Source of the DNA: an uncultured Isosphaeraceae bacterium
GTDB taxonomy: Bacteria > Planctomycetota > Planctomycetia > Isosphaerales > Isosphaeraceae
Direction of reading: 5' to 3'
DNA length: 64,000 bases
NCBI GenBank assembly: GCA_945957605.1
Contig: CAMFLR010000012.1
Coordinates: 124,001 to 188,000, forward strand
Shown: piece by piece, positions 1 to 64,000 of the stretch
How positions within the stretch are numbered: position 1 is the first letter of the stretch
Layout: each line of letters begins with the position of its first letter
Translations under genes and position numbers: made by a program
Notes under the pieces: generated by a model
What the model saw: only the letters and a program-made list of their open reading frames with translations
Databases searched by the model: none
What the model was told of the DNA's origin: nothing

Positions 1-929
1 CGTCCGGTGCTTGCCGGGATGATTCTGACACGGTTCCTTCACGTTTCTAGAGGGCTGGGGTAATTCAGGTTTTGGGTCAATCCGGTTGTGATGATGGCCA
101 ACGACCTGTCCGTCGTTGATCGCCTGTGCACTGAGTCTTTGTATCCTATCGGGTGGGAGCGCTACATTCCATCAATTCTTTTCAGTGGCGGGCAGGTGGT
201 CAATAACGACCGCCTCATTTGCAAGCAAATAACAGTCCCGTCACCCTGAAAATGGATGAGCTGCCGGCTACCTGTAAATGCGGGCTGTCTGTAGAAGGAA
301 GTGGTCGGTGGTCAGGAATCGAAAGGACTCAAGGCATATCTCGAACGGCCGATTCGCAGTTCCCGGGCCGCATGAGCGCGAGCGGGAAATGGATGTCGGG
401 ATAAATCAACACAGCCGGATGAACGGCGGTCCTTGCCTCCGCGGCAACGGGTGTTTGCTGACGAATCCGAGGGGGAAATCATAGGCCACATGTGAACCAG
501 AAACCCAGGGGTTTCCGGCCGTGACCAACCGTTGGCAGACTGCGATCCATCACGTTTCCGCACGCGGAAACGGGGCGGCCGCCGTGTGATGGTTCCGAGT
601 AGACCAGGGCAGCGACTTGCACAAAACAGGTGCTGCCAGCGCTCAGCTCGAAGGTCACAAACACGGCCGACGAAGAGGGATCATAACCAAGCCTCAGGGC
701 CCTGCCCATAGGTCAGAAAGAGTGATTTGGCAGCAAAAAAATTTGATCTTTCTTAACCGGTTGAAGGGTAGCCATTTCGACCGTCGAACGGTCGGAAAGA
801 TTCTCGAAATTTCTTCACGATTGGACCCAAATCGGGTGGCGAAATCGCACCAAGCGCCCCGCGGTCGACGGTGTCTCAGTCTGCAAGAAACTGCGAAAAA
901 CCCGAGAAAAATTGGCGAAAACACAAAAA
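1..929. other. gene-free stretch with local hairpins
   Basis: No frame here looks like a protein: the open frames are short, overlap in several frames and show no motif. There are three clean inverted repeats: GAAACCC/GGGTTTC at 500-515; a two-level stem with outer arms CCATCAC (547-553) and GTGATGG (586-592) enclosing GTTTCCG/CGGAAAC (554-571); and CGACCGT/ACGGTCG at 778-794. They could belong to a structured RNA or be remnants of dispersed repeats. No function is assigned. Confidence 0.5.
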
Positions 930-974
930 ACACAACCGTTCCGGCTCAGTCTGGGAGAGCTGGAACGGTTGTGT
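930..974 (-). terminator. intrinsic terminator of rplU
   Basis: The arms ACACAACCGTTCC (930-942) and GGAACGGTTGTGT (962-974) pair perfectly, and an inner GCTC/GAGC lengthens the stem. In the minus-strand direction the stem is followed by a T-run (the A-run at 925-930 on the plus strand). It lies 25 bases past the rplU stop and ends the transcript with no room for a second gene. Confidence 0.9.
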
Positions 975-998
975 AAATTTGGAGAAGATGCGACGTCG

Positions 999-1313
999 TC
1001 AGGCCGAAACAACCGACGTGATCTGGACGCGGGTGTGGGGCTGACGGTGACCGTTGCGGCGGCGAAGTCCCTTGCGCCGGCGGAACTTTTGGATAATGAT
1101 TTTCTTATCTTTGAACTGGTCGACGATCTTGGCGACGACCTTGGCACCTTCGATGACCGGAAGACCGATCACCGGTTCGCCATTGCCGGCGATGAGCAGG
1201 ACCTTGGAGAAGACAACCTCGGCGCCACGCTCGCCGTCGCGACGGTCGACGACGATGGTATCGCCCTCGCTCACCCGAAACTGATGGCTACCGTCCTCAA
1301 AAATCGCGTACAT
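999..1313 (-). CDS. rplU: 50S ribosomal protein L21
   Basis: This is a 104-residue protein of normal L21 length. It opens with MYAIFEDGSHQFRV, has the central block KVLLIAG with IGLPVIEGAKVVAKIV, and carries the basic C-terminal KKIIIQKFRRRKG segment that contacts 23S rRNA. The frame stays open upstream to 1364, but the ATG at 1313 is the family start and has a GAGGAG Shine-Dalgarno about 10 bases upstream. L21 binds 23S rRNA in the large subunit. In many bacteria rpmA (L27) follows directly; here a strong terminator follows instead, so rplU appears to be transcribed alone at its 3' side. Confidence 0.96.
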   Translation of the reverse strand: MYAIFEDGSHQFRVSEGDTIVVDRRDGERGAEVVFSKVLLIAGNGEPVIGLPVIEGAKVVAKIVDQFKDKKIIIQKFRRRKGLRRRNGHRQPHTRVQITSVVSA

Positions 1314-1705
1314 CCGTCGAAACTCCTCGCGGCCCATATCAAGGCCGTCGGGCCCGTGCGTCACAGGACATCAAAAGTTCAGTTGATCAGCCGCCCCGCA
1401 TCCTTCGAGGAGCGAGGGAAGGCAGAGATCGTAGCAAATCGCCAATCTCAGGGGAAGTCCATCTCGCCAGGCCTTCGCCAATTTCGTAACCGGAGGCTGG
1501 CGAGAATCGACCACGCATTGATGTAAGTCGAGTTATGCCACTGTATCAGAAATAGAACATAGCGGTTGTAGTGTTCTCACGTCGAACACGTTCGGATCTG
1601 GCCCCATCGGTTACAAAAATAGTTGACAAAGCGATCGTGAATGCCGTTTAGTATTGTGATTCCCGATAGATCGCCAGACCTACTATTCGGATTGTTGCTT
1701 GAACG
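1314..1705. promoter_or_regulatory. divergent rplU/lysR control region
   Basis: This gap carries the 5' ends of rplU (minus) and the LysR gene (plus). It has a cluster of GAAC/GTTC half sites: AGAACA (1554-1559) with TGTTCT (1572-1577), then CGAAC-AC-GTTCG (1583-1594). TTGACA at 1623-1628 with TAGTAT at 1649-1654 is a possible promoter for the LysR gene, but the 20-base spacer is longer than usual. The half-site cluster just upstream could be an autoregulatory operator. This is inference from symmetry only. Confidence 0.35.
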
Positions 1706-2650
1706 ATGCAGTGGGAATCGCTCAAAATCTTCTGTGACGTCGTTCGATGGGGCAGCTTTTCGCGAGGCGCCCAGGAGAACGACATTGCGCAGTCGTCGGC
1801 GAGCCAGGCTGTGCACCAGCTTGAAATCCGGCTGGGCGTGCGGCTGATCGACCGTTCGAAGCGGCCCCTCGTTCTGACTCCCCACGGCAAGGTCTTTTAC
1901 GAAGGGTGCAAGGAACTGGTCGGCCGCTATCAGGAGCTCGAAAACCGCGTCAAGGCACTTGAAGACGACCAGAACGTCGTCGGTACGGTGCGGGTCGCGT
2001 CGATCTACTCCGCCGGCTTCATCCACATCCAGCAGTTCGCTCAGCGATTCCACGAGCTGCATCCCGGCGCCTATGTGAAGCTGGAATATCTGCACCCGAC
2101 TCGGGTTCTTGAGTCGGTTACGCAAGGGCACGCCGAGCTTGGTCTGATTTCGTTCATGAACAAGCGCAACGACCTCAAGGTCATCCCCTGGCGTGAAGAG
2201 GAGATGGTGCTGGCGGCGTCGCCGCGGCATCGGTTCGCGAACCGAACGTCGGTCGACGTGTCGGAACTGGATGGCGAAACATTTGTCGGCTTCGATCACG
2301 ACCTGGCGATCCGCCGGGCGATCGACCGGTTCTTGCGACAGCACGAGGTCCACGTGAAGGTGGGTCTCGAGTTTGACAACATCGAGAACATCAAGAGGGC
2401 TGTGGAGGCCGATTCGGGCGTCGCAATTCTTCCCGCCCCCACGCTTGACGGCGAGGTTCGCGCTGGCAGCCTGGCCGCAGTCCCATTCCAGAAACATCGA
2501 ATCAGCAGGCCGCTCTCGATTGTGCACCGCCGATCGGAGCAGCTTGGACTGACGGCATCGCGGTTCCTCCGGTTGCTGCAATCCGGAGCCGATTCCGCAA
2601 CCACCCAAACCAGCGCGCGAGCGGCCGCATCGATCGACGGCCGCCCATAA
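1706..2650 (+). CDS. LysR-family transcriptional regulator
   Basis: A 314-residue protein of typical LysR length. Residues 1-60 are the winged helix-turn-helix (LKIFCDVVRWGSFSRGAQ, then SSASQAVHQLEIRLGVRLIDR), followed by a linker helix and a periplasmic-binding-like effector domain from about residue 95 (GTVRVASIYSAG) to 295. It sits 176 bases upstream of gltB in the same direction. LysR regulators such as GltC control glutamate synthase in other bacteria, so control of gltBD is plausible, but unlike gltC this gene is not divergent from its neighbour. Low-complexity residues close the C-terminus. The effector is unknown. Confidence 0.85.
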   Translation: MQWESLKIFCDVVRWGSFSRGAQENDIAQSSASQAVHQLEIRLGVRLIDRSKRPLVLTPHGKVFYEGCKELVGRYQELENRVKALEDDQNVVGTVRVASIYSAGFIHIQQFAQRFHELHPGAYVKLEYLHPTRVLESVTQGHAELGLISFMNKRNDLKVIPWREEEMVLAASPRHRFANRTSVDVSELDGETFVGFDHDLAIRRAIDRFLRQHEVHVKVGLEFDNIENIKRAVEADSGVAILPAPTLDGEVRAGSLAAVPFQKHRISRPLSIVHRRSEQLGLTASRFLRLLQSGADSATTQTSARAAASIDGRP

Positions 2651-2826
2651 ATCGACGAAGGCCAACCGGGACGCACAGAACGAGGCGCGGCCCGGAAGGG
2701 TTGCCTCCTCTCCCCTCGGGACTTCCGAGATTTCTCTAACCGTTTACGACACGACCGCAACACGAACCAAATATCGACGAGACCGTGCCTACCCCCAGGC
2801 ACGATTCGCAGTGAAGGGTTGAACTT

Positions 2827-5800
2827 ATGAGCTACGGTCTACCCGAACCCCAGGGCCTTTACTCTCCCGAACAAGAGCATGACGCGTGCGGTGTCGGTTT
2901 TGTCGCCGATATCAAGGGGCGGAAAACGCACCAGCTCGTGCGTGACGCACTCACGGTTCTGCAAAACCTCAATCACCGCGGCGCATGCGGATGTGAAGAT
3001 AACACCGGCGACGGCGCCGGGATCCTGATCCAGATTCCGCACGACTTCCTCGTCTCGCGCTGCAAGCCGCTGGGAATCGACCTGCCGGAGCCGGGTAAGT
3101 ACGGTGTCGGTGCGTTCTTCGCCTCGCCGATCGTTGCACAGCAGGGTTTCGGCCAGAGGATGTTCGAGACGATCGTCGCCGAAGAAGGTTTGACCTTCCT
3201 GGGCTGGCGTACGCTGCGGACCGACAACTCGACCCTTGGTGACGGTGCGAAGCGGGTTGAGCCCGCGATGTTCCACGCCTACATCGCCTCGCCTTACGAC
3301 GATCCCGATCGCTTCGAGCGCAAGCTGTTCGTGGTGCGCAAGCGGTTCGAAACGGCGATCATGATGTCGGGGCTGGAAGACCACAAGTTCTTCTACTTCC
3401 CCAGCCTGTCGTGCCAGACCGTCGTCTACAAGGGGATGCTCACGCCCGACCAGCTCGGCAGCTACTTTGCCGACGACCTGGCCGACCCCGCGCTCACCAG
3501 CGCCCTGGCGATGGTGCACTCGCGCTTCAGCACGAACACGTTCCCGAGCTGGGAACTGGCGCACCCGTACCGCATGATCTCGCACAACGGCGAAATCAAC
3601 ACGCTCCGCGGCAACATCAACTGGATGCGTGCCCGCGAAGCTCTCTTCGCCTCCGAACTTTACGAGCCGGGCGACGTCGAGAAACTGCTGCCGATCATTC
3701 GCGAAGGATTGAGCGACACGGCGTGCCTCGACAACGCGGTCGAATTGCTCGTGAAGTCGGGCTACGACCTGGCTCACGCGATGATGATGCTCATTCCCGA
3801 AGCGTGGGAAAACCACGAGACGATGTCGCAGAGCAAGCGCGACTTCTATCGTTACCACACCGCGCTCATGGAAGCGTGGGACGGCCCGGCGTCGATCACC
3901 TTCACCAACGGCAAGGCGATTGGTGCGGTACTCGACCGCAACGGTCTGCGTCCCAGCCGCTACTGGGTGACGAGCGACGATCGCGTCATCATGGCGTCGG
4001 AAGTCGGCGCCCTCGAAGTTCCGCCCGAAAACGTCGTGAAGAAGGGACGTCTCGAGCCGGGCAAGATGTTCCTGATCGACCTCGAACAGGGCCGGATCGT
4101 CGGCGACGAAGAACTCAAGGAATCGATCGCCAGCAAGCAGCCGTACGGCCAGTGGCTCCAGGAATACATGGTGCCGCTCGGCGAAGTTCCCGATGCGCCT
4201 CACGTCGAAGGCCCCGACCCCGAAACGCTGCTCAAACGTCAGCGTGCGTTCGGCTACACGCTCGAAGACTTGAAGTACATCCTCGGGCCGATGTCGAGCA
4301 ACGGTGAAGAAGCGATCGGTTCGATGGGAACCGACACGCCGCTGGCCGTGCTCTCCGACCAGGCTCAGCCGCTGTTCAACTACTTCAAGCAGCTTTTCGC
4401 CCAGGTGACGAACCCGCCGCTCGACGCGATTCGCGAAGAGCTGGTGACGTCGGTTCTCACCGGTGCGGGCGGCGAAGGGAACCTGCTCGAACCCAAGCCC
4501 GAGAGCTGCCGCCAGATCGCGCTCGACACGCCGATTCTCGATAACGACGAGCTGGCGAAGTTCAAGCTGCTCAACGGCTGGCGCGGGTTCCGGTCGGTCG
4601 AATTGCCGATGCTGTTCGATGCGGCCGCAGGAGCTGAAGGGCTCGAACGGGCACTCGACGACCTCTTCCGCCGTGCGGCGCTGGAAGTCGAGCGCGGCGC
4701 GAACCTGCTCATCCTGTCGCACCGTGGCTCCGACGCGAAGCTCGCGCCGATTCCCTCGCTGCTCGCGACGGCCGGCTTGCACCACTACATGGTTCGTGCG
4801 GGAATTCGCAGCCGTGCCGGCCTGATCCTCGAATGCGGCGACGCTCGCGAAGTTCATCACTTCGCCCTTTTGCTCGGCTACGGCGCGGGCTCGATCAACC
4901 CGTATCTCGCGTTCGAGACGCTCGACAACATGATCGAGAACGGGATGGTCAAGGAAGGGATCGACCATTTCGAGGCGGTCAAGCGTTATCGCAAGGCAAT
5001 CAAGAAGGGCGTCGTGAAGGTGATGTCCAAGATGGGCATCAGCACGATCCAGAGCTACCGAGGCGCCCAGATCTTCGAGGCGATTGGCCTCAACGAAGAG
5101 TTCGTCGGCCGCTATTTCGACAAGACCGCCAGCCGGATCGGTGGTATCGGTCTCAAGGAAGTCGCCGCCGAGGTGCTGCACCACCACAACCACGCGTACG
5201 CCCAGCGCGACGCGGGTCCGGAATTGCTCGACTGGGGCGGACACTACCAGTGGCGCCGCGAGGGTGAGTTCCACCTGTTCAATCCCGAGACGGTCTATCG
5301 CCTCCAGCATGCAACGAAGTCGGCCCGTTTCGACATTTTCAAGAGCTACACCAAGCTCGTCGATGAGCAGAACGAGCGGCTTTGCACGCTTCGTGGCCTG
5401 TTCGACTTCAAGATCGATCCGTCGAATTCGATTCCGATTGATGAAGTCGAGTCGATCGACAGCATCGTCAAGCGGTTCGCGACCGGCGCGATGTCGTACG
5501 GTTCGATCAGCGGTGAAGCCCACGAAACGCTCGCCATCGCGATGAATCGGCTCGGCGGCCGTAGCAACACCGGCGAAGGTGGCGAAGACTCGGCGCGGTT
5601 CAAGCCGATGCCGAACGGCGACAGCAAGCGAAGCTCGATCAAACAAGTCGCGTCGGGCCGCTTCGGCGTCACCAGCGAATTCCTCGTCAACTCCGACGAG
5701 ATTCAGATCAAGATGGCGCAGGGAGCCAAGCCCGGTGAGGGTGGTCAGCTTCCCGGTCACAAGGTCTGGCCGTGGATCGCCAAGGTGCGAAATTCGACGC

Positions 5801-7383
5801 CGGGTGTGGCCCTGATCAGCCCGCCGCCGCACCACGACATTTACTCGATCGAAGACCTCGCGCAGCTCATCCACGACCTCAAGAACTCGAACCCCCGGGC
5901 ACGCATCAGCGTGAAGCTCGTGGCCGAGGTAGGTGTCGGTACGGTCGCGGCGGGTGTCGCCAAGGCGCATAGCGATGTCGTGCTGATCTCCGGTTACGAC
6001 GGCGGCACGGGCGCCTCGCCGCTCACGTCGCTCAAGCACGCGGGCATCCCCTGGGAGCTTGGCCTGGCCGAGACGCAGCAAACGCTCGTCCTCAACAAGC
6101 TACGCGACCGCATCGTGGTGCAGACCGACGGCCAGTTGAAGACCGGTCGCGACGTGATTGTCGCCGCATTGCTCGGTGCCGAAGAGTACGGCTTTGCGAC
6201 GGCTCCGCTCGTCGTGATGGGTTGCGTGATGATGCGGGTATGTCACCTCGACACCTGCCCGGTCGGTATCGCGACGCAGAATCCCAAGCTGCGTGAGAAG
6301 TTTAGCGGCCAGGCCGATCACGTCGTCAACTTCTTCAAGTTCATCGCCGAAGAAGTGCGCGAGCTGATGGCTCAGCTAGGCTTCCGCACGATCGACGACA
6401 TGATCGGCCGATCCGACTTGCTCGACATGAAGAAGGCGCTCGACCACTACAAGGCCAAGGGTCTCGACTTCACGAAGATCTTCTACCGGCCGCGCGTGGG
6501 CGATGAAGTCGGCGTTCGCCGGATGATCGAGCAGGATCACGGCCTCGCCGCCGCGCTCGACCAGAAGCTGCTGCCGCTCGCCGCTCCCGCGCTCGAGAAG
6601 GGCGAAGCGGTCGAGTTCCCGATGACGATTCGCAACGTGAACCGTACCGTGGGCACGATCCTCGGCAGCGAGCTGACGCGGAAGTATGGTGCGGCGGGCT
6701 TGCCCGACGACACGATCAAGATCAACTTCACCGGCTCGGGCGGTCAGAGCTTCGGCGCGTTCGTTCCCAAGGGAATGACGATGACGCTCGAAGGCGACTC
6801 GAACGACTACGTCGGCAAGGGACTCTCCGGCGGTAAGATCATCATCTATCCGCCTCGTGTCGCGACGTTCGTCCCAGAAGAGAACGTCCTCGTCGGCAAC
6901 GTCGTGCTCTATGGTGCGACGAGCGGCCGGGCCTTCTTCCGTGGCCGCGCTGGGGAGCGTTTCGCGGTTCGTAATAGCGGTGCGTTGACCGTCGTCGAAG
7001 GTACGGGCGACCACGGCTGCGAGTACATGACCGGCGGCACCGTGGTCGTCATCGGTTCAACCGGCCGCAACTTCGCGGCGGGTATGAGCGGCGGCTCGGC
7101 CTTCATTTACGACGAAGACGGCGAGTTCCCCTCGCGGTGCAATCGCGAGATGGTCGACCTTGAGAAGTTCACCGATCCCGAGGATATCGCCCTGGTGCGT
7201 GACCTCTTGATCCAGCACGCCGGCTACACCGGCAGCACCGTGGCCAAGCGACTGCTCGGCGACTGGGAAAACGCGGTGTCGAAGTTCGTGAAGGTGATGC
7301 CGATCGACTATCGCCGCGTGCTTCAGGAACAGAAGAAGAAAAAGGCGGACGAAGGCACGGCTGTGGCCGGCGCCCGACGCTGA
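2827..7383 (+). CDS. gltB: glutamate synthase (NADPH) large subunit
   Basis: This 1518-residue protein has full GltB length. It makes glutamate from 2-oxoglutarate and glutamine, releasing ammonia in the N-terminal domain and channelling it to the synthase site. Cys21 in DACGVGF is the Ntn-type nucleophile, so a 20-residue propeptide should be removed. The order is glutamine amidotransferase (about 21-430), central domain, FMN-binding synthase domain (about 830-1215) and a C-terminal beta-helix (GXGXG repeats such as [10 protein letters not shown]). The 3Fe-4S ligands are C1133, C1139 and C1144 (C-x5-C-x4-C, ending CPVGIATQ). AAGGG lies upstream of the ATG. It works with gltD downstream. Confidence 0.98.
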
Positions 7384-7404
7384 TTTTTCCTCGACGCAAC
7401 ACAC

Positions 7405-7445
7405 CGAAAGCGGGCCGGAGACGCGTTCTCCGGCCCCGACTTTCG
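7405..7445 (+). promoter_or_regulatory. bulged hairpin between gltB and gltD
   Basis: The stem GGGCCGGAG (7412-7420)/CTCCGGCCC (7428-7436) is enclosed by outer arms CGAAAG (7405-7410) and CTTTCG (7440-7445). There is no T-run, so it is not a standard terminator. In a gltB-gltD transcript it could stall polymerase, protect the gltB 3' end or set the ratio of the two subunits. This is read from base pairing only. Confidence 0.45.
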
Positions 7446-7546
7446 ACGGAAATATACAGGTCGATATCAACAAGCGATACAAGGTCCAGCCACTCAAGAG
7501 TCGGCGACAACCGCGACGGAAACATTTGATTTTGGAGGTCTGACAG

Positions 7547-9019
7547 GTGGGCAAGCCGACTGGATTTATGGAAAGCCCTCGCGAGATGCCGTCGCGGCGC
7601 TCGGTTCCCGAGCGGTTGCACGACTTCCGCGAAGTTTATAATCCGTTTCCAATTTTGAAGCTGAGAGAGCAGGGCGGGCGCTGCATGGATTGCGGCATTC
7701 CGTTCTGCCACCAGGGTTGCCCGCTCGGCAACCTGATTCCCGACTGGAACGACCTCGTCTATCGCGACCAGTGGCGCATGGCGATCGACCGCCTGCACGC
7801 CACCAACAACTTCCCCGAGTTCACCGGCACGCTTTGCCCCGCGCCCTGCGAAGCTTCGTGCGTGCTCGGCATCAACAGCGATCCGGTCACGATCAAACAG
7901 GTCGAGCAGAGCATCGTCGATCGCGCCTGGGATGAAGGCTGGATCATCCCCGAACCGGCTCAGGTGAAGACCGGCAAAAAGGTGGCGGTCATCGGCTCTG
8001 GTCCCGCCGGTCTCGCCGCGGCGCAGCAGCTTTGTCGTGCTGGTCACGACGTGACGGTGTTCGAACGGGCCGATCGCATCGGCGGCTTGCTCCGCTACGG
8101 CATCCCCGACTTCAAGATGGAAAAGTGGCGTCTCGACCGCCGTCTCGACCAGATGAAGGCCGAAGGTGTCGAGTTCCGTGCTGGCGTGAACGTGGGCGTC
8201 GATCTCGATTGCAAGGAATTGCTCGAGTCGTACGACGCGATCTGCCTCTGCGGTGGTGCGACTCAGGCGCGTGACCTGCCAATCGAAGGCCGCGACCTTG
8301 GCGGCGTCCACTTCGCCATGGACTTCCTGCCGCTGCAGAACCAAAAGGTCGCAGGCGACTCGCAAAGTGCCGAAACCTTCATCACGGCCGAAGGCAAGCA
8401 CGTGATCATCATCGGCGGCGGCGACACCGGTGCCGACTGCCTGGGAACGTCGCACCGCCAGAAGTGTGCGAGCGTTTATCAGTTCGAGATCGTGCCGCAG
8501 CCGCCCAAGGATCGCGCCGCGGGCAACCCCTGGCCGCAGTGGTCGAACATCCTCCGCGTTTCGAGCGCCCACGAAGAAGGCGGAACGCGCGAGTACTCGA
8601 TCCAGACGAAGCGATTCGTCGGCGAAAACGGCAAGGTCACCGCGCTCGAAACCGTGCTCGTCGAAGTGAAGAACGACAACGGCCGGATGAGCTTCGCCGA
8701 AGTCCCCGGCACCGAGAAGACCTACAAGGCCGACCTCGTGCTGCTGGCGATGGGCTTCACCGGCCCCGAGCGCAAGGGCTTGCTCGAAGGCTTGGGCGTC
8801 GAGCTCGACCGCATGGGCAACGTCAAGGCGGGCGCCGACAAGAAGACGAGCGTCGACAAGGTTTTCACCGCAGGCGACATGACGCGTGGGCAAAGCCTGA
8901 TCGTCTGGGCGATCGCCGAAGGCCGTCAAGCTGCTCACAGTATCGACGAGTACCTGATGGGATCCTCGGAGCTGCCGTCGCCGCTGAACAACGGCAACGA
9001 TCGACGTCCATTTGCTTGA
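7547..9019 (+). CDS. gltD: glutamate synthase (NADPH) small subunit
   Basis: A 490-residue flavoprotein that passes electrons from NADPH through FAD and 4Fe-4S clusters to GltB. Cluster ligands are visible as C46, C49, C54, C58 and C97, C101, C105. The FAD-binding Rossmann motif [12 protein letters not shown] lies near residues 148-159, and the NADPH site GGGDTGADC near 295. The start is GTG at 7547, chosen because GGAGG at 7534-7538 stands 8 bases upstream. It lies 163 bases after gltB, separated by a hairpin, and ends before a repeat-type terminator. Confidence 0.97.
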
Positions 9020-9054
9020 GCAAAGTTTCGCTTAAGTTAAAGAATGACGTGAAT

Positions 9055-9096
9055 ATATCCTCGCTCCCATGCTCTGCGTGGGAGCGTTTTTTTTTT
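9055..9096 (+). terminator. terminator of gltD made from repeat family 2
   Basis: The hairpin CGCTCCCA/TGGGAGCG at 9062-9086 is followed directly by ten T bases, an almost ideal intrinsic terminator 40 bases after gltD. The 32 bases 9055-9086 recur exactly, inverted, at 9582-9613, so the terminator stem is also a dispersed repeat unit. Confidence 0.85.
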
Positions 9097-9182
9097 GACC
9101 GCTCTGCCGCCATCGTCCCGGCTGGAGCCAGCCCTTGTCCAACCGCCGCGAGTCAGGCGACCCTCGAGTAAGGGGTGTATTG

Positions 9183-9428
9183 ATGATCGGACCGGCCGCC
9201 CGACTCGCCTTCGCGGACTTCCTCGACCGTTTGGCCGTGGGTCGAGCGAGCCCGGAGGAGTGGGAGTCCCTGGCCGTAGCGCACTACGGCGATGAGGTGC
9301 TGGAGGACGTCCGACGTCGCTGCGTCCGGCTGGCGATCGGCTCGTCGTCCTGGGGTGACTGGACGGCCTCTGAGCGTGAGGGCTTCCGGGCCCTCGCTGC
9401 CGAACTCCGGCACGCGACGACTGCCTGA
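9183..9428 (+). CDS. small orphan protein, function unknown
   Basis: An 81-residue predicted protein beginning MIGPAARLAFADF. It is mostly helical, with alternating acidic and basic residues (RASPEEWESLAVAHYGDEVLEDVRRR) and no signal peptide, membrane helix or cysteine motif. The ATG at 9183 is preferred over an upstream start at 9135 because TAAGGGG (9169-9175) lies 7 bases before it. The gene is flanked by exact inverted copies of a 32-bp repeat (9055-9086 and 9582-9613), so it may have been inserted or kept as a unit. I do not recognise the family. Confidence 0.6.
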   Translation: MIGPAARLAFADFLDRLAVGRASPEEWESLAVAHYGDEVLEDVRRRCVRLAIGSSSWGDWTASEREGFRALAAELRHATTA

Positions 9429-9559
9429 CCTGGCGCCGCCACGGTCTCGGGCAAAGCGCTGTCGCCGCCTTGGACCGAGCGAGCGCGAGGATGGCCTACC
9501 GCACTCCGCTGTGGGCGACCCGTATTCAGGGCATTGCGGAAATTGCAGATATCAATCAC

Positions 9560-9613
9560 AGCCGCAGAACGGCTTAAAATCCGCTCCCACGCAGAGCATG
9601 GGAGCGAGGATAT
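9560..9613 (+). repeat. repeat family 2, two-hairpin unit
   Basis: Hairpin 1 is AGCCG/CGGCT (9560-9574), followed by an A-rich spacer and hairpin 2, CGCTCCCA/TGGGAGCG (9582-9606), then AGGATAT. Bases 9582-9613 are the exact reverse complement of 9055-9086. Other members lie at 34676-34726, 59646-59690, 59761-59812 and, related, 60312-60361. Confidence 0.75.
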
Positions 9614-9652
9614 TTGCAAGTGTAAAAACAAAACACCAATGGGCCTGGAGAC

Positions 9653-9694
9653 GTGAAAACGTCTCCAGGCCCATTGGTTGTCACACACTAAAAC
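9653..9694 (-). terminator. intrinsic terminator of the GlmU-like gene
   Basis: The arms CCAATGGGCCTGGAGACG and CGTCTCCAGGCCCATTGG form a perfect 18-bp stem around a six-base loop. On the minus strand it is followed by TGTTTTGTTTTTAC. It lies just past the stop at 9707. Confidence 0.9.
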
Positions 9695-9706
9695 GTCTGC
9701 TCTATT

Positions 9707-11047
9707 TCAGACGCCGGCCGAAGCCTTGCCGCGATGGGCAACAAGCACGGGCCAGCTATCGCCGCGACGATCGTGCACCTTGTGCAGCGCACGTTCGCGT
9801 TCGAGATGGGTCTGCTCGTAGAGGTCGAGATAGAGCTGACGCTCGGCGGCGGTGAAGACGCGTCCGCGACGGCCCATTACGATCTCGGCGGTCGAGAACA
9901 GTTGCTGCAGGTCGAAGCCAGGAGCGACGCGACCGTACATCACCGACGTGAACGACGGCACGTGCTTGGGCAGTAGCAGACCTGCGGGCAGGACGTTGCA
10001 CATCACGCCGATCGCCGTGCCGGTGTTGAGCATGCTGCCCAGGCCGGTGCGGGTGTGGTCGCCCAGGAAGCAACCGACCTTGGCGTGACCCGTTCCTACC
10101 GGCTCGCCGCCGATCGGCACGAAGACTTCGCCGTAGTCGTTACGCAGGTCGCTGTTTGACGTGATCGCACCCAGGTTCACCCATTCGCCGACATAGGCGT
10201 GGCCGAGAAAGCCTTCATGGTACTTGTTCGAGTACGCATGAACGATCGTCTCTTCGACTTCGCCGCCGATCCGGCAGTTCGTTCCGATCGTCACGCCGCC
10301 GCGAAGGTTGGCGCGGAAGAGCTGGGTATCGCGGCCGATGAAGCAGGGGCCTTCAACACGAGTGAACGGCTGGACGATTGCGCCCGCTGCGACCGTGATC
10401 GGCCCGTTCGTCGTGTCGAACACGGTGTAGGGGTCGATTCGGGCGGTTTCGTGGATGAAGAGGCGTTCGGCCGGGCCGATGAGCGCGATGCTCGAAAGGT
10501 GGCGATTGCTGATCGCACCACGGGCGTCGATCTCGAAGTCGCGAATGATGTGCGCTGAGTTTTTGTGAACGAGGTCCCAGGGACGCTCGATCCACTCGCC
10601 GCCGATGTCGAAGCACTCGACCTTGCCCATCAAGTTGTCGAACCAGTCGTCGACCGACTCGGGTGCGAGGTCGATGGCGTATTCGGGGCCAACCCAGGCA
10701 ACGGCCGGCTTGCCTTCGCAGAGACCGAGCCAGGCGGAGCCGTCAAACAGATCGGACGGGTCAAACTTCGCGGGGGGAACCCAACGGCTGTTGGCGACGA
10801 TTACCTCGCCGCGCGAGAGCCAGGCACGGTCGTTCACGGCCACGTGCGGGTCGCGGGTGCGCTGAACGTCCGCGAGAATCTGTCGGACGACCACGCCGCG
10901 GCGCGCAGGACCGGGACCGACGTTGAAGGCGCGAGCGATCTTGGCACCGAGGTTGGTGGACCCCAGCATCAACTCGTGAGTGCTCCGGGTAAGAGTGAGC
11001 GGCTCAAGATTCAGCGCTCCGCTATCTTCAACGAGGCATAAACGCAT
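9707..11047 (-). CDS. GlmU-like sugar nucleotidyl/acetyltransferase
   Basis: A 446-residue protein of the alternative bacterial GlmU type (TIGR03991-like). The N-terminal half (LVEDSGALNLEPLTLTRSTHELMLG) replaces the usual nucleotidyltransferase and lacks the G-x-G-T-R-M loop. From about residue 180 it turns into a left-handed beta-helix with hexapeptide repeats (IHETARIDPYTVFD, GAIVQPFTRV, GVTIGTNCRIGG, KVGCFLGDHTRTG), as in acetyltransferases. The likely role is UDP-N-acetylglucosamine synthesis for envelope sugars; the exact substrate is inferred. A GAGGAA site precedes the ATG. It is alone in its transcript, ending at the stem at 9653. Confidence 0.85.
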   Translation of the reverse strand: MRLCLVEDSGALNLEPLTLTRSTHELMLGSTNLGAKIARAFNVGPGPARRGVVVRQILADVQRTRDPHVAVNDRAWLSRGEVIVANSRWVPPAKFDPSDLFDGSAWLGLCEGKPAVAWVGPEYAIDLAPESVDDWFDNLMGKVECFDIGGEWIERPWDLVHKNSAHIIRDFEIDARGAISNRHLSSIALIGPAERLFIHETARIDPYTVFDTTNGPITVAAGAIVQPFTRVEGPCFIGRDTQLFRANLRGGVTIGTNCRIGGEVEETIVHAYSNKYHEGFLGHAYVGEWVNLGAITSNSDLRNDYGEVFVPIGGEPVGTGHAKVGCFLGDHTRTGLGSMLNTGTAIGVMCNVLPAGLLLPKHVPSFTSVMYGRVAPGFDLQQLFSTAEIVMGRRGRVFTAAERQLYLDLYEQTHLERERALHKVHDRRGDSWPVLVAHRGKASAGV

Positions 11048-11301
11048 GGGTGGTTCCTCTTCGAGTTTGCGCGCAGCTTATATAGCATGGTCGCATAATC
11101 GGGCGTTATCCCGCCAAATGCCCGGCGGGCCGAAGATTTCTGACTCTAGGGTGTTTATTTAAAATCCTACACCCGCGGATTCAGGCCGAGTGCCGACCTA
11201 TCATAGCGAGCGACCGCACGAATGCTTCGGGGTTTCCATGAATAATTCATGAGAAAACCAGTCATTTTGCGGCGATGTTGCCGTTTTGCACCGTGTACGT
11301 T

Positions 11302-11787
11302 TTATTTTTCCAACTTGTGAAAACGAAGGTCGTCCGTGTCCAGATTAAGCAACGCGACTGTCCATTCAGGAGCGCGATGCAGCGCACCTGGATTGATCCA
11401 GCGCATGGCCCCACGCCGTTCGTCATGCTTGAGATGCGAATGACCAAACAGCAGGTAGTCAGGTTCCGAATAGGCGAGCCGGTTCACCTCGCGAATGGAA
11501 TCGCCGTGCGTGACGGCAATTCGCTTGCCAGCGAGGGTAAATTCGCCGCCTCGAAACAAGCATAGGCCACCAACCTCCTTCATGGCGGCTTCGAGATCTT
11601 CCTCGTCAAAATCGTTGTTACCAAACACAAAGTGACTTGGTAACCGGCCACACTCCTCAACAATTCGCGTCCCTGTCAGGTCGCCGCAGTGGACGAGAGC
11701 CTCGGCTCCCTCGTCGATCAGGAGTTGGACTGCATCAATGGTACGCGAGAGCCGGTCGTGTGTGTCCGAAAGGATGCCCAAAATCAT
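11302..11787 (-). CDS. YfcE/MJ0936-type metallophosphoesterase
   Basis: A 161-residue phosphodiesterase with all the metal-site motifs of the calcineurin-like fold: LSDTHD (residues 6-11), HCGDLT, FGNND, VTHGD and GHSH. Such enzymes hydrolyse phosphodiester bonds with Mn or similar metals; the cellular substrate is not known. ATG at 11787 is chosen over an upstream start because AGGAG lies 6 to 10 bases before it. The gene stands alone on the minus strand. No clear terminator is visible downstream. Confidence 0.92.
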   Translation of the reverse strand: MILGILSDTHDRLSRTIDAVQLLIDEGAEALVHCGDLTGTRIVEECGRLPSHFVFGNNDFDEEDLEAAMKEVGGLCLFRGGEFTLAGKRIAVTHGDSIREVNRLAYSEPDYLLFGHSHLKHDERRGAMRWINPGALHRAPEWTVALLNLDTDDLRFHKLEK

Positions 11788-11879
11788 CACGAACTCCTGG
11801 TCGCCACTGTCCACTTAAACTGCCAAAAACCGCAATCCGGCTCGATCGCGCTGGCCTCAGGCTTATTACGAGGGTAGAC

Positions 11880-12502
11880 TAGACAGTGGAGCTTTCCGTC
11901 CTTCGGTGCAACCCCAATTGGTTGTGGGTTGGCCCAGGGATCGCGGAAATAAAAAACCGACTCGCCCTTTTTCAGGCGCGGGCGTGTGGCGGGCCTTATT
12001 GAATAGGTTCGTCACGGAAAGGGTGCTCCCTGGCCCCGTTAAGTCGGGCCGCCGAAGCCCTTTCCTGGCTTATCCCGCGTCGCGCGGGGAGGTGTCCCTT
12101 GGCTATCGCCGTTCGTGAGCCGCGTCAGGTACCTAATGTCGTCAAGCCGTCCGTTGAGACGAGCATTACCAACCACCGTCCTCACCCTGTTGAAGCCCAA
12201 GATGCGGGCTTTGGCCGTTCGGAATCGAACGAAGGTCTCCGCGGCCGTGGTCGCGAAGGGGCCGAAGCGGGTGAAGGCCGCAGTTATGCGATGGAGAATG
12301 GTTTCACACATGGCCGAAGCCGGAGCTGAGCGGTCGGGCCAGGGTCTTGTTTCGATAAGACACTGGAGGCCCCACCGCACCGTTCCACCGGTCTGGCTCT
12401 CTCCGATGGCCGGTCTCTGTTGATCGGCTGACTCGCCAAGGCTGGGTGGAGTTTCGACTTGGTTCTCGCCCCGCGAGCCTTTAACGGCTGGCGGGGCTTT
12501 TT
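11880..12502 (+). ncRNA. candidate structured RNA ending in an orphan terminator
   Basis: No frame on either strand looks like a conserved protein, yet the stretch ends in a perfect plus-strand terminator with no plus-strand gene before it. Pairings visible inside are GGAAAGGG/CCCTTTCC (12016-12065) enclosing GGCCC/GGGCC, CCCGCG/CGCGGG (12074-12088), AAGCCC/GGGCTT (12193-12211), CGTTCG/CGAACG with a GAAT loop (12216-12231), and ACCGG/CCGGT near 12388-12416. I could not match tmRNA, RNase P, SRP or 6S hallmarks. Ends are approximate. A TTG-started frame at 12099 with GGGGAGG before it is the only coding alternative and looks weak. Confidence 0.4.
12468..12502 (+). terminator. strong intrinsic terminator without an upstream plus-strand gene
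   Basis: GCCCCGC-g-AGCC pairs with GGCT-g-GCGGGGC (12468-12497), followed by TTTTT (12498-12502). Read from the minus strand there is no T-run, so it acts in the plus direction. It lies 73 bases before the glycosylasparaginase gene and therefore ends an upstream transcript. Confidence 0.85.
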
Positions 12503-12574
12503 CGTGCCTGTTACCTTCGGAACTTCGACGTTCCAGGCGCATGAAATCGAACCGACCTGCCCGCGAGACCCGCC

Positions 12575-13621
12575 ATGTCGCATCCGCTCAGCCGTCGTGA
12601 CTTCCTCGCCTCGACCTCGGCCGCGAGCCTCGCGTCACTCATGATCGGCGCGACGCCCGCACAGCCGCCAGGCCCGGGGAAGCCGATGGCCGTATCGAGC
12701 GCGAACGGCATTCCCGCCGTGACGCGAGCCGTCGAGCTGATGCAAACCGGTCTCGACCCCCTCGACGCCGCAATCGCCGGCGTCGCGATTGTCGAGGCCG
12801 ATCCCAAAGATCACTCTGTTGGATATGGCGGTTTGCCCAATGAAGACGGCGTCGTCGAGCTCGATGCGGCCGTCATGCACGGTCCAACTCACGGGGCGGG
12901 TGCGGTCGCCTCGTTACGAAACATCCTTCACCCCGCCGCTGTCGCCCGCCTGGTGATGAAGCGCACGCGGCACTGCCTGCTCGTCGGCGACGGCGCTCTG
13001 CGATTCGCCAAAACGCACGGCTTCCCCGAAGTGGATTTGCTGACCGAGGAAGCCCGCAAGATCTGGCTCCGCTGGCGCGAGACCCGTAGCAATATCGACG
13101 ACTGGATCCCCGCGCCCGAAGGCGAAGTCGAGCCCGCAGTGCTCGAAGCGATGAAAACCCGGATCACCGGGACGATTCACTGCTCTGCCCTCGACACGCA
13201 CGGCAATCTCGGCTGCGTGACCACGACGTCAGGCTTGTCGTACAAGATCCCCGGACGCGTCGGTGATTCCCCCATTTTCGGCGCTGGGCTTTATCTCGAT
13301 AACACCGTCGCCTCAGCCGGCTCAACGGGCGTTGGCGAGGTCAATCTCGTCAATTGCTCGTCCTACCTGATCGTCGAAAACGTCCGCAAAGGGATGGCGC
13401 TCAAAGACGCAATGATCGACGCGCTCAAGCGCGTTGTTGCGACAACCACCCGCAACCCACGCTTCCGCGACGAGCAGGGCAAGCCGACGTTCCGCGTGAA
13501 TTTCTACGGCCTGACCAAAACCGGCGACTACGCCGGCGTCTGCCTGATCACGCCCGCCAAGTTCGCCGTACATGACGGTACTTCGGCGAAACTCGTCGAT
13601 TGTGAAGTGCTGACGGTCTAA
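12575..13621 (+). CDS. glycosylasparaginase (Ntn hydrolase), Tat-exported
   Basis: A 348-residue N4-(beta-N-acetylglucosaminyl)-L-asparaginase-type amidase. The precursor should self-cleave before Thr200 (TGT-IHC), the N-terminal nucleophile. After it come TTTSGLSYKIPGRVGDSP and GAG, the family's substrate pocket. The N-terminus SRRDFLAS followed by a weakly hydrophobic stretch is a Tat signal, so the enzyme works outside the cytoplasm, probably on asparagine-linked glycan remnants of glycoproteins. The N-terminal part has the conserved DPLDAAIAG and SVGYGGLPN blocks. It appears monocistronic. Function is confident; the natural substrate is inferred. Confidence 0.92.
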   Translation: MSHPLSRRDFLASTSAASLASLMIGATPAQPPGPGKPMAVSSANGIPAVTRAVELMQTGLDPLDAAIAGVAIVEADPKDHSVGYGGLPNEDGVVELDAAVMHGPTHGAGAVASLRNILHPAAVARLVMKRTRHCLLVGDGALRFAKTHGFPEVDLLTEEARKIWLRWRETRSNIDDWIPAPEGEVEPAVLEAMKTRITGTIHCSALDTHGNLGCVTTTSGLSYKIPGRVGDSPIFGAGLYLDNTVASAGSTGVGEVNLVNCSSYLIVENVRKGMALKDAMIDALKRVVATTTRNPRFRDEQGKPTFRVNFYGLTKTGDYAGVCLITPAKFAVHDGTSAKLVDCEVLTV

Positions 13622-13636
13622 TAGCGACAAGTTTCT

Positions 13637-13752
13637 CTCTACGAGACGCCATTGCATTGTCGCTCGTTGCGGCGTCGTGATCGCTGTATGCGCAAGCATC
13701 GACTATGTCGCAACTCTTTTCCTCTACGAGGTTTGCAGAATTGACGCTCGTT
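13637..13752. repeat. degenerate direct repeat downstream of the amidase gene
   Basis: CTCTACGAG...ATTG-CGCTCGTT occurs at 13637-13668 and again at 13722-13752, about 85 bases apart. The first copy overlaps an inverted repeat AGCGACAA (13623-13630)/TTGTCGCT (13657-13664) just after the stop codon. It may be a duplicated, decaying terminator region; there is no T-run. Confidence 0.4.
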
Positions 13753-13916
13753 CATTCGTTAGTCAGCACGATGCATTAACGCAACAAGCATGTGGATTTT
13801 GTATTTCTTAAGTTGACGTCGAAGGTCTCTTTGGGTGAACTCATGCAATTGACCATGATGCGTCAAGGTTGCATGTTGTTATCGCGTTGAAACCTATTTG
13901 AACAAAGGATCTATCG

Positions 13917-14750
13917 ATGAAACTCCGCCTCGTGGCTTTGATTGCCCTTTCGGCGACGACCGCCGCCTCGGCCGGCGTTGGCCCGCTTGATTCACTGTAT
14001 CTCACCTCTGGTGATGACAACGCGCTCGTCATAATTCAGGGTTCGAGTTACACCCGACTTCCGCAGAACGGTATCAGCCCGGGCGTGGGCGATGAGTATG
14101 CAATCGCCGTTGGCTCAACGGTTCGTACGCTCGCCAATGGTAATCAGGGAACCATTCCTACCACTCTCTATGGGTTAGGTTCCGAGTACACGCTGGCCGG
14201 AACGCCCACCGGCACGACGTACGCCTATCCCAACGTCGATTACTTCTACGACGGTACGACTGACGGCACGCACAATTACGCCGCGGGATACGGCAGCGGT
14301 TACATCTGGCAATTTAACACCGACTGGACGAACCCAGTTGCCCTGTTTTCTACGGTGGGTTCCGCGCTGGGAATCACGTACGACTCAAGGGACAACACTC
14401 TCTGGGTTGCGAGCTACGCCAGCACCACACTTAATGAATACTCGATGACCGGTACGCTCCTGAACTCGTTCAGCACGGCGGCCGCCATCGGTTTCGTTGC
14501 GTACGACCCAGGCGATAACAGCCTCTGGATCGGGGGAATTGATAATCCGAACATCTATCAATACGACACGTCTGGAAATCTGCTCCAGTCGGCATTTTAC
14601 GAAGGACTGGGCAATCTCAACGTGCTTGGCGGCGAATTCGCGGAGAACGGTGGGCAAGTCGCAACGCCCGAGCCCGCCACGATGGCGACGGCTGGCCTCG
14701 GCATTCTCTTCGCCGGCCTGACGGTTGCGCGTCGTCGCAAGACGGCCTGA
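13917..14750 (+). CDS. PEP-CTERM exported beta-propeller-like protein
   Basis: A 277-residue protein with a signal peptide (MKLRLVALIALSATTAASA). The body carries repeated blade-like blocks (GITYDSRDNTLWVASY, GFVAYDPGDNSLWIGGI, both followed by a Y-x-x-x-G turn). It ends in a PEP-CTERM sorting tail: TPEPATM, a hydrophobic helix and the basic RRRK. PEP-CTERM proteins are processed by an exosortase at the membrane; none is encoded in this window. AAAGGA lies upstream of the ATG. The function of the mature protein is unknown. Confidence 0.88.
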   Translation: MKLRLVALIALSATTAASAGVGPLDSLYLTSGDDNALVIIQGSSYTRLPQNGISPGVGDEYAIAVGSTVRTLANGNQGTIPTTLYGLGSEYTLAGTPTGTTYAYPNVDYFYDGTTDGTHNYAAGYGSGYIWQFNTDWTNPVALFSTVGSALGITYDSRDNTLWVASYASTTLNEYSMTGTLLNSFSTAAAIGFVAYDPGDNSLWIGGIDNPNIYQYDTSGNLLQSAFYEGLGNLNVLGGEFAENGGQVATPEPATMATAGLGILFAGLTVARRRKTA

Positions 14751-14777
14751 TTATTATCGCAGCAGTGAAGAAACCAA

Positions 14778-14813
14778 GGGGCGGCCTGTCCTTACACGAG
14801 GAGAGGCCGCCCC
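14778..14813. terminator. hairpin between convergent genes
   Basis: GGGGCGGCCT (14778-14787) pairs with AGGCCGCCCC (14804-14813). It lies between the ends of the PEP-CTERM gene (plus) and the lactate permease gene (minus). The T-tract is weak on both sides, so it may slow both transcripts rather than terminate them cleanly. Confidence 0.6.
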
Positions 14814-14853
14814 TGATCGTTTGATGATCCGACGCGAGAATTCGCGTTGCATC

Positions 14854-16530
14854 TCAATGCGCCGGCGTCGCGACCATTTGCGGGAGAACGTGGGCATAGG
14901 TCCACACGATCAACCCAACAAGCAACGCCAGGGCAATGCTGTGCAGCAATGCCGCTTTGAGCAGCTCGCCTTCCTTGCCACCTTCACCCGTGGCGGCGGC
15001 CGCGACGACGATCGACTGTGCATCGATCATCTTCCCCATCACACCGCCCGTCGTGTTGGCCGAGGTCATCAAGATCGGGTTGAGGCCAAGCTTCGTCGCG
15101 GTGATCTTTTGCAAGTTGCCGAAGAGCACGTTGCTCGACGTATCCGAACCCGTCAACGCCACGCCAAGCCAACCGAGCATCGCGCCCAGAATCGGGTAAA
15201 CCATCGCGTTCGCCCGCGTGAACGCCAGGCCCAGAACGACGTCCATGCCCGACGCTTTGGTCACGAATCCAAGCGCGAGCATGCAAATAATTGTGCCAAT
15301 CGCCGGTATCAGGCGAATCGTCGTTCGCGCCAGCATTTGTGCCTGACGGATCGGCCCCACACCCAGCAAACAGGCCGAGACCACAGCCGCAATAAAGACG
15401 GCGGTGCCAGTCGAGGTGATGGGGACGATATCCGCGACGGCTTTTTCACGATCACTATCGAGCGGCGTTTCGTGACCGGTGAGTGCCTGACCCCGTGCGA
15501 TCTGCAGATGCAGACCATTGACTTCCCACTTCCACGAAGTGTGAGCATCAAGCTGTTTCTTGATCGCTGGAATGCCCCAGATCAGCACTGAGATCGATAG
15601 CAGTACGAACGGCATCCAGGCCCGTGCGACCGATTTACCGGTCAGCGTGATTGGCGGTTTGACTGGGTCGATCACCTGGTCGGCCAGAACCGCGTCGTGA
15701 TCGAACCGCCACTCGGTTTTCGGCTTCCAGAACTTCATCAGCGCCACGCCCGCAAGGAGGCTGACGACGGCCGAAATGATGTCGACGAGCTCGAAGCTCA
15801 TGTAATTCGACCAGAAGAACTGAGCCCCCGCGAACGACCCGCCCACAACCAGAAGTGCCGGCCAGACGGCAAACGTATCGCGCCAGCTTGCCATCGACTT
15901 GATCAGCCAGAACGGCAAGATCAGCGACATGATCGGCAGGATTCGCCCCGAAGTCGCGCTAATCGCTTCGACATCGAGACTGGTGATTTCGGCGAGCGTG
16001 CGAATCGGCGTGCCGATCGCTCCCCATGCGACAGGTGCCGTATTGGCAATCAAGCAGAGCAGGGCGGCCTGAAACGGCTGGAATCCCAATCCCACAAGGA
16101 ACGCGGCCGAGATCGCCACGGGTGCGCCGAATCCTGCTGCGCCTTCGATGAATGCGCCGAACGAAAACGCCACGAGCACCGCCTGAATCCGGCGGTCGCC
16201 CGAGAGTTGCGCGATCGACGCCTTCATGATTTCAAACTGCCCGGTCTCGACGGCGATGTCATACAAGAACACCGCGGCGACGATCAGCCAGACGATCCGA
16301 AACAGCGCGAAGACGATGCCATGAGTCGCAGCGGCAACGGCCATATCCCACGGCATGTGGAACGGTCCAATGGCGGCAATGGCTGCTGTGATCAAGCCGG
16401 CCAGAGCCGCCCGCCAGGCGTCGAGCTTGCCCGAAGCGAGCGAGCCAAGCAGCACCAGCACCGGCAGCGCCGCGACGAATGTGGAAACCGGCCATGAGCC
16501 AAACGGGTCGTAATTCTGAATCCACGGCAC
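14854..16530 (-). CDS. lctP: L-lactate permease
   Basis: A 558-residue LctP/LldP-family transporter that imports L-lactate (and probably glycolate) with protons. It opens WIQNYDPFGSW, close to the E. coli LldP start, and has the family blocks FSFGAFIEGAAGFGAPVAI, NTAPVAWGAIGTPI and GSDTSSNVLFGNLQ, with about a dozen membrane helices. The GTG at 16530 is chosen because GGAG at 16541-16544 lies 10 bases upstream; an extension to 16593 would add an unrelated segment. No lactate dehydrogenase gene is adjacent. It converges on the PEP-CTERM gene. Confidence 0.93.
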   Translation of the reverse strand: MPWIQNYDPFGSWPVSTFVAALPVLVLLGSLASGKLDAWRAALAGLITAAIAAIGPFHMPWDMAVAAATHGIVFALFRIVWLIVAAVFLYDIAVETGQFEIMKASIAQLSGDRRIQAVLVAFSFGAFIEGAAGFGAPVAISAAFLVGLGFQPFQAALLCLIANTAPVAWGAIGTPIRTLAEITSLDVEAISATSGRILPIMSLILPFWLIKSMASWRDTFAVWPALLVVGGSFAGAQFFWSNYMSFELVDIISAVVSLLAGVALMKFWKPKTEWRFDHDAVLADQVIDPVKPPITLTGKSVARAWMPFVLLSISVLIWGIPAIKKQLDAHTSWKWEVNGLHLQIARGQALTGHETPLDSDREKAVADIVPITSTGTAVFIAAVVSACLLGVGPIRQAQMLARTTIRLIPAIGTIICMLALGFVTKASGMDVVLGLAFTRANAMVYPILGAMLGWLGVALTGSDTSSNVLFGNLQKITATKLGLNPILMTSANTTGGVMGKMIDAQSIVVAAAATGEGGKEGELLKAALLHSIALALLVGLIVWTYAHVLPQMVATPAH

Positions 16531-16658
16531 TGCGGCGAATCTCCAACCGGCGGAACAGGCAATGTTGCGTGAGCGTTTAAGAAGATAAGCCAAGTGATGA
16601 ACGAGCGAAAGCCCTCGACCCTTTCTTCCGGGTTAGGTGATCTCACGTCAAACGAAAA

Positions 16659-16685
16659 GGCGCCAGGCGAAGCTAACCTGGCGCC
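16659..16685 (-). terminator. intrinsic terminator of the O-methyltransferase gene
   Basis: GGCGCCAGG (16659-16667) pairs with CCTGGCGCC (16677-16685). On the minus strand the stem is followed by TTTTCGTTTGACG. It lies 22 bases past the methyltransferase stop. Confidence 0.8.
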
Positions 16686-16706
16686 ATGAATCAGCAAAAT
16701 TCACAA

Positions 16707-17720
16707 TCAACTCTTATTCGACACCACTGCTTGTTGCGTCGTCGGCAACAGAGCGTGGAAGGTGCTCTTGGCGAAGCCAGCGTGGGCGAACATCGATTCG
16801 AGCTCGGTGAAGGTATAAGCATCACCGTGAGCCGTCGTCGCGAGCATCACGAGCGCGAATCCGGCAGTGCTAACCGGCGTGACGCGGCTGGCGTCGGGGA
16901 TGAATTCGAGCGTGATCGCCTTGCCGCCCGGCGCGAGCGCGGCGAATGCTTTGGCCGCGAGTTTTTCGCAGGTGGGGACGTCGAAGTGATGGAGGAAATT
17001 CGTCAGCAGGACGATGTCGTAAGGACCGCCCCAATCGACGTCGAAAGCGCTACCGGGAAGTTTTGCGAAGCGATCGATCATTCCGGCGTGACGGGCATTT
17101 TCTTCGGCGACTGCGAGGACGTTGGCCCAATCGAGCGCGGTGACATGAGCGTGGGGAAAATGCTTCGCGACCGTGATGCCGAACAGTCCGTGGCCTGCGG
17201 CGACATCGAGCACGCGCAACGGTTTTGAAGGATCGCCGCCGACCAGGCCGGTCAGAAGCTGCGCCGGCATTTGCATGAGCGGCGCCATCGCGCGGGCGAA
17301 CTCGACCCAGATCGGGTTGTCGTGCGAAACGGTGCCTTCCTCGGAAACAGCGGTGCCGCCACGTCGCACGGCGGATGTCAGTTCTTCGAAGCTATGTCGC
17401 AGATCGGTCGAGAGCATGAAGTTCGTCGCACCGCCGAGAAACGCGGGCGATTTGCGATCGAGGAACAGCTTGGAATCGGCAGTTAGTTCATAGCGTTCGC
17501 CGTGCTTGTGCAGAAAGCCGACGATCGTGAGAAAGTCTGCGAGAATACGAATGCCGCGCGGTGACGCGCTACAAGCCGCGCCGATATCGTCGGTCGTGTG
17601 ATTTCCGGCGGCGATCGCCGAGAAGAGGTCGAGCTCGATCGCGGCCTTGAGTGCCTCGGTGCGCTGATAGGCGCTGATCGTGTCGAAAAACAGCGCAGGA
17701 GAGGGTCCTTGAGGAGACAT
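16707..17720 (-). CDS. class I SAM O-methyltransferase with dimerisation domain
   Basis: A 337-residue protein in the O-methyltransferase family 2 layout. Residues about 5-100 form the winged-helix dimerisation domain (ALKAAIELDLFSAIA, ASPRGIRILADFLTIVGFL). The SAM-binding motif LRVLDVAAGHGLFGI lies near residue 170, followed by VTALDW and the post-I block NFLHHFD. It probably methylates a small aromatic or polyketide-like hydroxyl group; the substrate is unknown and no biosynthetic cluster surrounds it. The ATG at 17720 (MSPQGPS) fits the domain start, with GGAG about 12 bases upstream; longer starts to 17792 are possible. Confidence 0.82.
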   Translation of the reverse strand: MSPQGPSPALFFDTISAYQRTEALKAAIELDLFSAIAAGNHTTDDIGAACSASPRGIRILADFLTIVGFLHKHGERYELTADSKLFLDRKSPAFLGGATNFMLSTDLRHSFEELTSAVRRGGTAVSEEGTVSHDNPIWVEFARAMAPLMQMPAQLLTGLVGGDPSKPLRVLDVAAGHGLFGITVAKHFPHAHVTALDWANVLAVAEENARHAGMIDRFAKLPGSAFDVDWGGPYDIVLLTNFLHHFDVPTCEKLAAKAFAALAPGGKAITLEFIPDASRVTPVSTAGFALVMLATTAHGDAYTFTELESMFAHAGFAKSTFHALLPTTQQAVVSNKS

Positions 17721-17992
17721 TGCGTATCGTAACTCCATTACTCTGATACGAGCCTGGCCACTGGACTCGATTATACGGATCACACGAATCAAGGAAAGCG
17801 GCGGAAATCAATCATCAGTCGATCAAGATGTTTTCGTGAATAACGATCTGCGCAACGACTCATTGGTTTCTAAATTATTGATATTATCTGTAGCTTATGG
17901 TGCATTGGTTCGTTATGTTTGGAACCCCGCGCTCGGCGACTACTGAGCGATGATTAACATCAGGATACGCATCACGACAGGGAGGTTTGAGG

Positions 17993-20851
17993 ATGTCTCT
18001 GCGCACACTCTTCCGGAATCGTCGCCCAGCTAATCGCCGCCGTCCTTGCTTGCCGCGTATTGATGGCTTGGAAAACCGACTTCTTCTCGCCTATCGAATC
18101 GCGGAAGTTCCCGCGCAGTTTAGCTTGCTGACTCCAGAAGCAGACGGCAATTTTCTCTATGTCGATACCTATAATAACCTCTTTGGTCGTATTGATTCCA
18201 AGACAGGCGTCGAAACGGCTTTGCCGATACCTACGTCAGCCATTAAACCCAATTCGATCATCGTTGGACGCGACGGCGGACTCTGGTTTACTGCGATTAA
18301 CAGTAACGTCATCGGTCGGCTGGATCTTGATACCGGCGCGGAGGTGACGATCCCGCTTCCATCAGGCAGCACTGCTCCCAATCAAATCTTCGCTGGACCC
18401 GACGGTCATCTTTGGTTTACCGATATCAACCAGAATCACTTTTCGCTGGGCACAATTGACCCATCGAGTCAAATCATCACACAAACGAGCGTTAACTCCT
18501 ATCCGGTGACTCAAGGGGCTACGATCTCTCCGATCTCGACGACACCTGTTTTCGACCACAACGGAAAGATCTGGCTCATTGAATACGATTCCACACACCA
18601 GAGCCACCTCGCTCAGTACGATCCGCAGACGAATCAGAGCGTCACGTTCGACCCGTCCCTACCGGACCAATATTTTGTGAGTCTCATTACGGGGCCTGGG
18701 GATTCGATCTGGTTTGCCGAGTCGGGAGCGAAGGACGATATTGGCGAGATTGACGCCGATACTGACGCGATTAGCAGATTCGACATTGCGGGCTTCGGAC
18801 CGAACCAGCTTGTTCTTGGTCCCGATGGCACGTTCTGGTACAAACTGAACGGCTCTGGACCGTTCGACGTGGGCACCGGTACTTTTCTGGGAGAGTTCAA
18901 CCCAACCTCGCACCAAGCATTCGTTTACAACACGAAGATTGCTTTCAATGGAGTTTATGTCGGTCCAGGAAACAAACTCACACTCGGACCAAATTCCACA
19001 AGTCAAATTCAAGAATTCGACATCAATAGTCATACCGCAAACGTGCTTATTCTAGCAAACAGTGTGCGATTTCTATATACAAACCAATATATTACAGAAT
19101 CCGATGGAAGTCTTTGGTTTGGCCTTTCAAACTACTATTCATCCAATAATTTGGAGAGCCTCGGCCATTTAGAAGTTCTTCCATCGGCGAATGTCTCGCT
19201 GACGACACCTAATAACAATGTCGCGCTAGGCAGCTCGGTGACGTACACGGCGAACGTCACGGCACCTGACGGTACACCAGGCACGGGCACGGTCTACTTC
19301 CTCAAGAATGGCGTTGTTGCAGCGATCGGGAACGTGGACGCTTCTGGAAAGGCGACGTTCACGGAGCAGACGTCGATGGACCCATCGCAACCCGGAAATA
19401 ACGAGATCAAGGCCCTCTATCTCGGCGATGCAAAGACGGGTCAAACGCTCTCGAATATTCTAACCCAGCACCTCCAAACGCCAACCACAACGAGCGTTGT
19501 GGCCGACCGAACTGCCGCCACGTATGGTGAGCCGATCTCGTTCACCGCCACGGTGCAGAAACCCGGTGGACTTCCTGAAACCCATGGGATCGTCAACTTC
19601 TTTGCGGTCATTGATGGGCGCAAGATGCTTCTTGATAGCGAATGGCTTAATCTTGATGGAACGGCGCGCGTGACGTACGCGTACTTCCCAAGCGGCGTCG
19701 ATCAAATCATCGCAGAGTATTCCGGTTACGTGCCAACGAACGGTCCGTACTATGTCGTGGTGGATGATGCGGGAAGTGATTCAGACCCCGTCTCGTTCTC
19801 AATCACGGCGGCGACCCCGATGCTGACAGTTACCGCAAGCGCCGCGACGCAAACTTTCCCGCCGCCGATTGCTCCAGCGAATAAGATCACGCCGCAACAA
19901 ACAATTGCGATCACGCAAACCACGCGTCGCCCCGTCACCTTCACAGCGACGGCAACAGGAGTGGGGCCATATATTCCTGGTGGGACCATCACGTTCTCTA
20001 ACGGAACGACACTGCTGGGCACAGCGGTGCTGAACACCAACGGCATCGCCACATTGACCGTTCCCGAATTGCCAGCAGGAACTCTATCGCCTCGGGCGGC
20101 CTATAGTGGAGACTCCCACTACCAGCCGGTTGCTGTGACTGGCCTTCCTTCGTTTATCCTCCAGCTTCCCGAATCGAGCATCGTTCTTTCTACGAACACC
20201 CCAGTGGTGCGCGCTGGCGAGAATTACGTCGTGACCGCGACGGTCAACCCGAGCAACCCGCAAGCCACAGGTGTCATGCCGACGGGTCGCGTCGATCTTT
20301 ACGATGGCAGCAATTTCATCGCGGCGAGTACGGTCAACGCTTCGGGACAAGCTTATTTCCTGCTCACGTCTCCCCCGACCGATGGCTTACACAGCCTGAC
20401 GGCTACATATGAGGGCGATAATACATATTCGCCAAGTACGTCGAATACCGTCGCCGAACGTCTGGGCGTTGCCGATGGTCCGCACGTCCTCTCAGTGGCG
20501 GCGATTGGCACTGCTAAAACCGTGAATACGCTCGTCATCCAGTTCAATGAGCCGGTCAATCCAGCTTCGGCCTTGAACGTCAACACCTATTTGATTCAAG
20601 GCGCGCGTAACACACACCTTCGCGTCTACGTCAAGCAGGCGAGTTGGGACGGACTGACGAATACCGTTACGTTGCATCTCAGGTCGGCGATTGCGATCAA
20701 CGGAGGATACTCGCTCACGGTCTTCGGAACAGGAAAAAACGCGATCACGGATCCCGTGGGCACCGCGCTTCATGGCGACGGAGCTGACGTGACTGGAAGT
20801 AACAAAATGGTTCACCTCACGGCCGCCAACGTAAAACGCAAGCACAAATGA
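17993..20851 (+). CDS. large exported Vgb-like propeller protein with Ig-like repeats
   Basis: A 952-residue surface or secreted protein. The N-terminus is basic (LRTLFRNRRPANRRR) and ends in LPRIDGLENRLLLA, a motif shared by many large planctomycete exported proteins. Residues about 40-390 form virginiamycin-B-lyase-like blades (GRDGGLWFTAINSN, GPDGHLWFTDINQN, GPGDSIWFAESG). Residues about 395-810 hold four Ig-like repeats of the group-3 type (AYSGDSHYQP, TYEGDNTYSPS). A final domain of about 120 residues starts VLSVAAIGTAK. The ATG at 17993 is chosen because GGGAGG (17980-17985) lies 7 bases upstream. It probably binds cell-surface or matrix material; a lyase activity is not implied. Confidence 0.85.
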   Translation: MSLRTLFRNRRPANRRRPCLPRIDGLENRLLLAYRIAEVPAQFSLLTPEADGNFLYVDTYNNLFGRIDSKTGVETALPIPTSAIKPNSIIVGRDGGLWFTAINSNVIGRLDLDTGAEVTIPLPSGSTAPNQIFAGPDGHLWFTDINQNHFSLGTIDPSSQIITQTSVNSYPVTQGATISPISTTPVFDHNGKIWLIEYDSTHQSHLAQYDPQTNQSVTFDPSLPDQYFVSLITGPGDSIWFAESGAKDDIGEIDADTDAISRFDIAGFGPNQLVLGPDGTFWYKLNGSGPFDVGTGTFLGEFNPTSHQAFVYNTKIAFNGVYVGPGNKLTLGPNSTSQIQEFDINSHTANVLILANSVRFLYTNQYITESDGSLWFGLSNYYSSNNLESLGHLEVLPSANVSLTTPNNNVALGSSVTYTANVTAPDGTPGTGTVYFLKNGVVAAIGNVDASGKATFTEQTSMDPSQPGNNEIKALYLGDAKTGQTLSNILTQHLQTPTTTSVVADRTAATYGEPISFTATVQKPGGLPETHGIVNFFAVIDGRKMLLDSEWLNLDGTARVTYAYFPSGVDQIIAEYSGYVPTNGPYYVVVDDAGSDSDPVSFSITAATPMLTVTASAATQTFPPPIAPANKITPQQTIAITQTTRRPVTFTATATGVGPYIPGGTITFSNGTTLLGTAVLNTNGIATLTVPELPAGTLSPRAAYSGDSHYQPVAVTGLPSFILQLPESSIVLSTNTPVVRAGENYVVTATVNPSNPQATGVMPTGRVDLYDGSNFIAASTVNASGQAYFLLTSPPTDGLHSLTATYEGDNTYSPSTSNTVAERLGVADGPHVLSVAAIGTAKTVNTLVIQFNEPVNPASALNVNTYLIQGARNTHLRVYVKQASWDGLTNTVTLHLRSAIAINGGYSLTVFGTGKNAITDPVGTALHGDGADVTGSNKMVHLTAANVKRKHK

Positions 20852-20870
20852 GTCGAAAGAGGCGTGACTA

Positions 20871-21557
20871 TCAGCGATGCGTCGTCACGCCGATTCGAGG
20901 ACACATTTCGAGCACGGGGCACGTCGAGCAGCGTGGAGCGCGTCCCGTGCAGATGTGCTTGCCGAACGGTACGAGCAGGCTGTTCAACTCGATCCAGTAG
21001 CGCTTTGGAAGCTTTTCATGAAGCACAGACATCGTCTTTTCGGGCGTCGTGGTGTCGACATATCCCCAGCGATTGACGACGCGATGAACATGAATATCGA
21101 CGCCGATATAAGGCTGATCGCAGGCGATTCCCAGAACCAGGCTGGCGCACTTGGGACCGACGCCGCGAAATTGAAGTAGCGTATCGAGGTCGCAGGGCAA
21201 CTTTCCGCCGTGCTCGCTGCAAGTTGTGATGGCGATGTCGCGGATCTGGCTCGCCTTGGCGCGGTGGAACGTGCAGGGATGAATCAGCGCGTCGATTTCG
21301 TCGACGGAAAGTTTCGCAACCGCTTGAGGCGTTCGTGCGGTCTCGAACAACTGGTGCGATGCGCGAATCGTCACCTCGTCGAACGTCCGAATCGAAATCA
21401 TGCAGGCGACAAGTTGTTCGAAGACGGACGTGAAGCCTTCTTCAGCGAGCTGGAAAAGCGCGGCCTTGGGGAAGGGCTCGACCGCCTTGCGTACGCGTTC
21501 AAGCGCAAGAGTCAGATCAAATGCAATCTTGTGCGCGCTGAGATCCGTCCCTCGCAT
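20871..21557 (-). CDS. nth: endonuclease III-type DNA glycosylase
   Basis: A 228-residue base-excision repair enzyme that removes oxidised pyrimidines and nicks the abasic site. The helix-hairpin-helix reads LLQFRGVGPKCASLVLG, with catalytic Lys136 and Asp154 (GVDIHVHRV). The 4Fe-4S ligands are C203, C210, C213 and C219. It is the last gene of a minus-strand run after marR, DUF1398 and VOC genes, 81 bases behind the VOC gene, and ends 20 bases from the convergent surface-protein gene. Its N-terminal half diverges from E. coli Nth, but all catalytic elements are present. Confidence 0.92.
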   Translation of the reverse strand: MRGTDLSAHKIAFDLTLALERVRKAVEPFPKAALFQLAEEGFTSVFEQLVACMISIRTFDEVTIRASHQLFETARTPQAVAKLSVDEIDALIHPCTFHRAKASQIRDIAITTCSEHGGKLPCDLDTLLQFRGVGPKCASLVLGIACDQPYIGVDIHVHRVVNRWGYVDTTTPEKTMSVLHEKLPKRYWIELNSLLVPFGKHICTGRAPRCSTCPVLEMCPRIGVTTHR

Positions 21558-21638
21558 CGCTCTTGCCCCGACGACGCCGACGCGCTTGGTGATGGTCGCG
21601 TCTGCACCATTTTTGCTAGCAATCGTCGGGCCGATGCA

Positions 21639-22049
21639 TCAGAGCTTCCAGAAGCCGGGCGTGATGAGTTCGGCGAGATTGTTGTCGGGATCGCGAAAGT
21701 AGAGGCTTTTTGAGCCGCCCGACCATTCCACTTCGCTCTCAATGGCGACGCCTTGTTGTTCGAGATGGCTGCGCCAGGAAGCCAGGTCGTCGTCGGCGAT
21801 TGCGAAGGCGAAGTGGTCGGGGCCAGAGCCGTTATGACCGGGAATTACGCCACCAGGGGTTTCGAAGGGTTCGGAAGTTGCACCGGCCTTGAAGAGCAAC
21901 AGGACGTTCCGGTTCGCCACGTTCAGCGCGATGAGACGGTCGGATTCAAGAAGTGTCGCGAACTGAAAGACGCGGCGGTAGAAATCGGCGGCGCGGGCGG
22001 GGTCGGCGACGTAGAGCGCGGTTTCGAGAATTCCCTGGACTTCTGGCAT
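21639..22049 (-). CDS. VOC (glyoxalase/bleomycin-resistance) family protein
   Basis: A 136-residue two-module VOC protein. It starts ILETALYVADPARAADFYRRVFQF, the first beta-alpha-beta-beta-beta unit, and ends SLYFRDPDNNLAELITPG, which carries the glutamate metal ligand. The histidine in GPDHFAFAI is the second-module ligand. VOC proteins bind a divalent metal and act on or sequester small electrophiles or antibiotics; the substrate is not predictable. It lies 15 bases downstream of the DUF1398 gene in the MarR-controlled operon, which suggests a stress or detoxification role. Confidence 0.9.
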   Translation of the reverse strand: MPEVQGILETALYVADPARAADFYRRVFQFATLLESDRLIALNVANRNVLLLFKAGATSEPFETPGGVIPGHNGSGPDHFAFAIADDDLASWRSHLEQQGVAIESEVEWSGGSKSLYFRDPDNNLAELITPGFWKL

Positions 22050-22064
22050 CGCGAACCTCGCTTT

Positions 22065-22472
22065 TCAGTTCAGAGGAGCAGGGGGGAAGCGCTCGACGTG
22101 GGTTTCGCCGTTGCGGCCGAAGTAGAGCACGCGGGCACCCTGGATTTGCACGAAGTAACCCACGCAACCGGCTGCCATCGTTTTGCGAACGAAGTCGGCA
22201 TACGTATGTTCGTTGCGCTGGCTTTGGCGGACGGCACTTTCCACTGCGGAGGCGTCGAATTGCGTGCCGAGGGGCTCAAGCGCATGCGAAACGCTCACGA
22301 CGTGCGAGTCGCCGTCGGGGAGGTAGTAGGTGATTTCGTTGCGCGTGTAGTCGGTGTGATAACGCTCGACGCCCAGAGTGCTAAGGCGGCCGATGTACTC
22401 GGGGAATGAGATCGTTCCCGCGTGGCTGGCTCGTACCGAGTCGTTCAGAGTCTGGGTCAGTTCAACGTTCAT
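22065..22472 (-). CDS. DUF1398 family protein
   Basis: A 135-residue protein recognised by its C-terminal block GCVGYFVQIQGARVLYFGRNGE-HVERFP, typical of DUF1398. The family is widespread, cytoplasmic and without an assigned function. AGGAG precedes the ATG by about 8 bases. It lies 30 bases after the marR gene and 15 bases before the VOC gene, so it is almost certainly co-transcribed with both. Confidence 0.88.
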   Translation of the reverse strand: MNVELTQTLNDSVRASHAGTISFPEYIGRLSTLGVERYHTDYTRNEITYYLPDGDSHVVSVSHALEPLGTQFDASAVESAVRQSQRNEHTYADFVRKTMAAGCVGYFVQIQGARVLYFGRNGETHVERFPPAPLN

Positions 22473-22502
22473 CCGGCTCTCCTGAAGAGGAATGATACGA
22501 GG

Positions 22503-22958
22503 TCATTCAACGGGTACGTCTTTCCAGTTTTGCCGGCGCACGACGTCGCGCATGAGTGCGATCAATTGCGCGCGTTCGTCCTCGTCGAGATGACCGAAGA
22601 ATTCGCGGTCGTTTTCATCGGCGAGTCGCGCGAGTTTGGGAACGAGTGTGCGGCCGGCTTCCGTCAAGTTGACGAGCTGAAACCGCTTGTCTCCGCCGGG
22701 GTAAGAGCGTTCGACAAGCGCCTTGCGCAGAAGGCGGTCGACGAGCTTGGAGATCGCGCCGCGCGTCATTCCCAGGTCATCGGCGAGCGCGCTGGGATGC
22801 GTAGCTCCCAACCGTAGAAGCGCGCGGAGCACTACCCATTCGGCGACTGTGATTCCCTCGGCCTCGACCTTGCGCCGGAACGCGTGCGAGACGTGGTTCG
22901 ACACGAACCGCAGCCAGTATCCAACGTGGTCTTCCAGCCCGCTCGGCGCAGTGCTCAC
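22503..22958 (-). CDS. MarR-family transcriptional regulator
   Basis: A 151-residue repressor. The winged helix (about residues 38-105) contains HPSALADDLGMTRGAISKLVDRLLRKALVERS followed by the wing GGDKRFQLVNLTEAG. Flanking helices (1-35, 110-145) form the dimer. The start is GTG at 22958: AGGAGG (22967-22972) stands 8 bases upstream. It is first in the operon with DUF1398, VOC and nth genes. A perfect palindrome lies 18 bases before its start codon, so it probably represses its own operon and is released by a small ligand or oxidation. Confidence 0.92.
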   Translation of the reverse strand: MSTAPSGLEDHVGYWLRFVSNHVSHAFRRKVEAEGITVAEWVVLRALLRLGATHPSALADDLGMTRGAISKLVDRLLRKALVERSYPGGDKRFQLVNLTEAGRTLVPKLARLADENDREFFGHLDEDERAQLIALMRDVVRRQNWKDVPVE

Positions 22959-22975
22959 CTGTCTCGCCTCCTAAT

Positions 22976-22993
22976 TAGTTTCCAAGGAAACTA
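22976..22993. promoter_or_regulatory. probable MarR operator
   Basis: TAGTTTCC-AA-GGAAACTA is a perfect inverted repeat with 8-bp arms and a 2-bp spacer. It partly precedes and partly overlaps the region expected to hold the promoter, next to the AGGAGG of the marR gene. Position and symmetry fit a MarR dimer site. It is the only copy I noticed in the window. Confidence 0.75.
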
Positions 22994-23239
22994 TATGCGA
23001 GTAAAGAGGGAAGTCCAGGGCGATCTGGGAGGATTTCGATCGAATCTGGCATAAGAGAACGCAGCGTTTCGAGTTAGGGCGTGAGCATGGATGGGATACC
23101 GTCGAACCACGCACGATGGGATGGACTTTCGAACAAAAAGCGATATTGCGAGATCATCTCCATACGATTATATCTTCCCCTGGATACGGCAAACCGCGAT
23201 GGATCAGGCTTTGTCTGTCTTTTAGTTTGAGATCTGTAA
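22994..23239. other. intergenic region before the phosphatase-fold enzyme
   Basis: This gap carries the divergent start regions of the marR operon and the sulfatase-like gene. It is less GC-rich near 23155-23240 (ATACGATTATATC). No convincing promoter pair, operator or small gene was seen beyond the MarR palindrome. Confidence 0.4.
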
Positions 23240-25228
23240 ATGATTTCAAATTTGCTTAATAATGAGAACGCGTCATCGCGATTGGGCCGGGCTGGATCTG
23301 CCTTGCTAGTGATGGTTTGGTTTGGACTCGTCGCCGGCGCGCTCGAGTTAGGCGTCGTCTCTGCGCTTGGGACGTTTCGGCCGCGAGTGCCGGTGACGCT
23401 CCTGCGGACGAACCGGCATCAAATCTGGATGATACCGGCGGCAGATGTCGCGGTCTTTGCGATGGTTGGCGTCGTGCTGGCGGTGATCGCGGCGACGAGG
23501 CTTTTTCCCAACGTCGTGCGCTGGGTGACGACGCGTCTGCCGATTGGTTTATGCGTTTTGACGGTGCTGCTGGGTGTCGAGGGGCTGCATCCGGCTGCGA
23601 GCGTGCTGCTGGCGTGCGGCGTCGCGGTGACGCTCGGCCTGGTGCTCGACCGTCGCTTCGATTCATTCGTTCGATTTGCGCGAATCAGTGCGCCGCTGAT
23701 GCTGGTGGCGTTTGCGGCGTTCGCCGGCATTTCGTATCAACGCATCGTATCGAACGAGCAACGTATGCTGGCGCGATCGCCCAAGGCGAAACAGGGCGCG
23801 CCAAATGTGTTGTTCATTGTGCTCGACACGGTTCGGGCGACGTGCCTGAGTTTGAATGGTCACTACCGACCGACGACGCCGAATCTCGAACGGCTGGCGC
23901 AGCGTGGGATGATCTTTACCGAGGCGCGCGCAACCGCGCCCTGGACTGCTCCGTCGCACGCGAGCATGATGACCGGTCGCCAGGCGCACGAGCTATCGAT
24001 CGCGCCGAGCATTCCGCTCGATGGTACGCATCCCACGCTCGCCGAGGTGCTCGCAGAGCAGGGGTATGCGACGGCCGGGTTCGTCGGCAATATTTATTAT
24101 TGCAATGCCCTTTATGGGTTCGATCGCGGGTTTGGACGGTTCGAAGATTCCTACGAGAATCGGACCGCTTCGGCCTACGAAGCTCTCTGGAGCACGGGGA
24201 TTGGCCGGCGGATTGTTTATGCGGCCGGGCATCCCATGACGCTTGACGACGGCGAGACGTTGCTGCGAAAAAATGCGTCGATGCTCAATCGCGACGTGAT
24301 TTCGTGGCTCGACGAAAAGCCGGCGGATCGGCCGTTTTTCGCGTTCATCAATTACTACGACGCTCACCGGCCCTATCACTACACTGGCGACGACGATCTC
24401 CGATTCGGCCGCGCTGCGCTGCCGTTCGAAGAGCAACGCGCGATCGAGCGACGGTACGAAGACCTACTCGCGGGCAAGCCGCTTCCCGAGGGATTCACCG
24501 GGGAACAGATTACGATCGACGCCCTCGAGCTCTTTCATGATGCCTACGATAGCTGCATCGCGCATCTCGATCGTCAGGTGGGGCGGCTCATCGATGAGTT
24601 CGAGCGCAGAGGACAGCTCGACAACACCCTGATCGTCATCACGTCGGATCATGGCGAATTACTAGGCGAACACGGGATGGTCGCGCATGGTGCGACGGTT
24701 TACCGCCAGGAATCGCATGTGCCGTTGCTGATCGTTCCACCGCGCGGTGGTGCGCCTCAGCTCATCACTGAGCCCGCCAGTCTGCGCGATATCCCGGCGA
24801 CGGTCGCCGACTATGTCGGTCTCGGTGACCGGAGTCCGTTTCCGGGCCGGACGCTCTCGCGATTTTTCCTCGGCGGGACGGCGTCGAACGACCCGGAGTT
24901 TGTGCTCTGCGAGTTGCAGCATTATGTTGCGTTTCCGGAAGACGCCCAGATTCCCTTTCGGTTTGGCCCGTCGGCGTCGCTGGTCGCGCGCGATCGCGTG
25001 TACATTCGTGGGTACGACGGCGGCGAGGAGTTATACGACCTCCGTAACGACCTGCTCGAGATCGTCGACCTGGCGCGAGTGCCCGAATTCCGGAATGAAG
25101 TCGAGCGATTTCGCGACGAAATGGGGAAGCTGCGGCCTGAGTTGCCCAGGCCAACCGGCACGCCCGAGGCCAAGAACGTCTGGAGCCAGAGTGCAGGCGT
25201 GAAGGCAATTACGAGCGATCGTCATTAA
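23240..25228 (+). CDS. membrane alkaline-phosphatase-superfamily enzyme (sulfatase-like, no FGly site)
   Basis: A 662-residue protein. The first 170 residues hold four to five membrane helices; the rest is a periplasmic sulfatase-fold domain with NVLFIVLDTVRA (metal-binding Asp), HASMMTGR and ITSDHGELLGEHG. Where a sulfatase has Cys or Ser in the C/S-x-P-x-R motif, this one has Thr236 in T-A-P-S-H. It therefore cannot be activated to formylglycine and more likely uses Thr as a nucleophile, like phosphoethanolamine or glycerol-phosphate transferases and some phosphodiesterases. The substrate is unknown. No maturase gene is nearby. It appears monocistronic. Confidence 0.8.
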   Translation: MISNLLNNENASSRLGRAGSALLVMVWFGLVAGALELGVVSALGTFRPRVPVTLLRTNRHQIWMIPAADVAVFAMVGVVLAVIAATRLFPNVVRWVTTRLPIGLCVLTVLLGVEGLHPAASVLLACGVAVTLGLVLDRRFDSFVRFARISAPLMLVAFAAFAGISYQRIVSNEQRMLARSPKAKQGAPNVLFIVLDTVRATCLSLNGHYRPTTPNLERLAQRGMIFTEARATAPWTAPSHASMMTGRQAHELSIAPSIPLDGTHPTLAEVLAEQGYATAGFVGNIYYCNALYGFDRGFGRFEDSYENRTASAYEALWSTGIGRRIVYAAGHPMTLDDGETLLRKNASMLNRDVISWLDEKPADRPFFAFINYYDAHRPYHYTGDDDLRFGRAALPFEEQRAIERRYEDLLAGKPLPEGFTGEQITIDALELFHDAYDSCIAHLDRQVGRLIDEFERRGQLDNTLIVITSDHGELLGEHGMVAHGATVYRQESHVPLLIVPPRGGAPQLITEPASLRDIPATVADYVGLGDRSPFPGRTLSRFFLGGTASNDPEFVLCELQHYVAFPEDAQIPFRFGPSASLVARDRVYIRGYDGGEELYDLRNDLLEIVDLARVPEFRNEVERFRDEMGKLRPELPRPTGTPEAKNVWSQSAGVKAITSDRH

Positions 25229-25358
25229 CGCTTTGCACTTGCGCGCGGGCACTGGTATGCAAGATACGGGCGCGTTGTCGCCCAACCTCCGGTCGCGCGG
25301 CGTGGTTGTCGCCTGCCAACTCTTATTTTGGCAAGAATCGGTTTGGATAAGGAGAAGC

Positions 25359-25514
25359 ATGGGAGCACTGGGCGAAAACAGGCGTGGCGTGAGAGTTTGC
25401 GCCGAATTGCTCAGGGGTTTACAGGCGGTTGCGGATGGGGGACGACCCTTGACCGAAGCGACGGGGCGGAGGTACGCTAAAAGTTCGCCTGGATCCCATC
25501 CGGCGGCGAATTGA
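25359..25514 (+). CDS. possible 51-residue peptide upstream of hpf
   Basis: An open frame MGALGENRRGVRVCAELLRG... with AAGGAG four bases before the ATG. It ends 18 bases before the hpf start. The sequence is basic and glycine-rich, with no recognisable family. It may be a leader peptide, a small protein or chance. The rest of the 25229-25532 gap shows nothing clear. Confidence 0.3.
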   Translation: MGALGENRRGVRVCAELLRGLQAVADGGRPLTEATGRRYAKSSPGSHPAAN

Positions 25515-25532
25515 TACGGCAAGGAGTTGATA

Positions 25533-25874
25533 GTGCAAATCGAGATTTCGTCCCGCCACGGTAGCTTGGGTCCCGAACAGCAGTCGCATCTGCGCGATAA
25601 GGCCGAAAAGCTGCAGAAGTATTTCGGTCGGCTGATGGCGATCGAAGTGGCGGTCGACCACATCAAGCATGCGTGGGAAGTGGAAATCCTCGTCTCGGCC
25701 GAGCACAAGCACGACTTTGTTGCCAAGGAGCAGGGGCCGAATCCCCAGACGGCTATGGACCTTTGCGTCCATAAGATCGAAAACCAGCTTCGCCGTTACA
25801 AAGAGCGGGTACAGGACCACAAGGGCGACCCGTCGATCCACTCGATCGCGGATGAAGCGAGCGAGTCGGCCTGA
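25533..25874 (+). CDS. hpf: ribosome hibernation promoting factor (short form)
   Basis: A 113-residue S30AE-family protein (QIEISSRHGSLGPEQQ, then EVAVDHIKHAWEVEILVSAEHKHDF). It binds the 30S decoding region and helps store inactive ribosomes in slow growth. It lacks the C-terminal dimerisation domain of long HPF. The start is GTG at 25533: AAGGAG at 25521-25526 leaves a 6-base spacer, whereas the in-frame TTG at 25527 directly abuts the ribosome-binding site. It leads a run hpf-ptsN-ptsH-ptsI, comparable to the proteobacterial rpoN-hpf-ptsN order. Confidence 0.9.
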   Translation: MQIEISSRHGSLGPEQQSHLRDKAEKLQKYFGRLMAIEVAVDHIKHAWEVEILVSAEHKHDFVAKEQGPNPQTAMDLCVHKIENQLRRYKERVQDHKGDPSIHSIADEASESA

Positions 25875-26015
25875 CGAATGCCGCACGTCTCCCTTCGGCC
25901 CTCTCCCGGCCCATGGCAGACGCTCGACGAAGACAGCATGCAGATAGCCCCGGTGCCCCGCCGCGACCAGTGAGGTCCGGCCCGAGAGCCCGGCGGCGCG
26001 ACGATGGAGGACCGG

Positions 26016-26486
26016 ATGAAGCTTTCGGATTTCGTAGTCCGTGATGCGATCGTGGTCGACCTGAAGGCGACCGGCAAAGAAGATACGATTCGCGAGATCG
26101 TGGGCAGCCTGCACGCGGCCGGCCAGATCGCCGACGCAGACCTCGAAAGCGTGATTCGCGCGATTCTGGGGCGCGAGGAGCTGGGGTCGACGGGCATCGG
26201 CCAGGGTGTCGCGGTTCCACATACGCGGCACCAGTCGGTGAAAAAGCTCGTCGGCACGCTGGCGCTGTCGAAGGGCGGCGTGAATTTTGCAGCGCTTGAC
26301 GGCGAGCCGGTGAATATCTTCTTCCTGCTGCTTTCGCCGACAAATCAGTCGGGCGATCACCTTCGGGCGCTCGAGAATATCTCGCGCCACCTGAAGGACG
26401 AGCGTTTCGTGAGTTTCCTGCGTCAGGCCAAGACCCGCGAACAGGTGTTCGACGTTCTGGACGACGCGGATCAAGGGGCTTCCTGA
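26016..26486 (+). CDS. ptsN: PTS EIIA (PtsN-type) regulatory protein
   Basis: A 156-residue single-domain EIIA of the fructose/nitrogen class. The phosphorylated histidine is His69 in GVAVPHTRH. The core is typical of PtsN (LGREELGSTGIGQGVAVPH, FFLLLSP). The ATG at 26016 follows GGAGG (26006-26010) by 5 bases; the ATG at 26004 would place the ribosome-binding site inside the gene. With HPr and EI just downstream and no EIIB or EIIC, it probably reports PEP or nitrogen state to target proteins rather than importing sugar. Confidence 0.9.
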   Translation: MKLSDFVVRDAIVVDLKATGKEDTIREIVGSLHAAGQIADADLESVIRAILGREELGSTGIGQGVAVPHTRHQSVKKLVGTLALSKGGVNFAALDGEPVNIFFLLLSPTNQSGDHLRALENISRHLKDERFVSFLRQAKTREQVFDVLDDADQGAS

Positions 26487-26641
26487 GCGCCCGCTCGACG
26501 TCTGCCGGCACGCGTAAACGAACTGGCGGCGACGGGTTTGGAGTGATTTGACGTCTCTCTAACCGTCGCCCCACCCGGCCGGTACCGCCGATGCACCCGC
26601 GCCCTTCTCTGTGCTAGATATCAAGGTCGATCGAGCCGCCG

Positions 26642-26974
26642 ATGAGCCAGGACGAAAAACCTTCCTTCCGCCGCCAAGTTGAGATCCTCAATGGATTGGG
26701 TCTCCATTTGCGTCCGGCGGAGAAATTCGTTCGGCTCGCCATGCGATTCACGTCGGAAATCCGGGTCAGCCGGTGTGGATCCGAGGCGAATGGCGAGGTG
26801 ATCGACGGCAAAAGCATCCTCTCCCTGGCGATGCTGGCAGCCGAACGCGGGACGTTGCTCGAAGTCGAAGCGCGAGGTCCCGACGCTGAAGATGCCATCA
26901 ACGCCCTGACCGCCCTCATCGCGGCCAGGTTTTACGAAGACGACGACGGGCAGAGCGTGGAACACAGCCTGTAG
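26642..26974 (+). CDS. ptsH: HPr-family phosphocarrier protein
   Basis: A 110-residue HPr with about 10 extra N-terminal residues. The active histidine is His22 in GLGLHLRPAEKFV. The regulatory serine position is occupied (Ser58 in DGKSILSL), so control by an HPr kinase is possible, though no hprK gene lies in the window. HPr accepts phosphate from EI and passes it to EIIA. It lies between ptsN and ptsI with gaps of about 155 and 116 bases. Confidence 0.93.
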   Translation: MSQDEKPSFRRQVEILNGLGLHLRPAEKFVRLAMRFTSEIRVSRCGSEANGEVIDGKSILSLAMLAAERGTLLEVEARGPDAEDAINALTALIAARFYEDDDGQSVEHSL

Positions 26975-27090
26975 CAGTGTTCGCTGACTTGCGATCGAAG
27001 GTCGCACCCTGTTTGGCCCCGTCCGCTTACCCGCCTCAACTGCGCCTCGAACCGTTCTTGTCGAGCTGACGCTCGGCCCTAACCCACACG

Positions 27091-28875
27091 ATGAAAACGC
27101 TGCGCGGGATTGCCGTCAGTCCGGGCATCGCGATCGGTCCCCCAATGGTGATCGATGGGCGACGGATTTCTGCGCCCCGGCGTTCCATCACGGTCGATGG
27201 CATTCCCGCGGAATTCGAACGGTTGGCGCGGGCGTTGTCATTGGCGCGCGAAGATGCAGAACAGGCGCAGGAAGAAGCCCGGCAACGGCTCGGCCCGCAG
27301 TACGCTGATATCCTCGGCGCCCATGCGCGGATGATCTCCGATCCTTCGCTCGAACGCGACTCACGCGTCCGGATCGAGCGCGAACGCGTGAACGCCGAGC
27401 AGGCGCTTGCGGAAGTGCTCGACGCCTACGCAGCGAAGCTCGAAGCGATGCCCGACCAGCGCCTGGCAGCGCGAGCGGCAGACGTCCGGGATATCCAAAC
27501 CCGCATTCTGGCCCAGTTTCAGACGACTGATGATACCACCACGACACGCGGCGGAATCATCAATTCCGACTCGCCGGTCGTCGTGCTGGCGCCCGATCTC
27601 TCACCAAGCGAAACGGCCGGACTCGATCCCGCGGCCGTGCTTGGATTTGCGACCGAAGCAGGGGGGCGAGCCAGCCACACGGCGATCGTCGCCGAGGCGC
27701 TCGAAATTCCGGCGGTCGTCGGCCTGGGACGCTTTCTCGACCAGGCGCGCGATGCGTTGGTGGTCATCATCGACGGCGACGACGGTCTGGTGATCCTCGA
27801 CCCCGATCAGCCGACGCTCGACCGCTATCGCCGCGTTTCGAGCGAACGGGCGGCGCGATTCGAAGGGCTGGCGAACCTGTCGCGGTTGCCGGCGGTGACA
27901 CTCGATGGTCACGAAGTCGGCCTCTGGGGGAATATCGAGTTTCCTCTCGAAGTTGGTGCCTGCCGCGATCGTGGCGCGATTGGCGTTGGTCTGTATCGCA
28001 CCGAGTTCCTCTTCTTGAACGCCGAAAAGGCGCCGACGGAAGATGAACAGTACGAAGCGTATGCGACGGTTGTCCGCTCGCTGCGCGGGCAGCCGATCAC
28101 GATTCGCACGCTCGATCTCGGGGCCGACAAGCTGCCGGCCTACGGCGGTCTCGGTTCGACCGAGGCGAATCCGGTGCTTGGTCTGCGGAGCTTGCGGCTT
28201 TCTCTGCGGGAGCCGGAGCTATTCCGCACGCAGCTTCGCGCAATTCTCCGCGCGAGCGCGCTCGGAAACGTCCGGCTGATGTTCCCGCTGGTTACCACGC
28301 TCGAGGAGCTGCGCGAGGCGCGGCGACTGCTGGCGGAGGTGCAAGCGTCAATGAAGTCCGCGGGTGTGCCCGTGGCCGATCATGTGCCGATTGGCGCGAT
28401 GATTGAAGTTCCCGCCGCGGCGATCATGGCCGATAAGCTCGCGAACGAAGTCGACTTTTTTTCAATCGGTACGAACGACCTGATCCAGTATTCGCTGGCG
28501 GTCGACCGAACGAACGAGGCGGTTGCCTCGCTGTACAACGCCGCGGATCCGGCCGTGCTCCGGCTGATCAAGATGGTCGTCTCGGCGGCGGCAACGCGAA
28601 AGATCGACGTGACGGTTTGCGGCACGATGGGCGGCGAGCCGATGCACGCCGTACTTTTGCTTGGTTTAGGTGTACGTAATCTCAGTATGCCGCCCCACCA
28701 ATTGCCGGAGATGAAGCGGGTGGTGCGGTCGATTCGGCTCGATCAGGCGCAAGCACTTGCGGCGGAAGCACTCGAGCTCGATTCGGCCGAAGCGGTGGCG
28801 AATCGGCTCCGAAACGCGCTGCTCGAAGTGTTTCCCGAAGCGCCTTCTCAGGGATCTGGGGCGGCTCCCGGTTGA
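27091..28875 (+). CDS. ptsI: phosphoenolpyruvate-protein phosphotransferase (enzyme I)
   Basis: A 594-residue EI that transfers phosphate from PEP to HPr. The N-terminus (LRGIAVSPGIAIGP) and the phosphohistidine His196 in GGRASHTAIVA mark the HPr-binding and swivelling domains. The C-terminal PEP-binding barrel has YRTEFLF, IRTLDLGADK, FSIGTNDLIQY and the catalytic cysteine block VTVCGTMGGEP. Length and motifs are complete. It closes the hpf-ptsN-ptsH-ptsI run. Confidence 0.96.
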   Translation: MKTLRGIAVSPGIAIGPPMVIDGRRISAPRRSITVDGIPAEFERLARALSLAREDAEQAQEEARQRLGPQYADILGAHARMISDPSLERDSRVRIERERVNAEQALAEVLDAYAAKLEAMPDQRLAARAADVRDIQTRILAQFQTTDDTTTTRGGIINSDSPVVVLAPDLSPSETAGLDPAAVLGFATEAGGRASHTAIVAEALEIPAVVGLGRFLDQARDALVVIIDGDDGLVILDPDQPTLDRYRRVSSERAARFEGLANLSRLPAVTLDGHEVGLWGNIEFPLEVGACRDRGAIGVGLYRTEFLFLNAEKAPTEDEQYEAYATVVRSLRGQPITIRTLDLGADKLPAYGGLGSTEANPVLGLRSLRLSLREPELFRTQLRAILRASALGNVRLMFPLVTTLEELREARRLLAEVQASMKSAGVPVADHVPIGAMIEVPAAAIMADKLANEVDFFSIGTNDLIQYSLAVDRTNEAVASLYNAADPAVLRLIKMVVSAAATRKIDVTVCGTMGGEPMHAVLLLGLGVRNLSMPPHQLPEMKRVVRSIRLDQAQALAAEALELDSAEAVANRLRNALLEVFPEAPSQGSGAAPG

Positions 28876-29245
28876 CGCGGGGCGCCGTTTCCGCGAGAAC
28901 ACAGGATACAAACGATTGCGGGATCGAGAGAACGAGCCCGATCGACGGAACCAACGCCCGAACTTTGACAACTCTCACGGCCCGAACCAGGCGACCGCCG
29001 GCTTTGGGCTGAGATTTGCTCAGGTATAGTGACAGACAGAGTTTAGATAGATCGCGGACGAGGCTCGTGGCCCGGCCGCTCTCGGACACCGAGAAATCCC
29101 AAGACACCGCATCATCAGGAACAACTTGTTACGCGCTACCTCGTTTTCGGGCGTCCCATGAGCCAAAGTGGCCGGGGCTGTCGACGATCTTGGTGTATCG
29201 CGTGGCAGGTCGGACCGAGCTCTTGGATGGGCTCGGGGCGCCGCA
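28876..29245. other. gap between ptsI and the TIGR03936 gene
   Basis: No gene-like frame is seen. TATAGT at 29025-29030 could be a -10 box for the downstream genes, with only a poor -35 (CTTTGG) 17 bases before it. No repeat or hairpin of note. Confidence 0.3.
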
Positions 29246-29896
29246 ATGACCGTAGCTGCTCCCGTTCACAAAGTACGCCTCCGTTTCGCCAAGCGCGGCG
29301 ACCTTCGACTTGTCAGCCATCACGACCTGGTGCGCTGCCTCGAGCGAGCGTTGCGTCGCGCTGAGATTCCCGTGGCCGAAAGCCAGGGGTTCAATCCGCG
29401 GCCCAAGATCACCTTCACCCTTTCGCTGGCCCTGGGTATCGAGGGCTGCAACGAAGTGGTGGAGATCGAACTGGCCGAGCCGATGGACCCCGCCGAGGTT
29501 CTGGCACGCCTTTCGCGCACCATGCCCGAAGGGATCGACTGGCTTTCCGCTGAACTCAGTGTATCCCGGCGCGCCGCGCAAGCAGGTGCCGTCTGGTACA
29601 GCCTTTTGCTACCGAATGACCGCATTGAGGCGGCCAGGACGGCTCTCGCCGAATTGCTTACGTGCGAAAGCCGGCCGTACACGCGCCGCCGCCCGGACCG
29701 AACCGTGGAACTCGATCTGCGTCCGTTCTTACTCGACGCTGCGATCGACCTGGAAGGAGTCTTTCGTTTCCGCCTCAAAGTGACCAATAGCGGAGCCGCC
29801 GCCCGGCCGGAAGACATCGTCGATGTTCTCGGCCTGAACGACGTGCTGCGCGACGGGGCGTTCCTCTCCCGCACGGAGCTGGAGCTGACCTCGTGA
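29246..29896 (+). CDS. TIGR03936 family (DUF2344) radical-SAM-associated protein
   Basis: A 216-residue protein with the family opening VRLRFAKRGDLRLVSHHDLVRCLERALRRA and the block SQGFNPRPKITFTLSLALGIEG. Elsewhere this domain is fused to or encoded beside a B12-binding radical SAM protein, often next to RNase E/G; here the radical SAM partner is absent but RNase E/G follows 184 bases later. The ATG at 29246 fits the domain start; its ribosome-binding site is weak. The biochemical role is unresolved; a link to rRNA or tRNA maturation is inferred from this recurring neighbourhood. Confidence 0.85.
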   Translation: MTVAAPVHKVRLRFAKRGDLRLVSHHDLVRCLERALRRAEIPVAESQGFNPRPKITFTLSLALGIEGCNEVVEIELAEPMDPAEVLARLSRTMPEGIDWLSAELSVSRRAAQAGAVWYSLLLPNDRIEAARTALAELLTCESRPYTRRRPDRTVELDLRPFLLDAAIDLEGVFRFRLKVTNSGAAARPEDIVDVLGLNDVLRDGAFLSRTELELTS

Positions 29897-30080
29897 TCCC
29901 GCCTCGATTTCGATTCACACAGCGATTTCGCTTGATATTCACGGCCGACCGGCCCCCCGCGCCGCGCCCCGAAGATTGGGTAGTGGCGGATTCGCGACTC
30001 TCCGCGCGTCGGGACGGGACTGCCGCTTACCGACCCACCGACACTACATTGACCGCGCCCGCGTCAGAAAGAATGTCCGC

Positions 30081-33000
30081 ATGAAGAAAGAGATGCTAAT
30101 CAACGTGCTCCAGCCGGAGGAGTGCCGGATCGCCATCATCGAGGATGGCATCCTTGAAGAGCTTTACGTCGAGCGCACCAGCCACGAAAGCTATACCGGC
30201 AATATCTACAAGGGGAAGGTGGTTAACCTCGAACCGGCGATTCAGGCTGCGTTCGTCGACTTCTCGGTCGGCCGTAACGGGTTCCTGCACGTTTCCGACG
30301 TCGAGCCGCAATACTATCGCGACAAGGGCGAGGGTTCGGGTGAACCCGCCCCGCGCGAGCCGCGCAGGGATCGCGAGCGCTCCGGGGATCGTGGAGACCG
30401 TGGACGCCGTTCGCGCCCCGGCCCGTCGTCCGAAGATCGCGATCCGTTGCCGCCCCCGCCGAGCTATCCCGAAGACCGGATGCGCCCCGAGCGCGAACGG
30501 CCCGATCGTTCGGAAAAAGGCCGGCGCGACCGCTCTGACCGCCGGTTTGGCGAAGGACTGGCCGACGACGACGATTGGCGTCCCACGCCTCCGCCGCCGC
30601 GTCCCGCGATGCCGCCGTCGTCGCCGCTGGTTCCGACGCCGCCCGCCGCCCGCCAGCCCGAGCCCGAGCGTGAACCGATCGAGCGCGAGGAAAACCTGCC
30701 GCGCCGCCGGTCTGAAGTGTTGCCGACCGGCTGGTCGAACGAGCCGCCGCCCTACACGCCGCGTCCCTCCGAGCCGTACGAAGCGCCGCGCTATGGCCCG
30801 GCCGTCCCGTCGCAGGAAGAACCGCCGCGTGCCCGTGCGCCGAGGCCGCCCGCCGACCCCTACGAGGCCGACCTGCCGCCGAGCCGCACGCATCGCCAGC
30901 GCAGCCAGGTGCCGCCGGCGCGCCCGCCGGTTGATTCACCTCCCGAGGCTCGCTCGCGCGTTGCCCCTCCTGCGCGGCCGTCGTTCGACGAGGAGCCGCC
31001 CGCCCGTCCTCGCACCCCACCGCCGAGCGCCTCGCGTGAGTTTGGTGCCGACGTTTTGCCGCCGGCCGCTCCGCCTCGTGAACGCGAGCGTGGAGAGCGC
31101 GACCGCGACCGCGATCGCGAAGGTCGCCGTGGTCGTGGCGGCCGTGGCCGTCCGACGCGTGGCGAAGCTGGGGACTCGCGGCCGGTTGGTGATGTCGAGC
31201 CGATTCTCGAGCCCGAAACATCGTTCTTCGACGACGTCGCGCCTCCCGCGCCGAGCATTGAAGAAGATCGTCCCGAAGTTCCCCGCCGCCGTGGTGGCCG
31301 CGACGCGATCCGCAGCCGAGGTGGCGATCGTGAGATGCCGCCGCCCCGCGAACGCGACCGTTATCGCCCCGTTCCGGCCGAAGATCGTGGCGGCGAGCTT
31401 CCGCCCGAACGTCCTCGCGCAGTCGAGCCCGCCGCCGAACGTCCGCCGGTGACCGAGCGTCCCGCGCCTGGCGAACGACGCAGAGCGGCCGAAGGCGAGC
31501 GTCCCTCCCGTGAACGAGATCGTGGCGGCGACCGTGAGCGGGGACGCGGCGAATCTCAGCGCCCGGTCGATCGCGCTGGTGAAGAGGGATACGTTCCTCG
31601 TCGGATGCGTTCGCGCTCCGAGGAATCGCTCTTCGACGCCGAGCCGCCGGTTGACGATTGGAGCGAGGTCGAGGAGATCGATTCGATCTCCGATACGGAA
31701 TCGGAAACCGAAACCGATCGCGCGGGTGGTGCCCGTCGCCGTCGCCGTCGCCGCCGTCGTCGTGATGGCGAGCGTACGCCACGTGAAGCCTCAGCGCGGA
31801 CTTCGAGCGACGATCTCGACCTTGACCTCGATATCGACGAGACGATTCCGCCGCTCACCGAAGCCGGCCCGCATGCCGACGACTTCGAGTTCGGCGACGA
31901 ATCGCCTCGCGAACGCGGCCGGGGCATGAGTGACGACGACGACGATTTCGACGATGAGGACGATGACGAACTCGTCGCCGCACAGCAGGCGCCCAATCCT
32001 GAAGACGAGATCGACCCCGAGCTCGAAGAAGAAATCCGCAAGGAAATCGAGGAGATCCAGGAGCTCGAGCGCGAGATGGGCCTCCGCGGCACGGTGGAAG
32101 CCCGCCCCCGTCGCGGCGACGACATCGACGCCGAAGGCGGCCGAGGCGCCAAGGGCGCGCGGGGCGGCCGGAGCGTCATCAAGCCGCCGATCCAGGATAT
32201 CTTCCGTCGCGGCGACGAAGTGCTCGTCCAGGTGATCAAAGAAAGCATCGGCACCAAGGGACCGACGCTTTCGACTTATATCAGCATTCCTGGACGTTAT
32301 CTCGTCCTGATGCCGGGCCTGAACCGCGTAGGCGTGTCGCGCAAGATTGCCGACGAAGGCCAGCGCCGCAAGCTCCGCGAGATCATGACCGAGTTGAACC
32401 CGCCCAAGGGCTTGGGATTCATCGTCCGCACCGCCGGGCTCGATCGCTCGAAGCGCGACCTCGCCCGCGACCTTGCCTACCTGTTGCGCCTCTGGAAGGT
32501 GATTCTCCGCCGCATCAAGAAGGCGAAGGGACCGACTCCGATCTATCAAGAATCGGATATGATCACGCGTACGATTCGTGATATCTTCACGGCTGAAATC
32601 GACACGATCTGGATCGACGAGCCGGCCGCGTTCGAGCGGGCTCAGGAATTCCTCCGCGTCGTGATGCCCCGGTTCGTGAATCGGCTCAAGCTGTACGACG
32701 AAAAGGTGCCGCTCTTCCACAAGTACGGCATCGAAGAAGAAATCGCCAAGATCCAGCGCCGGCGGGTCGAAATGCCCGAAGGCGGCTCGATCGTTATCGA
32801 CCAGACCGAAGCCCTTGTCGCGATCGACGTGAACTCGGGCAACTTCCGGTTCGAGAACGACGCCGAGCGGACGGCTTATGAAATGAACCTTCGTGCGGCG
32901 AAGGAAATCGCTCGTCAGCTTCGACTCCGCGACCTTGGCGGCGTGATCGTCAACGACTTCATCGACATGCGGGACGAGAAGAATCGTCGCGGTGTCGAGA

Positions 33001-33452
33001 AGGCACTGCGTGACGCGATCAAGCGCGACCGTGCCCGCACGAAGGTGCTGCGCATGAGCCAGTTCGGGCTGATCGAGATGACCCGCCAGCGCATCCGGCC
33101 GAGCCTGAAGCGGTCGGTGTACGAAGATTGCACGCACTGCGCCGGCATGGGGCAGGTGAAGACAGTTGAGAGCATGTCGATCGACGTCATGCGTCTCCTG
33201 GCGCTTTCGTCGCACCGCGAGGACATCCGTCGCGTGAACATCGGCGTCTGCACGCAGGTTGCGATGTATCTCAACAACCGCAAGCGTCGCGAGCTGGCAC
33301 GGATCGAGTCGGACGCGAACATGACGATTCATATTCGCGCCGAAGACGAAGCGCCGCCGGAACATCTCCAGATCGATTGCTTCGACTCCGCAAACAACGA
33401 GGTCCGGCTGTTCCCTCAGCAGGTTACCGCACCACCGCGTCGCGGCCGGTAA
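30081..33452 (+). CDS. RNase E/G family ribonuclease with a ~615-residue insert
   Basis: A 1123-residue endoribonuclease for mRNA decay and rRNA processing. The core matches RNase E/G: S1-domain start MLINVLQPEECRIAI and NIYKGKVVNLEPAIQAAFVDF, then IISPGRYLVLMP-like strands, the RNase H-like region, and the DNase-I-like catalytic part with AIDVNSG (metal Asp) and VNDFIDM. The zinc-link is CTHCAGMG. Between about residues 80 and 697 the S1 domain is interrupted by a low-complexity Arg/Pro/Glu/Asp-rich segment, and the S1 fold resumes at Ile700 (IKPPIQDIFRRGDEVLVQ). ATG at 30081 is the family start. It is followed by a clear terminator. Confidence 0.93.
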   Translation: MKKEMLINVLQPEECRIAIIEDGILEELYVERTSHESYTGNIYKGKVVNLEPAIQAAFVDFSVGRNGFLHVSDVEPQYYRDKGEGSGEPAPREPRRDRERSGDRGDRGRRSRPGPSSEDRDPLPPPPSYPEDRMRPERERPDRSEKGRRDRSDRRFGEGLADDDDWRPTPPPPRPAMPPSSPLVPTPPAARQPEPEREPIEREENLPRRRSEVLPTGWSNEPPPYTPRPSEPYEAPRYGPAVPSQEEPPRARAPRPPADPYEADLPPSRTHRQRSQVPPARPPVDSPPEARSRVAPPARPSFDEEPPARPRTPPPSASREFGADVLPPAAPPRERERGERDRDRDREGRRGRGGRGRPTRGEAGDSRPVGDVEPILEPETSFFDDVAPPAPSIEEDRPEVPRRRGGRDAIRSRGGDREMPPPRERDRYRPVPAEDRGGELPPERPRAVEPAAERPPVTERPAPGERRRAAEGERPSRERDRGGDRERGRGESQRPVDRAGEEGYVPRRMRSRSEESLFDAEPPVDDWSEVEEIDSISDTESETETDRAGGARRRRRRRRRRDGERTPREASARTSSDDLDLDLDIDETIPPLTEAGPHADDFEFGDESPRERGRGMSDDDDDFDDEDDDELVAAQQAPNPEDEIDPELEEEIRKEIEEIQELEREMGLRGTVEARPRRGDDIDAEGGRGAKGARGGRSVIKPPIQDIFRRGDEVLVQVIKESIGTKGPTLSTYISIPGRYLVLMPGLNRVGVSRKIADEGQRRKLREIMTELNPPKGLGFIVRTAGLDRSKRDLARDLAYLLRLWKVILRRIKKAKGPTPIYQESDMITRTIRDIFTAEIDTIWIDEPAAFERAQEFLRVVMPRFVNRLKLYDEKVPLFHKYGIEEEIAKIQRRRVEMPEGGSIVIDQTEALVAIDVNSGNFRFENDAERTAYEMNLRAAKEIARQLRLRDLGGVIVNDFIDMRDEKNRRGVEKALRDAIKRDRARTKVLRMSQFGLIEMTRQRIRPSLKRSVYEDCTHCAGMGQVKTVESMSIDVMRLLALSSHREDIRRVNIGVCTQVAMYLNNRKRRELARIESDANMTIHIRAEDEAPPEHLQIDCFDSANNEVRLFPQQVTAPPRRGR

Positions 33453-33483
33453 CTCCTTTTGCTCTTTGTTTGTCAAACATTGC

Positions 33484-33526
33484 GAGCCGTGCGCTGTTGC
33501 GAGACAGTGCACGGCTCGTTTTTATT
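33484..33526 (+). terminator. intrinsic terminator of the RNase E/G gene
   Basis: GAGCCGTGC-g-CTGT pairs with ACAG-t-GCACGGCTC (33484-33517), followed by GTTTTTATT. A near copy lies at 34039-34072, with both arms and loop largely the same. Confidence 0.9.
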
Positions 33527-33548
33527 GGGACCGACAGGGAAGCGAAAC

Positions 33549-33962
33549 GTGGCTCGCGTCGCAGTTAGCCCAGAGATCTCAGTGTGGATTGCGGGTCGGA
33601 TCGCGGGGTTTCCGTCCGAGGCGCCCAAGCAACTCCGCTGGGAAGAGTCTTACGTCGCAGAGTTCTCCGCTTTGCCGCTGCATCTGGGATGGTTTGAGAC
33701 CATCGCAATCCGGCCGGACGGTGAGATCGTGCGCTGGAGCACAGAGGGCGAATATCCCGGAGTGCGGCCGGTCGAGGACCGCTTTTACTGGCTTCCCGCA
33801 TTGGTCGATGGCTCTCGCCGATACACAGAACTGGCGGTGCTGTTACCTCAACGTCCAGCCGGAGCCGTCGACTGCTTGAGCTGTCGTCCAGTTTTCGGGG
33901 AACCTGGGATCATCTGCGGGGATTGCCTTAACCTTGGCTGGGTTGTGCCGGGCGACGAGTGA
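33549..33962 (+). CDS. hypothetical protein with a C-terminal zinc-knuckle-like motif
   Basis: A 137-residue cytoplasmic protein. The middle reads LGWFETIAIRPDGEIVRWSTEGE, an antiparallel beta pattern; the end carries CLSCRP...IICGDCLNLGWV, a C-x2-C...C-x2-C pair able to bind zinc. The GTG at 33549 with AGGGAA upstream is preferred; the frame is open further up, but that segment overlaps the RNase E/G terminator. It is followed by a copy of the same terminator hairpin, then a miniature repeat element. Not recognised as a known family. Confidence 0.6.
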   Translation: MARVAVSPEISVWIAGRIAGFPSEAPKQLRWEESYVAEFSALPLHLGWFETIAIRPDGEIVRWSTEGEYPGVRPVEDRFYWLPALVDGSRRYTELAVLLPQRPAGAVDCLSCRPVFGEPGIICGDCLNLGWVVPGDE

Positions 33963-34003
33963 ATGTGTGATTATGAATCTGCGGCCATTGCGCCGCGATT
34001 TAT

Positions 34004-34027
34004 GACCGCTGAGCGTAGGAGCGAGGG
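34004..34027 (+). repeat. deletion derivative of repeat family 2
   Basis: GACCGCTGAGCG followed by TAGGAGCGAGGG is what remains if the 27 bases between the two GAGCG copies of the full unit (34683-34687 and 34710-34714) are removed. The flanks otherwise match the full copy at 34676-34726. Confidence 0.7.
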
Positions 34028-34038
34028 TAAAACATTAC

Positions 34039-34080
34039 GAGCCGTGCGCTGTTGTGAAGCAGTGAACGGCTCGTTTTCAT
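34039..34080 (+). terminator. duplicate copy of the RNase E/G terminator
   Basis: GAGCCGTGCGCTG...CAGTGaACGGCTC (34039-34072), then GTTTTCATTT. It differs from 33484-33517 at only a few positions, including one stem position, and ends the transcript of the 33549 gene. Confidence 0.75.
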
Positions 34081-34084
34081 TTGG

Positions 34085-34281
34085 CTTAGGAGCTACGCGG
34101 TTGGGACAACGCGATGAATAGGATTGGGTGGCCTGGACGACTTGTTGTCCAGGTGGCGCAGCCACAAGAGGGCAAGGCGGAATAGGTTGCGATATCCTCT
34201 TGTCGCTTCGCGACCGGGACAACGAGTTGTCCCGGCTACCCCATTCTCATTGCGTCTAACGCCAAGTGCGTAACTCCTAAG
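34085..34281 (+). repeat. miniature nested-palindrome element, copy 1
   Basis: A 197-bp element bounded by CTTAGGAGCTACGC (34085-34098) and GCGTAACTCCTAAG (34268-34281), terminal inverted repeats with one mismatch. Inside, a left arm GGGTGGCCTGGAC...CACAAGAGG and a right arm CCTCTTGTCGC...GGCTACCC are imperfect reverse complements over about 46 bases. Each arm is itself palindromic (CCTGGAC/GTCCAGG type and CCGGGACAA/TTGTCCCGG). No coding capacity. It sits between convergent genes. Copies 2 and 3 lie at 41650 and 45651. Confidence 0.8.
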
Positions 34282-34365
34282 ATCAAAAGATGACTTAGAA
34301 GGCTGCTGGTCTCGACTCGACGGCTGAAGCGTTCGGAAATGCCGGCGTCGTGTGTGGACCATCCG

Positions 34366-34602
34366 CTAGTTTTCTGGATTAACCAGAACCATTGCCTGCG
34401 CGTCTTCGACCAGCGATCGCCACTCGGGATTGAACAGCTCCGGCAATCGCTGCTCTACCATGTAGCACAGGTCGTAGAGTAGCTGCGTCTCGGCCTCGTG
34501 TTCCACGGTAAGACGTTCGTTATCCCGAAACCGCATCAAGAAGTCGACGAGGACGATGGCTTCAGCTCTCGTCAGATCCACAGTGATTTTGGGAGTCTCC
34601 AT
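34366..34602 (-). CDS. small hypothetical protein
   Basis: A 78-residue acidic, helical protein (LTRAEAIVLVDFLMRFRD, then QLLYDLCYMVEQRLPELF). It resembles small planctomycete proteins of unknown function in which a leading LTRAEAIVL helix is followed by an amphipathic helix. The start may be ATG 34602 or GTG 34605; no strong ribosome-binding site is visible. It is boxed between miniature element copy 1 and a family 2 repeat, so the locus has been a repeat landing site. Confidence 0.6.
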   Translation of the reverse strand: METPKITVDLTRAEAIVLVDFLMRFRDNERLTVEHEAETQLLYDLCYMVEQRLPELFNPEWRSLVEDAQAMVLVNPEN

Positions 34603-34675
34603 CACATATTCAAAGTCATGAACGTTTATCCGTCTCGCAACCGCCTGCGATCTGCAAAGATGTGCGGCAATTCAT

Positions 34676-34726
34676 GACCGCTGAGCGGTCGCGGAAACGC
34701 TCCCACGCGGAGCGTAGGAGCGAGGG
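34676..34726 (+). repeat. repeat family 2, full two-hairpin unit
   Basis: Hairpin 1 is GACCGC-tga-GCGGTC (34676-34690), the spacer GCGGAAA, then hairpin 2 CGCTCC...GGAGCG (34698-34722) and AGGG. It shows the complete architecture of the family and the parent form of the deletion at 34004. Confidence 0.75.
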
Positions 34727-34751
34727 TTCTTATGGATCTGATAAATAAAGA

Positions 34752-34790
34752 GGGTGCCATGCTTACGCGTTCCGCGGAAGCATGGCACCC
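34752..34790 (-). terminator. GGGTGCC-type hairpin ending the TPR gene
   Basis: GGGTGCCATGCTT (34752-34764) pairs perfectly with AAGCATGGCACCC (34778-34790). It lies 12 bases past the TPR stop; on the minus strand CTCTTTATTTAT follows. The GGGTGCC boundary is shared with repeats at 43119 and 63571. Confidence 0.75.
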
Positions 34791-34802
34791 AACACTCAAA
34801 AC

Positions 34803-36203
34803 TCAATCCTCGGGCGGCTTCTGGTTCAGGTTGGTCAGCCGTTCCGCGACGTCGAGATAGTTGTAGTTATTGGCCGCAACTTCGTTGTAGTGCTCTTCCG
34901 CGCCGCTGATATTCCCCTGCGCCTCAGCGATGCGACCCAACCGGTAGTGCAGACTGTTGATCGTGTCGACCTCGTCGGGCTCCGTGCTGCGGAGCGCTTC
35001 CTGGTACGACCGTTCGGCCAGCTTGGGCACCTTGTTCGCCTCGAAGCTCAGACCCGCGTGGAAAAGCGCCTGGACCTTCAGTTGCACGCTGTTGCGCGCC
35101 TGCTGGAATTCGGCGATCGCTTCGTTGTGCTTGCCTGCTTTCGCCAGGGCCTGACCGAACTGGAACCGCAGGTTCAGGTCCTCGGGTCGCAGAGCGATTC
35201 GGCGATTCAGCTCCTTGATCTCGAAGTCCTGGAGCTTGGCGGTGAGCAGTTCGAGCTTCGTCTTGGCGTCGGCATCGGAGGGGTCTTTCTTCACCTTGCG
35301 GGTGAAGGCTTCGATTGCGCGCTGGAGGCGAAGTACCTGCACGTCGGCGTGGGCCTGCTTGAGGTTCCCATCCTCGGGCATCACCTTCAGGCCCTTCGCC
35401 AGGACCTGTTCGGCTTCGTCGAGCTTTCCTTCGGAACGATACTGTTCGGAAAGCGAAAGGTAGGCGCTGACGTGTTTGGGATTATCGGCGATTTCCTTGA
35501 GATAGCGCTGCTCGGGCGTGAGGGCCGCACGCTTCATCTCTTCGAGCTCGGCCGCCATCGCCTCGGCCGACGAGTTGCCCTTCTCGGCCTTTTGAATCGC
35601 TTCGTTCAGGCCGGAGCGGTGAATCGTCGCCTTGGCCGAGAGGTCGTTCGCCTTGCGACGCGCGTTCTGGTCGTTGGGATCGACCTTCAGAACGCGTTCC
35701 CAGCAGGCGATCGCCTTGGGCCAGGCTTCGTTCAGCTCCTGAACGTCGGCCTGGTGCCGCAAAAAGTCGGCGTCGTTCTCACCCTGAGCGTGGACCGATT
35801 CAAGCAGCCACTGAGCCAGCTCTTTGAAGCCGAACGCGACGGCGGCATCGGCGGCGTCGCGCGCGGTCCCGACATCCCACGGATTGTGCGTGAATGCGTC
35901 TTCGCAAAGCTCGAGTGACTGGGCGAAGTTTCCCTTGCCCTTGGCGGATCGTGCCGACATGCGCAAGGGCTGTATGCGCGCACCGACAAGCCGGCCGACC
36001 TTCGACGGATCGTTACCGAACTTCCGTCGTTCAGTCCCGCGCAGCGCCTGGCGGTATTTCAAGTTGTCGGGAACAAGCTTGCACGCCTCCTTGTACATCT
36101 GGATGGCGTAGTCGAAGTTCGACTTGAGCGCGGCATCGTTTGCGTACTGGAAGAAGGTCTTCGCCTTCTGGACCCGAGGATTCGACTCGTCACCGGTCGA
36201 CAT
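34803..36203 (-). CDS. tetratricopeptide-repeat protein
   Basis: A 466-residue cytoplasmic protein made largely of TPR-like helix pairs (AALKSNFDYAIQMYKEACKLVPDN; EAWPKAIACWERVLKVDPND; SEGKLDEAEQVLAKGLKVMPED; AKAGKHNEAIAEFQQA; AEAQGNISGAEEHYNEVA). A charged, possibly coiled segment lies near residues 190-235. There is no signal peptide. Such proteins scaffold complexes; the partner is unknown. The upstream neighbour on the same strand is a membrane protein 80 bases away, so the two may be co-transcribed. Confidence 0.9.
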   Translation of the reverse strand: MSTGDESNPRVQKAKTFFQYANDAALKSNFDYAIQMYKEACKLVPDNLKYRQALRGTERRKFGNDPSKVGRLVGARIQPLRMSARSAKGKGNFAQSLELCEDAFTHNPWDVGTARDAADAAVAFGFKELAQWLLESVHAQGENDADFLRHQADVQELNEAWPKAIACWERVLKVDPNDQNARRKANDLSAKATIHRSGLNEAIQKAEKGNSSAEAMAAELEEMKRAALTPEQRYLKEIADNPKHVSAYLSLSEQYRSEGKLDEAEQVLAKGLKVMPEDGNLKQAHADVQVLRLQRAIEAFTRKVKKDPSDADAKTKLELLTAKLQDFEIKELNRRIALRPEDLNLRFQFGQALAKAGKHNEAIAEFQQARNSVQLKVQALFHAGLSFEANKVPKLAERSYQEALRSTEPDEVDTINSLHYRLGRIAEAQGNISGAEEHYNEVAANNYNYLDVAERLTNLNQKPPED

Positions 36204-36283
36204 TCTGCGACCCCTTCCGACACTCGTACGAGTGATGTCTTTGCCTACTTCAGAGTAGCAGAAATCACGGTTGATTCAATCGG

Positions 36284-37159
36284 TCAGGCTCGCCACCGCG
36301 GCGGCCTCCGGAACCAACCGAGCGTATCGGTGTGCTTGTGATAGGTCAGGCCCAGGACGCGGACGATCGCCATCGCCTGGTACAGGGCCCATACCCAGCA
36401 CAGCCACATTCCCAGCACGCCAATCATCAGGTTTGGGGCACGAAAGAGCACGTAACGCCAGGCCAGCACGGCCGAGATGATTCCCATGCCCGAGAGGATG
36501 CACGGTCCGACATAATCCCAGCCGACGCGCCGGATTGCCACGAGCACGGCGAGAGGGTTCGCTGAAAGAATATTCTCATGCAAAAGCGACGCGGCAAGGG
36601 CCATGAGCCCATAAGCCGTGCCCAAAGCTGCCAGATCGAAGAAAATGAACTGATCGACCGTGTCGACATCGCCGCAGTTGATCCAGTACGACATCGCCGG
36701 AAATCCGCCGACCAGCGCCCCCATCACGCCCGCCCAGAGCCACCGGCCCAACCCTTCGCCGACCTCGTGAATATCCCAGTCGGGCCAGCGGGGGTGATCG
36801 TCCTCGCCATAGGCGCTCGCGGCCAGAACTCGGCCCAGGAACAGGCCGATGTACCCCGCCAGAACCAGAAATGCGCCGATGAGCGGCAGGGCGATCGGTA
36901 CCAGAAGCACGAGCACGGGACTGAGGGCGTTTTTCGATGAAATTTCGGTGAAAATGTCAATGACCGGCAGTGTCATGATGGTCAGGATCGGCGGCAGAAA
37001 GACGAGTAGTGCAACACCTGGCCCGTCCGTGATCGGATAGAGGATGGTGTCGACCACGTCGTAGTCGCGTTTGCGACGTCGGGCGCGAATCTCTCTGCCG
37101 TCCTGGTCGTAACCGACCGGGATCGACGAGATTCTCTTTCCGCTTGCCGTCTCCGCCAT
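36284..37159 (-). CDS. multi-pass membrane protein, paralogue of the 44560 gene
   Basis: A 291-residue protein. A basic cytoplasmic N-terminus (EIRARRRKRDYD) precedes about six membrane helices. Aligned by eye with the protein at 44560-45606, the blocks GRWLWAGVMGALVGG-PAMSYWINCGD and LLHENILSANPLAVLVAIRRVGWDYV match GRWFWALFAGVAVGF-PAVAYWIQCGE and LLHDDPFAANPITVIRALRHVGFDYV. This copy lacks the N-terminal zinc ribbon. ATG 37159 follows AGGGG; a longer frame would use TTG. The role is unknown; it lies upstream of the TPR gene. Confidence 0.78.
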   Translation of the reverse strand: MAETASGKRISSIPVGYDQDGREIRARRRKRDYDVVDTILYPITDGPGVALLVFLPPILTIMTLPVIDIFTEISSKNALSPVLVLLVPIALPLIGAFLVLAGYIGLFLGRVLAASAYGEDDHPRWPDWDIHEVGEGLGRWLWAGVMGALVGGFPAMSYWINCGDVDTVDQFIFFDLAALGTAYGLMALAASLLHENILSANPLAVLVAIRRVGWDYVGPCILSGMGIISAVLAWRYVLFRAPNLMIGVLGMWLCWVWALYQAMAIVRVLGLTYHKHTDTLGWFRRPPRWRA

Positions 37160-37518
37160 CCGCACCACCCCTGGCCGCAATCACGCGAAAATCGACACAT
37201 TTGTTGTACCTTGCGGCTCGCATGGATGTAAAGCAAAGCCGGGTTTAAGTCTCAGGACGATTTTATTGTCATCCTGCTCCTTACCTCGCATTTCGATTCG
37301 TGTGGGGTGCTCTCGGTTCTTGAACCGGGACGGCGGAGCCGCAAGAGGCTTCAGTTGGGAGATGGATCGCACTCTGAACGGGCTTCCCGTAAAACGTGTT
37401 TATCTCGGAAACTGCCGTCGAGCCGGAACTTCCTGAGGCTTCGCCTCACCGGTGCAAGAACCGGATGCCACCCGTCGCGAGGTTGGCCGAAAAGGATGGA
37501 AACGTGATCCTTCCGGAT
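37160..37518. other. gap with two small hairpins
   Basis: TGAGGC-ttc-GCCTCA lies at 37434-37448, and AAGGAT/ATCCTT at 37492-37512 directly past the acyltransferase stop; on the minus strand the latter is followed by TTTCGG, a weak terminator. No gene-like frame. Confidence 0.4.
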
Positions 37519-38538
37519 TCACGCCTCGACCTTCCGCGCCTCGTACGGCACGCGGTCCTTCAGCCGCAACAGCCGCTTTTCCACGAGATACCACGAAAGC
37601 GACGCCACGATTAACGTTTGCGCGACTTCGATCGACCAGATAACGACTCCCTCGCGCAGGTTGAAGATGCCCTTGATGACGTAGCGATCTTGATAAATAA
37701 AATAGTGATATAAATAGATCCCATAACTAATCGTTCCGAGGTAAGTCAGCACGCGGGTGCGCAGCGGCGCGAGAATCCAATGACCGGCGTACAGACTGGC
37801 GTACGCAATGATTGCATACGAAGCAAACGCCGTGGCCACTGCTTTTTCCTCCAACTCCTTCTGATCGACCGTAATCGCCCCGCGCATGCCAAGGTGGACG
37901 AGCAACCCAAGCGCCACAATCGCCGCGATGGCGGCCGACCAGCTCACGCGAACACGTTTGCGGTCGGGATTCTCATCGTTCATCAAGGCAGCAAGGAAGC
38001 CACCGAGCGCGAAGCCGTCGCAACGCGCCAGCAAGAGCCACCAGTGCATGCCGCTCAGCCGGAAACCGATCGACATGGCCGTCACCGCGAGAGCAATTGG
38101 CGCGGTGAAGCGGCGGCCAATTACGAGCAACAGCAGCGGCCAGACGAGGTAAAATTGCTCTTCGAGCGCGAGCGTCCAGGTGTGCGAGATCGGTTTCCAT
38201 TCTTCCATCGACCCACCCCAGTACCTGGGGATTTCCTGGGTGTAGGTGAGATAGTAGGGGAGGCTTCTGGGCGCGTGCCCCTGCGATATCACCAGGTAGG
38301 CGATCAGCAGGTAGTAAATCGGCCAGATCCGCAGCCCACGGCGGGCGTAGAACGACGTGAGAAATGTCCGAGACTGGCCGTGCTTGAGCACGATGCTCGT
38401 GATCAGGTAGCCGGAGAGGACGAAGAAGAGGTCGACGGCGGCCCAGCCCCAGGGAAAACCGTCGTTTGTGACGTGATAGAGCACGATCGTCATCGCCGCG
38501 ATGCCGCGCAGACCGTCGAACTCCTTGATTCGCGACAT
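37519..38538 (-). CDS. acyltransferase family 3 membrane protein (OafA/YrhL type)
   Basis: A 339-residue integral membrane acyltransferase with about ten helices. It begins MSRIKEFDGLRGIAAMTIVLYHV, the conserved N-terminal block, and has the DLFFVLSGYLIT and WTLALEEQFYLVWPL motifs of the family. These enzymes move acyl groups from the cytoplasm onto sugars or glycans outside. The GTG six bases upstream is less likely than the ATG at 38538, which has GGGAGAG at a good distance. It is monocistronic; no sugar cluster is adjacent. Confidence 0.92.
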   Translation of the reverse strand: MSRIKEFDGLRGIAAMTIVLYHVTNDGFPWGWAAVDLFFVLSGYLITSIVLKHGQSRTFLTSFYARRGLRIWPIYYLLIAYLVISQGHAPRSLPYYLTYTQEIPRYWGGSMEEWKPISHTWTLALEEQFYLVWPLLLLVIGRRFTAPIALAVTAMSIGFRLSGMHWWLLLARCDGFALGGFLAALMNDENPDRKRVRVSWSAAIAAIVALGLLVHLGMRGAITVDQKELEEKAVATAFASYAIIAYASLYAGHWILAPLRTRVLTYLGTISYGIYLYHYFIYQDRYVIKGIFNLREGVVIWSIEVAQTLIVASLSWYLVEKRLLRLKDRVPYEARKVEA

Positions 38539-38685
38539 CGGCACGTCTCTCCCTTACGGCGTCATATCAGATAAATTCGTCATCTTGCGCAGGTCCGGCC
38601 GGCTGCCTCGGCTCGAATTGGAGCGCATACTTACACAAATCCGACGTTTGCTCGTCAAGTGATTGATAGATCGAGGTTCTCACCC

Positions 38686-39081
38686 ATGAAACGCCTCGCT
38701 TTTCTGATTGCGCTTACAAGCTGCGCCTCGGCGTCGGCCCAGGGATATCGCACCCCGTGCTGCGAAGGGAGCGGACCCATCCGCAACTGGCCGGGCGTTT
38801 GCCAGGCAAGGTACGAAGCCAGCCTGTGTCACGACCAGATGATGGCGGTCATAGCGCGTGGCCAGATGGAGCTGAATTACTCCAATCCCGCCGTCACGCT
38901 TCGGCCTTATTATCAACAAGCCTCCGCGCCGGTGGCGACACCCGCTCCCGCGCCGCCGATCATCCCTTCGGCCGCTCCACTGGCTCCAATGAGTCCAGCA
39001 GCGCCGGCCACGGTCAGTCCGCCGGTTCCCGTTCCGACGCCAGCCCCCGCCACGACGCCATTGCCGTCACGACCGAGGTAA
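38686..39081 (+). CDS. secreted proline-rich small protein
   Basis: A 131-residue protein with a signal peptide (MKRLAFLIALTSCASASA-QG). The mature part starts with a cysteine-containing region (TPCCEGSGP, GVCQARYEASLC; four cysteines, possibly two disulphides) and ends in an Ala/Pro-rich tail of about 60 residues. The ATG at 38686 follows GAGG and starts the signal peptide. It converges on the large M48 peptidase gene with a 31-base gap. The family is not recognised; an envelope location is inferred. Confidence 0.7.
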   Translation: MKRLAFLIALTSCASASAQGYRTPCCEGSGPIRNWPGVCQARYEASLCHDQMMAVIARGQMELNYSNPAVTLRPYYQQASAPVATPAPAPPIIPSAAPLAPMSPAAPATVSPPVPVPTPAPATTPLPSRPR

Positions 39082-39112
39082 GCTTCACGCAGGTTCACAA
39101 AGGGCCGTCGCA

Positions 39113-41575
39113 TCAGGCTTTCTGGCGCGACGGCTTTTTCTTTTCGATCGAGATCGGCGGCAGGCCCAGCGAGAGTTCTACTGCTTCGGCACCTACGGCG
39201 AGTCGCCCGAGGATCCGATGCGACAGCGCGACGACGCGCTCGACCGCTGCCGAGCCGAACCCCAGCAGGTCGCCCCAGCTTTCAACGTCGGGAATGAATG
39301 GCAAGACATACTTACTCAGGCTGATATCGCCTTGCGCGTGCTCGAACGGGTAGGGGGTCGTTTCGCCGATCGCTGAGCGAAGTTCTTTCAGCTCTTCACG
39401 AAAGCGCCGCAAACTGCGGAAGATCGCCTCGTGAAGCGAGGGCGGGTTGTCGTTCGGGTTCTCGCTGAGCTGGCTGAGCAGGATCTCCAGCACATTCTGG
39501 GTTCGTAGCGGAGCCTCGATTGCGTCGAGCACTTGGCGGTGCAGGAAGACGATGTACGGGAAAAGTCCCTTCGCTTCTTCGAGCAGGTCGGCGCCGTGCT
39601 CGACACGTTCCCGGACCACTGGCGCGTTGAGCATGCTGAGCGCTTCAAAAAGGCGCTGCATCATCACCTGCTCGTAGCGTTTAAGCCCCGTGAGTGTCTT
39701 CTGCAGCTTCTCCTCGGCGCGTTCGATCGCCTCTCGCGCGCTTCGGGTGTTCGACCTTGAAATGCAGAAGTCGGCAGCGTGAACGCGTCCGCCGGTTTCG
39801 ATCCAGGTGAGCGCTGAATCGGCCCGGAAAAGCTGGCGATTCGTCTCGACCCATTGATCGGCCCACTGCTTGTAGCCCGGATAATTCTTCTCGATCGTGC
39901 GACGGCCGACAATCAAGCTTTCCTTTGTCGCCTTGAGATCGGCGGGAGCGCGAGGGAACTCAGAGGGGAACGAGAGCGATCGCAGCCGTGTGAAATCCGG
40001 CAGGAAGAAGCGCTCGTGTGCCTCGTTCCCCTTGAGCGATACGAGCGACTCCTGAATTGCCTCGTTGACCGGAACGAGTTGCTCTTTCCTGACCTCGGAA
40101 CCAACCACAGAACGGTAGTAGTCGAACGTCGCCTTCCGCGCTGTTTCGTCGAAGTTGCGGAAGAGGATCGTCGTCGGCCCGGTAAGCTGGAAGATACCGT
40201 CGGAATCTTCTCTGAGCGACGAAACGATGCGTTCGCGATCGGCGGGGTGGGTGTCGAACAGGCCGGTCTTGCCCGTCTCCATGTCCTGTTTGAGCTTATC
40301 GCACACTTCGGGCGGAATTTGCTCGACGTTGGCGACGATCAGCCTCGGCAAGTTATCGGGCAAGCGCCTGGCACGCCAGTTTTCGGCGACGTCGTTGAAC
40401 GCCCCCGTTTGTGCTGTCGCCAGAACGCCGATGCGCTCCATCGTCGCAGCGAGAGTATCACTGCCGACCATGCGCGTCTGGTAGCGATCGGCGTCGAACT
40501 CCATCTGGCGCGAGAGGAACCCGCTCACAAGATGGCCGAACATCATGAGTAGCCAGAGAATGCGCCGCGTTAGCCAGACGGCCGCCCGGACGACCGCTCC
40601 GAGAATCTTCCAGAAAACTTCGTTGCGGTGCGACCAATTGAGCAGCGTTTCATCGAACGAGTCACGCTCGTAAACGACCCGCGCGAACCAGAAATTGACC
40701 GAGCGAATCAGTCGGCTAAGCTGCATTCCCGCTGACTGTGAAAAGTGCCCGAATTCGTGTGCCAGAACGCCAGTGAACTGCCGGAGATCAAGCCCGGCGG
40801 CGAGCGGTAAGCCGATCGTGAGCACAAGATTTCGGCCCGATGCAAACAACCCGCCATCAATATGCGCCGAGGCGTTTACTTGACTGTCGACGTCGATGCG
40901 CACCGGAGTCGGAGCACCGACGGTCTGACAAACGCCGTCGACGAACTGATAGAGGAAGGATTCCTTTTCGGGGTCGAGGCTTAACGGTTCGGCACTCTTC
41001 GATCGCCGCGCGAAGAACGGCTTGAGCATGAATCCGACGAACGTGATCCCCAGAATGACGAGTGGCAAATGCGTCAGCACAGCGCCCTGGGAATTCTTGT
41101 TCTTGCCAGCCCCCCCGAACATATTGCCGACGTACCAGAGAATGCCGGCGCTCGCCGCGCAAATCATGCCGACGTAAAGCACGGGCAAGAGAACCATGAT
41201 GCCGGCGACAACGCCAATCCAGAAGCGATAAAGCGGAGTCGGCCGGACGCGTTCGATCGACCCTTCAAGGGCCTGCAAGATTTCCGCGTGTTTGACCGCC
41301 TGCGAAGACTTCACAACCGGCTGTGCTGGCTTCGGTTGCGATCGTTCTGGTGCGCGCTGTGGTTGGCTCGAAGCAGGGGCCGCACTTGGACGTGGAGGCG
41401 TGGTGCGCACGAAGGCCTTGGCGGGCGGCGCATCGTCGATGATTTCCACCGCGTCGTCGTTGAATGGAACGGTGAGTGCCTCGTTGCAATGCGGGCACCG
41501 GCCCCGCTTGCCCGAGTGACGATCCGCGACGCTAAACTTTGCCCGGCACGACGGGCATTCGACCCTGATCGACAT
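39113..41575 (-). CDS. M48 peptidase with N-terminal zinc ribbon
   Basis: An 820-residue membrane metalloprotease. Residues 7-30 are a zinc ribbon (CPSC...CPHC, MJ0042-like) facing the cytoplasm, followed by a Pro/Gln-rich linker, membrane helices at about 118-150 and 168-186, and the M48 domain with H273-E-F-G-H277. More helices flank residues 300-350, and a long helical C-terminal region follows. M48 enzymes (HtpX, Ste24) clean up membrane proteins. The zinc ribbon is also seen in the genes at 44560 and 48003. Miniature element copy 2 lies just upstream. Confidence 0.9.
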   Translation of the reverse strand: MSIRVECPSCRAKFSVADRHSGKRGRCPHCNEALTVPFNDDAVEIIDDAPPAKAFVRTTPPRPSAAPASSQPQRAPERSQPKPAQPVVKSSQAVKHAEILQALEGSIERVRPTPLYRFWIGVVAGIMVLLPVLYVGMICAASAGILWYVGNMFGGAGKNKNSQGAVLTHLPLVILGITFVGFMLKPFFARRSKSAEPLSLDPEKESFLYQFVDGVCQTVGAPTPVRIDVDSQVNASAHIDGGLFASGRNLVLTIGLPLAAGLDLRQFTGVLAHEFGHFSQSAGMQLSRLIRSVNFWFARVVYERDSFDETLLNWSHRNEVFWKILGAVVRAAVWLTRRILWLLMMFGHLVSGFLSRQMEFDADRYQTRMVGSDTLAATMERIGVLATAQTGAFNDVAENWRARRLPDNLPRLIVANVEQIPPEVCDKLKQDMETGKTGLFDTHPADRERIVSSLREDSDGIFQLTGPTTILFRNFDETARKATFDYYRSVVGSEVRKEQLVPVNEAIQESLVSLKGNEAHERFFLPDFTRLRSLSFPSEFPRAPADLKATKESLIVGRRTIEKNYPGYKQWADQWVETNRQLFRADSALTWIETGGRVHAADFCISRSNTRSAREAIERAEEKLQKTLTGLKRYEQVMMQRLFEALSMLNAPVVRERVEHGADLLEEAKGLFPYIVFLHRQVLDAIEAPLRTQNVLEILLSQLSENPNDNPPSLHEAIFRSLRRFREELKELRSAIGETTPYPFEHAQGDISLSKYVLPFIPDVESWGDLLGFGSAAVERVVALSHRILGRLAVGAEAVELSLGLPPISIEKKKPSRQKA

Positions 41576-41649
41576 GTTCCCCGCGCTCCTTCATAGGCCA
41601 CTGCGCCCTTGAAAGTAGCCTAATGCAAATGAGCGCATCGCTCAATGTG

Positions 41650-41838
41650 TTAGGAGCTATGCGATTTGGATCGCGCAATGGCAAGTATTGGGTGGCCTGG
41701 ACAACTTGTTGTCCAGGTGGCGAAGCCACAAGAGGCTAGAGCGGAACCGTTTGCGACATCCTCTTGTCGCTTCGCGACCGGGACAGGCAAGTTGTCCCGG
41801 CTACCCTTTCTTCCCTGGACCCTATTCTGGTGCGTTAT
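41650..41838 (+). repeat. miniature nested-palindrome element, copy 2
   Basis: It starts TTAGGAGCTATGC (41650) and ends near TGCGTTA (41831-41837), a degenerate terminal repeat. The internal core GGGTGGCCTGGACAACTTG...GGCTACCC is nearly identical to copy 1. It lies between the end of the Rrf2 gene and the start of the M48 gene, 75 bases upstream of the latter. Confidence 0.75.
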
Positions 41839-41854
41839 CGATCGGCACGCTGCC

Positions 41855-42307
41855 TCACACCTTGGCCGTCGCCTCGGGTTTGGGCGGAAAATCGCAGAGT
41901 GGAATGCTGGTCGTCGGTTCGCTGAGCACCTCGGCGAGCGTCGTGTTCCGAAACGCGTTCTCGACCGACGCCAAAGCATCGTCGAGTCGGCGGTGCAGGG
42001 GACAGAGATTGATCCCGTGCGACGCTAGCCCGAGCGGACATTCGTTGATCCGTTTGATCGGCTCGACCGCGTTCACAACCTCGAGAATCGTCAGCTTGGC
42101 CGGATCTTTCGCCAGCGTCATCCCGCCGCCAAGCCCGCGCTGAGAATGGACGATCCCCGCACGGACGAGACTCTGTAAAACCTTTGAGAGATAAGCTTTG
42201 GGAACACGCGTTGCCGTCGCGATTTGATCCGTCGTCTGCGCCGCCGGCGCCTCGCCCGCAAGATAAAGCGCCGCCCGCAACGCGTACTCAACCGTTTGAG
42301 AAAACAT
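41855..42307 (-). CDS. Rrf2-family regulator with three cysteines
   Basis: A 150-residue regulator. The winged helix is MFSQTVEYALRAALYLA through RVPKAYLSKVLQSLVRAGIV and the wing RGLGGGMTLAK. C90, C102 and C138 could hold an Fe-S cluster as in NsrR or IscR, though the spacing differs from NsrR (C-x4-C-x5-C). It is divergent from a protoglobin gene with a 135-base symmetric region between, so it probably controls that gene in response to nitric oxide, oxygen or redox. No iron-sulfur assembly genes are nearby, which argues against IscR. Confidence 0.88.
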   Translation of the reverse strand: MFSQTVEYALRAALYLAGEAPAAQTTDQIATATRVPKAYLSKVLQSLVRAGIVHSQRGLGGGMTLAKDPAKLTILEVVNAVEPIKRINECPLGLASHGINLCPLHRRLDDALASVENAFRNTTLAEVLSEPTTSIPLCDFPPKPEATAKV

Positions 42308-42323
42308 CCGCTCTCACAATTTC

Positions 42324-42392
42324 GATAATTGGACCTTGAAATCCAGAATAAGATTGTTATCGTGAATAACAGGACAACAACGTCCAATTATC
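42324..42392. promoter_or_regulatory. symmetric divergent control region of the Rrf2/protoglobin pair
   Basis: GATAATTGGAC (42324-42334) and GTCCAATTATC (42382-42392) are perfect 11-bp inverted repeats 47 bases apart. Between them TGTTAT-CGTGA-ATAACA (42355-42371) is a second inverted repeat. They are the only strong symmetries in the gap, so an Rrf2 dimer, or two dimers with looping, may bind here. Confidence 0.6.
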
Positions 42393-42442
42393 CAAGGTGG
42401 ACGGAAATCGTCAAGGTGCGAGGCTAAGGGGAGAGGACGACG

Positions 42443-43039
42443 ATGAAGGCGATCGACGAGGCTCGGCTGGAGTTCGACCTGGAGTACCGAGTTGGGTATC
42501 TCACAGAGTTCATGGGTTTCAGCGCAGAAGACATCAAGGCGATTCACGGCGCGGCGCCGCTGCTGGCTCCCGTGGTTCCGCAACTGGTCGACGCCGTGTA
42601 CGACAAGCTACAGACCTACGAATGCACCTGGCGACATTTCCTCCCGCGGCAGTCAGGCTATGAAGGGGCTCTTCCGACTCGGCTCGAAGACCTCGGAATG
42701 GATCACGAGCAAATCCTGTTTCGCAAGAATCACCTGGGAATCTACCTGAAGGCGCTCGTCACACGTCCTTATGACGTGAAGATGCTTCAATATCTGGACA
42801 TGGTCGGCAAGATGCACACGCCGAAAGCCGGCTCGGCGAAACTCGACGTGCCGCTCGTGCAGATGAACGCGCTCATGGGCTTCGTGGCCGACGCTGTGAT
42901 CGCCACGATTCTCAGCTTCAATCTGCCGCGTGAAACCGAAGCCGCCGCGCTTCGTGCCTTCAACAAGCTGCTCTGGATCCAGAACGACCTGATCAACCGC
43001 CACTATCAGGCCGAGCGGCTTCCCGCAGGCACCTATTGA
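42443..43039 (+). CDS. protoglobin-domain heme protein
   Basis: A 198-residue single-domain protoglobin. Blocks such as RVGYLTEFMGFSAEDIKAI, LAPVVPQLVDAVYDKL and KNHLGIYLKALV match the family. His125 in MVGKMHTPK is the expected proximal heme ligand. There is no methyl-accepting or cyclase output domain, so it is a free globin that binds O2, CO or NO. GGGGAGAGGA precedes the ATG. Its divergent Rrf2 partner suggests a nitrosative or low-oxygen response. Confidence 0.88.
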   Translation: MKAIDEARLEFDLEYRVGYLTEFMGFSAEDIKAIHGAAPLLAPVVPQLVDAVYDKLQTYECTWRHFLPRQSGYEGALPTRLEDLGMDHEQILFRKNHLGIYLKALVTRPYDVKMLQYLDMVGKMHTPKAGSAKLDVPLVQMNALMGFVADAVIATILSFNLPRETEAAALRAFNKLLWIQNDLINRHYQAERLPAGTY

Positions 43040-43118
43040 GATAACATCTCAAACGAAAAGGGCTCATTCAGAAATTCAGGGTGGTGAGCTATATTCGCTC
43101 CTATTGTCGGCCTTTTCT

Positions 43119-43194
43119 GGGTGCCAGTGGTTGTACTCAACCACGTGTTCGACGTCATTTAGGGAACATTGGTGGCGTACCACCAGCGGCACCC
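43119..43194. repeat. GGGTGCC-bounded hairpin repeat
   Basis: GGGTGCC (43119-43125) and GGCACCC (43188-43194) bound a unit with two inner hairpins, GTGGTTG-tact-CAACCAC and GGTGG-cgta-CCACC. It lies between the protoglobin gene and the convergent DUF1559 gene. Confidence 0.6.
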
Positions 43195-43244
43195 GACGGT
43201 CTGATTTCTAGCACCACCCCGAAACCCATCATGAGCGACGAAAA

Positions 43245-43284
43245 AATCGTGCGTCGCGGACAACAAGGTCTGCGACGCACGATT
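43245..43284 (-). terminator. intrinsic terminator of the first DUF1559 gene
   Basis: AATCGTGCGTCGC (43245-43257) pairs with GCGACGCACGATT (43272-43284). On the minus strand the next bases continue an uninterrupted T-run, then CGTCG. It lies 34 bases past the stop at 43318. Confidence 0.88.
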
Positions 43285-43317
43285 GATTTTGTCAGATCCA
43301 ACAGGCAGTAAAGGTGA

Positions 43318-44334
43318 TCAGAAAGCGTCGCCCGAGACGACCTCGCCGCCTTGAACGCTGCCGAGCGCCCGCCAGGTAATGCCGTTGATCGAACTCTTGA
43401 CGAATCGGACCGAGCCGTCGCCGAACAACGAGTTCACGCCGCCCGGGTGATAGCTCCTCGAGGTGATCGCCGCGTAGGTGGGGCCGCCGCTCTTTTCGCC
43501 TAGGCTCACGATATCGACGTCGACGTTCGTCGTACCGCCGCGGATCAACTTGTTGGGCGGCCAGGCGGTGGTGAAGCCAGTTTCAAGCGCTGCACCGTCA
43601 ACCCATTCGCCGTGGCCGTTCGCGTTGAGCGTGCAGGCGCTGGTGCCGTATTCGGGGACGGCGGAGTAGGGATCGGCGGTTGGCGACGGAATCGAGGCGG
43701 GCTCGGAAACGGTCGAGAGCGTGCACTTTGTGAGCACGGACTGATACGTTTTGATTTCCGATGTCAAAACCGTGTTGCTGAGACCGTCTCTGAACTCGGC
43801 GAGCGTGCGGCTCATGTTCGCACCGAAAGCGCCACGAGTTTTCATGGTCGAACCGACGCCGCCGAAGACGAACCAATCGCCTACGTTCCAGTTATAGCTA
43901 GCCACGCCGTAACGGCTCGTTGCGGTGGCTTTTGGTTCAGGGCGAATCTCGCTCGGGCAGATGTAGGAATTGATGATCATCTGCGAAACAGTCGTGTTAT
44001 CAGCGGCTGAATAGTTGAGCGTGAAATTGACCGAGTTGAACGCCGAATTCTGCTCCAGGAAGGGCAGAAGCCGGCCATTGATGCTCCAGCCGTTGGTCCA
44101 GAATCCCGCGCCGTTCTTGGCGACGACGACCGACGGCGGCAATGCCCCGGCAACGCCTTCATAATTCGCAATCGCCAGACCGAGTTGCTTGAGGTTGTTC
44201 ACGCACTGCATGCGCCTGGCGGCCTCTCGCGCAGCCTGCACGGCCGGAAGCAAGAGCGCGATCAACACGGCGATGATCGCAATCACAACCAAAAGCTCGA
44301 TGAGGGTGAACCCTCGGCGACGGGTGGGGTGCAT
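43318..44334 (-). CDS. DUF1559 prepilin-like protein
   Basis: A 338-residue protein. It begins [19 protein letters not shown], a type IV prepilin/pseudopilin leader cut before Phe, followed by one long membrane helix ([14 protein letters not shown]) and the [14 protein letters not shown] segment. The extracellular domain ends with [16 protein letters not shown], the planctomycete H-x9-DG block. ATG at 44334 has AGGAG upstream; the longer frame to 44427 lacks a leader. These proteins are very abundant in planctomycetes; a pseudopilus or surface role is inferred. It has its own terminator. Confidence 0.93.
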
Positions 44335-44559
44335 CTCGTAAATCTCCTGAGAGGGAATAGCGCGGGGGGTGACCTTCGGTCGAGTCTCGGGGTAAGCCGC
44401 AATCAAGCGGACCAGGCAGGTTTGCAATTGAGACTCATTCTCAACAGGATTCCAGGCTATCGTCTTGGCGGGGATCTGTCAACGAAGTTGCGCGAGATCC
44501 CGGAGACGCGCCTCAGGTGAGTCGGTTCGCCGAAACAGCGTATTCGATTGGGTTTATGT

Positions 44560-45606
44560 CTACCGTCCCCACATCGGGCGATAGGGAAACCACTTTTGCA
44601 CGACCTTGTTCCGTCGCGCGAACAATCCCTGGCACCGCGCCATGACCATGGCCGAATACAGGAAACCGAACCAGAACAGGCAGCTTAGTAGTGTGTAAGG
44701 GATGAACGATTGAACTTCCTGAATCCGCGCGAACGCGAACACGACTGCAATCACCCAGAAGGCCGTGAGCAAGCTGAGGAAGACGTAATCGAAGCCGACG
44801 TGCCGTAGCGCCCGAATGACGGTGATCGGATTCGCCGCGAACGGATCATCGTGCAGGAGCGCCGCGAGAAGCGCCATTTGGGAGTAGGCGACTCCCACGA
44901 CATAGAGATTGAAGAGCATGAAGTGATCGGACCAGTCGAGTTCGCCGCATTGAATCCAGTAGGCAACGGCTGGCACGAAGCCGACGGCCACGCCGGCAAA
45001 AAGAGCCCAGAACCAGCGCCCGAGGATGCGAAACACCTCGTCGCCGCTCCACGTCGGCGAGCGCGGGGGCATTGGTTCTCCAAAGCTGCTTGATGTGAGC
45101 ACATTGCTCAAGTAAATGAGCACATAGCCCATGACGCACAGGCAAATCAGGCCGACGGGGATCGACAGCACGAGTCCTGCGATCGTAAACGGCGTGTTTT
45201 GTAGGAAAATCTGGATCAGAAACGTGACCGGCGACGTGACGAAGGTGAGAGTCGGGGGGAGAAAGCAGAGAACTGCGATCGACGACCACGACCAGAGCGG
45301 ATAGGGCACGCTCTGATAGACGTGCGATTCCAGCTTGCGTGGCGGCTTGATCGGCCCCTGATCTCCGGCAGCGGGAGGAAGGCTTCGACCCCGCTTCTTC
45401 GCGCTTGCATCCGGGCGTTCGACGAATGCGCCCGGAATGGGAAGCTCGAATTCGGGCTCGCGGGCAAGGGGAGGCGGAGGCGCTTCGACCGGTTCCGGAA
45501 CGCGAAACATCGCCCCACAGCGCGGACACTTGCCTACGCGGCCAGGCCGTGCGCCTGCCAGCTTCAAAATCATTCCGCACGAGCATTCCAACGACGCGGT
45601 GCTCAT
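44560..45606 (-). CDS. zinc-ribbon multi-pass membrane protein
   Basis: A 348-residue protein. Residues 8-34 form a zinc ribbon (LECSCGMILK...KCPRCGAMF), then a linker and six membrane helices from about residue 105. The membrane part is paralogous to the protein at 36284-37159 (for example YWIQCGELDWSDHF and ANPITVIRALRHVGFDYV). AGGAA lies upstream of the ATG. Miniature element copy 3 is 45 bases further upstream. The function is unknown; the ribbon may bind a partner or RNA on the cytoplasmic side. Confidence 0.8.
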   Translation of the reverse strand: MSTASLECSCGMILKLAGARPGRVGKCPRCGAMFRVPEPVEAPPPPLAREPEFELPIPGAFVERPDASAKKRGRSLPPAAGDQGPIKPPRKLESHVYQSVPYPLWSWSSIAVLCFLPPTLTFVTSPVTFLIQIFLQNTPFTIAGLVLSIPVGLICLCVMGYVLIYLSNVLTSSSFGEPMPPRSPTWSGDEVFRILGRWFWALFAGVAVGFVPAVAYWIQCGELDWSDHFMLFNLYVVGVAYSQMALLAALLHDDPFAANPITVIRALRHVGFDYVFLSLLTAFWVIAVVFAFARIQEVQSFIPYTLLSCLFWFGFLYSAMVMARCQGLFARRNKVVQKWFPYRPMWGR

Positions 45607-45650
45607 CGCGGAGTTCCTATCTGACTCAGTGACAGACTGTTACCAATCGA

Positions 45651-45835
45651 AGTTACGCGAGCGAGACATCGGAACAGATAGAGACGGGTGGCCTGGACAA
45701 CTTGTTGTCCAGGTGGCGAAGCCACAAGAGGGTAAAGCCGAGCAGTTGGGACATCCTCTTATCGCTTCAAAACCGGGAAGACAAAGTTGTCCCGGCCACC
45801 TGCCTCTCGTTGTACTCAAGAACAAATGCGTAACT
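45651..45835 (+). repeat. miniature nested-palindrome element, copy 3
   Basis: A 185-bp copy with ends AGTTACGC (45651-45658) and GCGTAACT (45828-45835). The left core arm equals copy 2; the right arm has diverged (CTTATCGCTTCAAAACC). As with copy 2, it lies upstream of a minus-strand zinc-ribbon gene and beyond the end of another minus-strand gene. Confidence 0.75.
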
Positions 45836-45914
45836 CTGCACCTAAACGAAACAGGCCGGGTCCCGCGTGATTCCGCAGTCCCGGCCCGTTCTCAAGTTGC
45901 GTTATACACGCCAA

Positions 45915-47234
45915 TCACTTCGCCGCAGTCTGGATCGGATTCTTCACAGCCGGCGCCTTGAGCGTCTTCAAGAAGGCGACAACGTCTGCCTGTTCGGCCG
46001 GCTTGAGGCCGCGGTAGTTGGCGACCACACCCTTCGCCTCACCGCCGTGGGCCAGAATCGCCTCGTCGAGCGTCGATGCGCGGCCATCGTGAAGGTACGG
46101 GGCCGAGTCAGCCACGCCCCAGAGCGGCGGAGTTTTCCACTCGCTCGCGACTGGGATCGGCGTGCCTCCAGGCGAGGAGGGGGGCGCCGCGGGGGCCTCG
46201 CCATAATAGCCAGTGCTCGATGCGAGATCGGCACCCATGTCGTGGAGCAGCAGGTTCGAATAGAAACCCTTGATCGGTCCCATGTCGGGCGTGTGGCAAT
46301 CAGCACAGCCGATCCGGGCGAACGTTTGCTCGCCTTCGTGAACCCGCGCCGCCTCATTCTTATCGCTGGGCAACGCCTGGGTCGGCGCCTCGAGCGACGA
46401 GATGAAATCGGTCATTTGCTGGCACTGAAGGTCGGTGAGATCTGCCCCCGGCTCCTTGTAGCTGCGATATGCAAGCGGCGTCGCTTGCGGGCGGCCCGGA
46501 TTCGACAGGCCCAGTTCGTTGGCACACGCCGCCTTCACGAACTCGTTGAGCGTCGCGAATTCAGCCTTCCAGCCGAACCGGCCGAGGCGACCATCCGGCA
46601 AGCGAGCAACGCGTCCGCGGACGTTCGGATCCTTCGCCCGGCTCATGCCGACGATCCGCGCGGCCGTCGAATTCCTGCGTTGCTCGGCGTGAAGCACGTC
46701 CTCGGGAATCGCGTCGAGCTGGCCGTCGCCGAACAGGGCCGGCGTGTTCCGCTGCGTGATCGATACGCCGCTCGGAGCGCGGAAGCTGCGGTCGACGAGC
46801 GACGTCAGTTCGATGCGCGGCTGTCCGGGCAGGCCACCTGCGACATGGCTGAGCAGGTCCTGATACTTCGGCTCGGTCGCCTTGAAGTGAACCACGCCGA
46901 TGAGCGGGATCCCTTCTGTCGCGGGCTTGGTGCCGCTGGAAATACCATAAACGGTCACGTTCTTGTCGACCGGTCCGCCGCCGCCACCGCCGCCCTGGCT
47001 ATGGCACTCGACGCACGACCGGGCGTTGAAAACCGGGCCCAGGCCGTCGCCGCTGGCGAGCTTGTCCTTGGGCGTCCAGTTGTGATTGAAGAGTTCGCGA
47101 CCCGCCGCGATCGACTCCGTTGTCAACGTGCGTGGCGCGGGGCGATTGACCCACTGAGCGATTCGGACGATCGGCGGAAGCGCCAGCGCCAGAACCACCA
47201 GATAGGCAGGGCGAAAGCGGCGTGAAGCAGCCAT
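45915..47234 (-). CDS. di-heme c-type oxidoreductase (DUF1111/thiol oxidoreductase-like)
   Basis: A 439-residue exported cytochrome. An N-terminal membrane anchor or signal (FRPAYLVVLALALPPIV) is followed by heme sites CVECH near residue 75 and CADCH near 305; the first is trailed by an unusual run of glycines. Blocks such as RNTPALFGDGQLDAIPE and TPPLWGVADSAPYLHDGRAST are typical of di-heme oxidoreductases related to MauG peroxidases. It acts in the periplasm on an unknown electron donor. ATG 47234 has GGAG upstream. Confidence 0.88.
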   Translation of the reverse strand: MAASRRFRPAYLVVLALALPPIVRIAQWVNRPAPRTLTTESIAAGRELFNHNWTPKDKLASGDGLGPVFNARSCVECHSQGGGGGGGPVDKNVTVYGISSGTKPATEGIPLIGVVHFKATEPKYQDLLSHVAGGLPGQPRIELTSLVDRSFRAPSGVSITQRNTPALFGDGQLDAIPEDVLHAEQRRNSTAARIVGMSRAKDPNVRGRVARLPDGRLGRFGWKAEFATLNEFVKAACANELGLSNPGRPQATPLAYRSYKEPGADLTDLQCQQMTDFISSLEAPTQALPSDKNEAARVHEGEQTFARIGCADCHTPDMGPIKGFYSNLLLHDMGADLASSTGYYGEAPAAPPSSPGGTPIPVASEWKTPPLWGVADSAPYLHDGRASTLDEAILAHGGEAKGVVANYRGLKPAEQADVVAFLKTLKAPAVKNPIQTAAK

Positions 47235-47416
47235 GGAACTGACTCCGTGCAATTCCGAACAGGAGCGAATCGAAGCGACGCCGAGATGTGGGTAGAGTGC
47301 GACCGCATGCGGCTGGCGGGCGAACCAGCCGCGAGAAATGAGTCAATAATCATCAAGATCGGACGAATTGTTGATCGTGCTCGCACGGGCCGGCGGCAGG
47401 ATCGAATCGCGCCGAG

Positions 47417-47812
47417 TTATTTCGGCTTCGATTCCTTCGTCATCTCGTCGAGAACGGCACGAACTTCGCTCACCTGCTTGGGATCGAGCGAGTGTGATTT
47501 GAGAAGATGCAGCACGAGCAGGCCGGGCTCGCCTTCGTAGAGTTTTTCCACGAGGCTGTTAAGCCGTTTGGCCTGAACCTCTTGCGGCGTGATCAACGCA
47601 CGGTACACAAACGCCAGTTCGCTCCGGTCGCTTGCGACAACGCCCTTGGTTTCGAGCCGGTCCAGAAGCGTCGCAACCGTGGCATAAGACCACTCGCGGC
47701 CCGCCGAACGGAGCGTCTCCAATACCTCGCGCACCGAGGCTTTGCCGCGCTCCCAGAGCACCTTGAGGACGTCGAGTTCGGAATCGGGTATAGTCGCAGG
47801 TCGCTTTGCCAT
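47417..47812 (-). CDS. BlaI/MecI/CopY-family repressor
   Basis: A 131-residue repressor with the winged helix ATIPDSELDVLKVLWERGKASVREVLETL and SYATVATLLDRLETKGVV, followed by the dimerisation tail. Members are usually inactivated by an M56 membrane protease (BlaR1). Here an M48 metalloprotease is encoded divergently 190 bases away instead. Two 10-bp palindromes of the BlaI half-site type lie between them. No beta-lactamase gene is adjacent. Confidence 0.92.
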   Translation of the reverse strand: MAKRPATIPDSELDVLKVLWERGKASVREVLETLRSAGREWSYATVATLLDRLETKGVVASDRSELAFVYRALITPQEVQAKRLNSLVEKLYEGEPGLLVLHLLKSHSLDPKQVSEVRAVLDEMTKESKPK

Positions 47813-47911
47813 GTGCGGTCGTCTCTTCTCTGGTCAGGAACGTACCCCCGGCTGGGCCCAACAGCGCGAGGGCGACCGGGTTGACCGTTTCACCCAGTAG
47901 TCGTATCCTAA

Positions 47912-47955
47912 GACAAGTGTCGTCACGTCGTCAAGTCCCCAATCCGACATTTGTC
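47912..47955. promoter_or_regulatory. tandem BlaI-type operators
   Basis: GACAAGTGTC (47912-47921) and GACATTTGTC (47946-47955) share GACA-NN-TGTC and lie 34 bases apart centre to centre, between the divergent repressor and M48 genes. BlaI/MecI/CopY sites commonly have the form T/GACA-NN-TGTA/C. They probably let the repressor control both genes. Confidence 0.7.
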
Positions 47956-48002
47956 TGAAATTTGTCCCGGGCACGGTCAACCGTGACGAGGAGCCTGAGT
48001 CG

Positions 48003-49262
48003 ATGGGGGATGGCGCGGTTCCGCGCGGACTGAAATGTCCGAGGTGCGGCTTTACTCTGCAACCAGTTGAACCGGCGGCAGATGACGATTCAGGCCATCG
48101 CCTGGTTTGCCACCGTTGCGCAGAGTACTTTCGCGCCCACCGCCGACGCGATGGTAAAGACGAACCCGAGCGCGAGCCGCAACCCCCGAAACGGCAAGAC
48201 GATCCGAAACCGGTCGGCGACCTTTCGCTGCGAAGCCGGTCGCTAATCCTCCGCTGCATCGCTCGCGCCTACCCTTTAGGCGTTTTCACCGCCGCGAGCA
48301 TGATGATTCCTCTGGGAGGTTTCGTTCCCGTTCTGCGCGGCTGGATGCGCGACGAGGTCACCGACTGGGGCGACGTTCTCGAAACTCTCGGAGGTGTGCG
48401 ACTTCGCGCGGAGAGTTCCGACCCCGACGCCGATCTCGGCCCCGTGCTCGTCCGCCTCGATGCCCCGACTCTCTTCAGTGAAGTCGCGGCGGTGTCCCGC
48501 AAACTCAATGTCAAACCGCCCGATCAGATTCGTCTTGCCTATCTTCCGTGTTGCGGCGTGGTGGGCTGGCGGCGGACTCGAATCCTTCTGATTGGTTTAC
48601 CGTTGCTACAAGTCCTAAATATTGCGGAGTTTCGCGCGGTCCTGGCGCATGAGCTTGCCCACCTGGCACTGGGTGACGTGGCGTATGTGACAGGCACTTC
48701 GCGATTTGTAGAAACACTCGGCCGGGCGGTGGAACGCTCGAACGGCCGCCTGCACGGACCTTTGGGCCTCTGGGCGAAGCTTTGCTGGAGCCTGGCGCGG
48801 CGGCTCGACACGCCGATCGCACGCGGCCAGGAAGCGCGGGCCGACCGCACCTCGGCGATGATCGCCGGTGGCGGGGCCGCGGCCTCAGCGCTCGTGAAGG
48901 TGGCGATGGTGCAACCGCTCTTTCGCGAAGTGCTCGACCAGCACGATCCCGAAGATATCGACCTGCCAAACCTCTACGCCCATTTTCGCGCGTTCTGGCG
49001 TCGCCTACCGAACGAACTACGCGAGGCGATGCGGCTGCATATTCTGGTGAGTAGCACACAGCCCAAAGGATCGCCGCATCCTCCGCTCCCCGACCGTGTC
49101 TCGGTGCTTCAGACGTTTCCCGAGCACCCCGAGCCGCCCGGCGACCGCAACCCGGCCTCGACGCTCATTGGCGACCTCGAAGCGTTCGAGCAACTGCTGC
49201 ACAATCGCCTGTTTGGTGGCTTGCCGCTCGAGACGAGCGTGTTTCATCGCAATCGCGGTTGA
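48003..49262 (+). CDS. zinc-ribbon M48-type metalloprotease
   Basis: A 419-residue protein. The zinc ribbon is C12-x2-C15...C36-x2-C39, followed by a charged linker, a membrane helix at about 88-112, and an M48 domain with H216-E-L-A-H220 (VLAHELAHLALGD) and the downstream glutamate in QEARADRTSA. GAGGAG stands 9 bases before the ATG. Divergent pairing with a BlaI-type repressor and shared operators suggest that it is induced by, or even acts on, that repressor, as BlaR1 does with its own protease domain. That link is inference. Confidence 0.87.
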   Translation: MGDGAVPRGLKCPRCGFTLQPVEPAADDDSGHRLVCHRCAEYFRAHRRRDGKDEPEREPQPPKRQDDPKPVGDLSLRSRSLILRCIARAYPLGVFTAASMMIPLGGFVPVLRGWMRDEVTDWGDVLETLGGVRLRAESSDPDADLGPVLVRLDAPTLFSEVAAVSRKLNVKPPDQIRLAYLPCCGVVGWRRTRILLIGLPLLQVLNIAEFRAVLAHELAHLALGDVAYVTGTSRFVETLGRAVERSNGRLHGPLGLWAKLCWSLARRLDTPIARGQEARADRTSAMIAGGGAAASALVKVAMVQPLFREVLDQHDPEDIDLPNLYAHFRAFWRRLPNELREAMRLHILVSSTQPKGSPHPPLPDRVSVLQTFPEHPEPPGDRNPASTLIGDLEAFEQLLHNRLFGGLPLETSVFHRNRG

Positions 49263-49438
49263 TCTGAAATCGTCGCTTGCTCGCGTGCATATTCATGCGT
49301 GCATTGAATTTGCGATGAGGCAGTGCATATCGTTCGAAGAAGCGATGAAGGTTGTGGTCAATCACTGGACATCGCGCGACTTGGCGTTACCCTGATGTTC
49401 AACATCGACCGACCCGCACCGCTTCAGGAACGCCTGCG

Positions 49439-51889
49439 ATGTTCGCCACGAACACACGCCGCCTCGTCTTTGTCGCCATTCTTTTCTTCACTCACTCTGC
49501 ATGGGCTCAAGCGCCAAAGAACCGCGACGCGATTCTTCCGGGCATCACGCCCGCTGGCAAAGTCCTCCTCCCCAACGGCTGGACGCTGAGCCCCGCAGGC
49601 ACGCACACGGTTCTGGGCGACTTCCCCGTGGCGATCGCCGTGAACCCCGTCGAGCCAGTGTTGGCGATTCTGCACGCTGGGTACGGCACGCACGAGGTGA
49701 TGACGGTCGATGCTCAATCAGGTAAAACGCTCGGCCGCGTAACGCTCAACGAAACATTCGCCGGCCTGGTCTGGTCGAAGGACGGCAAGAAGCTGTACGT
49801 CGGCGGTGGTTTCGATGACGTGATTCATCGATTCGATCACGCGGCCGGCTTGCTCTCGAATCCGTTCAAATACACCTATCCCAAGTCGGATTCCCCACGC
49901 GTCGTCGCCGGGCTCGCGCTCGATAGCGACGATTCGCTCTGGGTGACGAACGCGTTTTCTCACACCGTCGCCAAGTTCGACGCGGATGCCAAGCTCGTGC
50001 TCGAAAAGCCGACGGGGAAAGACTCGTATCCCTACGGCATCGTCCTCGATAGCGAACGCAATCGCCTGTACGTCAGCCTCTGGAATCGCGCGGCGGTTGC
50101 GGTGGTCGACCGCAAAACTGGCGAAGTTTCCGCGAAGTGGGAAACGCAGGAACATCCCAACGAAATGCTCCTGGCGCCGAGCGGCAAGCGGCTCTACGTC
50201 GCCAACGCGAACCGCAACACCGTCTCGCTGTTCGAGGCCGAATCGGGCAAGGCAATCGAAACGCTGAACACGGCGATCGACCCCAAGGCGCCAGCCGGCT
50301 CGATGCCCAGCTCGCTCGCGTTGACGAAGGATGAGTCGATGCTGTTCGTCGCCAATGCCGCCACGAACGACATCGCCGTGCTCAACGTTAAAGAGGTAGG
50401 CGAAACGGCTCCGCTTGGCTTCATTCCTACCGGTTGGTTCCCGACTTCGGTGCGGCTTTCTCTCGACGGCAAAACGCTGTTCGTCTCGAACGGCAAGGGA
50501 ACAACCTCAAAGGCCAATCGCGACGGCCCGAACCCGCTCGCACGCAGCGAAGGCACCCGCGGCTACATCGCCGGCCTTTTCCAGGGAACGCTCGCACGAA
50601 TCAACTTCCCCACGCCCGCCCAGATGGCGAACTACACCAAGACCGTTTACCAATGCAGTCCGCTGCAAACGAAGGCCGCCGAAACGCGTCCCAACGGCCA
50701 TCCCATTCCCGCGAAGCTCGGCGATGCCTCGCCGATCAAGTATTGCATCTATGTGATCAAAGAAAATCGTACTTATGACCAGGTGTTCGGCGACTTGCCG
50801 CAAGGCAACGGCGAGAAGTCGCTCTGCCTCTTCCCGGACGAAGTAACGCCGAACCATCACGCGCTGGTGCAGGAATTCGTGCTGCTCGACAATTTTTATG
50901 TCGACGGCGAAGTGAGCGCCGATGGTCACGAATGGACGATGGGAGCGTTCGCGACCGACTATGTCGAACGCACTTGGCCACTGTCTTATCGTGGCGATCG
51001 TCGCGTGCCGTACCCGTCGGAAGGTGCGCTCGAGATCGCTCGTCCCGCTGGCGGCTACCTCTGGGATCGTGCGGCGGCAAAGGGAGTTTCGTATCGCAGC
51101 TATGGCGAATTCATCGCCAACGGCGCAACTCCCAACGACCCGTCGACTACCAAAGTGGCCGCGCTTCAGGGACACTTCGATCCCAAGTTCCGCGGTTACG
51201 ACCTGAACTATCCCGACGTCAAGCGTGCAGCTCGCGTGCTCGAAGAAGTGGCTGAGTTCGAGAAGAAGGGCGAGATGCCACAATTGACGATCGTGCGTCT
51301 GCCCAACGATCACACCTCCGGAACCGCCCCCGGCCGGCCGACTCCCACCGCGATGGTTGCCGAGAACGACCTCGCGCTCGGGCAGCTCGTCGAAGGGTTG
51401 TCGCACTCGAAGTTCTGGCCGCAAATGGCGATCTTCGTGATTGAAGACGATGCGCAGAACGGCCCGGATCACGTCGATGCCCACCGCACCGTCGCGCTGG
51501 CAATCAGCCCGTATATCAAGCGCAAAACTGTCGATTCGACGATGTATTCGACGTCGTCGATGCTCAAGACGATGGAGCTGTGCCTCGGTCTCGAACCGAT
51601 GAGCCAGTTTGACGCCGCCGCCCGGCCGATGGCGAACGCATTCACCGCGACTCCTGACCTCACGCCGTACAAGCATCGTCCCGCCCGTACCGATCTCAAC
51701 GCGAGAAACACGCGATTGGCATGGGGTGCGGAAGAATCGCTCAAGCTCGACCTCGACGAGGCAGAAGACCGCGCCGACGACCTTGTGTTCAACGAGATCA
51801 TCTGGAAGTCGGTCAAGGGTGCCAAGTCGCCGCTGCCAGCCCCCGTTCGCTCTGCCTTTTTCCTGCCGGTCCGCATGAAGAAGGACTAA
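49439..51889 (+). CDS. exported YncE-propeller/phosphoesterase protein 1
   Basis: An 816-residue protein with a signal peptide (MFATNTRRLVFVAILFFTHSAWA). Residues about 30-390 are YncE-like beta-propeller blades (LDSERNRLYVSLWNRAAVAVVD, LAPSGKRLYVANANRNTVSLFE). From about residue 435 a phosphoesterase domain of the phospholipase C/acid phosphatase type starts with IKENRTYDQVFGDLPQGNG and continues with EVSADGHEWTMGAFA and FVIEDDAQNGPDHVDAHRT. ATG 49439 has AGGAA upstream. It is followed after 23 bases by a paralogue. It probably hydrolyses a periplasmic phosphoester. Confidence 0.88.
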   Translation: MFATNTRRLVFVAILFFTHSAWAQAPKNRDAILPGITPAGKVLLPNGWTLSPAGTHTVLGDFPVAIAVNPVEPVLAILHAGYGTHEVMTVDAQSGKTLGRVTLNETFAGLVWSKDGKKLYVGGGFDDVIHRFDHAAGLLSNPFKYTYPKSDSPRVVAGLALDSDDSLWVTNAFSHTVAKFDADAKLVLEKPTGKDSYPYGIVLDSERNRLYVSLWNRAAVAVVDRKTGEVSAKWETQEHPNEMLLAPSGKRLYVANANRNTVSLFEAESGKAIETLNTAIDPKAPAGSMPSSLALTKDESMLFVANAATNDIAVLNVKEVGETAPLGFIPTGWFPTSVRLSLDGKTLFVSNGKGTTSKANRDGPNPLARSEGTRGYIAGLFQGTLARINFPTPAQMANYTKTVYQCSPLQTKAAETRPNGHPIPAKLGDASPIKYCIYVIKENRTYDQVFGDLPQGNGEKSLCLFPDEVTPNHHALVQEFVLLDNFYVDGEVSADGHEWTMGAFATDYVERTWPLSYRGDRRVPYPSEGALEIARPAGGYLWDRAAAKGVSYRSYGEFIANGATPNDPSTTKVAALQGHFDPKFRGYDLNYPDVKRAARVLEEVAEFEKKGEMPQLTIVRLPNDHTSGTAPGRPTPTAMVAENDLALGQLVEGLSHSKFWPQMAIFVIEDDAQNGPDHVDAHRTVALAISPYIKRKTVDSTMYSTSSMLKTMELCLGLEPMSQFDAAARPMANAFTATPDLTPYKHRPARTDLNARNTRLAWGAEESLKLDLDEAEDRADDLVFNEIIWKSVKGAKSPLPAPVRSAFFLPVRMKKD

Positions 51890-51912
51890 CCCGCTTATTT
51901 TTGAGTGAGAAT

Positions 51913-54417
51913 ATGAATCGTCGCAGCATCGTCGGGGTGATCATCGCGGCGCTCGCGGTCGGTGCGCTGGGAATGGCTCGGCTCGCTTCCATCTGGATGG
52001 GCCGGCAGCCGAATGGCTCGTTCATCGTGTCGACCGGCCAGCGCATCGAAGGGGGAGCAATCGCCTTCGACGGTCGCCCGATCGACCTGGCGCTACATCC
52101 GCTCGGCAAGTTTTACGCAGTGCTGAACAAGAATGAAATCTTGCTGGGCACGGCCGAGGGAATCATCCCAGGTTCGTCGATCAAGCTTGGCGGCAGCGCG
52201 GGTTTTCACGGACTCATCTGGTCGCCCGACGGTCAAACGCTGGTCGCCAGCACCGAGCGCGGGCATTTGCTCGCGTTCCCGCTCAAGGGCGAAACGCTCG
52301 ACACACCGAAGAAGATCGAAGTCCGCCAGTACGGTAAAGATGATAATCCGGTTCCTGGCGGAATGACGTTCAACCACGATGGCACGCGATTGTTCGTCAC
52401 GGCGGCGAATCGTAATGCGGTCGTCGAATTGAATGGCCGCACATATGAACGTGTGGCCGAACATCGCGTACAGACCCTGCCGTTCGAGGTGAAGCTTACC
52501 GACGACGAAACCACGCTTCTGGTCAGCAACTGGGGCGGCCGACTGCCCGCAGAGGGAGACCGGGTCGCGCGAAGCGAAAAGCTCAAGGTGGTGGTCGATA
52601 GCCGAGGCGTGCCGGCCACGGGAACGGTGAGCATCATCGACCTGAAGTCGAAAGAAACGAAGCATGTTGAGGTGGGAATTCATCCCACGTCGATCGTGAT
52701 TCGCGGCAAGTTCGCGTACGTCGCCAATGCGATGAGCGACACCATTTCCGAGATCAACATCAAGGAAGCAAAAGTCGCCCGGACGTTCGCTCTGCGATGG
52801 GGCCAAACGCGCGTGATCGGCGGCATGCCCAACGCACTCGCCCTGCGCGGTGATACGCTGTACGTCGGCAACGGCGGCGACAATGCACTCGTCGAGGTGA
52901 ATTTGCCAACGGGCCTCATCCGTGGCTATCGGCCCGCCGGTTACTTCCCTTCCGCCGTCGCGCTCGCGGCCGATGGCACTCGGGCGTTCGTGCTCAACAC
53001 CAAGGGGAACGGCTCGGTCCGGCGCACTTCTCGCGGGCTTCCCGGCAACGCGCACGACTTCCAGGGAACGGTGAGTGTGGTCGACCTCACGTCGGACATC
53101 GCTCGTGCCACCGAGATTGTCGCGCGGAATAATCGCTGGGAAGCAACTCCGGCGTTGCCCAAGGCGAAGGTTTACAACGGCGCGATCAAGCACGTCATTT
53201 ACATCATCAAGGAAAATCGAACCTATGATGAAGTGTTTGGCGACCTTCCCCAGGGCAACGGCGCCAAGGCGCTTTGTAGCCTTGGCGAGCGGATCATGCC
53301 GAACCATCGCAAGATCGCCCAGGAATTCACGCTGTTCGACAACGGCTACGTAAGCGGCACCAATAGCGCCGACGGTCACGCCTGGTCGACACAAAGCCTG
53401 GCGAATGAGTATCTCGAACATTTTTATGTCGGCTATTCACGCACCTATCCCGATGACGGCGACGACGCCATGGCGCTTTCGAGCGGCGGTGCGCTCTGGG
53501 ACGCCGCCGCGAAAAAAGGGCTGAGAATTCGGGTCTACGGCGAGTTTTGCGACAACAATCTTGCCGTTGTCGAGCCTCAGCCCAAGAACTGGTTCGAAGC
53601 CTGGGAAGATCGCAAAAACGGCACGAATAAATTCAAATGGCATGCGCAAACACGTGTTGCGGGCCTGCAGCCGTATATCCATCCCAACTATTTCTACTGG
53701 CCGCTTTTGATGAGCGACCAGCACCGCGCGGACATCTTCCTCAAAGATTACGAAACGCAGAGCAAGGCCGACACAGTCCCCAATTTGATGATCGTCAGCC
53801 TGCCCTGCGATCACGGCGAAGGGCTTGATCCTAGCTATCCCACGCCTCGCGCCATGATGGCTGATAACGACCTCGCGCTCGGGCGAATCATCGAAGGCGT
53901 GTCGAAGAGCCCGCAGTGGAAGGAAACGTGCATCTTCGTGATCGAGGACGACGCCCAGTCCGGCCCCGACCACGTCGACGGCCATCGCACCGTCTTCATG
54001 GCGATTAGCCCGTACTCGAAGCGGAAAGCAGTCGACTCGACGCTCTATACGACAACGCACATGATCCGGTCGATCGAGATGATGCTTGGCCTCGATCCAA
54101 TGAACAAGTTCGACCTCTTCTCCGAACCGATGGTCGCCTGCTTCAACGACGAGCTCGACCTGACGCCCTACAAGGCAGTGCCCAACAATACACCGCTCGA
54201 CGAGCGTAATCCCTCAGGTCTCAAGCTGGGCGAGCGCGACCGCTTCTGGCAGGAGAAATCGCTCTCACTCGACTGGAGCCATATCGACGGCCCCGACCCC
54301 TACTGGCTGAACCGCATTAACTGGTACAGTATCTACAAAGACACTGTTCCTTATCCCGGTCGTCCAGGCGAAGTACCGGGCAAGCGCGAAGCTGATGATG
54401 ACGACGATGATGATTGA
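51913..54417 (+). CDS. exported YncE-propeller/phosphoesterase protein 2
   Basis: An 834-residue paralogue of the preceding protein with the same order: membrane anchor (IVGVIIAALAVGALGMA), propeller (MTFNHDGTRLFVTAANRNAVVE, KFAYVANAMSDTISEIN), then the phosphoesterase domain (IKENRTYDEVFGDLPQGNG, FVIEDDAQSGPDHVDGHRT). It differs by an extra segment near residues 555-610 and a C-terminal run of seven aspartates. The frame is open up to 51721 inside the first gene, but ATG 51913 starts the anchor. Tandem duplication is clear; each may act on a different phosphoester. Confidence 0.87.
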   Translation: MNRRSIVGVIIAALAVGALGMARLASIWMGRQPNGSFIVSTGQRIEGGAIAFDGRPIDLALHPLGKFYAVLNKNEILLGTAEGIIPGSSIKLGGSAGFHGLIWSPDGQTLVASTERGHLLAFPLKGETLDTPKKIEVRQYGKDDNPVPGGMTFNHDGTRLFVTAANRNAVVELNGRTYERVAEHRVQTLPFEVKLTDDETTLLVSNWGGRLPAEGDRVARSEKLKVVVDSRGVPATGTVSIIDLKSKETKHVEVGIHPTSIVIRGKFAYVANAMSDTISEINIKEAKVARTFALRWGQTRVIGGMPNALALRGDTLYVGNGGDNALVEVNLPTGLIRGYRPAGYFPSAVALAADGTRAFVLNTKGNGSVRRTSRGLPGNAHDFQGTVSVVDLTSDIARATEIVARNNRWEATPALPKAKVYNGAIKHVIYIIKENRTYDEVFGDLPQGNGAKALCSLGERIMPNHRKIAQEFTLFDNGYVSGTNSADGHAWSTQSLANEYLEHFYVGYSRTYPDDGDDAMALSSGGALWDAAAKKGLRIRVYGEFCDNNLAVVEPQPKNWFEAWEDRKNGTNKFKWHAQTRVAGLQPYIHPNYFYWPLLMSDQHRADIFLKDYETQSKADTVPNLMIVSLPCDHGEGLDPSYPTPRAMMADNDLALGRIIEGVSKSPQWKETCIFVIEDDAQSGPDHVDGHRTVFMAISPYSKRKAVDSTLYTTTHMIRSIEMMLGLDPMNKFDLFSEPMVACFNDELDLTPYKAVPNNTPLDERNPSGLKLGERDRFWQEKSLSLDWSHIDGPDPYWLNRINWYSIYKDTVPYPGRPGEVPGKREADDDDDDD

Positions 54418-54433
54418 GACAGATTAAACGTGG

Positions 54434-54462
54434 GCAGCGCGAATGGTTTATATTCGCGCTGC
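54434..54462 (+). terminator. terminator of the phosphoesterase pair
   Basis: GCAGCGCGAAT (54434-54444) pairs with ATTCGCGCTGC (54452-54462), followed by ATCATATTTATC. It lies 17 bases past the stop. Confidence 0.75.
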
Positions 54463-54798
54463 ATCATATTTATCAATAATAAAATCTGTCGCTTCAGTTC
54501 AATGAACGATGGCTCCTCGAGAATTTAGCAAGTGCTCATAATATTCTTGGCAAGATAAAAACGACATCAACTTGTCCGTAACGGGCTTGACGGTTTCGTT
54601 TGACAGGTGTTAAAAGCAACCGCCTTATTTGTTTGATTGATCATCCCAGCTTATTTTCGTGTGCAGGTGGCCAGGGAAAAGCGGGTTCGCTGCTGAACCT
54701 TGATGGATGATTACACACCAGACCCTGGGTCGAACCAGGAAATCGGGTGCATAGATGCGGCAGGGTTGCCAGCGAGGAATCTCAACAGGAGTGAGATG
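54463..54798 (+). promoter_or_regulatory. AT-richer promoter region of the GDSL gene
   Basis: No gene is seen. TTGACA (54600-54605) with a 17-base spacer and CCTTAT (54623-54628) is the best promoter candidate; the -10 is weak. The stretch is visibly lower in GC than its neighbours. Confidence 0.35.
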
Positions 54799-55728
54799 AT
54801 GAAAACGCAGCAGTTGCGCAGCTTGTGCGTCGTTTTGTCCCTATTTGCCGGCGCTGCCAGGGTGCAGGCTGGGTCGGTGCCGACGCTTCTCGCGCTCGGC
54901 GATTCAATTGCGTTTGGCGAGACGGTGTTCTCGCCCGATACCGCCACGTATGGGCCATATGCCGATCCGTCGGACGGTAATCGTGGATTTGTCGCAATGG
55001 TGGCCCAGGCCATGACGGCCAGGTCGGGCGTTGCGACGAACGTTGTGAACCTGGCGATCGACGGCGAAACTTCGAGCAGCTTCTTCAGCGGCTCGGGCCG
55101 AGTTCCTCCGGGACCGGGGCTCGACGACAACTTCCTCGCGAGCCTGAACACACACTACACGGGACCGAATCCGCCCACGCAAGCTGCACTCCTGGCCTCG
55201 ACCCTGGCGACGACGCACGACATCACCAAGGTCACAATCTCGCTGGGTTCGAACGACCTGCTTCTGCTGGCGATGACCGATCCCAACCCCGCCGCCGACC
55301 TGCCGGCCGTTCTGAATAACTACGCAGCGAATTATGCGCAATTGCTCACTATTTTGCGTACAGCGCTCCCCGAGGCGGAAATCGACCTCCTGGGAACATA
55401 TAATCCGTTCACGGCCCTGCCGGGGTCGCCGTTTGCCGGACTCGCCGGCGTGGCGATTCCTTACTTGAACAGTGTGACGGCACAGTTGGCCTCGGCGTTC
55501 AACGCGAATTACATCGATCTCTTCAACACGCCGCTGACGACCGACGCCGCAAACACCACGCTGATTCTGAACAACAGCGACGTTCACCCAGCGTTCGACG
55601 CTGGTTACGCGATCATCGCCGGACAAATTGAAGCCGTCCCCGAGCCGGCCACGATGATTTCCGTGCTGATCGGCGGATCGTGCCTTGTTGTTCCGGCATT
55701 GGCCCGCCGCTTCTGCCGCGCAGCCTGA
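54799..55728 (+). CDS. SGNH/GDSL hydrolase with PEP-CTERM tail
   Basis: A 309-residue exported esterase-like protein. After a signal peptide (LCVVLSLFAGAARVQA) come the SGNH blocks: LALGDSIAFGE with nucleophile Ser36, GSNDLLLL with the block III Asn, and DVHPAFDAGY with the Asp-His pair. The C-terminus is VPEPATM, a hydrophobic helix and ALARRF, a PEP-CTERM sorting signal, so it should be anchored or secreted by an exosortase pathway. AGGAG lies 7 bases before ATG 54799 and 4 before ATG 54796. The substrate is probably an ester or acyl polysaccharide. Confidence 0.9.
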   Translation: MKTQQLRSLCVVLSLFAGAARVQAGSVPTLLALGDSIAFGETVFSPDTATYGPYADPSDGNRGFVAMVAQAMTARSGVATNVVNLAIDGETSSSFFSGSGRVPPGPGLDDNFLASLNTHYTGPNPPTQAALLASTLATTHDITKVTISLGSNDLLLLAMTDPNPAADLPAVLNNYAANYAQLLTILRTALPEAEIDLLGTYNPFTALPGSPFAGLAGVAIPYLNSVTAQLASAFNANYIDLFNTPLTTDAANTTLILNNSDVHPAFDAGYAIIAGQIEAVPEPATMISVLIGGSCLVVPALARRFCRAA

Positions 55729-55764
55729 TTCGACATTCGAGTCGATTAAAGGAATAGACTATCA

Positions 55765-55812
55765 ACGCTTGGGATTGCCCTCTCGATTCAGAGGGCAATC
55801 CCAAGCGTTTTT
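55765..55812 (+). terminator. strong terminator of the GDSL gene
   Basis: ACGCTTGGGATTGCCCTC (55765-55782) pairs perfectly with GAGGGCAATCCCAAGCGT (55791-55808), followed by TTTT. Confidence 0.92.
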
Positions 55813-55978
55813 GTGCTTTGACTCGCGACAGATCGGCATTGGACCATACCAGCGAAACGATTGGCTGCCAGCCATTGAATTCGCTCGATTGCCCGCGTGA
55901 TAATGAAATTTCGAAACTTGATGTGCCCCAATTCTTTACTGGCGGCGGTTTCAAAGGCTTTTTGTAGTAATTGAACTA

Positions 55979-56232
55979 ATGAAGATCCATATCGGCGTCG
56001 CAAGTTCTCCCGAGTATGAATGTCTGGTCGCCGAGGCGTTCATAGACAATTTGCAATGGTGTGAATTGTCACAGGAGAGTGGGAATTATGTCTTGAAATT
56101 TTTTCCTCACCCGCAGCTTGGTGTGTGGGAGTTCCTTATAAACTCGCGGCCGAAATCCTTGTTCACATGAAGGATTATCTCGAGGACGGTCGTTCAGCTA
56201 AATCGCATCCTGACTGGCACGTTTGCGACTAA
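55979..56232 (+). pseudogene. frameshifted small gene
   Basis: The frame from ATG 55979 (MKIHIGVASSPEYECLVAEA...) looks like a real small protein up to HPQLGVWE near 56133, but then runs into an unconvincing tail that stops at 56170. Shifting by one base there gives VPYKLAAEILVHMKDYLEDG and a stop at 56230-56232, a natural continuation (WEVPYKLAAEIL). One missing base near 56133-56137 would explain it. It may be a true pseudogene or a sequencing error. The intact product would be about 84 residues and acidic; the family is not known to me. Confidence 0.55.
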
Positions 56233-56389
56233 GTATTGTTCTCCACATCCTTTCGAGAGAGCCTCTATTGTCGTGATTGGGTCGGGGTGATTGCGCAATG
56301 ATGAGCGTCTGTGAAGTTCTTGACGGCTTTCCCTTGCAGTTCTCCTAGCCTGCGTATCAATAATCGCTGTAAACTGATAAGCGATCGAG

Positions 56390-56761
56390 ATGAACATGAT
56401 AAGCCTTGCATTCCTCTATGGGTGCTATTACGCGATCGTCCCGTTGGTTTTGGTGCAGTGGATCATTTCTCATAGAACTCGCGGTAAGAAATTCACACCA
56501 ATCGTCGTCCGGCCAAGGCTTTGGTGGCTCGCGGTCGCTCTGCTTGTACTGATGCTAGATGCGGTAATCACGTTCCGCACTGTTCAACCAAAATGGGCCA
56601 CCCGGATGTGCGTCTCCGACGTCGCGCTGATTACCGTTCCTACCGCGCTAATTTGGATTCAGAAGCAATTTACGCTCATCGAGCTTCTTGTGATCACTTG
56701 GGTCGTCGCATTACTGGGGGTACTGAGCTTGGAGTCGGTGACCACGAGCGGTCTTAGATAA
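56390..56761 (+). CDS. small four-helix membrane protein
   Basis: A 123-residue hydrophobic protein with four predicted membrane helices (about 5-25, 44-62, 72-90, 96-115) and a basic loop between the first two (HRTRGKKF). GATCGAG before the ATG is a weak ribosome-binding site. There is no recognised family. It ends 137 bases before the convergent second DUF1559 gene. The preceding gap (56233-56389) shows nothing. Confidence 0.55.
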   Translation: MNMISLAFLYGCYYAIVPLVLVQWIISHRTRGKKFTPIVVRPRLWWLAVALLVLMLDAVITFRTVQPKWATRMCVSDVALITVPTALIWIQKQFTLIELLVITWVVALLGVLSLESVTTSGLR

Positions 56762-56834
56762 GAACTCCTATTTCGGCAACGCAAATTATGTAGCCAAGGC
56801 GAAAACTCGAAATAACATCTACACACCAACAAAG

Positions 56835-56864
56835 AATCCCCTCCCGCAACCACGGGAGGGGATT
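56835..56864 (-). terminator. terminator of the second DUF1559 gene
   Basis: AATCCCCTCCCG (56835-56846) pairs with CGGGAGGGGATT (56853-56864). On the minus strand CTTTGTTGG follows, a modest T content. It lies between convergent genes. Confidence 0.7.
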
Positions 56865-56897
56865 TCGCATTTCACCAACCTTCGCAGCGACTCGAAC

Positions 56898-57992
56898 TCA
56901 GAACGAATCCGACGACACAACTTCGCCACCGTTGAGCGTGAGAATCGCACGGAACGAGGCGAGGTTCACCGTGTCTTTGATGAAGCGGACCGAGCCGTCG
57001 CCGAAGAGGGCGTTCACACCGCCTGGGTGGAACGAGAACGGCTCTTCATTCTGCTTCGCCTGGGTGCCGGCCGAGGTCGTGGTGGTCGCCCAGCTCGATC
57101 CTTCGCTCGCCGGGAAGCCAACGCCGCCCTTGTTGTTCGGCTGGCCCGAGGTGCCGAAGGCGTTGCCCGGATCGGCCCAGCGCCAGAAGCGGTGGCGAGC
57201 ACTCGCACCACCCGCAGGACCCTGGCCGCGGACGATCGGATAGGCCCCTTCGAGGTACTGGCTGACGAATCGTTCGTCGCGACCGGCGCACTCGATGATC
57301 GCAACCGTGTTGCTCGTACCGTCAACCACTTCGGCGATGCGTGTCGCACCACCCTTGAGCAGACCGTTCGCAGCCGTTGCCGAATTGCGGTAGGGGACCA
57401 CGAGCGTCGCTTTACCAGCGGCGGGGCCGGCGGTCGCGACGCCGTTCACGACGTTGATGTCGGTGTAGATCGACGGGGCGTAGTCGGTGTAGCCGTAGCC
57501 GCTGCCCGAAGCCTTTTCATAGGCCGAGGCGTTGGGGTCGCCGGAGACGCTATCGCGGTTGCCGTTCACGTGAACCGAGGAAGGGCAGATGAACGTGTTG
57601 ATCACCGCCGAGGCACCCGTGAAGTTGCCGCCCGATGCGTCGTTGTACTCGTAGTTGAAGTTGAGGGCGTTGTTGAGCACGGTGCCTTCGAGGAAGCTCA
57701 GCAGCCGAGCATTGGCGCTGAAGCCGGTGTCGGGGAAGCCGACGACCAGCGTCGAAAGGTTGATGTTCTTACCGGCCGGCGGGAACGCGCCGTTCGCACT
57801 TTCATAGTTATGGAGCGAGAGGCCGAGCTGCTTGAGGTTGTTCGTGCACTGAGCACGACGGGCCGCTTCGCGTGCCGCCTGAACCGCGGGCAACAACAAA
57901 GCAATCAGCACGGCGATGATCGCAATCACCACCAGCAACTCGATCAGCGTGAACCCAGACCGACGCACCTTCGACACAGTCTGTCCTGTCAT
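56898..57992 (-). CDS. DUF1559 prepilin-like protein
   Basis: A 364-residue protein with leader [15 protein letters not shown], a membrane helix and the [25 protein letters not shown] segment. The C-terminal block is [16 protein letters not shown], then [15 protein letters not shown] 57992 (MTGQTVSK) is preferred over 58007 because AAGGA lies 7 bases upstream of it. It is a paralogue of the gene at 43318. Surface or pseudopilus role inferred. The long upstream gap with tandem TGATCATGT repeats may control it. Confidence 0.93.
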
Positions 57993-58506
57993 CTCAACGT
58001 CCTTCATGAATGGCGTTCCGGTTCAGACCTTCCTGACGGAACTCTTGGTTTCGATCAGTCGCTTCGCATGAGAACGACTCGACCATCAACGTCCCTGACG
58101 GTTCCACCCGTTGATGATCATGTTGATCATGTTAGTGATAATTTCGGACGATTCAACCCCAATTCTTAATTATCTCAAGCAGATTAGTCGGAAATCGTAT
58201 TTAAAGTATTTTGCCATATTGAGTTAAATTGGATAGTAATGATGCAGAATCGCTGTTGGAGTCGATCATAATGAGTCGAAGTCGGCGCATTATGTCGACA
58301 AGTTTAGTCGGAATTTGCGGATCGAATCTTTAGCATTTCGATAGAGATCGTACAACCCGGAATGGCAGAACAGTTGAGATGAAGTGAAGGCGGGAAAGGC
58401 GATATTGACGGTTTTGGCACGGTGGGGGACAAACGAGGGCATCGTCGCGAGGGATCGCACGAGTTCTGCCGCGTTATCAGCAGAGTCTGAGGATGGAGCT
58501 TCATTC
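57993..58506. promoter_or_regulatory. divergent intergenic region with symmetric repeats
   Basis: Between the second DUF1559 gene (minus) and the DUF5648 gene (plus). It holds CATCAACG/CGTTGATG (58084-58091/58109-58116) and two tandem copies of TGATCATGT (58115-58132), each containing the palindrome TGATCA. TTAGTCGGAA occurs near 58184 and again near 58304. The middle is AT-rich. No gene-like frame. Control of one or both genes is plausible. Confidence 0.4.
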
Positions 58507-59610
58507 ATGAATCGCATCAAAATCCGCAAGATTCTGGGCGTGTTGCTGATTGCGCTGGGAGCCTGGCCGGCGTTCGCGATTGCCGGGCCGTCCGAGGTCA
58601 AGCTCGATCGCGACTACCTCAGCAATCTGCTCGCCCGACTTCCGAACACACCGTTCGAGAATAAGGGGCAATATCGCGGTGAAGTGAACACGTTTCAACT
58701 CGTAGGGATCGATGCCAAGACGCGGCAGATTACGATCTCATGCAACGTCGTGGGCGAGTTCGACGAGAATGCGGTGGTTGCGGCCTTGAAGGGGGGAAAT
58801 CAGGCGAAGCCGCCAGCGCCGGTGATGAATCCCGCGCGTGCGCACGCGGCGCCTGTAGTTTCTGCACCCACTCCTGCGACGGGCCAGGCCTGGCGGAAGT
58901 TTCGATTCGAGGTGCGCGTCTCGATCAACATCGAGCCCTCGGTTGAAGGCGCACCCCGGCTCAAGTTTCACGTCGACGACGTCAAGCGCAAGGAACTGAC
59001 GGGAATCGTCGGCCCGCTTGCGAAACTGATGGGACGCGGCTTCGACCAGATCGTCACCACATTTGCCGACAAGAAGGCGGCAGGTCTCAACGACAAGCTC
59101 AACACCGAGGTTGTGAAGCGCGTCGCGCTCTTCCAGAGCTACGGAATGCTTTGCGGCGTCGACTATTTCCCGACGCACCTCGTTTTGCTCTTCGACGTGA
59201 CTCGCTGGCGCAGCGAAGGGATCGCCGGCTATGTCTTCACGACCAACGAGCCCGGGACGATGCCGCTCTACCGCTGGGTGAACCCGCGTAAAGGGGATCA
59301 CTTCTATACAACGAGCTCGCACGAGCCCGACCCGCGCAACTACCATTGCGAAGGCGTAGCGTGCTACGTATTGCCAGCGGCAGGGCAGGGGACGGTGCCG
59401 CTCTTGCGATTCCGCGGCAAGAATGAGTGCTTTTATACGACCGCGAAGAATGTCGAGGCGCTGAAGAAGGTGGGTTATCACCTCGAAGGGATTTCGTGCT
59501 ACTTGCTGGCGAATCAGCAAGGCAACGCCGTGCCACTCTATCGCTTTCTCGACCCTGCTCGTGGCCTGCACTTCTATACGATCCACCCGCAGGCGGAATT
59601 CGCGAAGTAA
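58507..59610 (+). CDS. exported DUF5648-repeat protein
   Basis: A 367-residue exported protein with signal peptide (ILGVLLIALGAWPAFAIA). Residues 25-220 form a domain of unknown type with a Pro/Ala-rich linker. The last 130 residues are three DUF5648 repeats with the pattern LYRW-NP-GDHFYTT and EGVACYV. GGAG lies 8 bases before the ATG. DUF5648 is found in secreted proteins and may bind carbohydrate; the role is unknown. It ends before a family 2 repeat that acts as terminator-like hairpin. Confidence 0.82.
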   Translation: MNRIKIRKILGVLLIALGAWPAFAIAGPSEVKLDRDYLSNLLARLPNTPFENKGQYRGEVNTFQLVGIDAKTRQITISCNVVGEFDENAVVAALKGGNQAKPPAPVMNPARAHAAPVVSAPTPATGQAWRKFRFEVRVSINIEPSVEGAPRLKFHVDDVKRKELTGIVGPLAKLMGRGFDQIVTTFADKKAAGLNDKLNTEVVKRVALFQSYGMLCGVDYFPTHLVLLFDVTRWRSEGIAGYVFTTNEPGTMPLYRWVNPRKGDHFYTTSSHEPDPRNYHCEGVACYVLPAAGQGTVPLLRFRGKNECFYTTAKNVEALKKVGYHLEGISCYLLANQQGNAVPLYRFLDPARGLHFYTIHPQAEFAK

Positions 59611-59645
59611 TTTGATACGTCGTATGTGAAGAACTAAAAGAATCT

Positions 59646-59690
59646 CGCTCCCATGCTCCGCGTGGGAGCGGATTTCCCGCCGCTCCTGCG
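59646..59690 (-). repeat. repeat family 2, unit in minus orientation
   Basis: Hairpin CGCTCCCA/TGGGAGCG (59646-59670) is followed by the spacer and a second small hairpin (CCGC/GCGG). Orientation is opposite to the copy at 59761. It lies 35 bases past the DUF5648 gene. Confidence 0.7.
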
Positions 59691-59760
59691 GTGACGATTG
59701 ATCTGGCGATCGGATGAAACTCGGCTCGCGAAATGGCGAGCCTGTAACACGCGCGAAAAT

Positions 59761-59812
59761 GATCGCGGAGCGGTCGAAGAAACGCTCCAACGCTTAGCAT
59801 TGGAGCGAGGGG
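59761..59812 (+). repeat. repeat family 2, unit with compensatory stem changes
   Basis: Hairpin 1 is GATCGC/GCGGTC; hairpin 2 is CGCTCCAA/TTGGAGCG (59783-59807). Compared with CGCTCCCA/TGGGAGCG elsewhere, both sides of the stem changed together. It ends 10 bases from the stop of the 59822 gene. Confidence 0.72.
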
Positions 59813-59821
59813 AGTTCACGA

Positions 59822-60262
59822 TCACGGATTCTTTAGGTCGATCGTCGCGATGGGGCCGCTCTCATCCGAGCGGCGACCGCGCAGGAACTTGACCGTCAGC
59901 ACGTCGTTGTCACGCGAGGTCGGCAATGATCTTTGACCGATTCGAACGAAAGGCGACACATATCCCTGCGCCACCACACGTCGGCCTGTGATTCGATCCG
60001 AAGCGACGACCCAGGTCCAATGATTGCCGCTGTGAGCTGCTCCGGCGTCATTGAAATAGACCTGCAAGGTCTTGCCGTTCGGTAATGGAATCGACGGACC
60101 CTGATCCGAGAACAAGTAGAACGGAATGAACTGCGCGCCCCTCGGGACTTGCTCGAAATAAAATCGCAGACCGGTGAGCAGTCCGATGAACAGAACGATC
60201 ACCCACACGAAATATCGCGGCAATCTGTTGGGCGTTCCGCCGCGCGGCTCTTCGGTTTGCAT
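59822..60262 (-). CDS. membrane-anchored hypothetical protein
   Basis: A 146-residue protein with one N-terminal membrane helix (YFVWVIVLFIGLLTGLRFYF) and an exported beta-rich domain (LPNGKTLQVYFNDAGAAHSGNHWTWVVASD). GAGG precedes ATG 60262; the TTG just before it is unlikely. No family is recognised. It is bracketed by repeat family 2 copies on both sides (59761 and 60312). Confidence 0.65.
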   Translation of the reverse strand: MQTEEPRGGTPNRLPRYFVWVIVLFIGLLTGLRFYFEQVPRGAQFIPFYLFSDQGPSIPLPNGKTLQVYFNDAGAAHSGNHWTWVVASDRITGRRVVAQGYVSPFVRIGQRSLPTSRDNDVLTVKFLRGRRSDESGPIATIDLKNP

Positions 60263-60311
60263 CAAGTGACCTCAAGCCACTGACTGCTCAGAGAGAATGT
60301 TGCTAATCAAA

Positions 60312-60361
60312 GAATCGTGAGGGAACGCTCCCGTGCGTCAAACACGGGAGCGCCGCGATTC
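60312..60361 (-). terminator. family 2-like hairpin ending the NTase-HD gene
   Basis: CGCTCCCGTG (60326-60335) pairs with CACGGGAGCG (60343-60352); an outer GAATCG (60312-60317)/CGATTC (60356-60361) lengthens it. It lies 12 bases past the stop at 60373 and probably serves as terminator; the T-run is poor. Confidence 0.6.
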
Positions 60362-60372
60362 AACGTACGCAA

Positions 60373-61479
60373 TCAATCGTCTACTTGCGCAAGTTCTTTA
60401 ATGTAGGCAAGTGCCTCGCTCAGCTCGCGCACGAACGCACCCGGAACGCGGCCGCGACGATCGCACTCGTTCAAGAGCATCACGTCGTCGAATTCTTCGC
60501 TATTGCGCAGACGGTCGGTCGCCCGGCCTCCGAGTTTTTTCTCGCGATACGCATGCGCGTCCATATGAAGCGCAATGAGCGTTTCGGTCCGCTCGGTGAT
60601 CGCTCCTTCGAGTGCCAGTAAGCCGGCAACAACGTGATCGCGCGGGTCGATCGCTTTGCCGACGTCGTGCAAGAGTGCGGCGAGGAGGAATTCCTCGTCG
60701 TATCCGCGCTCGTCGCAGGCCAGCTCGAAGACTTGCAGGCTGTGGTAGAGCGCGTCGCCTTCGGGATGGTACTTCGGGCTCTGCTTTACTCCTTCGAGCG
60801 GTTGCAGCAGCATCCGATAGAGTTCGAAGCGGTCGATTTGCTCTTCGGCGTCGGCGACACCGGCGTCGAGGTCGATGTCAGGGTTCTCGGCGAGGAGTGC
60901 GGCTTCGAGCTGGGCGATCGACGCCTTTTCGATCGCCTTGCCGGTGATCGAGCTCTTGAAGTTGTAGCCGACCTTGTCCTCGTCGTAGACCGTCAGCTCG
61001 AAAGAGTGGCGGTCGTCGATGTGAACGTGGGTGAAAACCCGTTCTTCGCCGTGCTTGATCACGCGTTTGCGCTCAACGTCGTGGCGGAGGCCGGCCAGCT
61101 CGAGCGTGTCGGTCACCAGGGCGATGCTGTCGCTAAAGACGTGAATATCTATGTCGGACCCGGCGCGGATGTGGCCGGTCCAGACGCTGCCGATCAGTCG
61201 CGGCTTGAACCGCCCGAGCAGTCGCATCATGCGAAGAGCGTCGAGCCGCATGTCGCGCAGGTTGTCGTGGCGTTTTGCCCCTTCGTGCATCCGGGCGAAC
61301 GCCTGAATCTGGTCGCGAATCTCCGAGTTGGTCGGGAGATCGCCAGGACGATGCCTGTAATCAACACCAAGTTGTTTTGCCGCCTTACGCTTGGCGGAAA
61401 AGTACTCACTTTCTGTGCGCGCGTACATCATCTGGGCGGCCAAAAAGGCAATTTGCCGCCGGATTCGAGCATCCGCCAT
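60373..61479 (-). CDS. nucleotidyltransferase-HD domain protein
   Basis: A 368-residue cytoplasmic enzyme. The nucleotidyltransferase site is G97-S98...D109-I-D111 (GSVWTGHIRAGSDIDIHVF). After a middle domain, the C-terminal HD phosphohydrolase has ALYHSLQVFE and LLAALLHDVGKAIDPRD. The HD-plus-NTase pair is seen in tRNA nucleotidyltransferases and some nucleotide-signalling enzymes, but the order and the middle segment differ from classical CCA enzymes. The reaction is unknown. It is transcribed alone. Confidence 0.8.
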   Translation of the reverse strand: MADARIRRQIAFLAAQMMYARTESEYFSAKRKAAKQLGVDYRHRPGDLPTNSEIRDQIQAFARMHEGAKRHDNLRDMRLDALRMMRLLGRFKPRLIGSVWTGHIRAGSDIDIHVFSDSIALVTDTLELAGLRHDVERKRVIKHGEERVFTHVHIDDRHSFELTVYDEDKVGYNFKSSITGKAIEKASIAQLEAALLAENPDIDLDAGVADAEEQIDRFELYRMLLQPLEGVKQSPKYHPEGDALYHSLQVFELACDERGYDEEFLLAALLHDVGKAIDPRDHVVAGLLALEGAITERTETLIALHMDAHAYREKKLGGRATDRLRNSEEFDDVMLLNECDRRGRVPGAFVRELSEALAYIKELAQVDD

Positions 61480-61957
61480 GGGATGGAGTGCGCCGATTTA
61501 TGCCCATCAAGGCGGCGCCGGGCGTGTGGACCAAGTTTTGCGCGCGATCGCGCGCACCGAATTGACTCGGTCCAACGTATGGATGATAGACCGCATGAGG
61601 TTTTCGGTCAACCCAAATCGCGTCATATGCGAAATTGGTGAGGATTTGATCCAATTCCGGGATTCACAACAGTTTGCAACGATCATTGTTTCGGAGAGCC
61701 GGTGTATTTCTCTCGTTCTGCGTGCAGGAATGCATCATTTTTGACCGTGATCTGGAATTCCTGGGGCCGAGTCGAGGCCATTTGACGCCGACTCAGTTAG
61801 TGGCCCGGCATTCATGACACCTTGCGGACATGAATGCTACTGGAGCGTGCGGCCGGGCGAAAAGATCGAGACGGTAGAGACGGCTCCCTGTGAGTTCGGG
61901 TGACGTTGCGCGCTTTGAGATCGGGTTGGTCTGGCGGAATTCAATTAAGCGAGGAGC
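61480..61957. other. divergent gap upstream of the microprotein operon
   Basis: No gene-like frame. GCATTCATG (61808-61816) and CATGAATGC (61829-61837) form a 9-bp inverted repeat about 130 bases before the microprotein, flanked by GGCCCG and CGGGC. It could be an operator or RNA stem. The rest shows nothing clear. Confidence 0.35.
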
Positions 61958-62140
61958 ATGAACGTGTTTTCAATGAACGACGCACTTGTTGGTTTCGACC
62001 TGGTGGCTTATCTCGACCCGGGTAGCGGCAGCATGGTCTTGCAGATTGTGATCGCCGGCCTGTTCAGCAGTGTCTTCTTCCTCAAGTCCTCGGTTGGTTA
62101 CCTCAAGGCCAAGCTGCTCGGCGCACGCGTCACGCGATGA
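61958..62140 (+). CDS. YLDPGSGS-type membrane microprotein
   Basis: A 60-residue protein with the block YLDPGSGSMVLQIVIAGLF and one or two membrane helices ending in YLKAKLLG. Small proteins with this DPGSG motif recur beside envelope-glycan or sulfatase-like genes in several phyla. A GAGGAG nearly touches the ATG; the GTG six bases later (about 61964) has a better 7-base spacing and may be the true start. Its stop overlaps the start of the methyltransferase by four bases (ATGA), so the two are translationally coupled. Confidence 0.75.
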   Translation: MNVFSMNDALVGFDLVAYLDPGSGSMVLQIVIAGLFSSVFFLKSSVGYLKAKLLGARVTR

Positions 62141-63513
62141 CCGAAGTCTCACGCGCAGCCGCTTCCTTCCGAGACCCCGCCGGTTTCGTCTTCCAGCGCG
62201 ACGGCACGCTGTATCGCCAGGTGAACCAGGTCGGCCAGGCCGACTACGATCGGTTCATCTCATCGGGTCTCTACGAAACACTCAGCCGCAACGGCCAGCT
62301 TGTTTCGCACGAAGAAGTGAGCGAGGAGGCCGCCAGCCCCTCGCTCGCATACCGGGTGATCCGCCCCGAGCGCGTGCCGTTCATTTCGTATCCCTACGAG
62401 TGGAGCTTCGGCCAACTCCAGGCCGCCGCGCTGCTGACGCTGGACCTGCAGTCGAGTGCGCTTGAGCATGGAATGTCGCTCAAGGACGCCTCGGCCTACA
62501 ACGTGCAGTTTGTCGGCTCGTCTCCCGTTTTCATCGACACCCTGTCGTTCGAGACATACGAAGCCGGCAGCCCCTGGGTCGCATATCAGCAATTTTGCCG
62601 GCATTTCCTGGCGCCTCTTGCGCTGATGAGCCGGGTTGATATTCGCCTGAACCAACTCTTGCGCGCGAACATCGACGGCATTCCGCTCGATCTCGCGAGC
62701 CGGCTTCTGCCGGCCTTGAGCAAGTTGAATCCTGGATTGCTCATTCACCTTCATCTGCACGCGACGATGCAAGGGACGCATTCCGACCGTCAGGCTGCTC
62801 CTCCCAAGGGAGGATTCAAGCAGACGTCGATGCTCGGCCTGATCGACAATCTTCGCTCGACCGTGAAATCGCTCGCGTGGAAGCAGCCCAAGACCGAGTG
62901 GCGCGACTACACGAGCGATAACAGCTACACCGACAGAGCGCGAACGCACAAGCACGAGCTGATCGACCGCTTCCTGAAAGAAGCGAACCCAAGCGCGGTC
63001 TGGGATGTTGGCGGTAACACCGGCGAATACAGCCGGATTGCCAGCGGCCAGGGTCGGCCGACGGTGTCGTTCGACATCGATCCCGCGTGCGTCGAGCGGA
63101 ATTTCCAGCAGGCGTCGACCGAGAACGATCGCCGAATCTTGCCGCTGCTGCTCGACCTGACGAACCCGAGTCCGGGAATCGGCTGGAGCTGTGCGGAGCG
63201 ATCTTCGCTGATCGAACGCGGGCCGGCTGAACTTGTGATGGCGCTTGCACTCGTTCATCACCTGGCGATCGTACACAACGTGCCCCTGCCGGATATCGCC
63301 GAATTCTTCGCCAAGATTGGCCGCCAACTCATTATCGAATTTGTGCCCAAGGACGACGTACAGGTTCAGCGTCTGCTCAAGGGACGAAGAGACATCTTCG
63401 ACCACTATTCTCAGGCGGATTTTGAAGCCGCATTTCAAGGCCGCTTCGAGATTTGCGAGCGCGTGACGATCGAAGAAAACGGGCGAGTTCTCTATCGGAT
63501 GGTGAGAAGTTAG
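62137..63513 (+). CDS. class I SAM methyltransferase (NoeA-like)
   Basis: A 458-residue protein. The N-terminal half (FRDPAGFVFQRDGTLYRQVN, RPERVPFISYPYEW, LKDASAYNVQF) is typical of NoeA-related methyltransferases involved in glycan or nodulation-factor decoration. The SAM site VWDVGGNTGEYSRIAS lies near residue 290, with VSFDID after it and ALALVHHLA as the catalytic region. It overlaps the microprotein gene by ATGA. The acceptor is unknown; an envelope sugar is a guess from the family. Confidence 0.82.
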   Translation: MTEVSRAAASFRDPAGFVFQRDGTLYRQVNQVGQADYDRFISSGLYETLSRNGQLVSHEEVSEEAASPSLAYRVIRPERVPFISYPYEWSFGQLQAAALLTLDLQSSALEHGMSLKDASAYNVQFVGSSPVFIDTLSFETYEAGSPWVAYQQFCRHFLAPLALMSRVDIRLNQLLRANIDGIPLDLASRLLPALSKLNPGLLIHLHLHATMQGTHSDRQAAPPKGGFKQTSMLGLIDNLRSTVKSLAWKQPKTEWRDYTSDNSYTDRARTHKHELIDRFLKEANPSAVWDVGGNTGEYSRIASGQGRPTVSFDIDPACVERNFQQASTENDRRILPLLLDLTNPSPGIGWSCAERSSLIERGPAELVMALALVHHLAIVHNVPLPDIAEFFAKIGRQLIIEFVPKDDVQVQRLLKGRRDIFDHYSQADFEAAFQGRFEICERVTIEENGRVLYRMVRS

Positions 63514-63570
63514 CTCAAAACATTGACGACGTTGGAAATATATCGCAGATCGCCGAATACTGACTGGATC

Positions 63571-63645
63571 GGGTGCCACTGGCTTTGCCAGTGCTCTTGA
63601 ATTCACACAAAAGACGAAGAGCACTGGCAAAGCCAGTGGCATCCC
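63571..63645. repeat. GGGTGCC-bounded long hairpin between convergent genes
   Basis: Left arm 63571-63598 begins GGGTGCCACTGGC; right arm 63617-63645 ends GCCAGTGGCATCCC. The arms pair over 28 bases with one bulge, and each arm is itself a small palindrome (CACTGGC/GCCAGTG). It lies between the methyltransferase and serine hydrolase genes, where it may stop both transcripts. Confidence 0.75.
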
Positions 63646-63662
63646 AAAAGTCTCGCGTCTTC

Positions 63663-64000
63663 TTATTGAAGAGCCGCCTTCTGGAAGGCCCGACGCATCG
63701 GCGAATTGTCGCTATTGGGCAAACCAGTGCGTTGAATCAGCAGCACGACATATCGGCCTTTCACCGGGTCGATCCACGCCTGCGTTCCCCAGGCGCCGCC
63801 GTGTCCGAACGAGCCTGGCGAAAGTGCTTCAGTTACGCCCGTCGGCTTGCGGACGAAGCCGAATCCAAGGCCGTATCCCATGTTTTCGGTGAAGCCGGTT
63901 TTGATCTCGCCGGTTTGTAGCCGAGTCATCTCGGCGAGCGACCTCTCGGAGAGATATCGCCGCCCACCAATTTCTCCCTTGTGCAAAATCATCTGGTAGA
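63663..64000 (-). CDS. class C beta-lactamase-fold serine hydrolase (C-terminal part)
   Basis: Only the last 112 or so residues are inside the window; the gene continues past base 64000. GSFGHGGAWGTQAWIDP carries the HGG motif that replaces KTG in class C beta-lactamase-like esterases and peptidases. GYGLGFGF and VLLIQRTG are also typical. The nucleophile motif S-x-x-K lies outside the window. It is probably an exported esterase or peptidase; beta-lactam hydrolysis cannot be judged. Confidence 0.82.
   Translation of the reverse strand, partial: YQMILHKGEIGGRRYLSERSLAEMTRLQTGEIKTGFTENMGYGLGFGFVRKPTGVTEALSPGSFGHGGAWGTQAWIDPVKGRYVVLLIQRTGLPNSDNSPMRRAFQKAALQ

Follow-up and report, generated by a model that had tools for sequence, protein, structure and literature searches.

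A predicted back-to-back promoter region with palindromes, shared by a BlaI-type repressor and an M48 protease, is maintained across a planctomycete family

Repressors of the BlaI/MecI type are canonically partnered by an M56 sensor protease, and the locus described here raises the question of what such a repressor controls, and what controls it, when the gene diverging from it encodes an M48 protease. An earlier note on this DNA had proposed an alternative sensor-protease/repressor module, with a zinc ribbon of the protease as the docking part. Within the 64-kb stretch that was analysed (hereafter the window), the BlaI-family gene and an intact M48 protease gene diverge across 190 bp (Table 1), and profile searches bore out both assignments: the repressor matches PF03965 (Penicillinase_R) with E=5e-28 and 98.2 bits against a curated cut-off of 22.6, and has BlaI (1sd4) and MecI (1okr) as PDB relatives, and the protease matches PF01435 with E=1.7e-10 and 41.5 bits against a cut-off of 20.3. 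With moderate confidence, we propose that an orphan, autoregulated BlaI represses a small membrane or envelope regulon that includes the M48 protease.

Table 1. Features of the blaI/M48 locus and of the genes downstream of blaI (positions within the window).
Feature	Position	Strand	Basis
BlaI-family (Penicillinase_R) transcriptional repressor, 131 aa, no cysteines	47417..47812	-	PF03965
M48 metalloprotease, 419 aa: N-terminal zinc ribbon, one hydrophobic helix, Ste24/BlaR1-like catalytic domain	48003..49262	+	PF01435
Predicted operator 1, GACAAGTGTC	47912..47921	.	palindrome, footprint across family
Predicted operator 2, GACATTTGTC	47946..47955	.	palindrome, kept at 16 of 21 loci where M48 adjoins blaI and at none of 18 others
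Predicted blaI promoter, TTGACG-18-TAGGAT	47905..47934	-	promoter scan; conserved
Predicted M48 promoter, TTGACC-17-TATCCT	47881..47909	+	promoter scan; -35 kept mainly where M48 adjoins blaI
Di-haem cytochrome c oxidoreductase (DHOR), downstream of blaI	45915..47252	-	PF06537 2.8e-29, synteny
Family C2 zinc-ribbon multi-helix membrane protein	44560..45606	-	synteny; no Pfam match

The two GACA-NN-TGTC palindromes that had been noted between the divergent genes were recovered, with centres 34 bp apart (32-35 bp in relatives), or about three helical turns. These are the only copies of GACANNTGTC in the window, against a chance expectation of 1.13 per 64 kb and so about 0.003 per 190-bp gap, and twin palindromes spaced by 14-42 bp occur once in the whole 8.8-Mb genome, where a reversed control pattern does not occur. 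The promoter scan returned exactly two sigma70-type promoters in the intergenic region versus 0.1 expected, placed back to back, one for each gene, with overlapping -10 hexamers. Seen from blaI, operator 1 occupies the promoter spacer and operator 2 is upstream of the -35; seen from M48, operator 1 comes directly after the promoter's -10 and operator 2 falls within the leader. As is characteristic of the BlaI/MecI/CopY family, a conserved palindromic candidate operator with a ACANNTGT core is thus found in the repressor's own promoter. The upstream regions of 11 further BlaI genes from the genome (10 of them M56-paired) contained neither the exact GACANNTGTC nor a ACANNTGT palindrome, so the palindrome is specific to this BlaI. 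Taken as a footprint, this layout strongly supports a bidirectional blaI/M48 promoter repressed by BlaI, the binding at the operators and the resulting repression being predicted.

According to the mechanism that we favour, the M56-free BlaI would act as an autorepressor, one dimer of which on operator 1 would block both overlapping promoters at once, and a second, bound some three helical turns away at operator 2, would strengthen the repression of both genes, acting on M48 from its leader and on blaI from just upstream of the -35. The M48 protease would be an output under BlaI control and probably serves, as HtpX and Ste24 do, in quality control at the membrane or envelope. The small regulon of membrane proteins would comprise M48 and blaI with its downstream genes, to which a 579-aa membrane protein and an HlyD-type adaptor are added in other genera; we infer both this output role and the identity of the regulon from sequence comparison. 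Release of BlaI would most likely depend on a small ligand or on another protease acting on the repressor.

Conservation was assessed in a family sample of 45 genomes, with BlaI orthologues accepted at E <= 1e-30. This BlaI occurs in 41 of the 45 (63-82% identity in most family members) and this M48 in 36, and none of the 36 genomes has the protease without the repressor. Once the divergent genus g6, in which operator 1 is absent, is left out, 38 of the 39 blaI loci in the family have an exact operator 1, and the remaining one matches 7/8 bases (G066, whose operators were assigned by eye from the sequence). The arrangement of M48 is more variable: the two genes are divergent neighbours with no gene between them at 21 loci (including G020, where M48 is broken), a small lipoprotein-like gene (C7) separates them at seven loci, M48 stands at another place in nine genomes, and the remaining genomes do not have it. 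In 16 genomes M48 is displaced from the operator region, and in about half of the genomes it is displaced or lost. The second operator follows this variation, since it is retained (at least 7/8 bases) at 16 of the 21 loci with an adjacent M48 versus none of the 18 non-adjacent ones (Fisher test, p 1e-6, a value inflated by shared descent; on a poorly resolved tree the adjacent-with-operator-2 label requires about five changes, that is, few independent events). Where M48 has been displaced, operator 2 is lost, and blaI and operator 1 persist. Two divergent genomes, G023 and G032, lack both M48 and the operator; faster evolution of BlaI after M48 loss, as the long branches of these two and of G020 might imply, was set aside as confounded with genome divergence. 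Judged from these comparisons, the back-to-back promoter region shared by blaI and M48, with its palindromes as a strict phylogenetic footprint, is maintained across the whole planctomycete family. Beyond it, the divergent BlaI-M48 pair also occurs in two members of family f4, one of them with a related promoter, and among 298 genomes sampled from the class, close relatives of this M48 are limited to the two families.

The protease itself is an M48 enzyme with an N-terminal zinc ribbon and one membrane segment, as had been described. The active site, HExxH at residues 216-220 followed by E277xxxD281 (catalytic residues H216, E217, H220 and E277), is invariant in 27 orthologues, the CxxC...CxxC motif occupies residues 12-15 and 36-39, and the single hydrophobic helix, at about residues 91-111, corresponds to a helix at 73-115 in the AlphaFold model (pLDDT 84.8). 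The M56 profile scored below its cut-off on this protein (12.7 bits, E 0.071, against 31), as did the best NCBIfam model for HtpX (M48B equivalog; 28.2 bits against 341). The closest structural matches of the model were ZMPSTE24 (Z 11.2, with ZMPSTE24/Ste24 entries at 10-11), BepA (9.6) and BlaR1 (9.3), the BlaR1 superposition beginning at, and including, the membrane helix; for a helical protein such scores are moderate, and it is the profile match and the motif that carry the family assignment. The HExxH...E catalytic core and the fold, predicted here, are common to HtpX, Ste24 and BepA, from which this M48 differs in its one N-terminal hydrophobic helix, an optional zinc ribbon, a conserved Cys-Cys before the active-site region and a BlaI-linked promoter.

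These features bear directly on the proposal that a membrane signal leads M48 to cleave BlaI in place of an M56 BlaR1, with derepression of both genes, a reading that we regard as unlikely. Much of what had been put forward for such a module is upheld, namely the divergent pair, the twin operators, the lack of an M56 partner, a pairing that is conserved and extends to family f4, the presence of BlaI wherever M48 occurs (36/36 genomes) and a predicted Ste24/BlaR1-like fold. The sensor role itself, however, is not supported. No recognisable sensor domain was found in the protease, and the zinc ribbon is missing in at least five M48 orthologues that keep the operators (G004, G012, G013, G026 and G034) and is still present in displaced copies, so that it had to be rejected both as a docking part and as a constant family feature. 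Positive charges on the N-terminal flank of most orthologues suggest that the N-terminus is inside and the active site outside the cytoplasm, although the f4 orthologues lack the membrane helix. The Staphylococcus aureus cleavage pair, Asn101-Phe102 (PMC9834060), is replaced by His-Leu in this repressor and is uninformative, as the M56-paired paralogues do not have Asn-Phe either. In the complete genome G020, the M48 orthologue (L119, G020:C2:1851573-1852633) is a pseudogene with in-frame stops, a frameshift and HDLAH for HELAH, and it stands beside an intact blaI and operator 1. Because M48 has been displaced or lost with blaI and operator 1 kept, has no sensor domain, and the palindrome also occurs at a separate membrane-protein gene, a repressed target is the simpler account; the displacement in 16 genomes, the decay in G020 and the separate membrane-protein target all fit M48 as an output. 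It thus looks more like a gene controlled by the repressor than a sensor switching the repressor off. A point against a pure output is that none of the nine genomes in which M48 stands elsewhere has given it up, and none of 36 has it without BlaI, which is more than a purely regulated target would require. This strict co-occurrence, together with the BlaR1-like fold, keeps an antirepressor role in consideration, and that M48 has replaced M56 BlaR1 as the membrane-bound BlaI antirepressor of the family, acting even from an unlinked locus, seems to us slightly more doubtful still.

A further possibility is control in trans, in which one of the genome's M56 proteases governs this BlaI and the divergent M48 is only a target. 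The canonical pairing does hold in this genome, where 12 of the 14 BlaI genes adjoin an M56 gene of the same orientation, the exceptions being the gene studied here and a second one at G000:C1:297135-297479 (L013, L123). The M56 sensor-protease partner that defines the BlaR1/BlaI two-component systems is thus missing from this locus. There are 13 M56 genes, one of which (G000:C29:24916-25806; L016, L124) has no adjoining BlaI and could in principle serve. In 9 of the 12 genomes counted, however, each M56 adjoins another BlaI and none is spare; a dedicated M56 elsewhere was rejected on this ground, and trans control would need cross-talk; the paralogous BlaI genes also lack this operator. We therefore consider such control improbable. 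Least probable, to the point of being very unlikely, is that an autoregulatory BlaI serves the genes downstream of it, with M48 as a mere neighbour outside its control, for although operator 1 accompanies blaI everywhere and the M48 -35 and operator 2 are missing in about half of the genomes, an M48 that adjoins blaI retains, over several genera, a -35 of its own as well as the second operator within its leader.

The repressed-target account draws further on sites away from blaI. In genera g9 and g16, exact twin sites precede the gene for a multi-helix membrane protein of 579 aa, and they also lie directly upstream of an HlyD-type membrane-fusion (adaptor) gene in four genomes of genus g9 (L237-L240). 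Within this unrelated 579-aa family, 14 of 20 genes have an exact GACANNTGTC palindrome at most 300 bp upstream, compared with about 1 expected, usually embedded in the -35/spacer and in some genes as twin sites. The shared motif suggests that this BlaI would bind the palindromes of both the 579-aa and HlyD genes, yet in G019, a genome 77% complete, the palindrome precedes the membrane-protein gene and this BlaI was not found. The 579-aa family (L235, L236, L241 and L245-L264) has no Pfam match, and the genome from which the window comes lacks the gene. Closer to blaI, the family C2 gene is found downstream on the same strand in most loci, including those from which M48 moved away, and the DHOR gene, present in about 10 relatives, is a possible member of the blaI operon.

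Comparison with known systems places the locus between several of them. As in BlaR1/BlaI and MecR1/MecI, a BlaI-family dimeric repressor would act on paired palindromic operators over divergent promoters, and a zinc metalloprotease gene belongs to the controlled pair; here, however, the protease is of M48 rather than M56 type and carries no beta-lactam or other sensor domain, the operator core is GACA..TGTC rather than TACA..TGTA, and no beta-lactamase or PBP target was seen. The CopY/CopR copper repressors share the repressor family and the operator core, KACANNTGTM and often duplicated (PMC7253601). A search of this BlaI for their C-terminal Cys-X-Cys metal site found no cysteine at all in its 131 residues, on which ground CopY-like copper sensing was rejected, and there is no copper exporter nearby. 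A parallel in organization is given by Clo1313_0696 and _1845 of Clostridium thermocellum, which have small autoregulated BlaI regulons defined by paired inverted repeats (PMC8457756), as proposed here, although their operons encode BlaR1 and the present locus does not. A literature search for BlaI with M48, or for BlaI in planctomycetes, returned nothing relevant. At this locus a BlaI-type repressor stands apart from M56 sensors throughout a family, a clean example for which the predicted shared promoter and its operators are mapped to the base and candidate members of the regulon are named. The example also indicates that BlaI regulators in planctomycetes need not signify a beta-lactam response, and it permits a direct test of whether M48 proteases can be antirepressors.

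Some minor observations concern the surroundings of these genes. When BlaI genes were sought beside M48 relatives outside the family, only the family's own loci and one archaeal case appeared among 65 loci; the latter, a Brockarchaeota record (L197, about 3999-5156) in which a BlaI-like gene immediately precedes an M48 relative in the same orientation, is possibly an independent pairing. The C7 gene, which is small, Lys/Ala/Glu-rich and lipoprotein-like, precedes M48 in the clade in which M48 left the BlaI operator region (L090, L094, L095, L097, L098, L110, L112, L114 and L116). In the window, M48 is followed at 49352-54417 (+) by two tandem beta-propeller and phosphoesterase-type genes that are not constant in relatives, and a second relative of family C2, whose members occur with or without the N-terminal zinc ribbon, is encoded at 36284-37180 (-).
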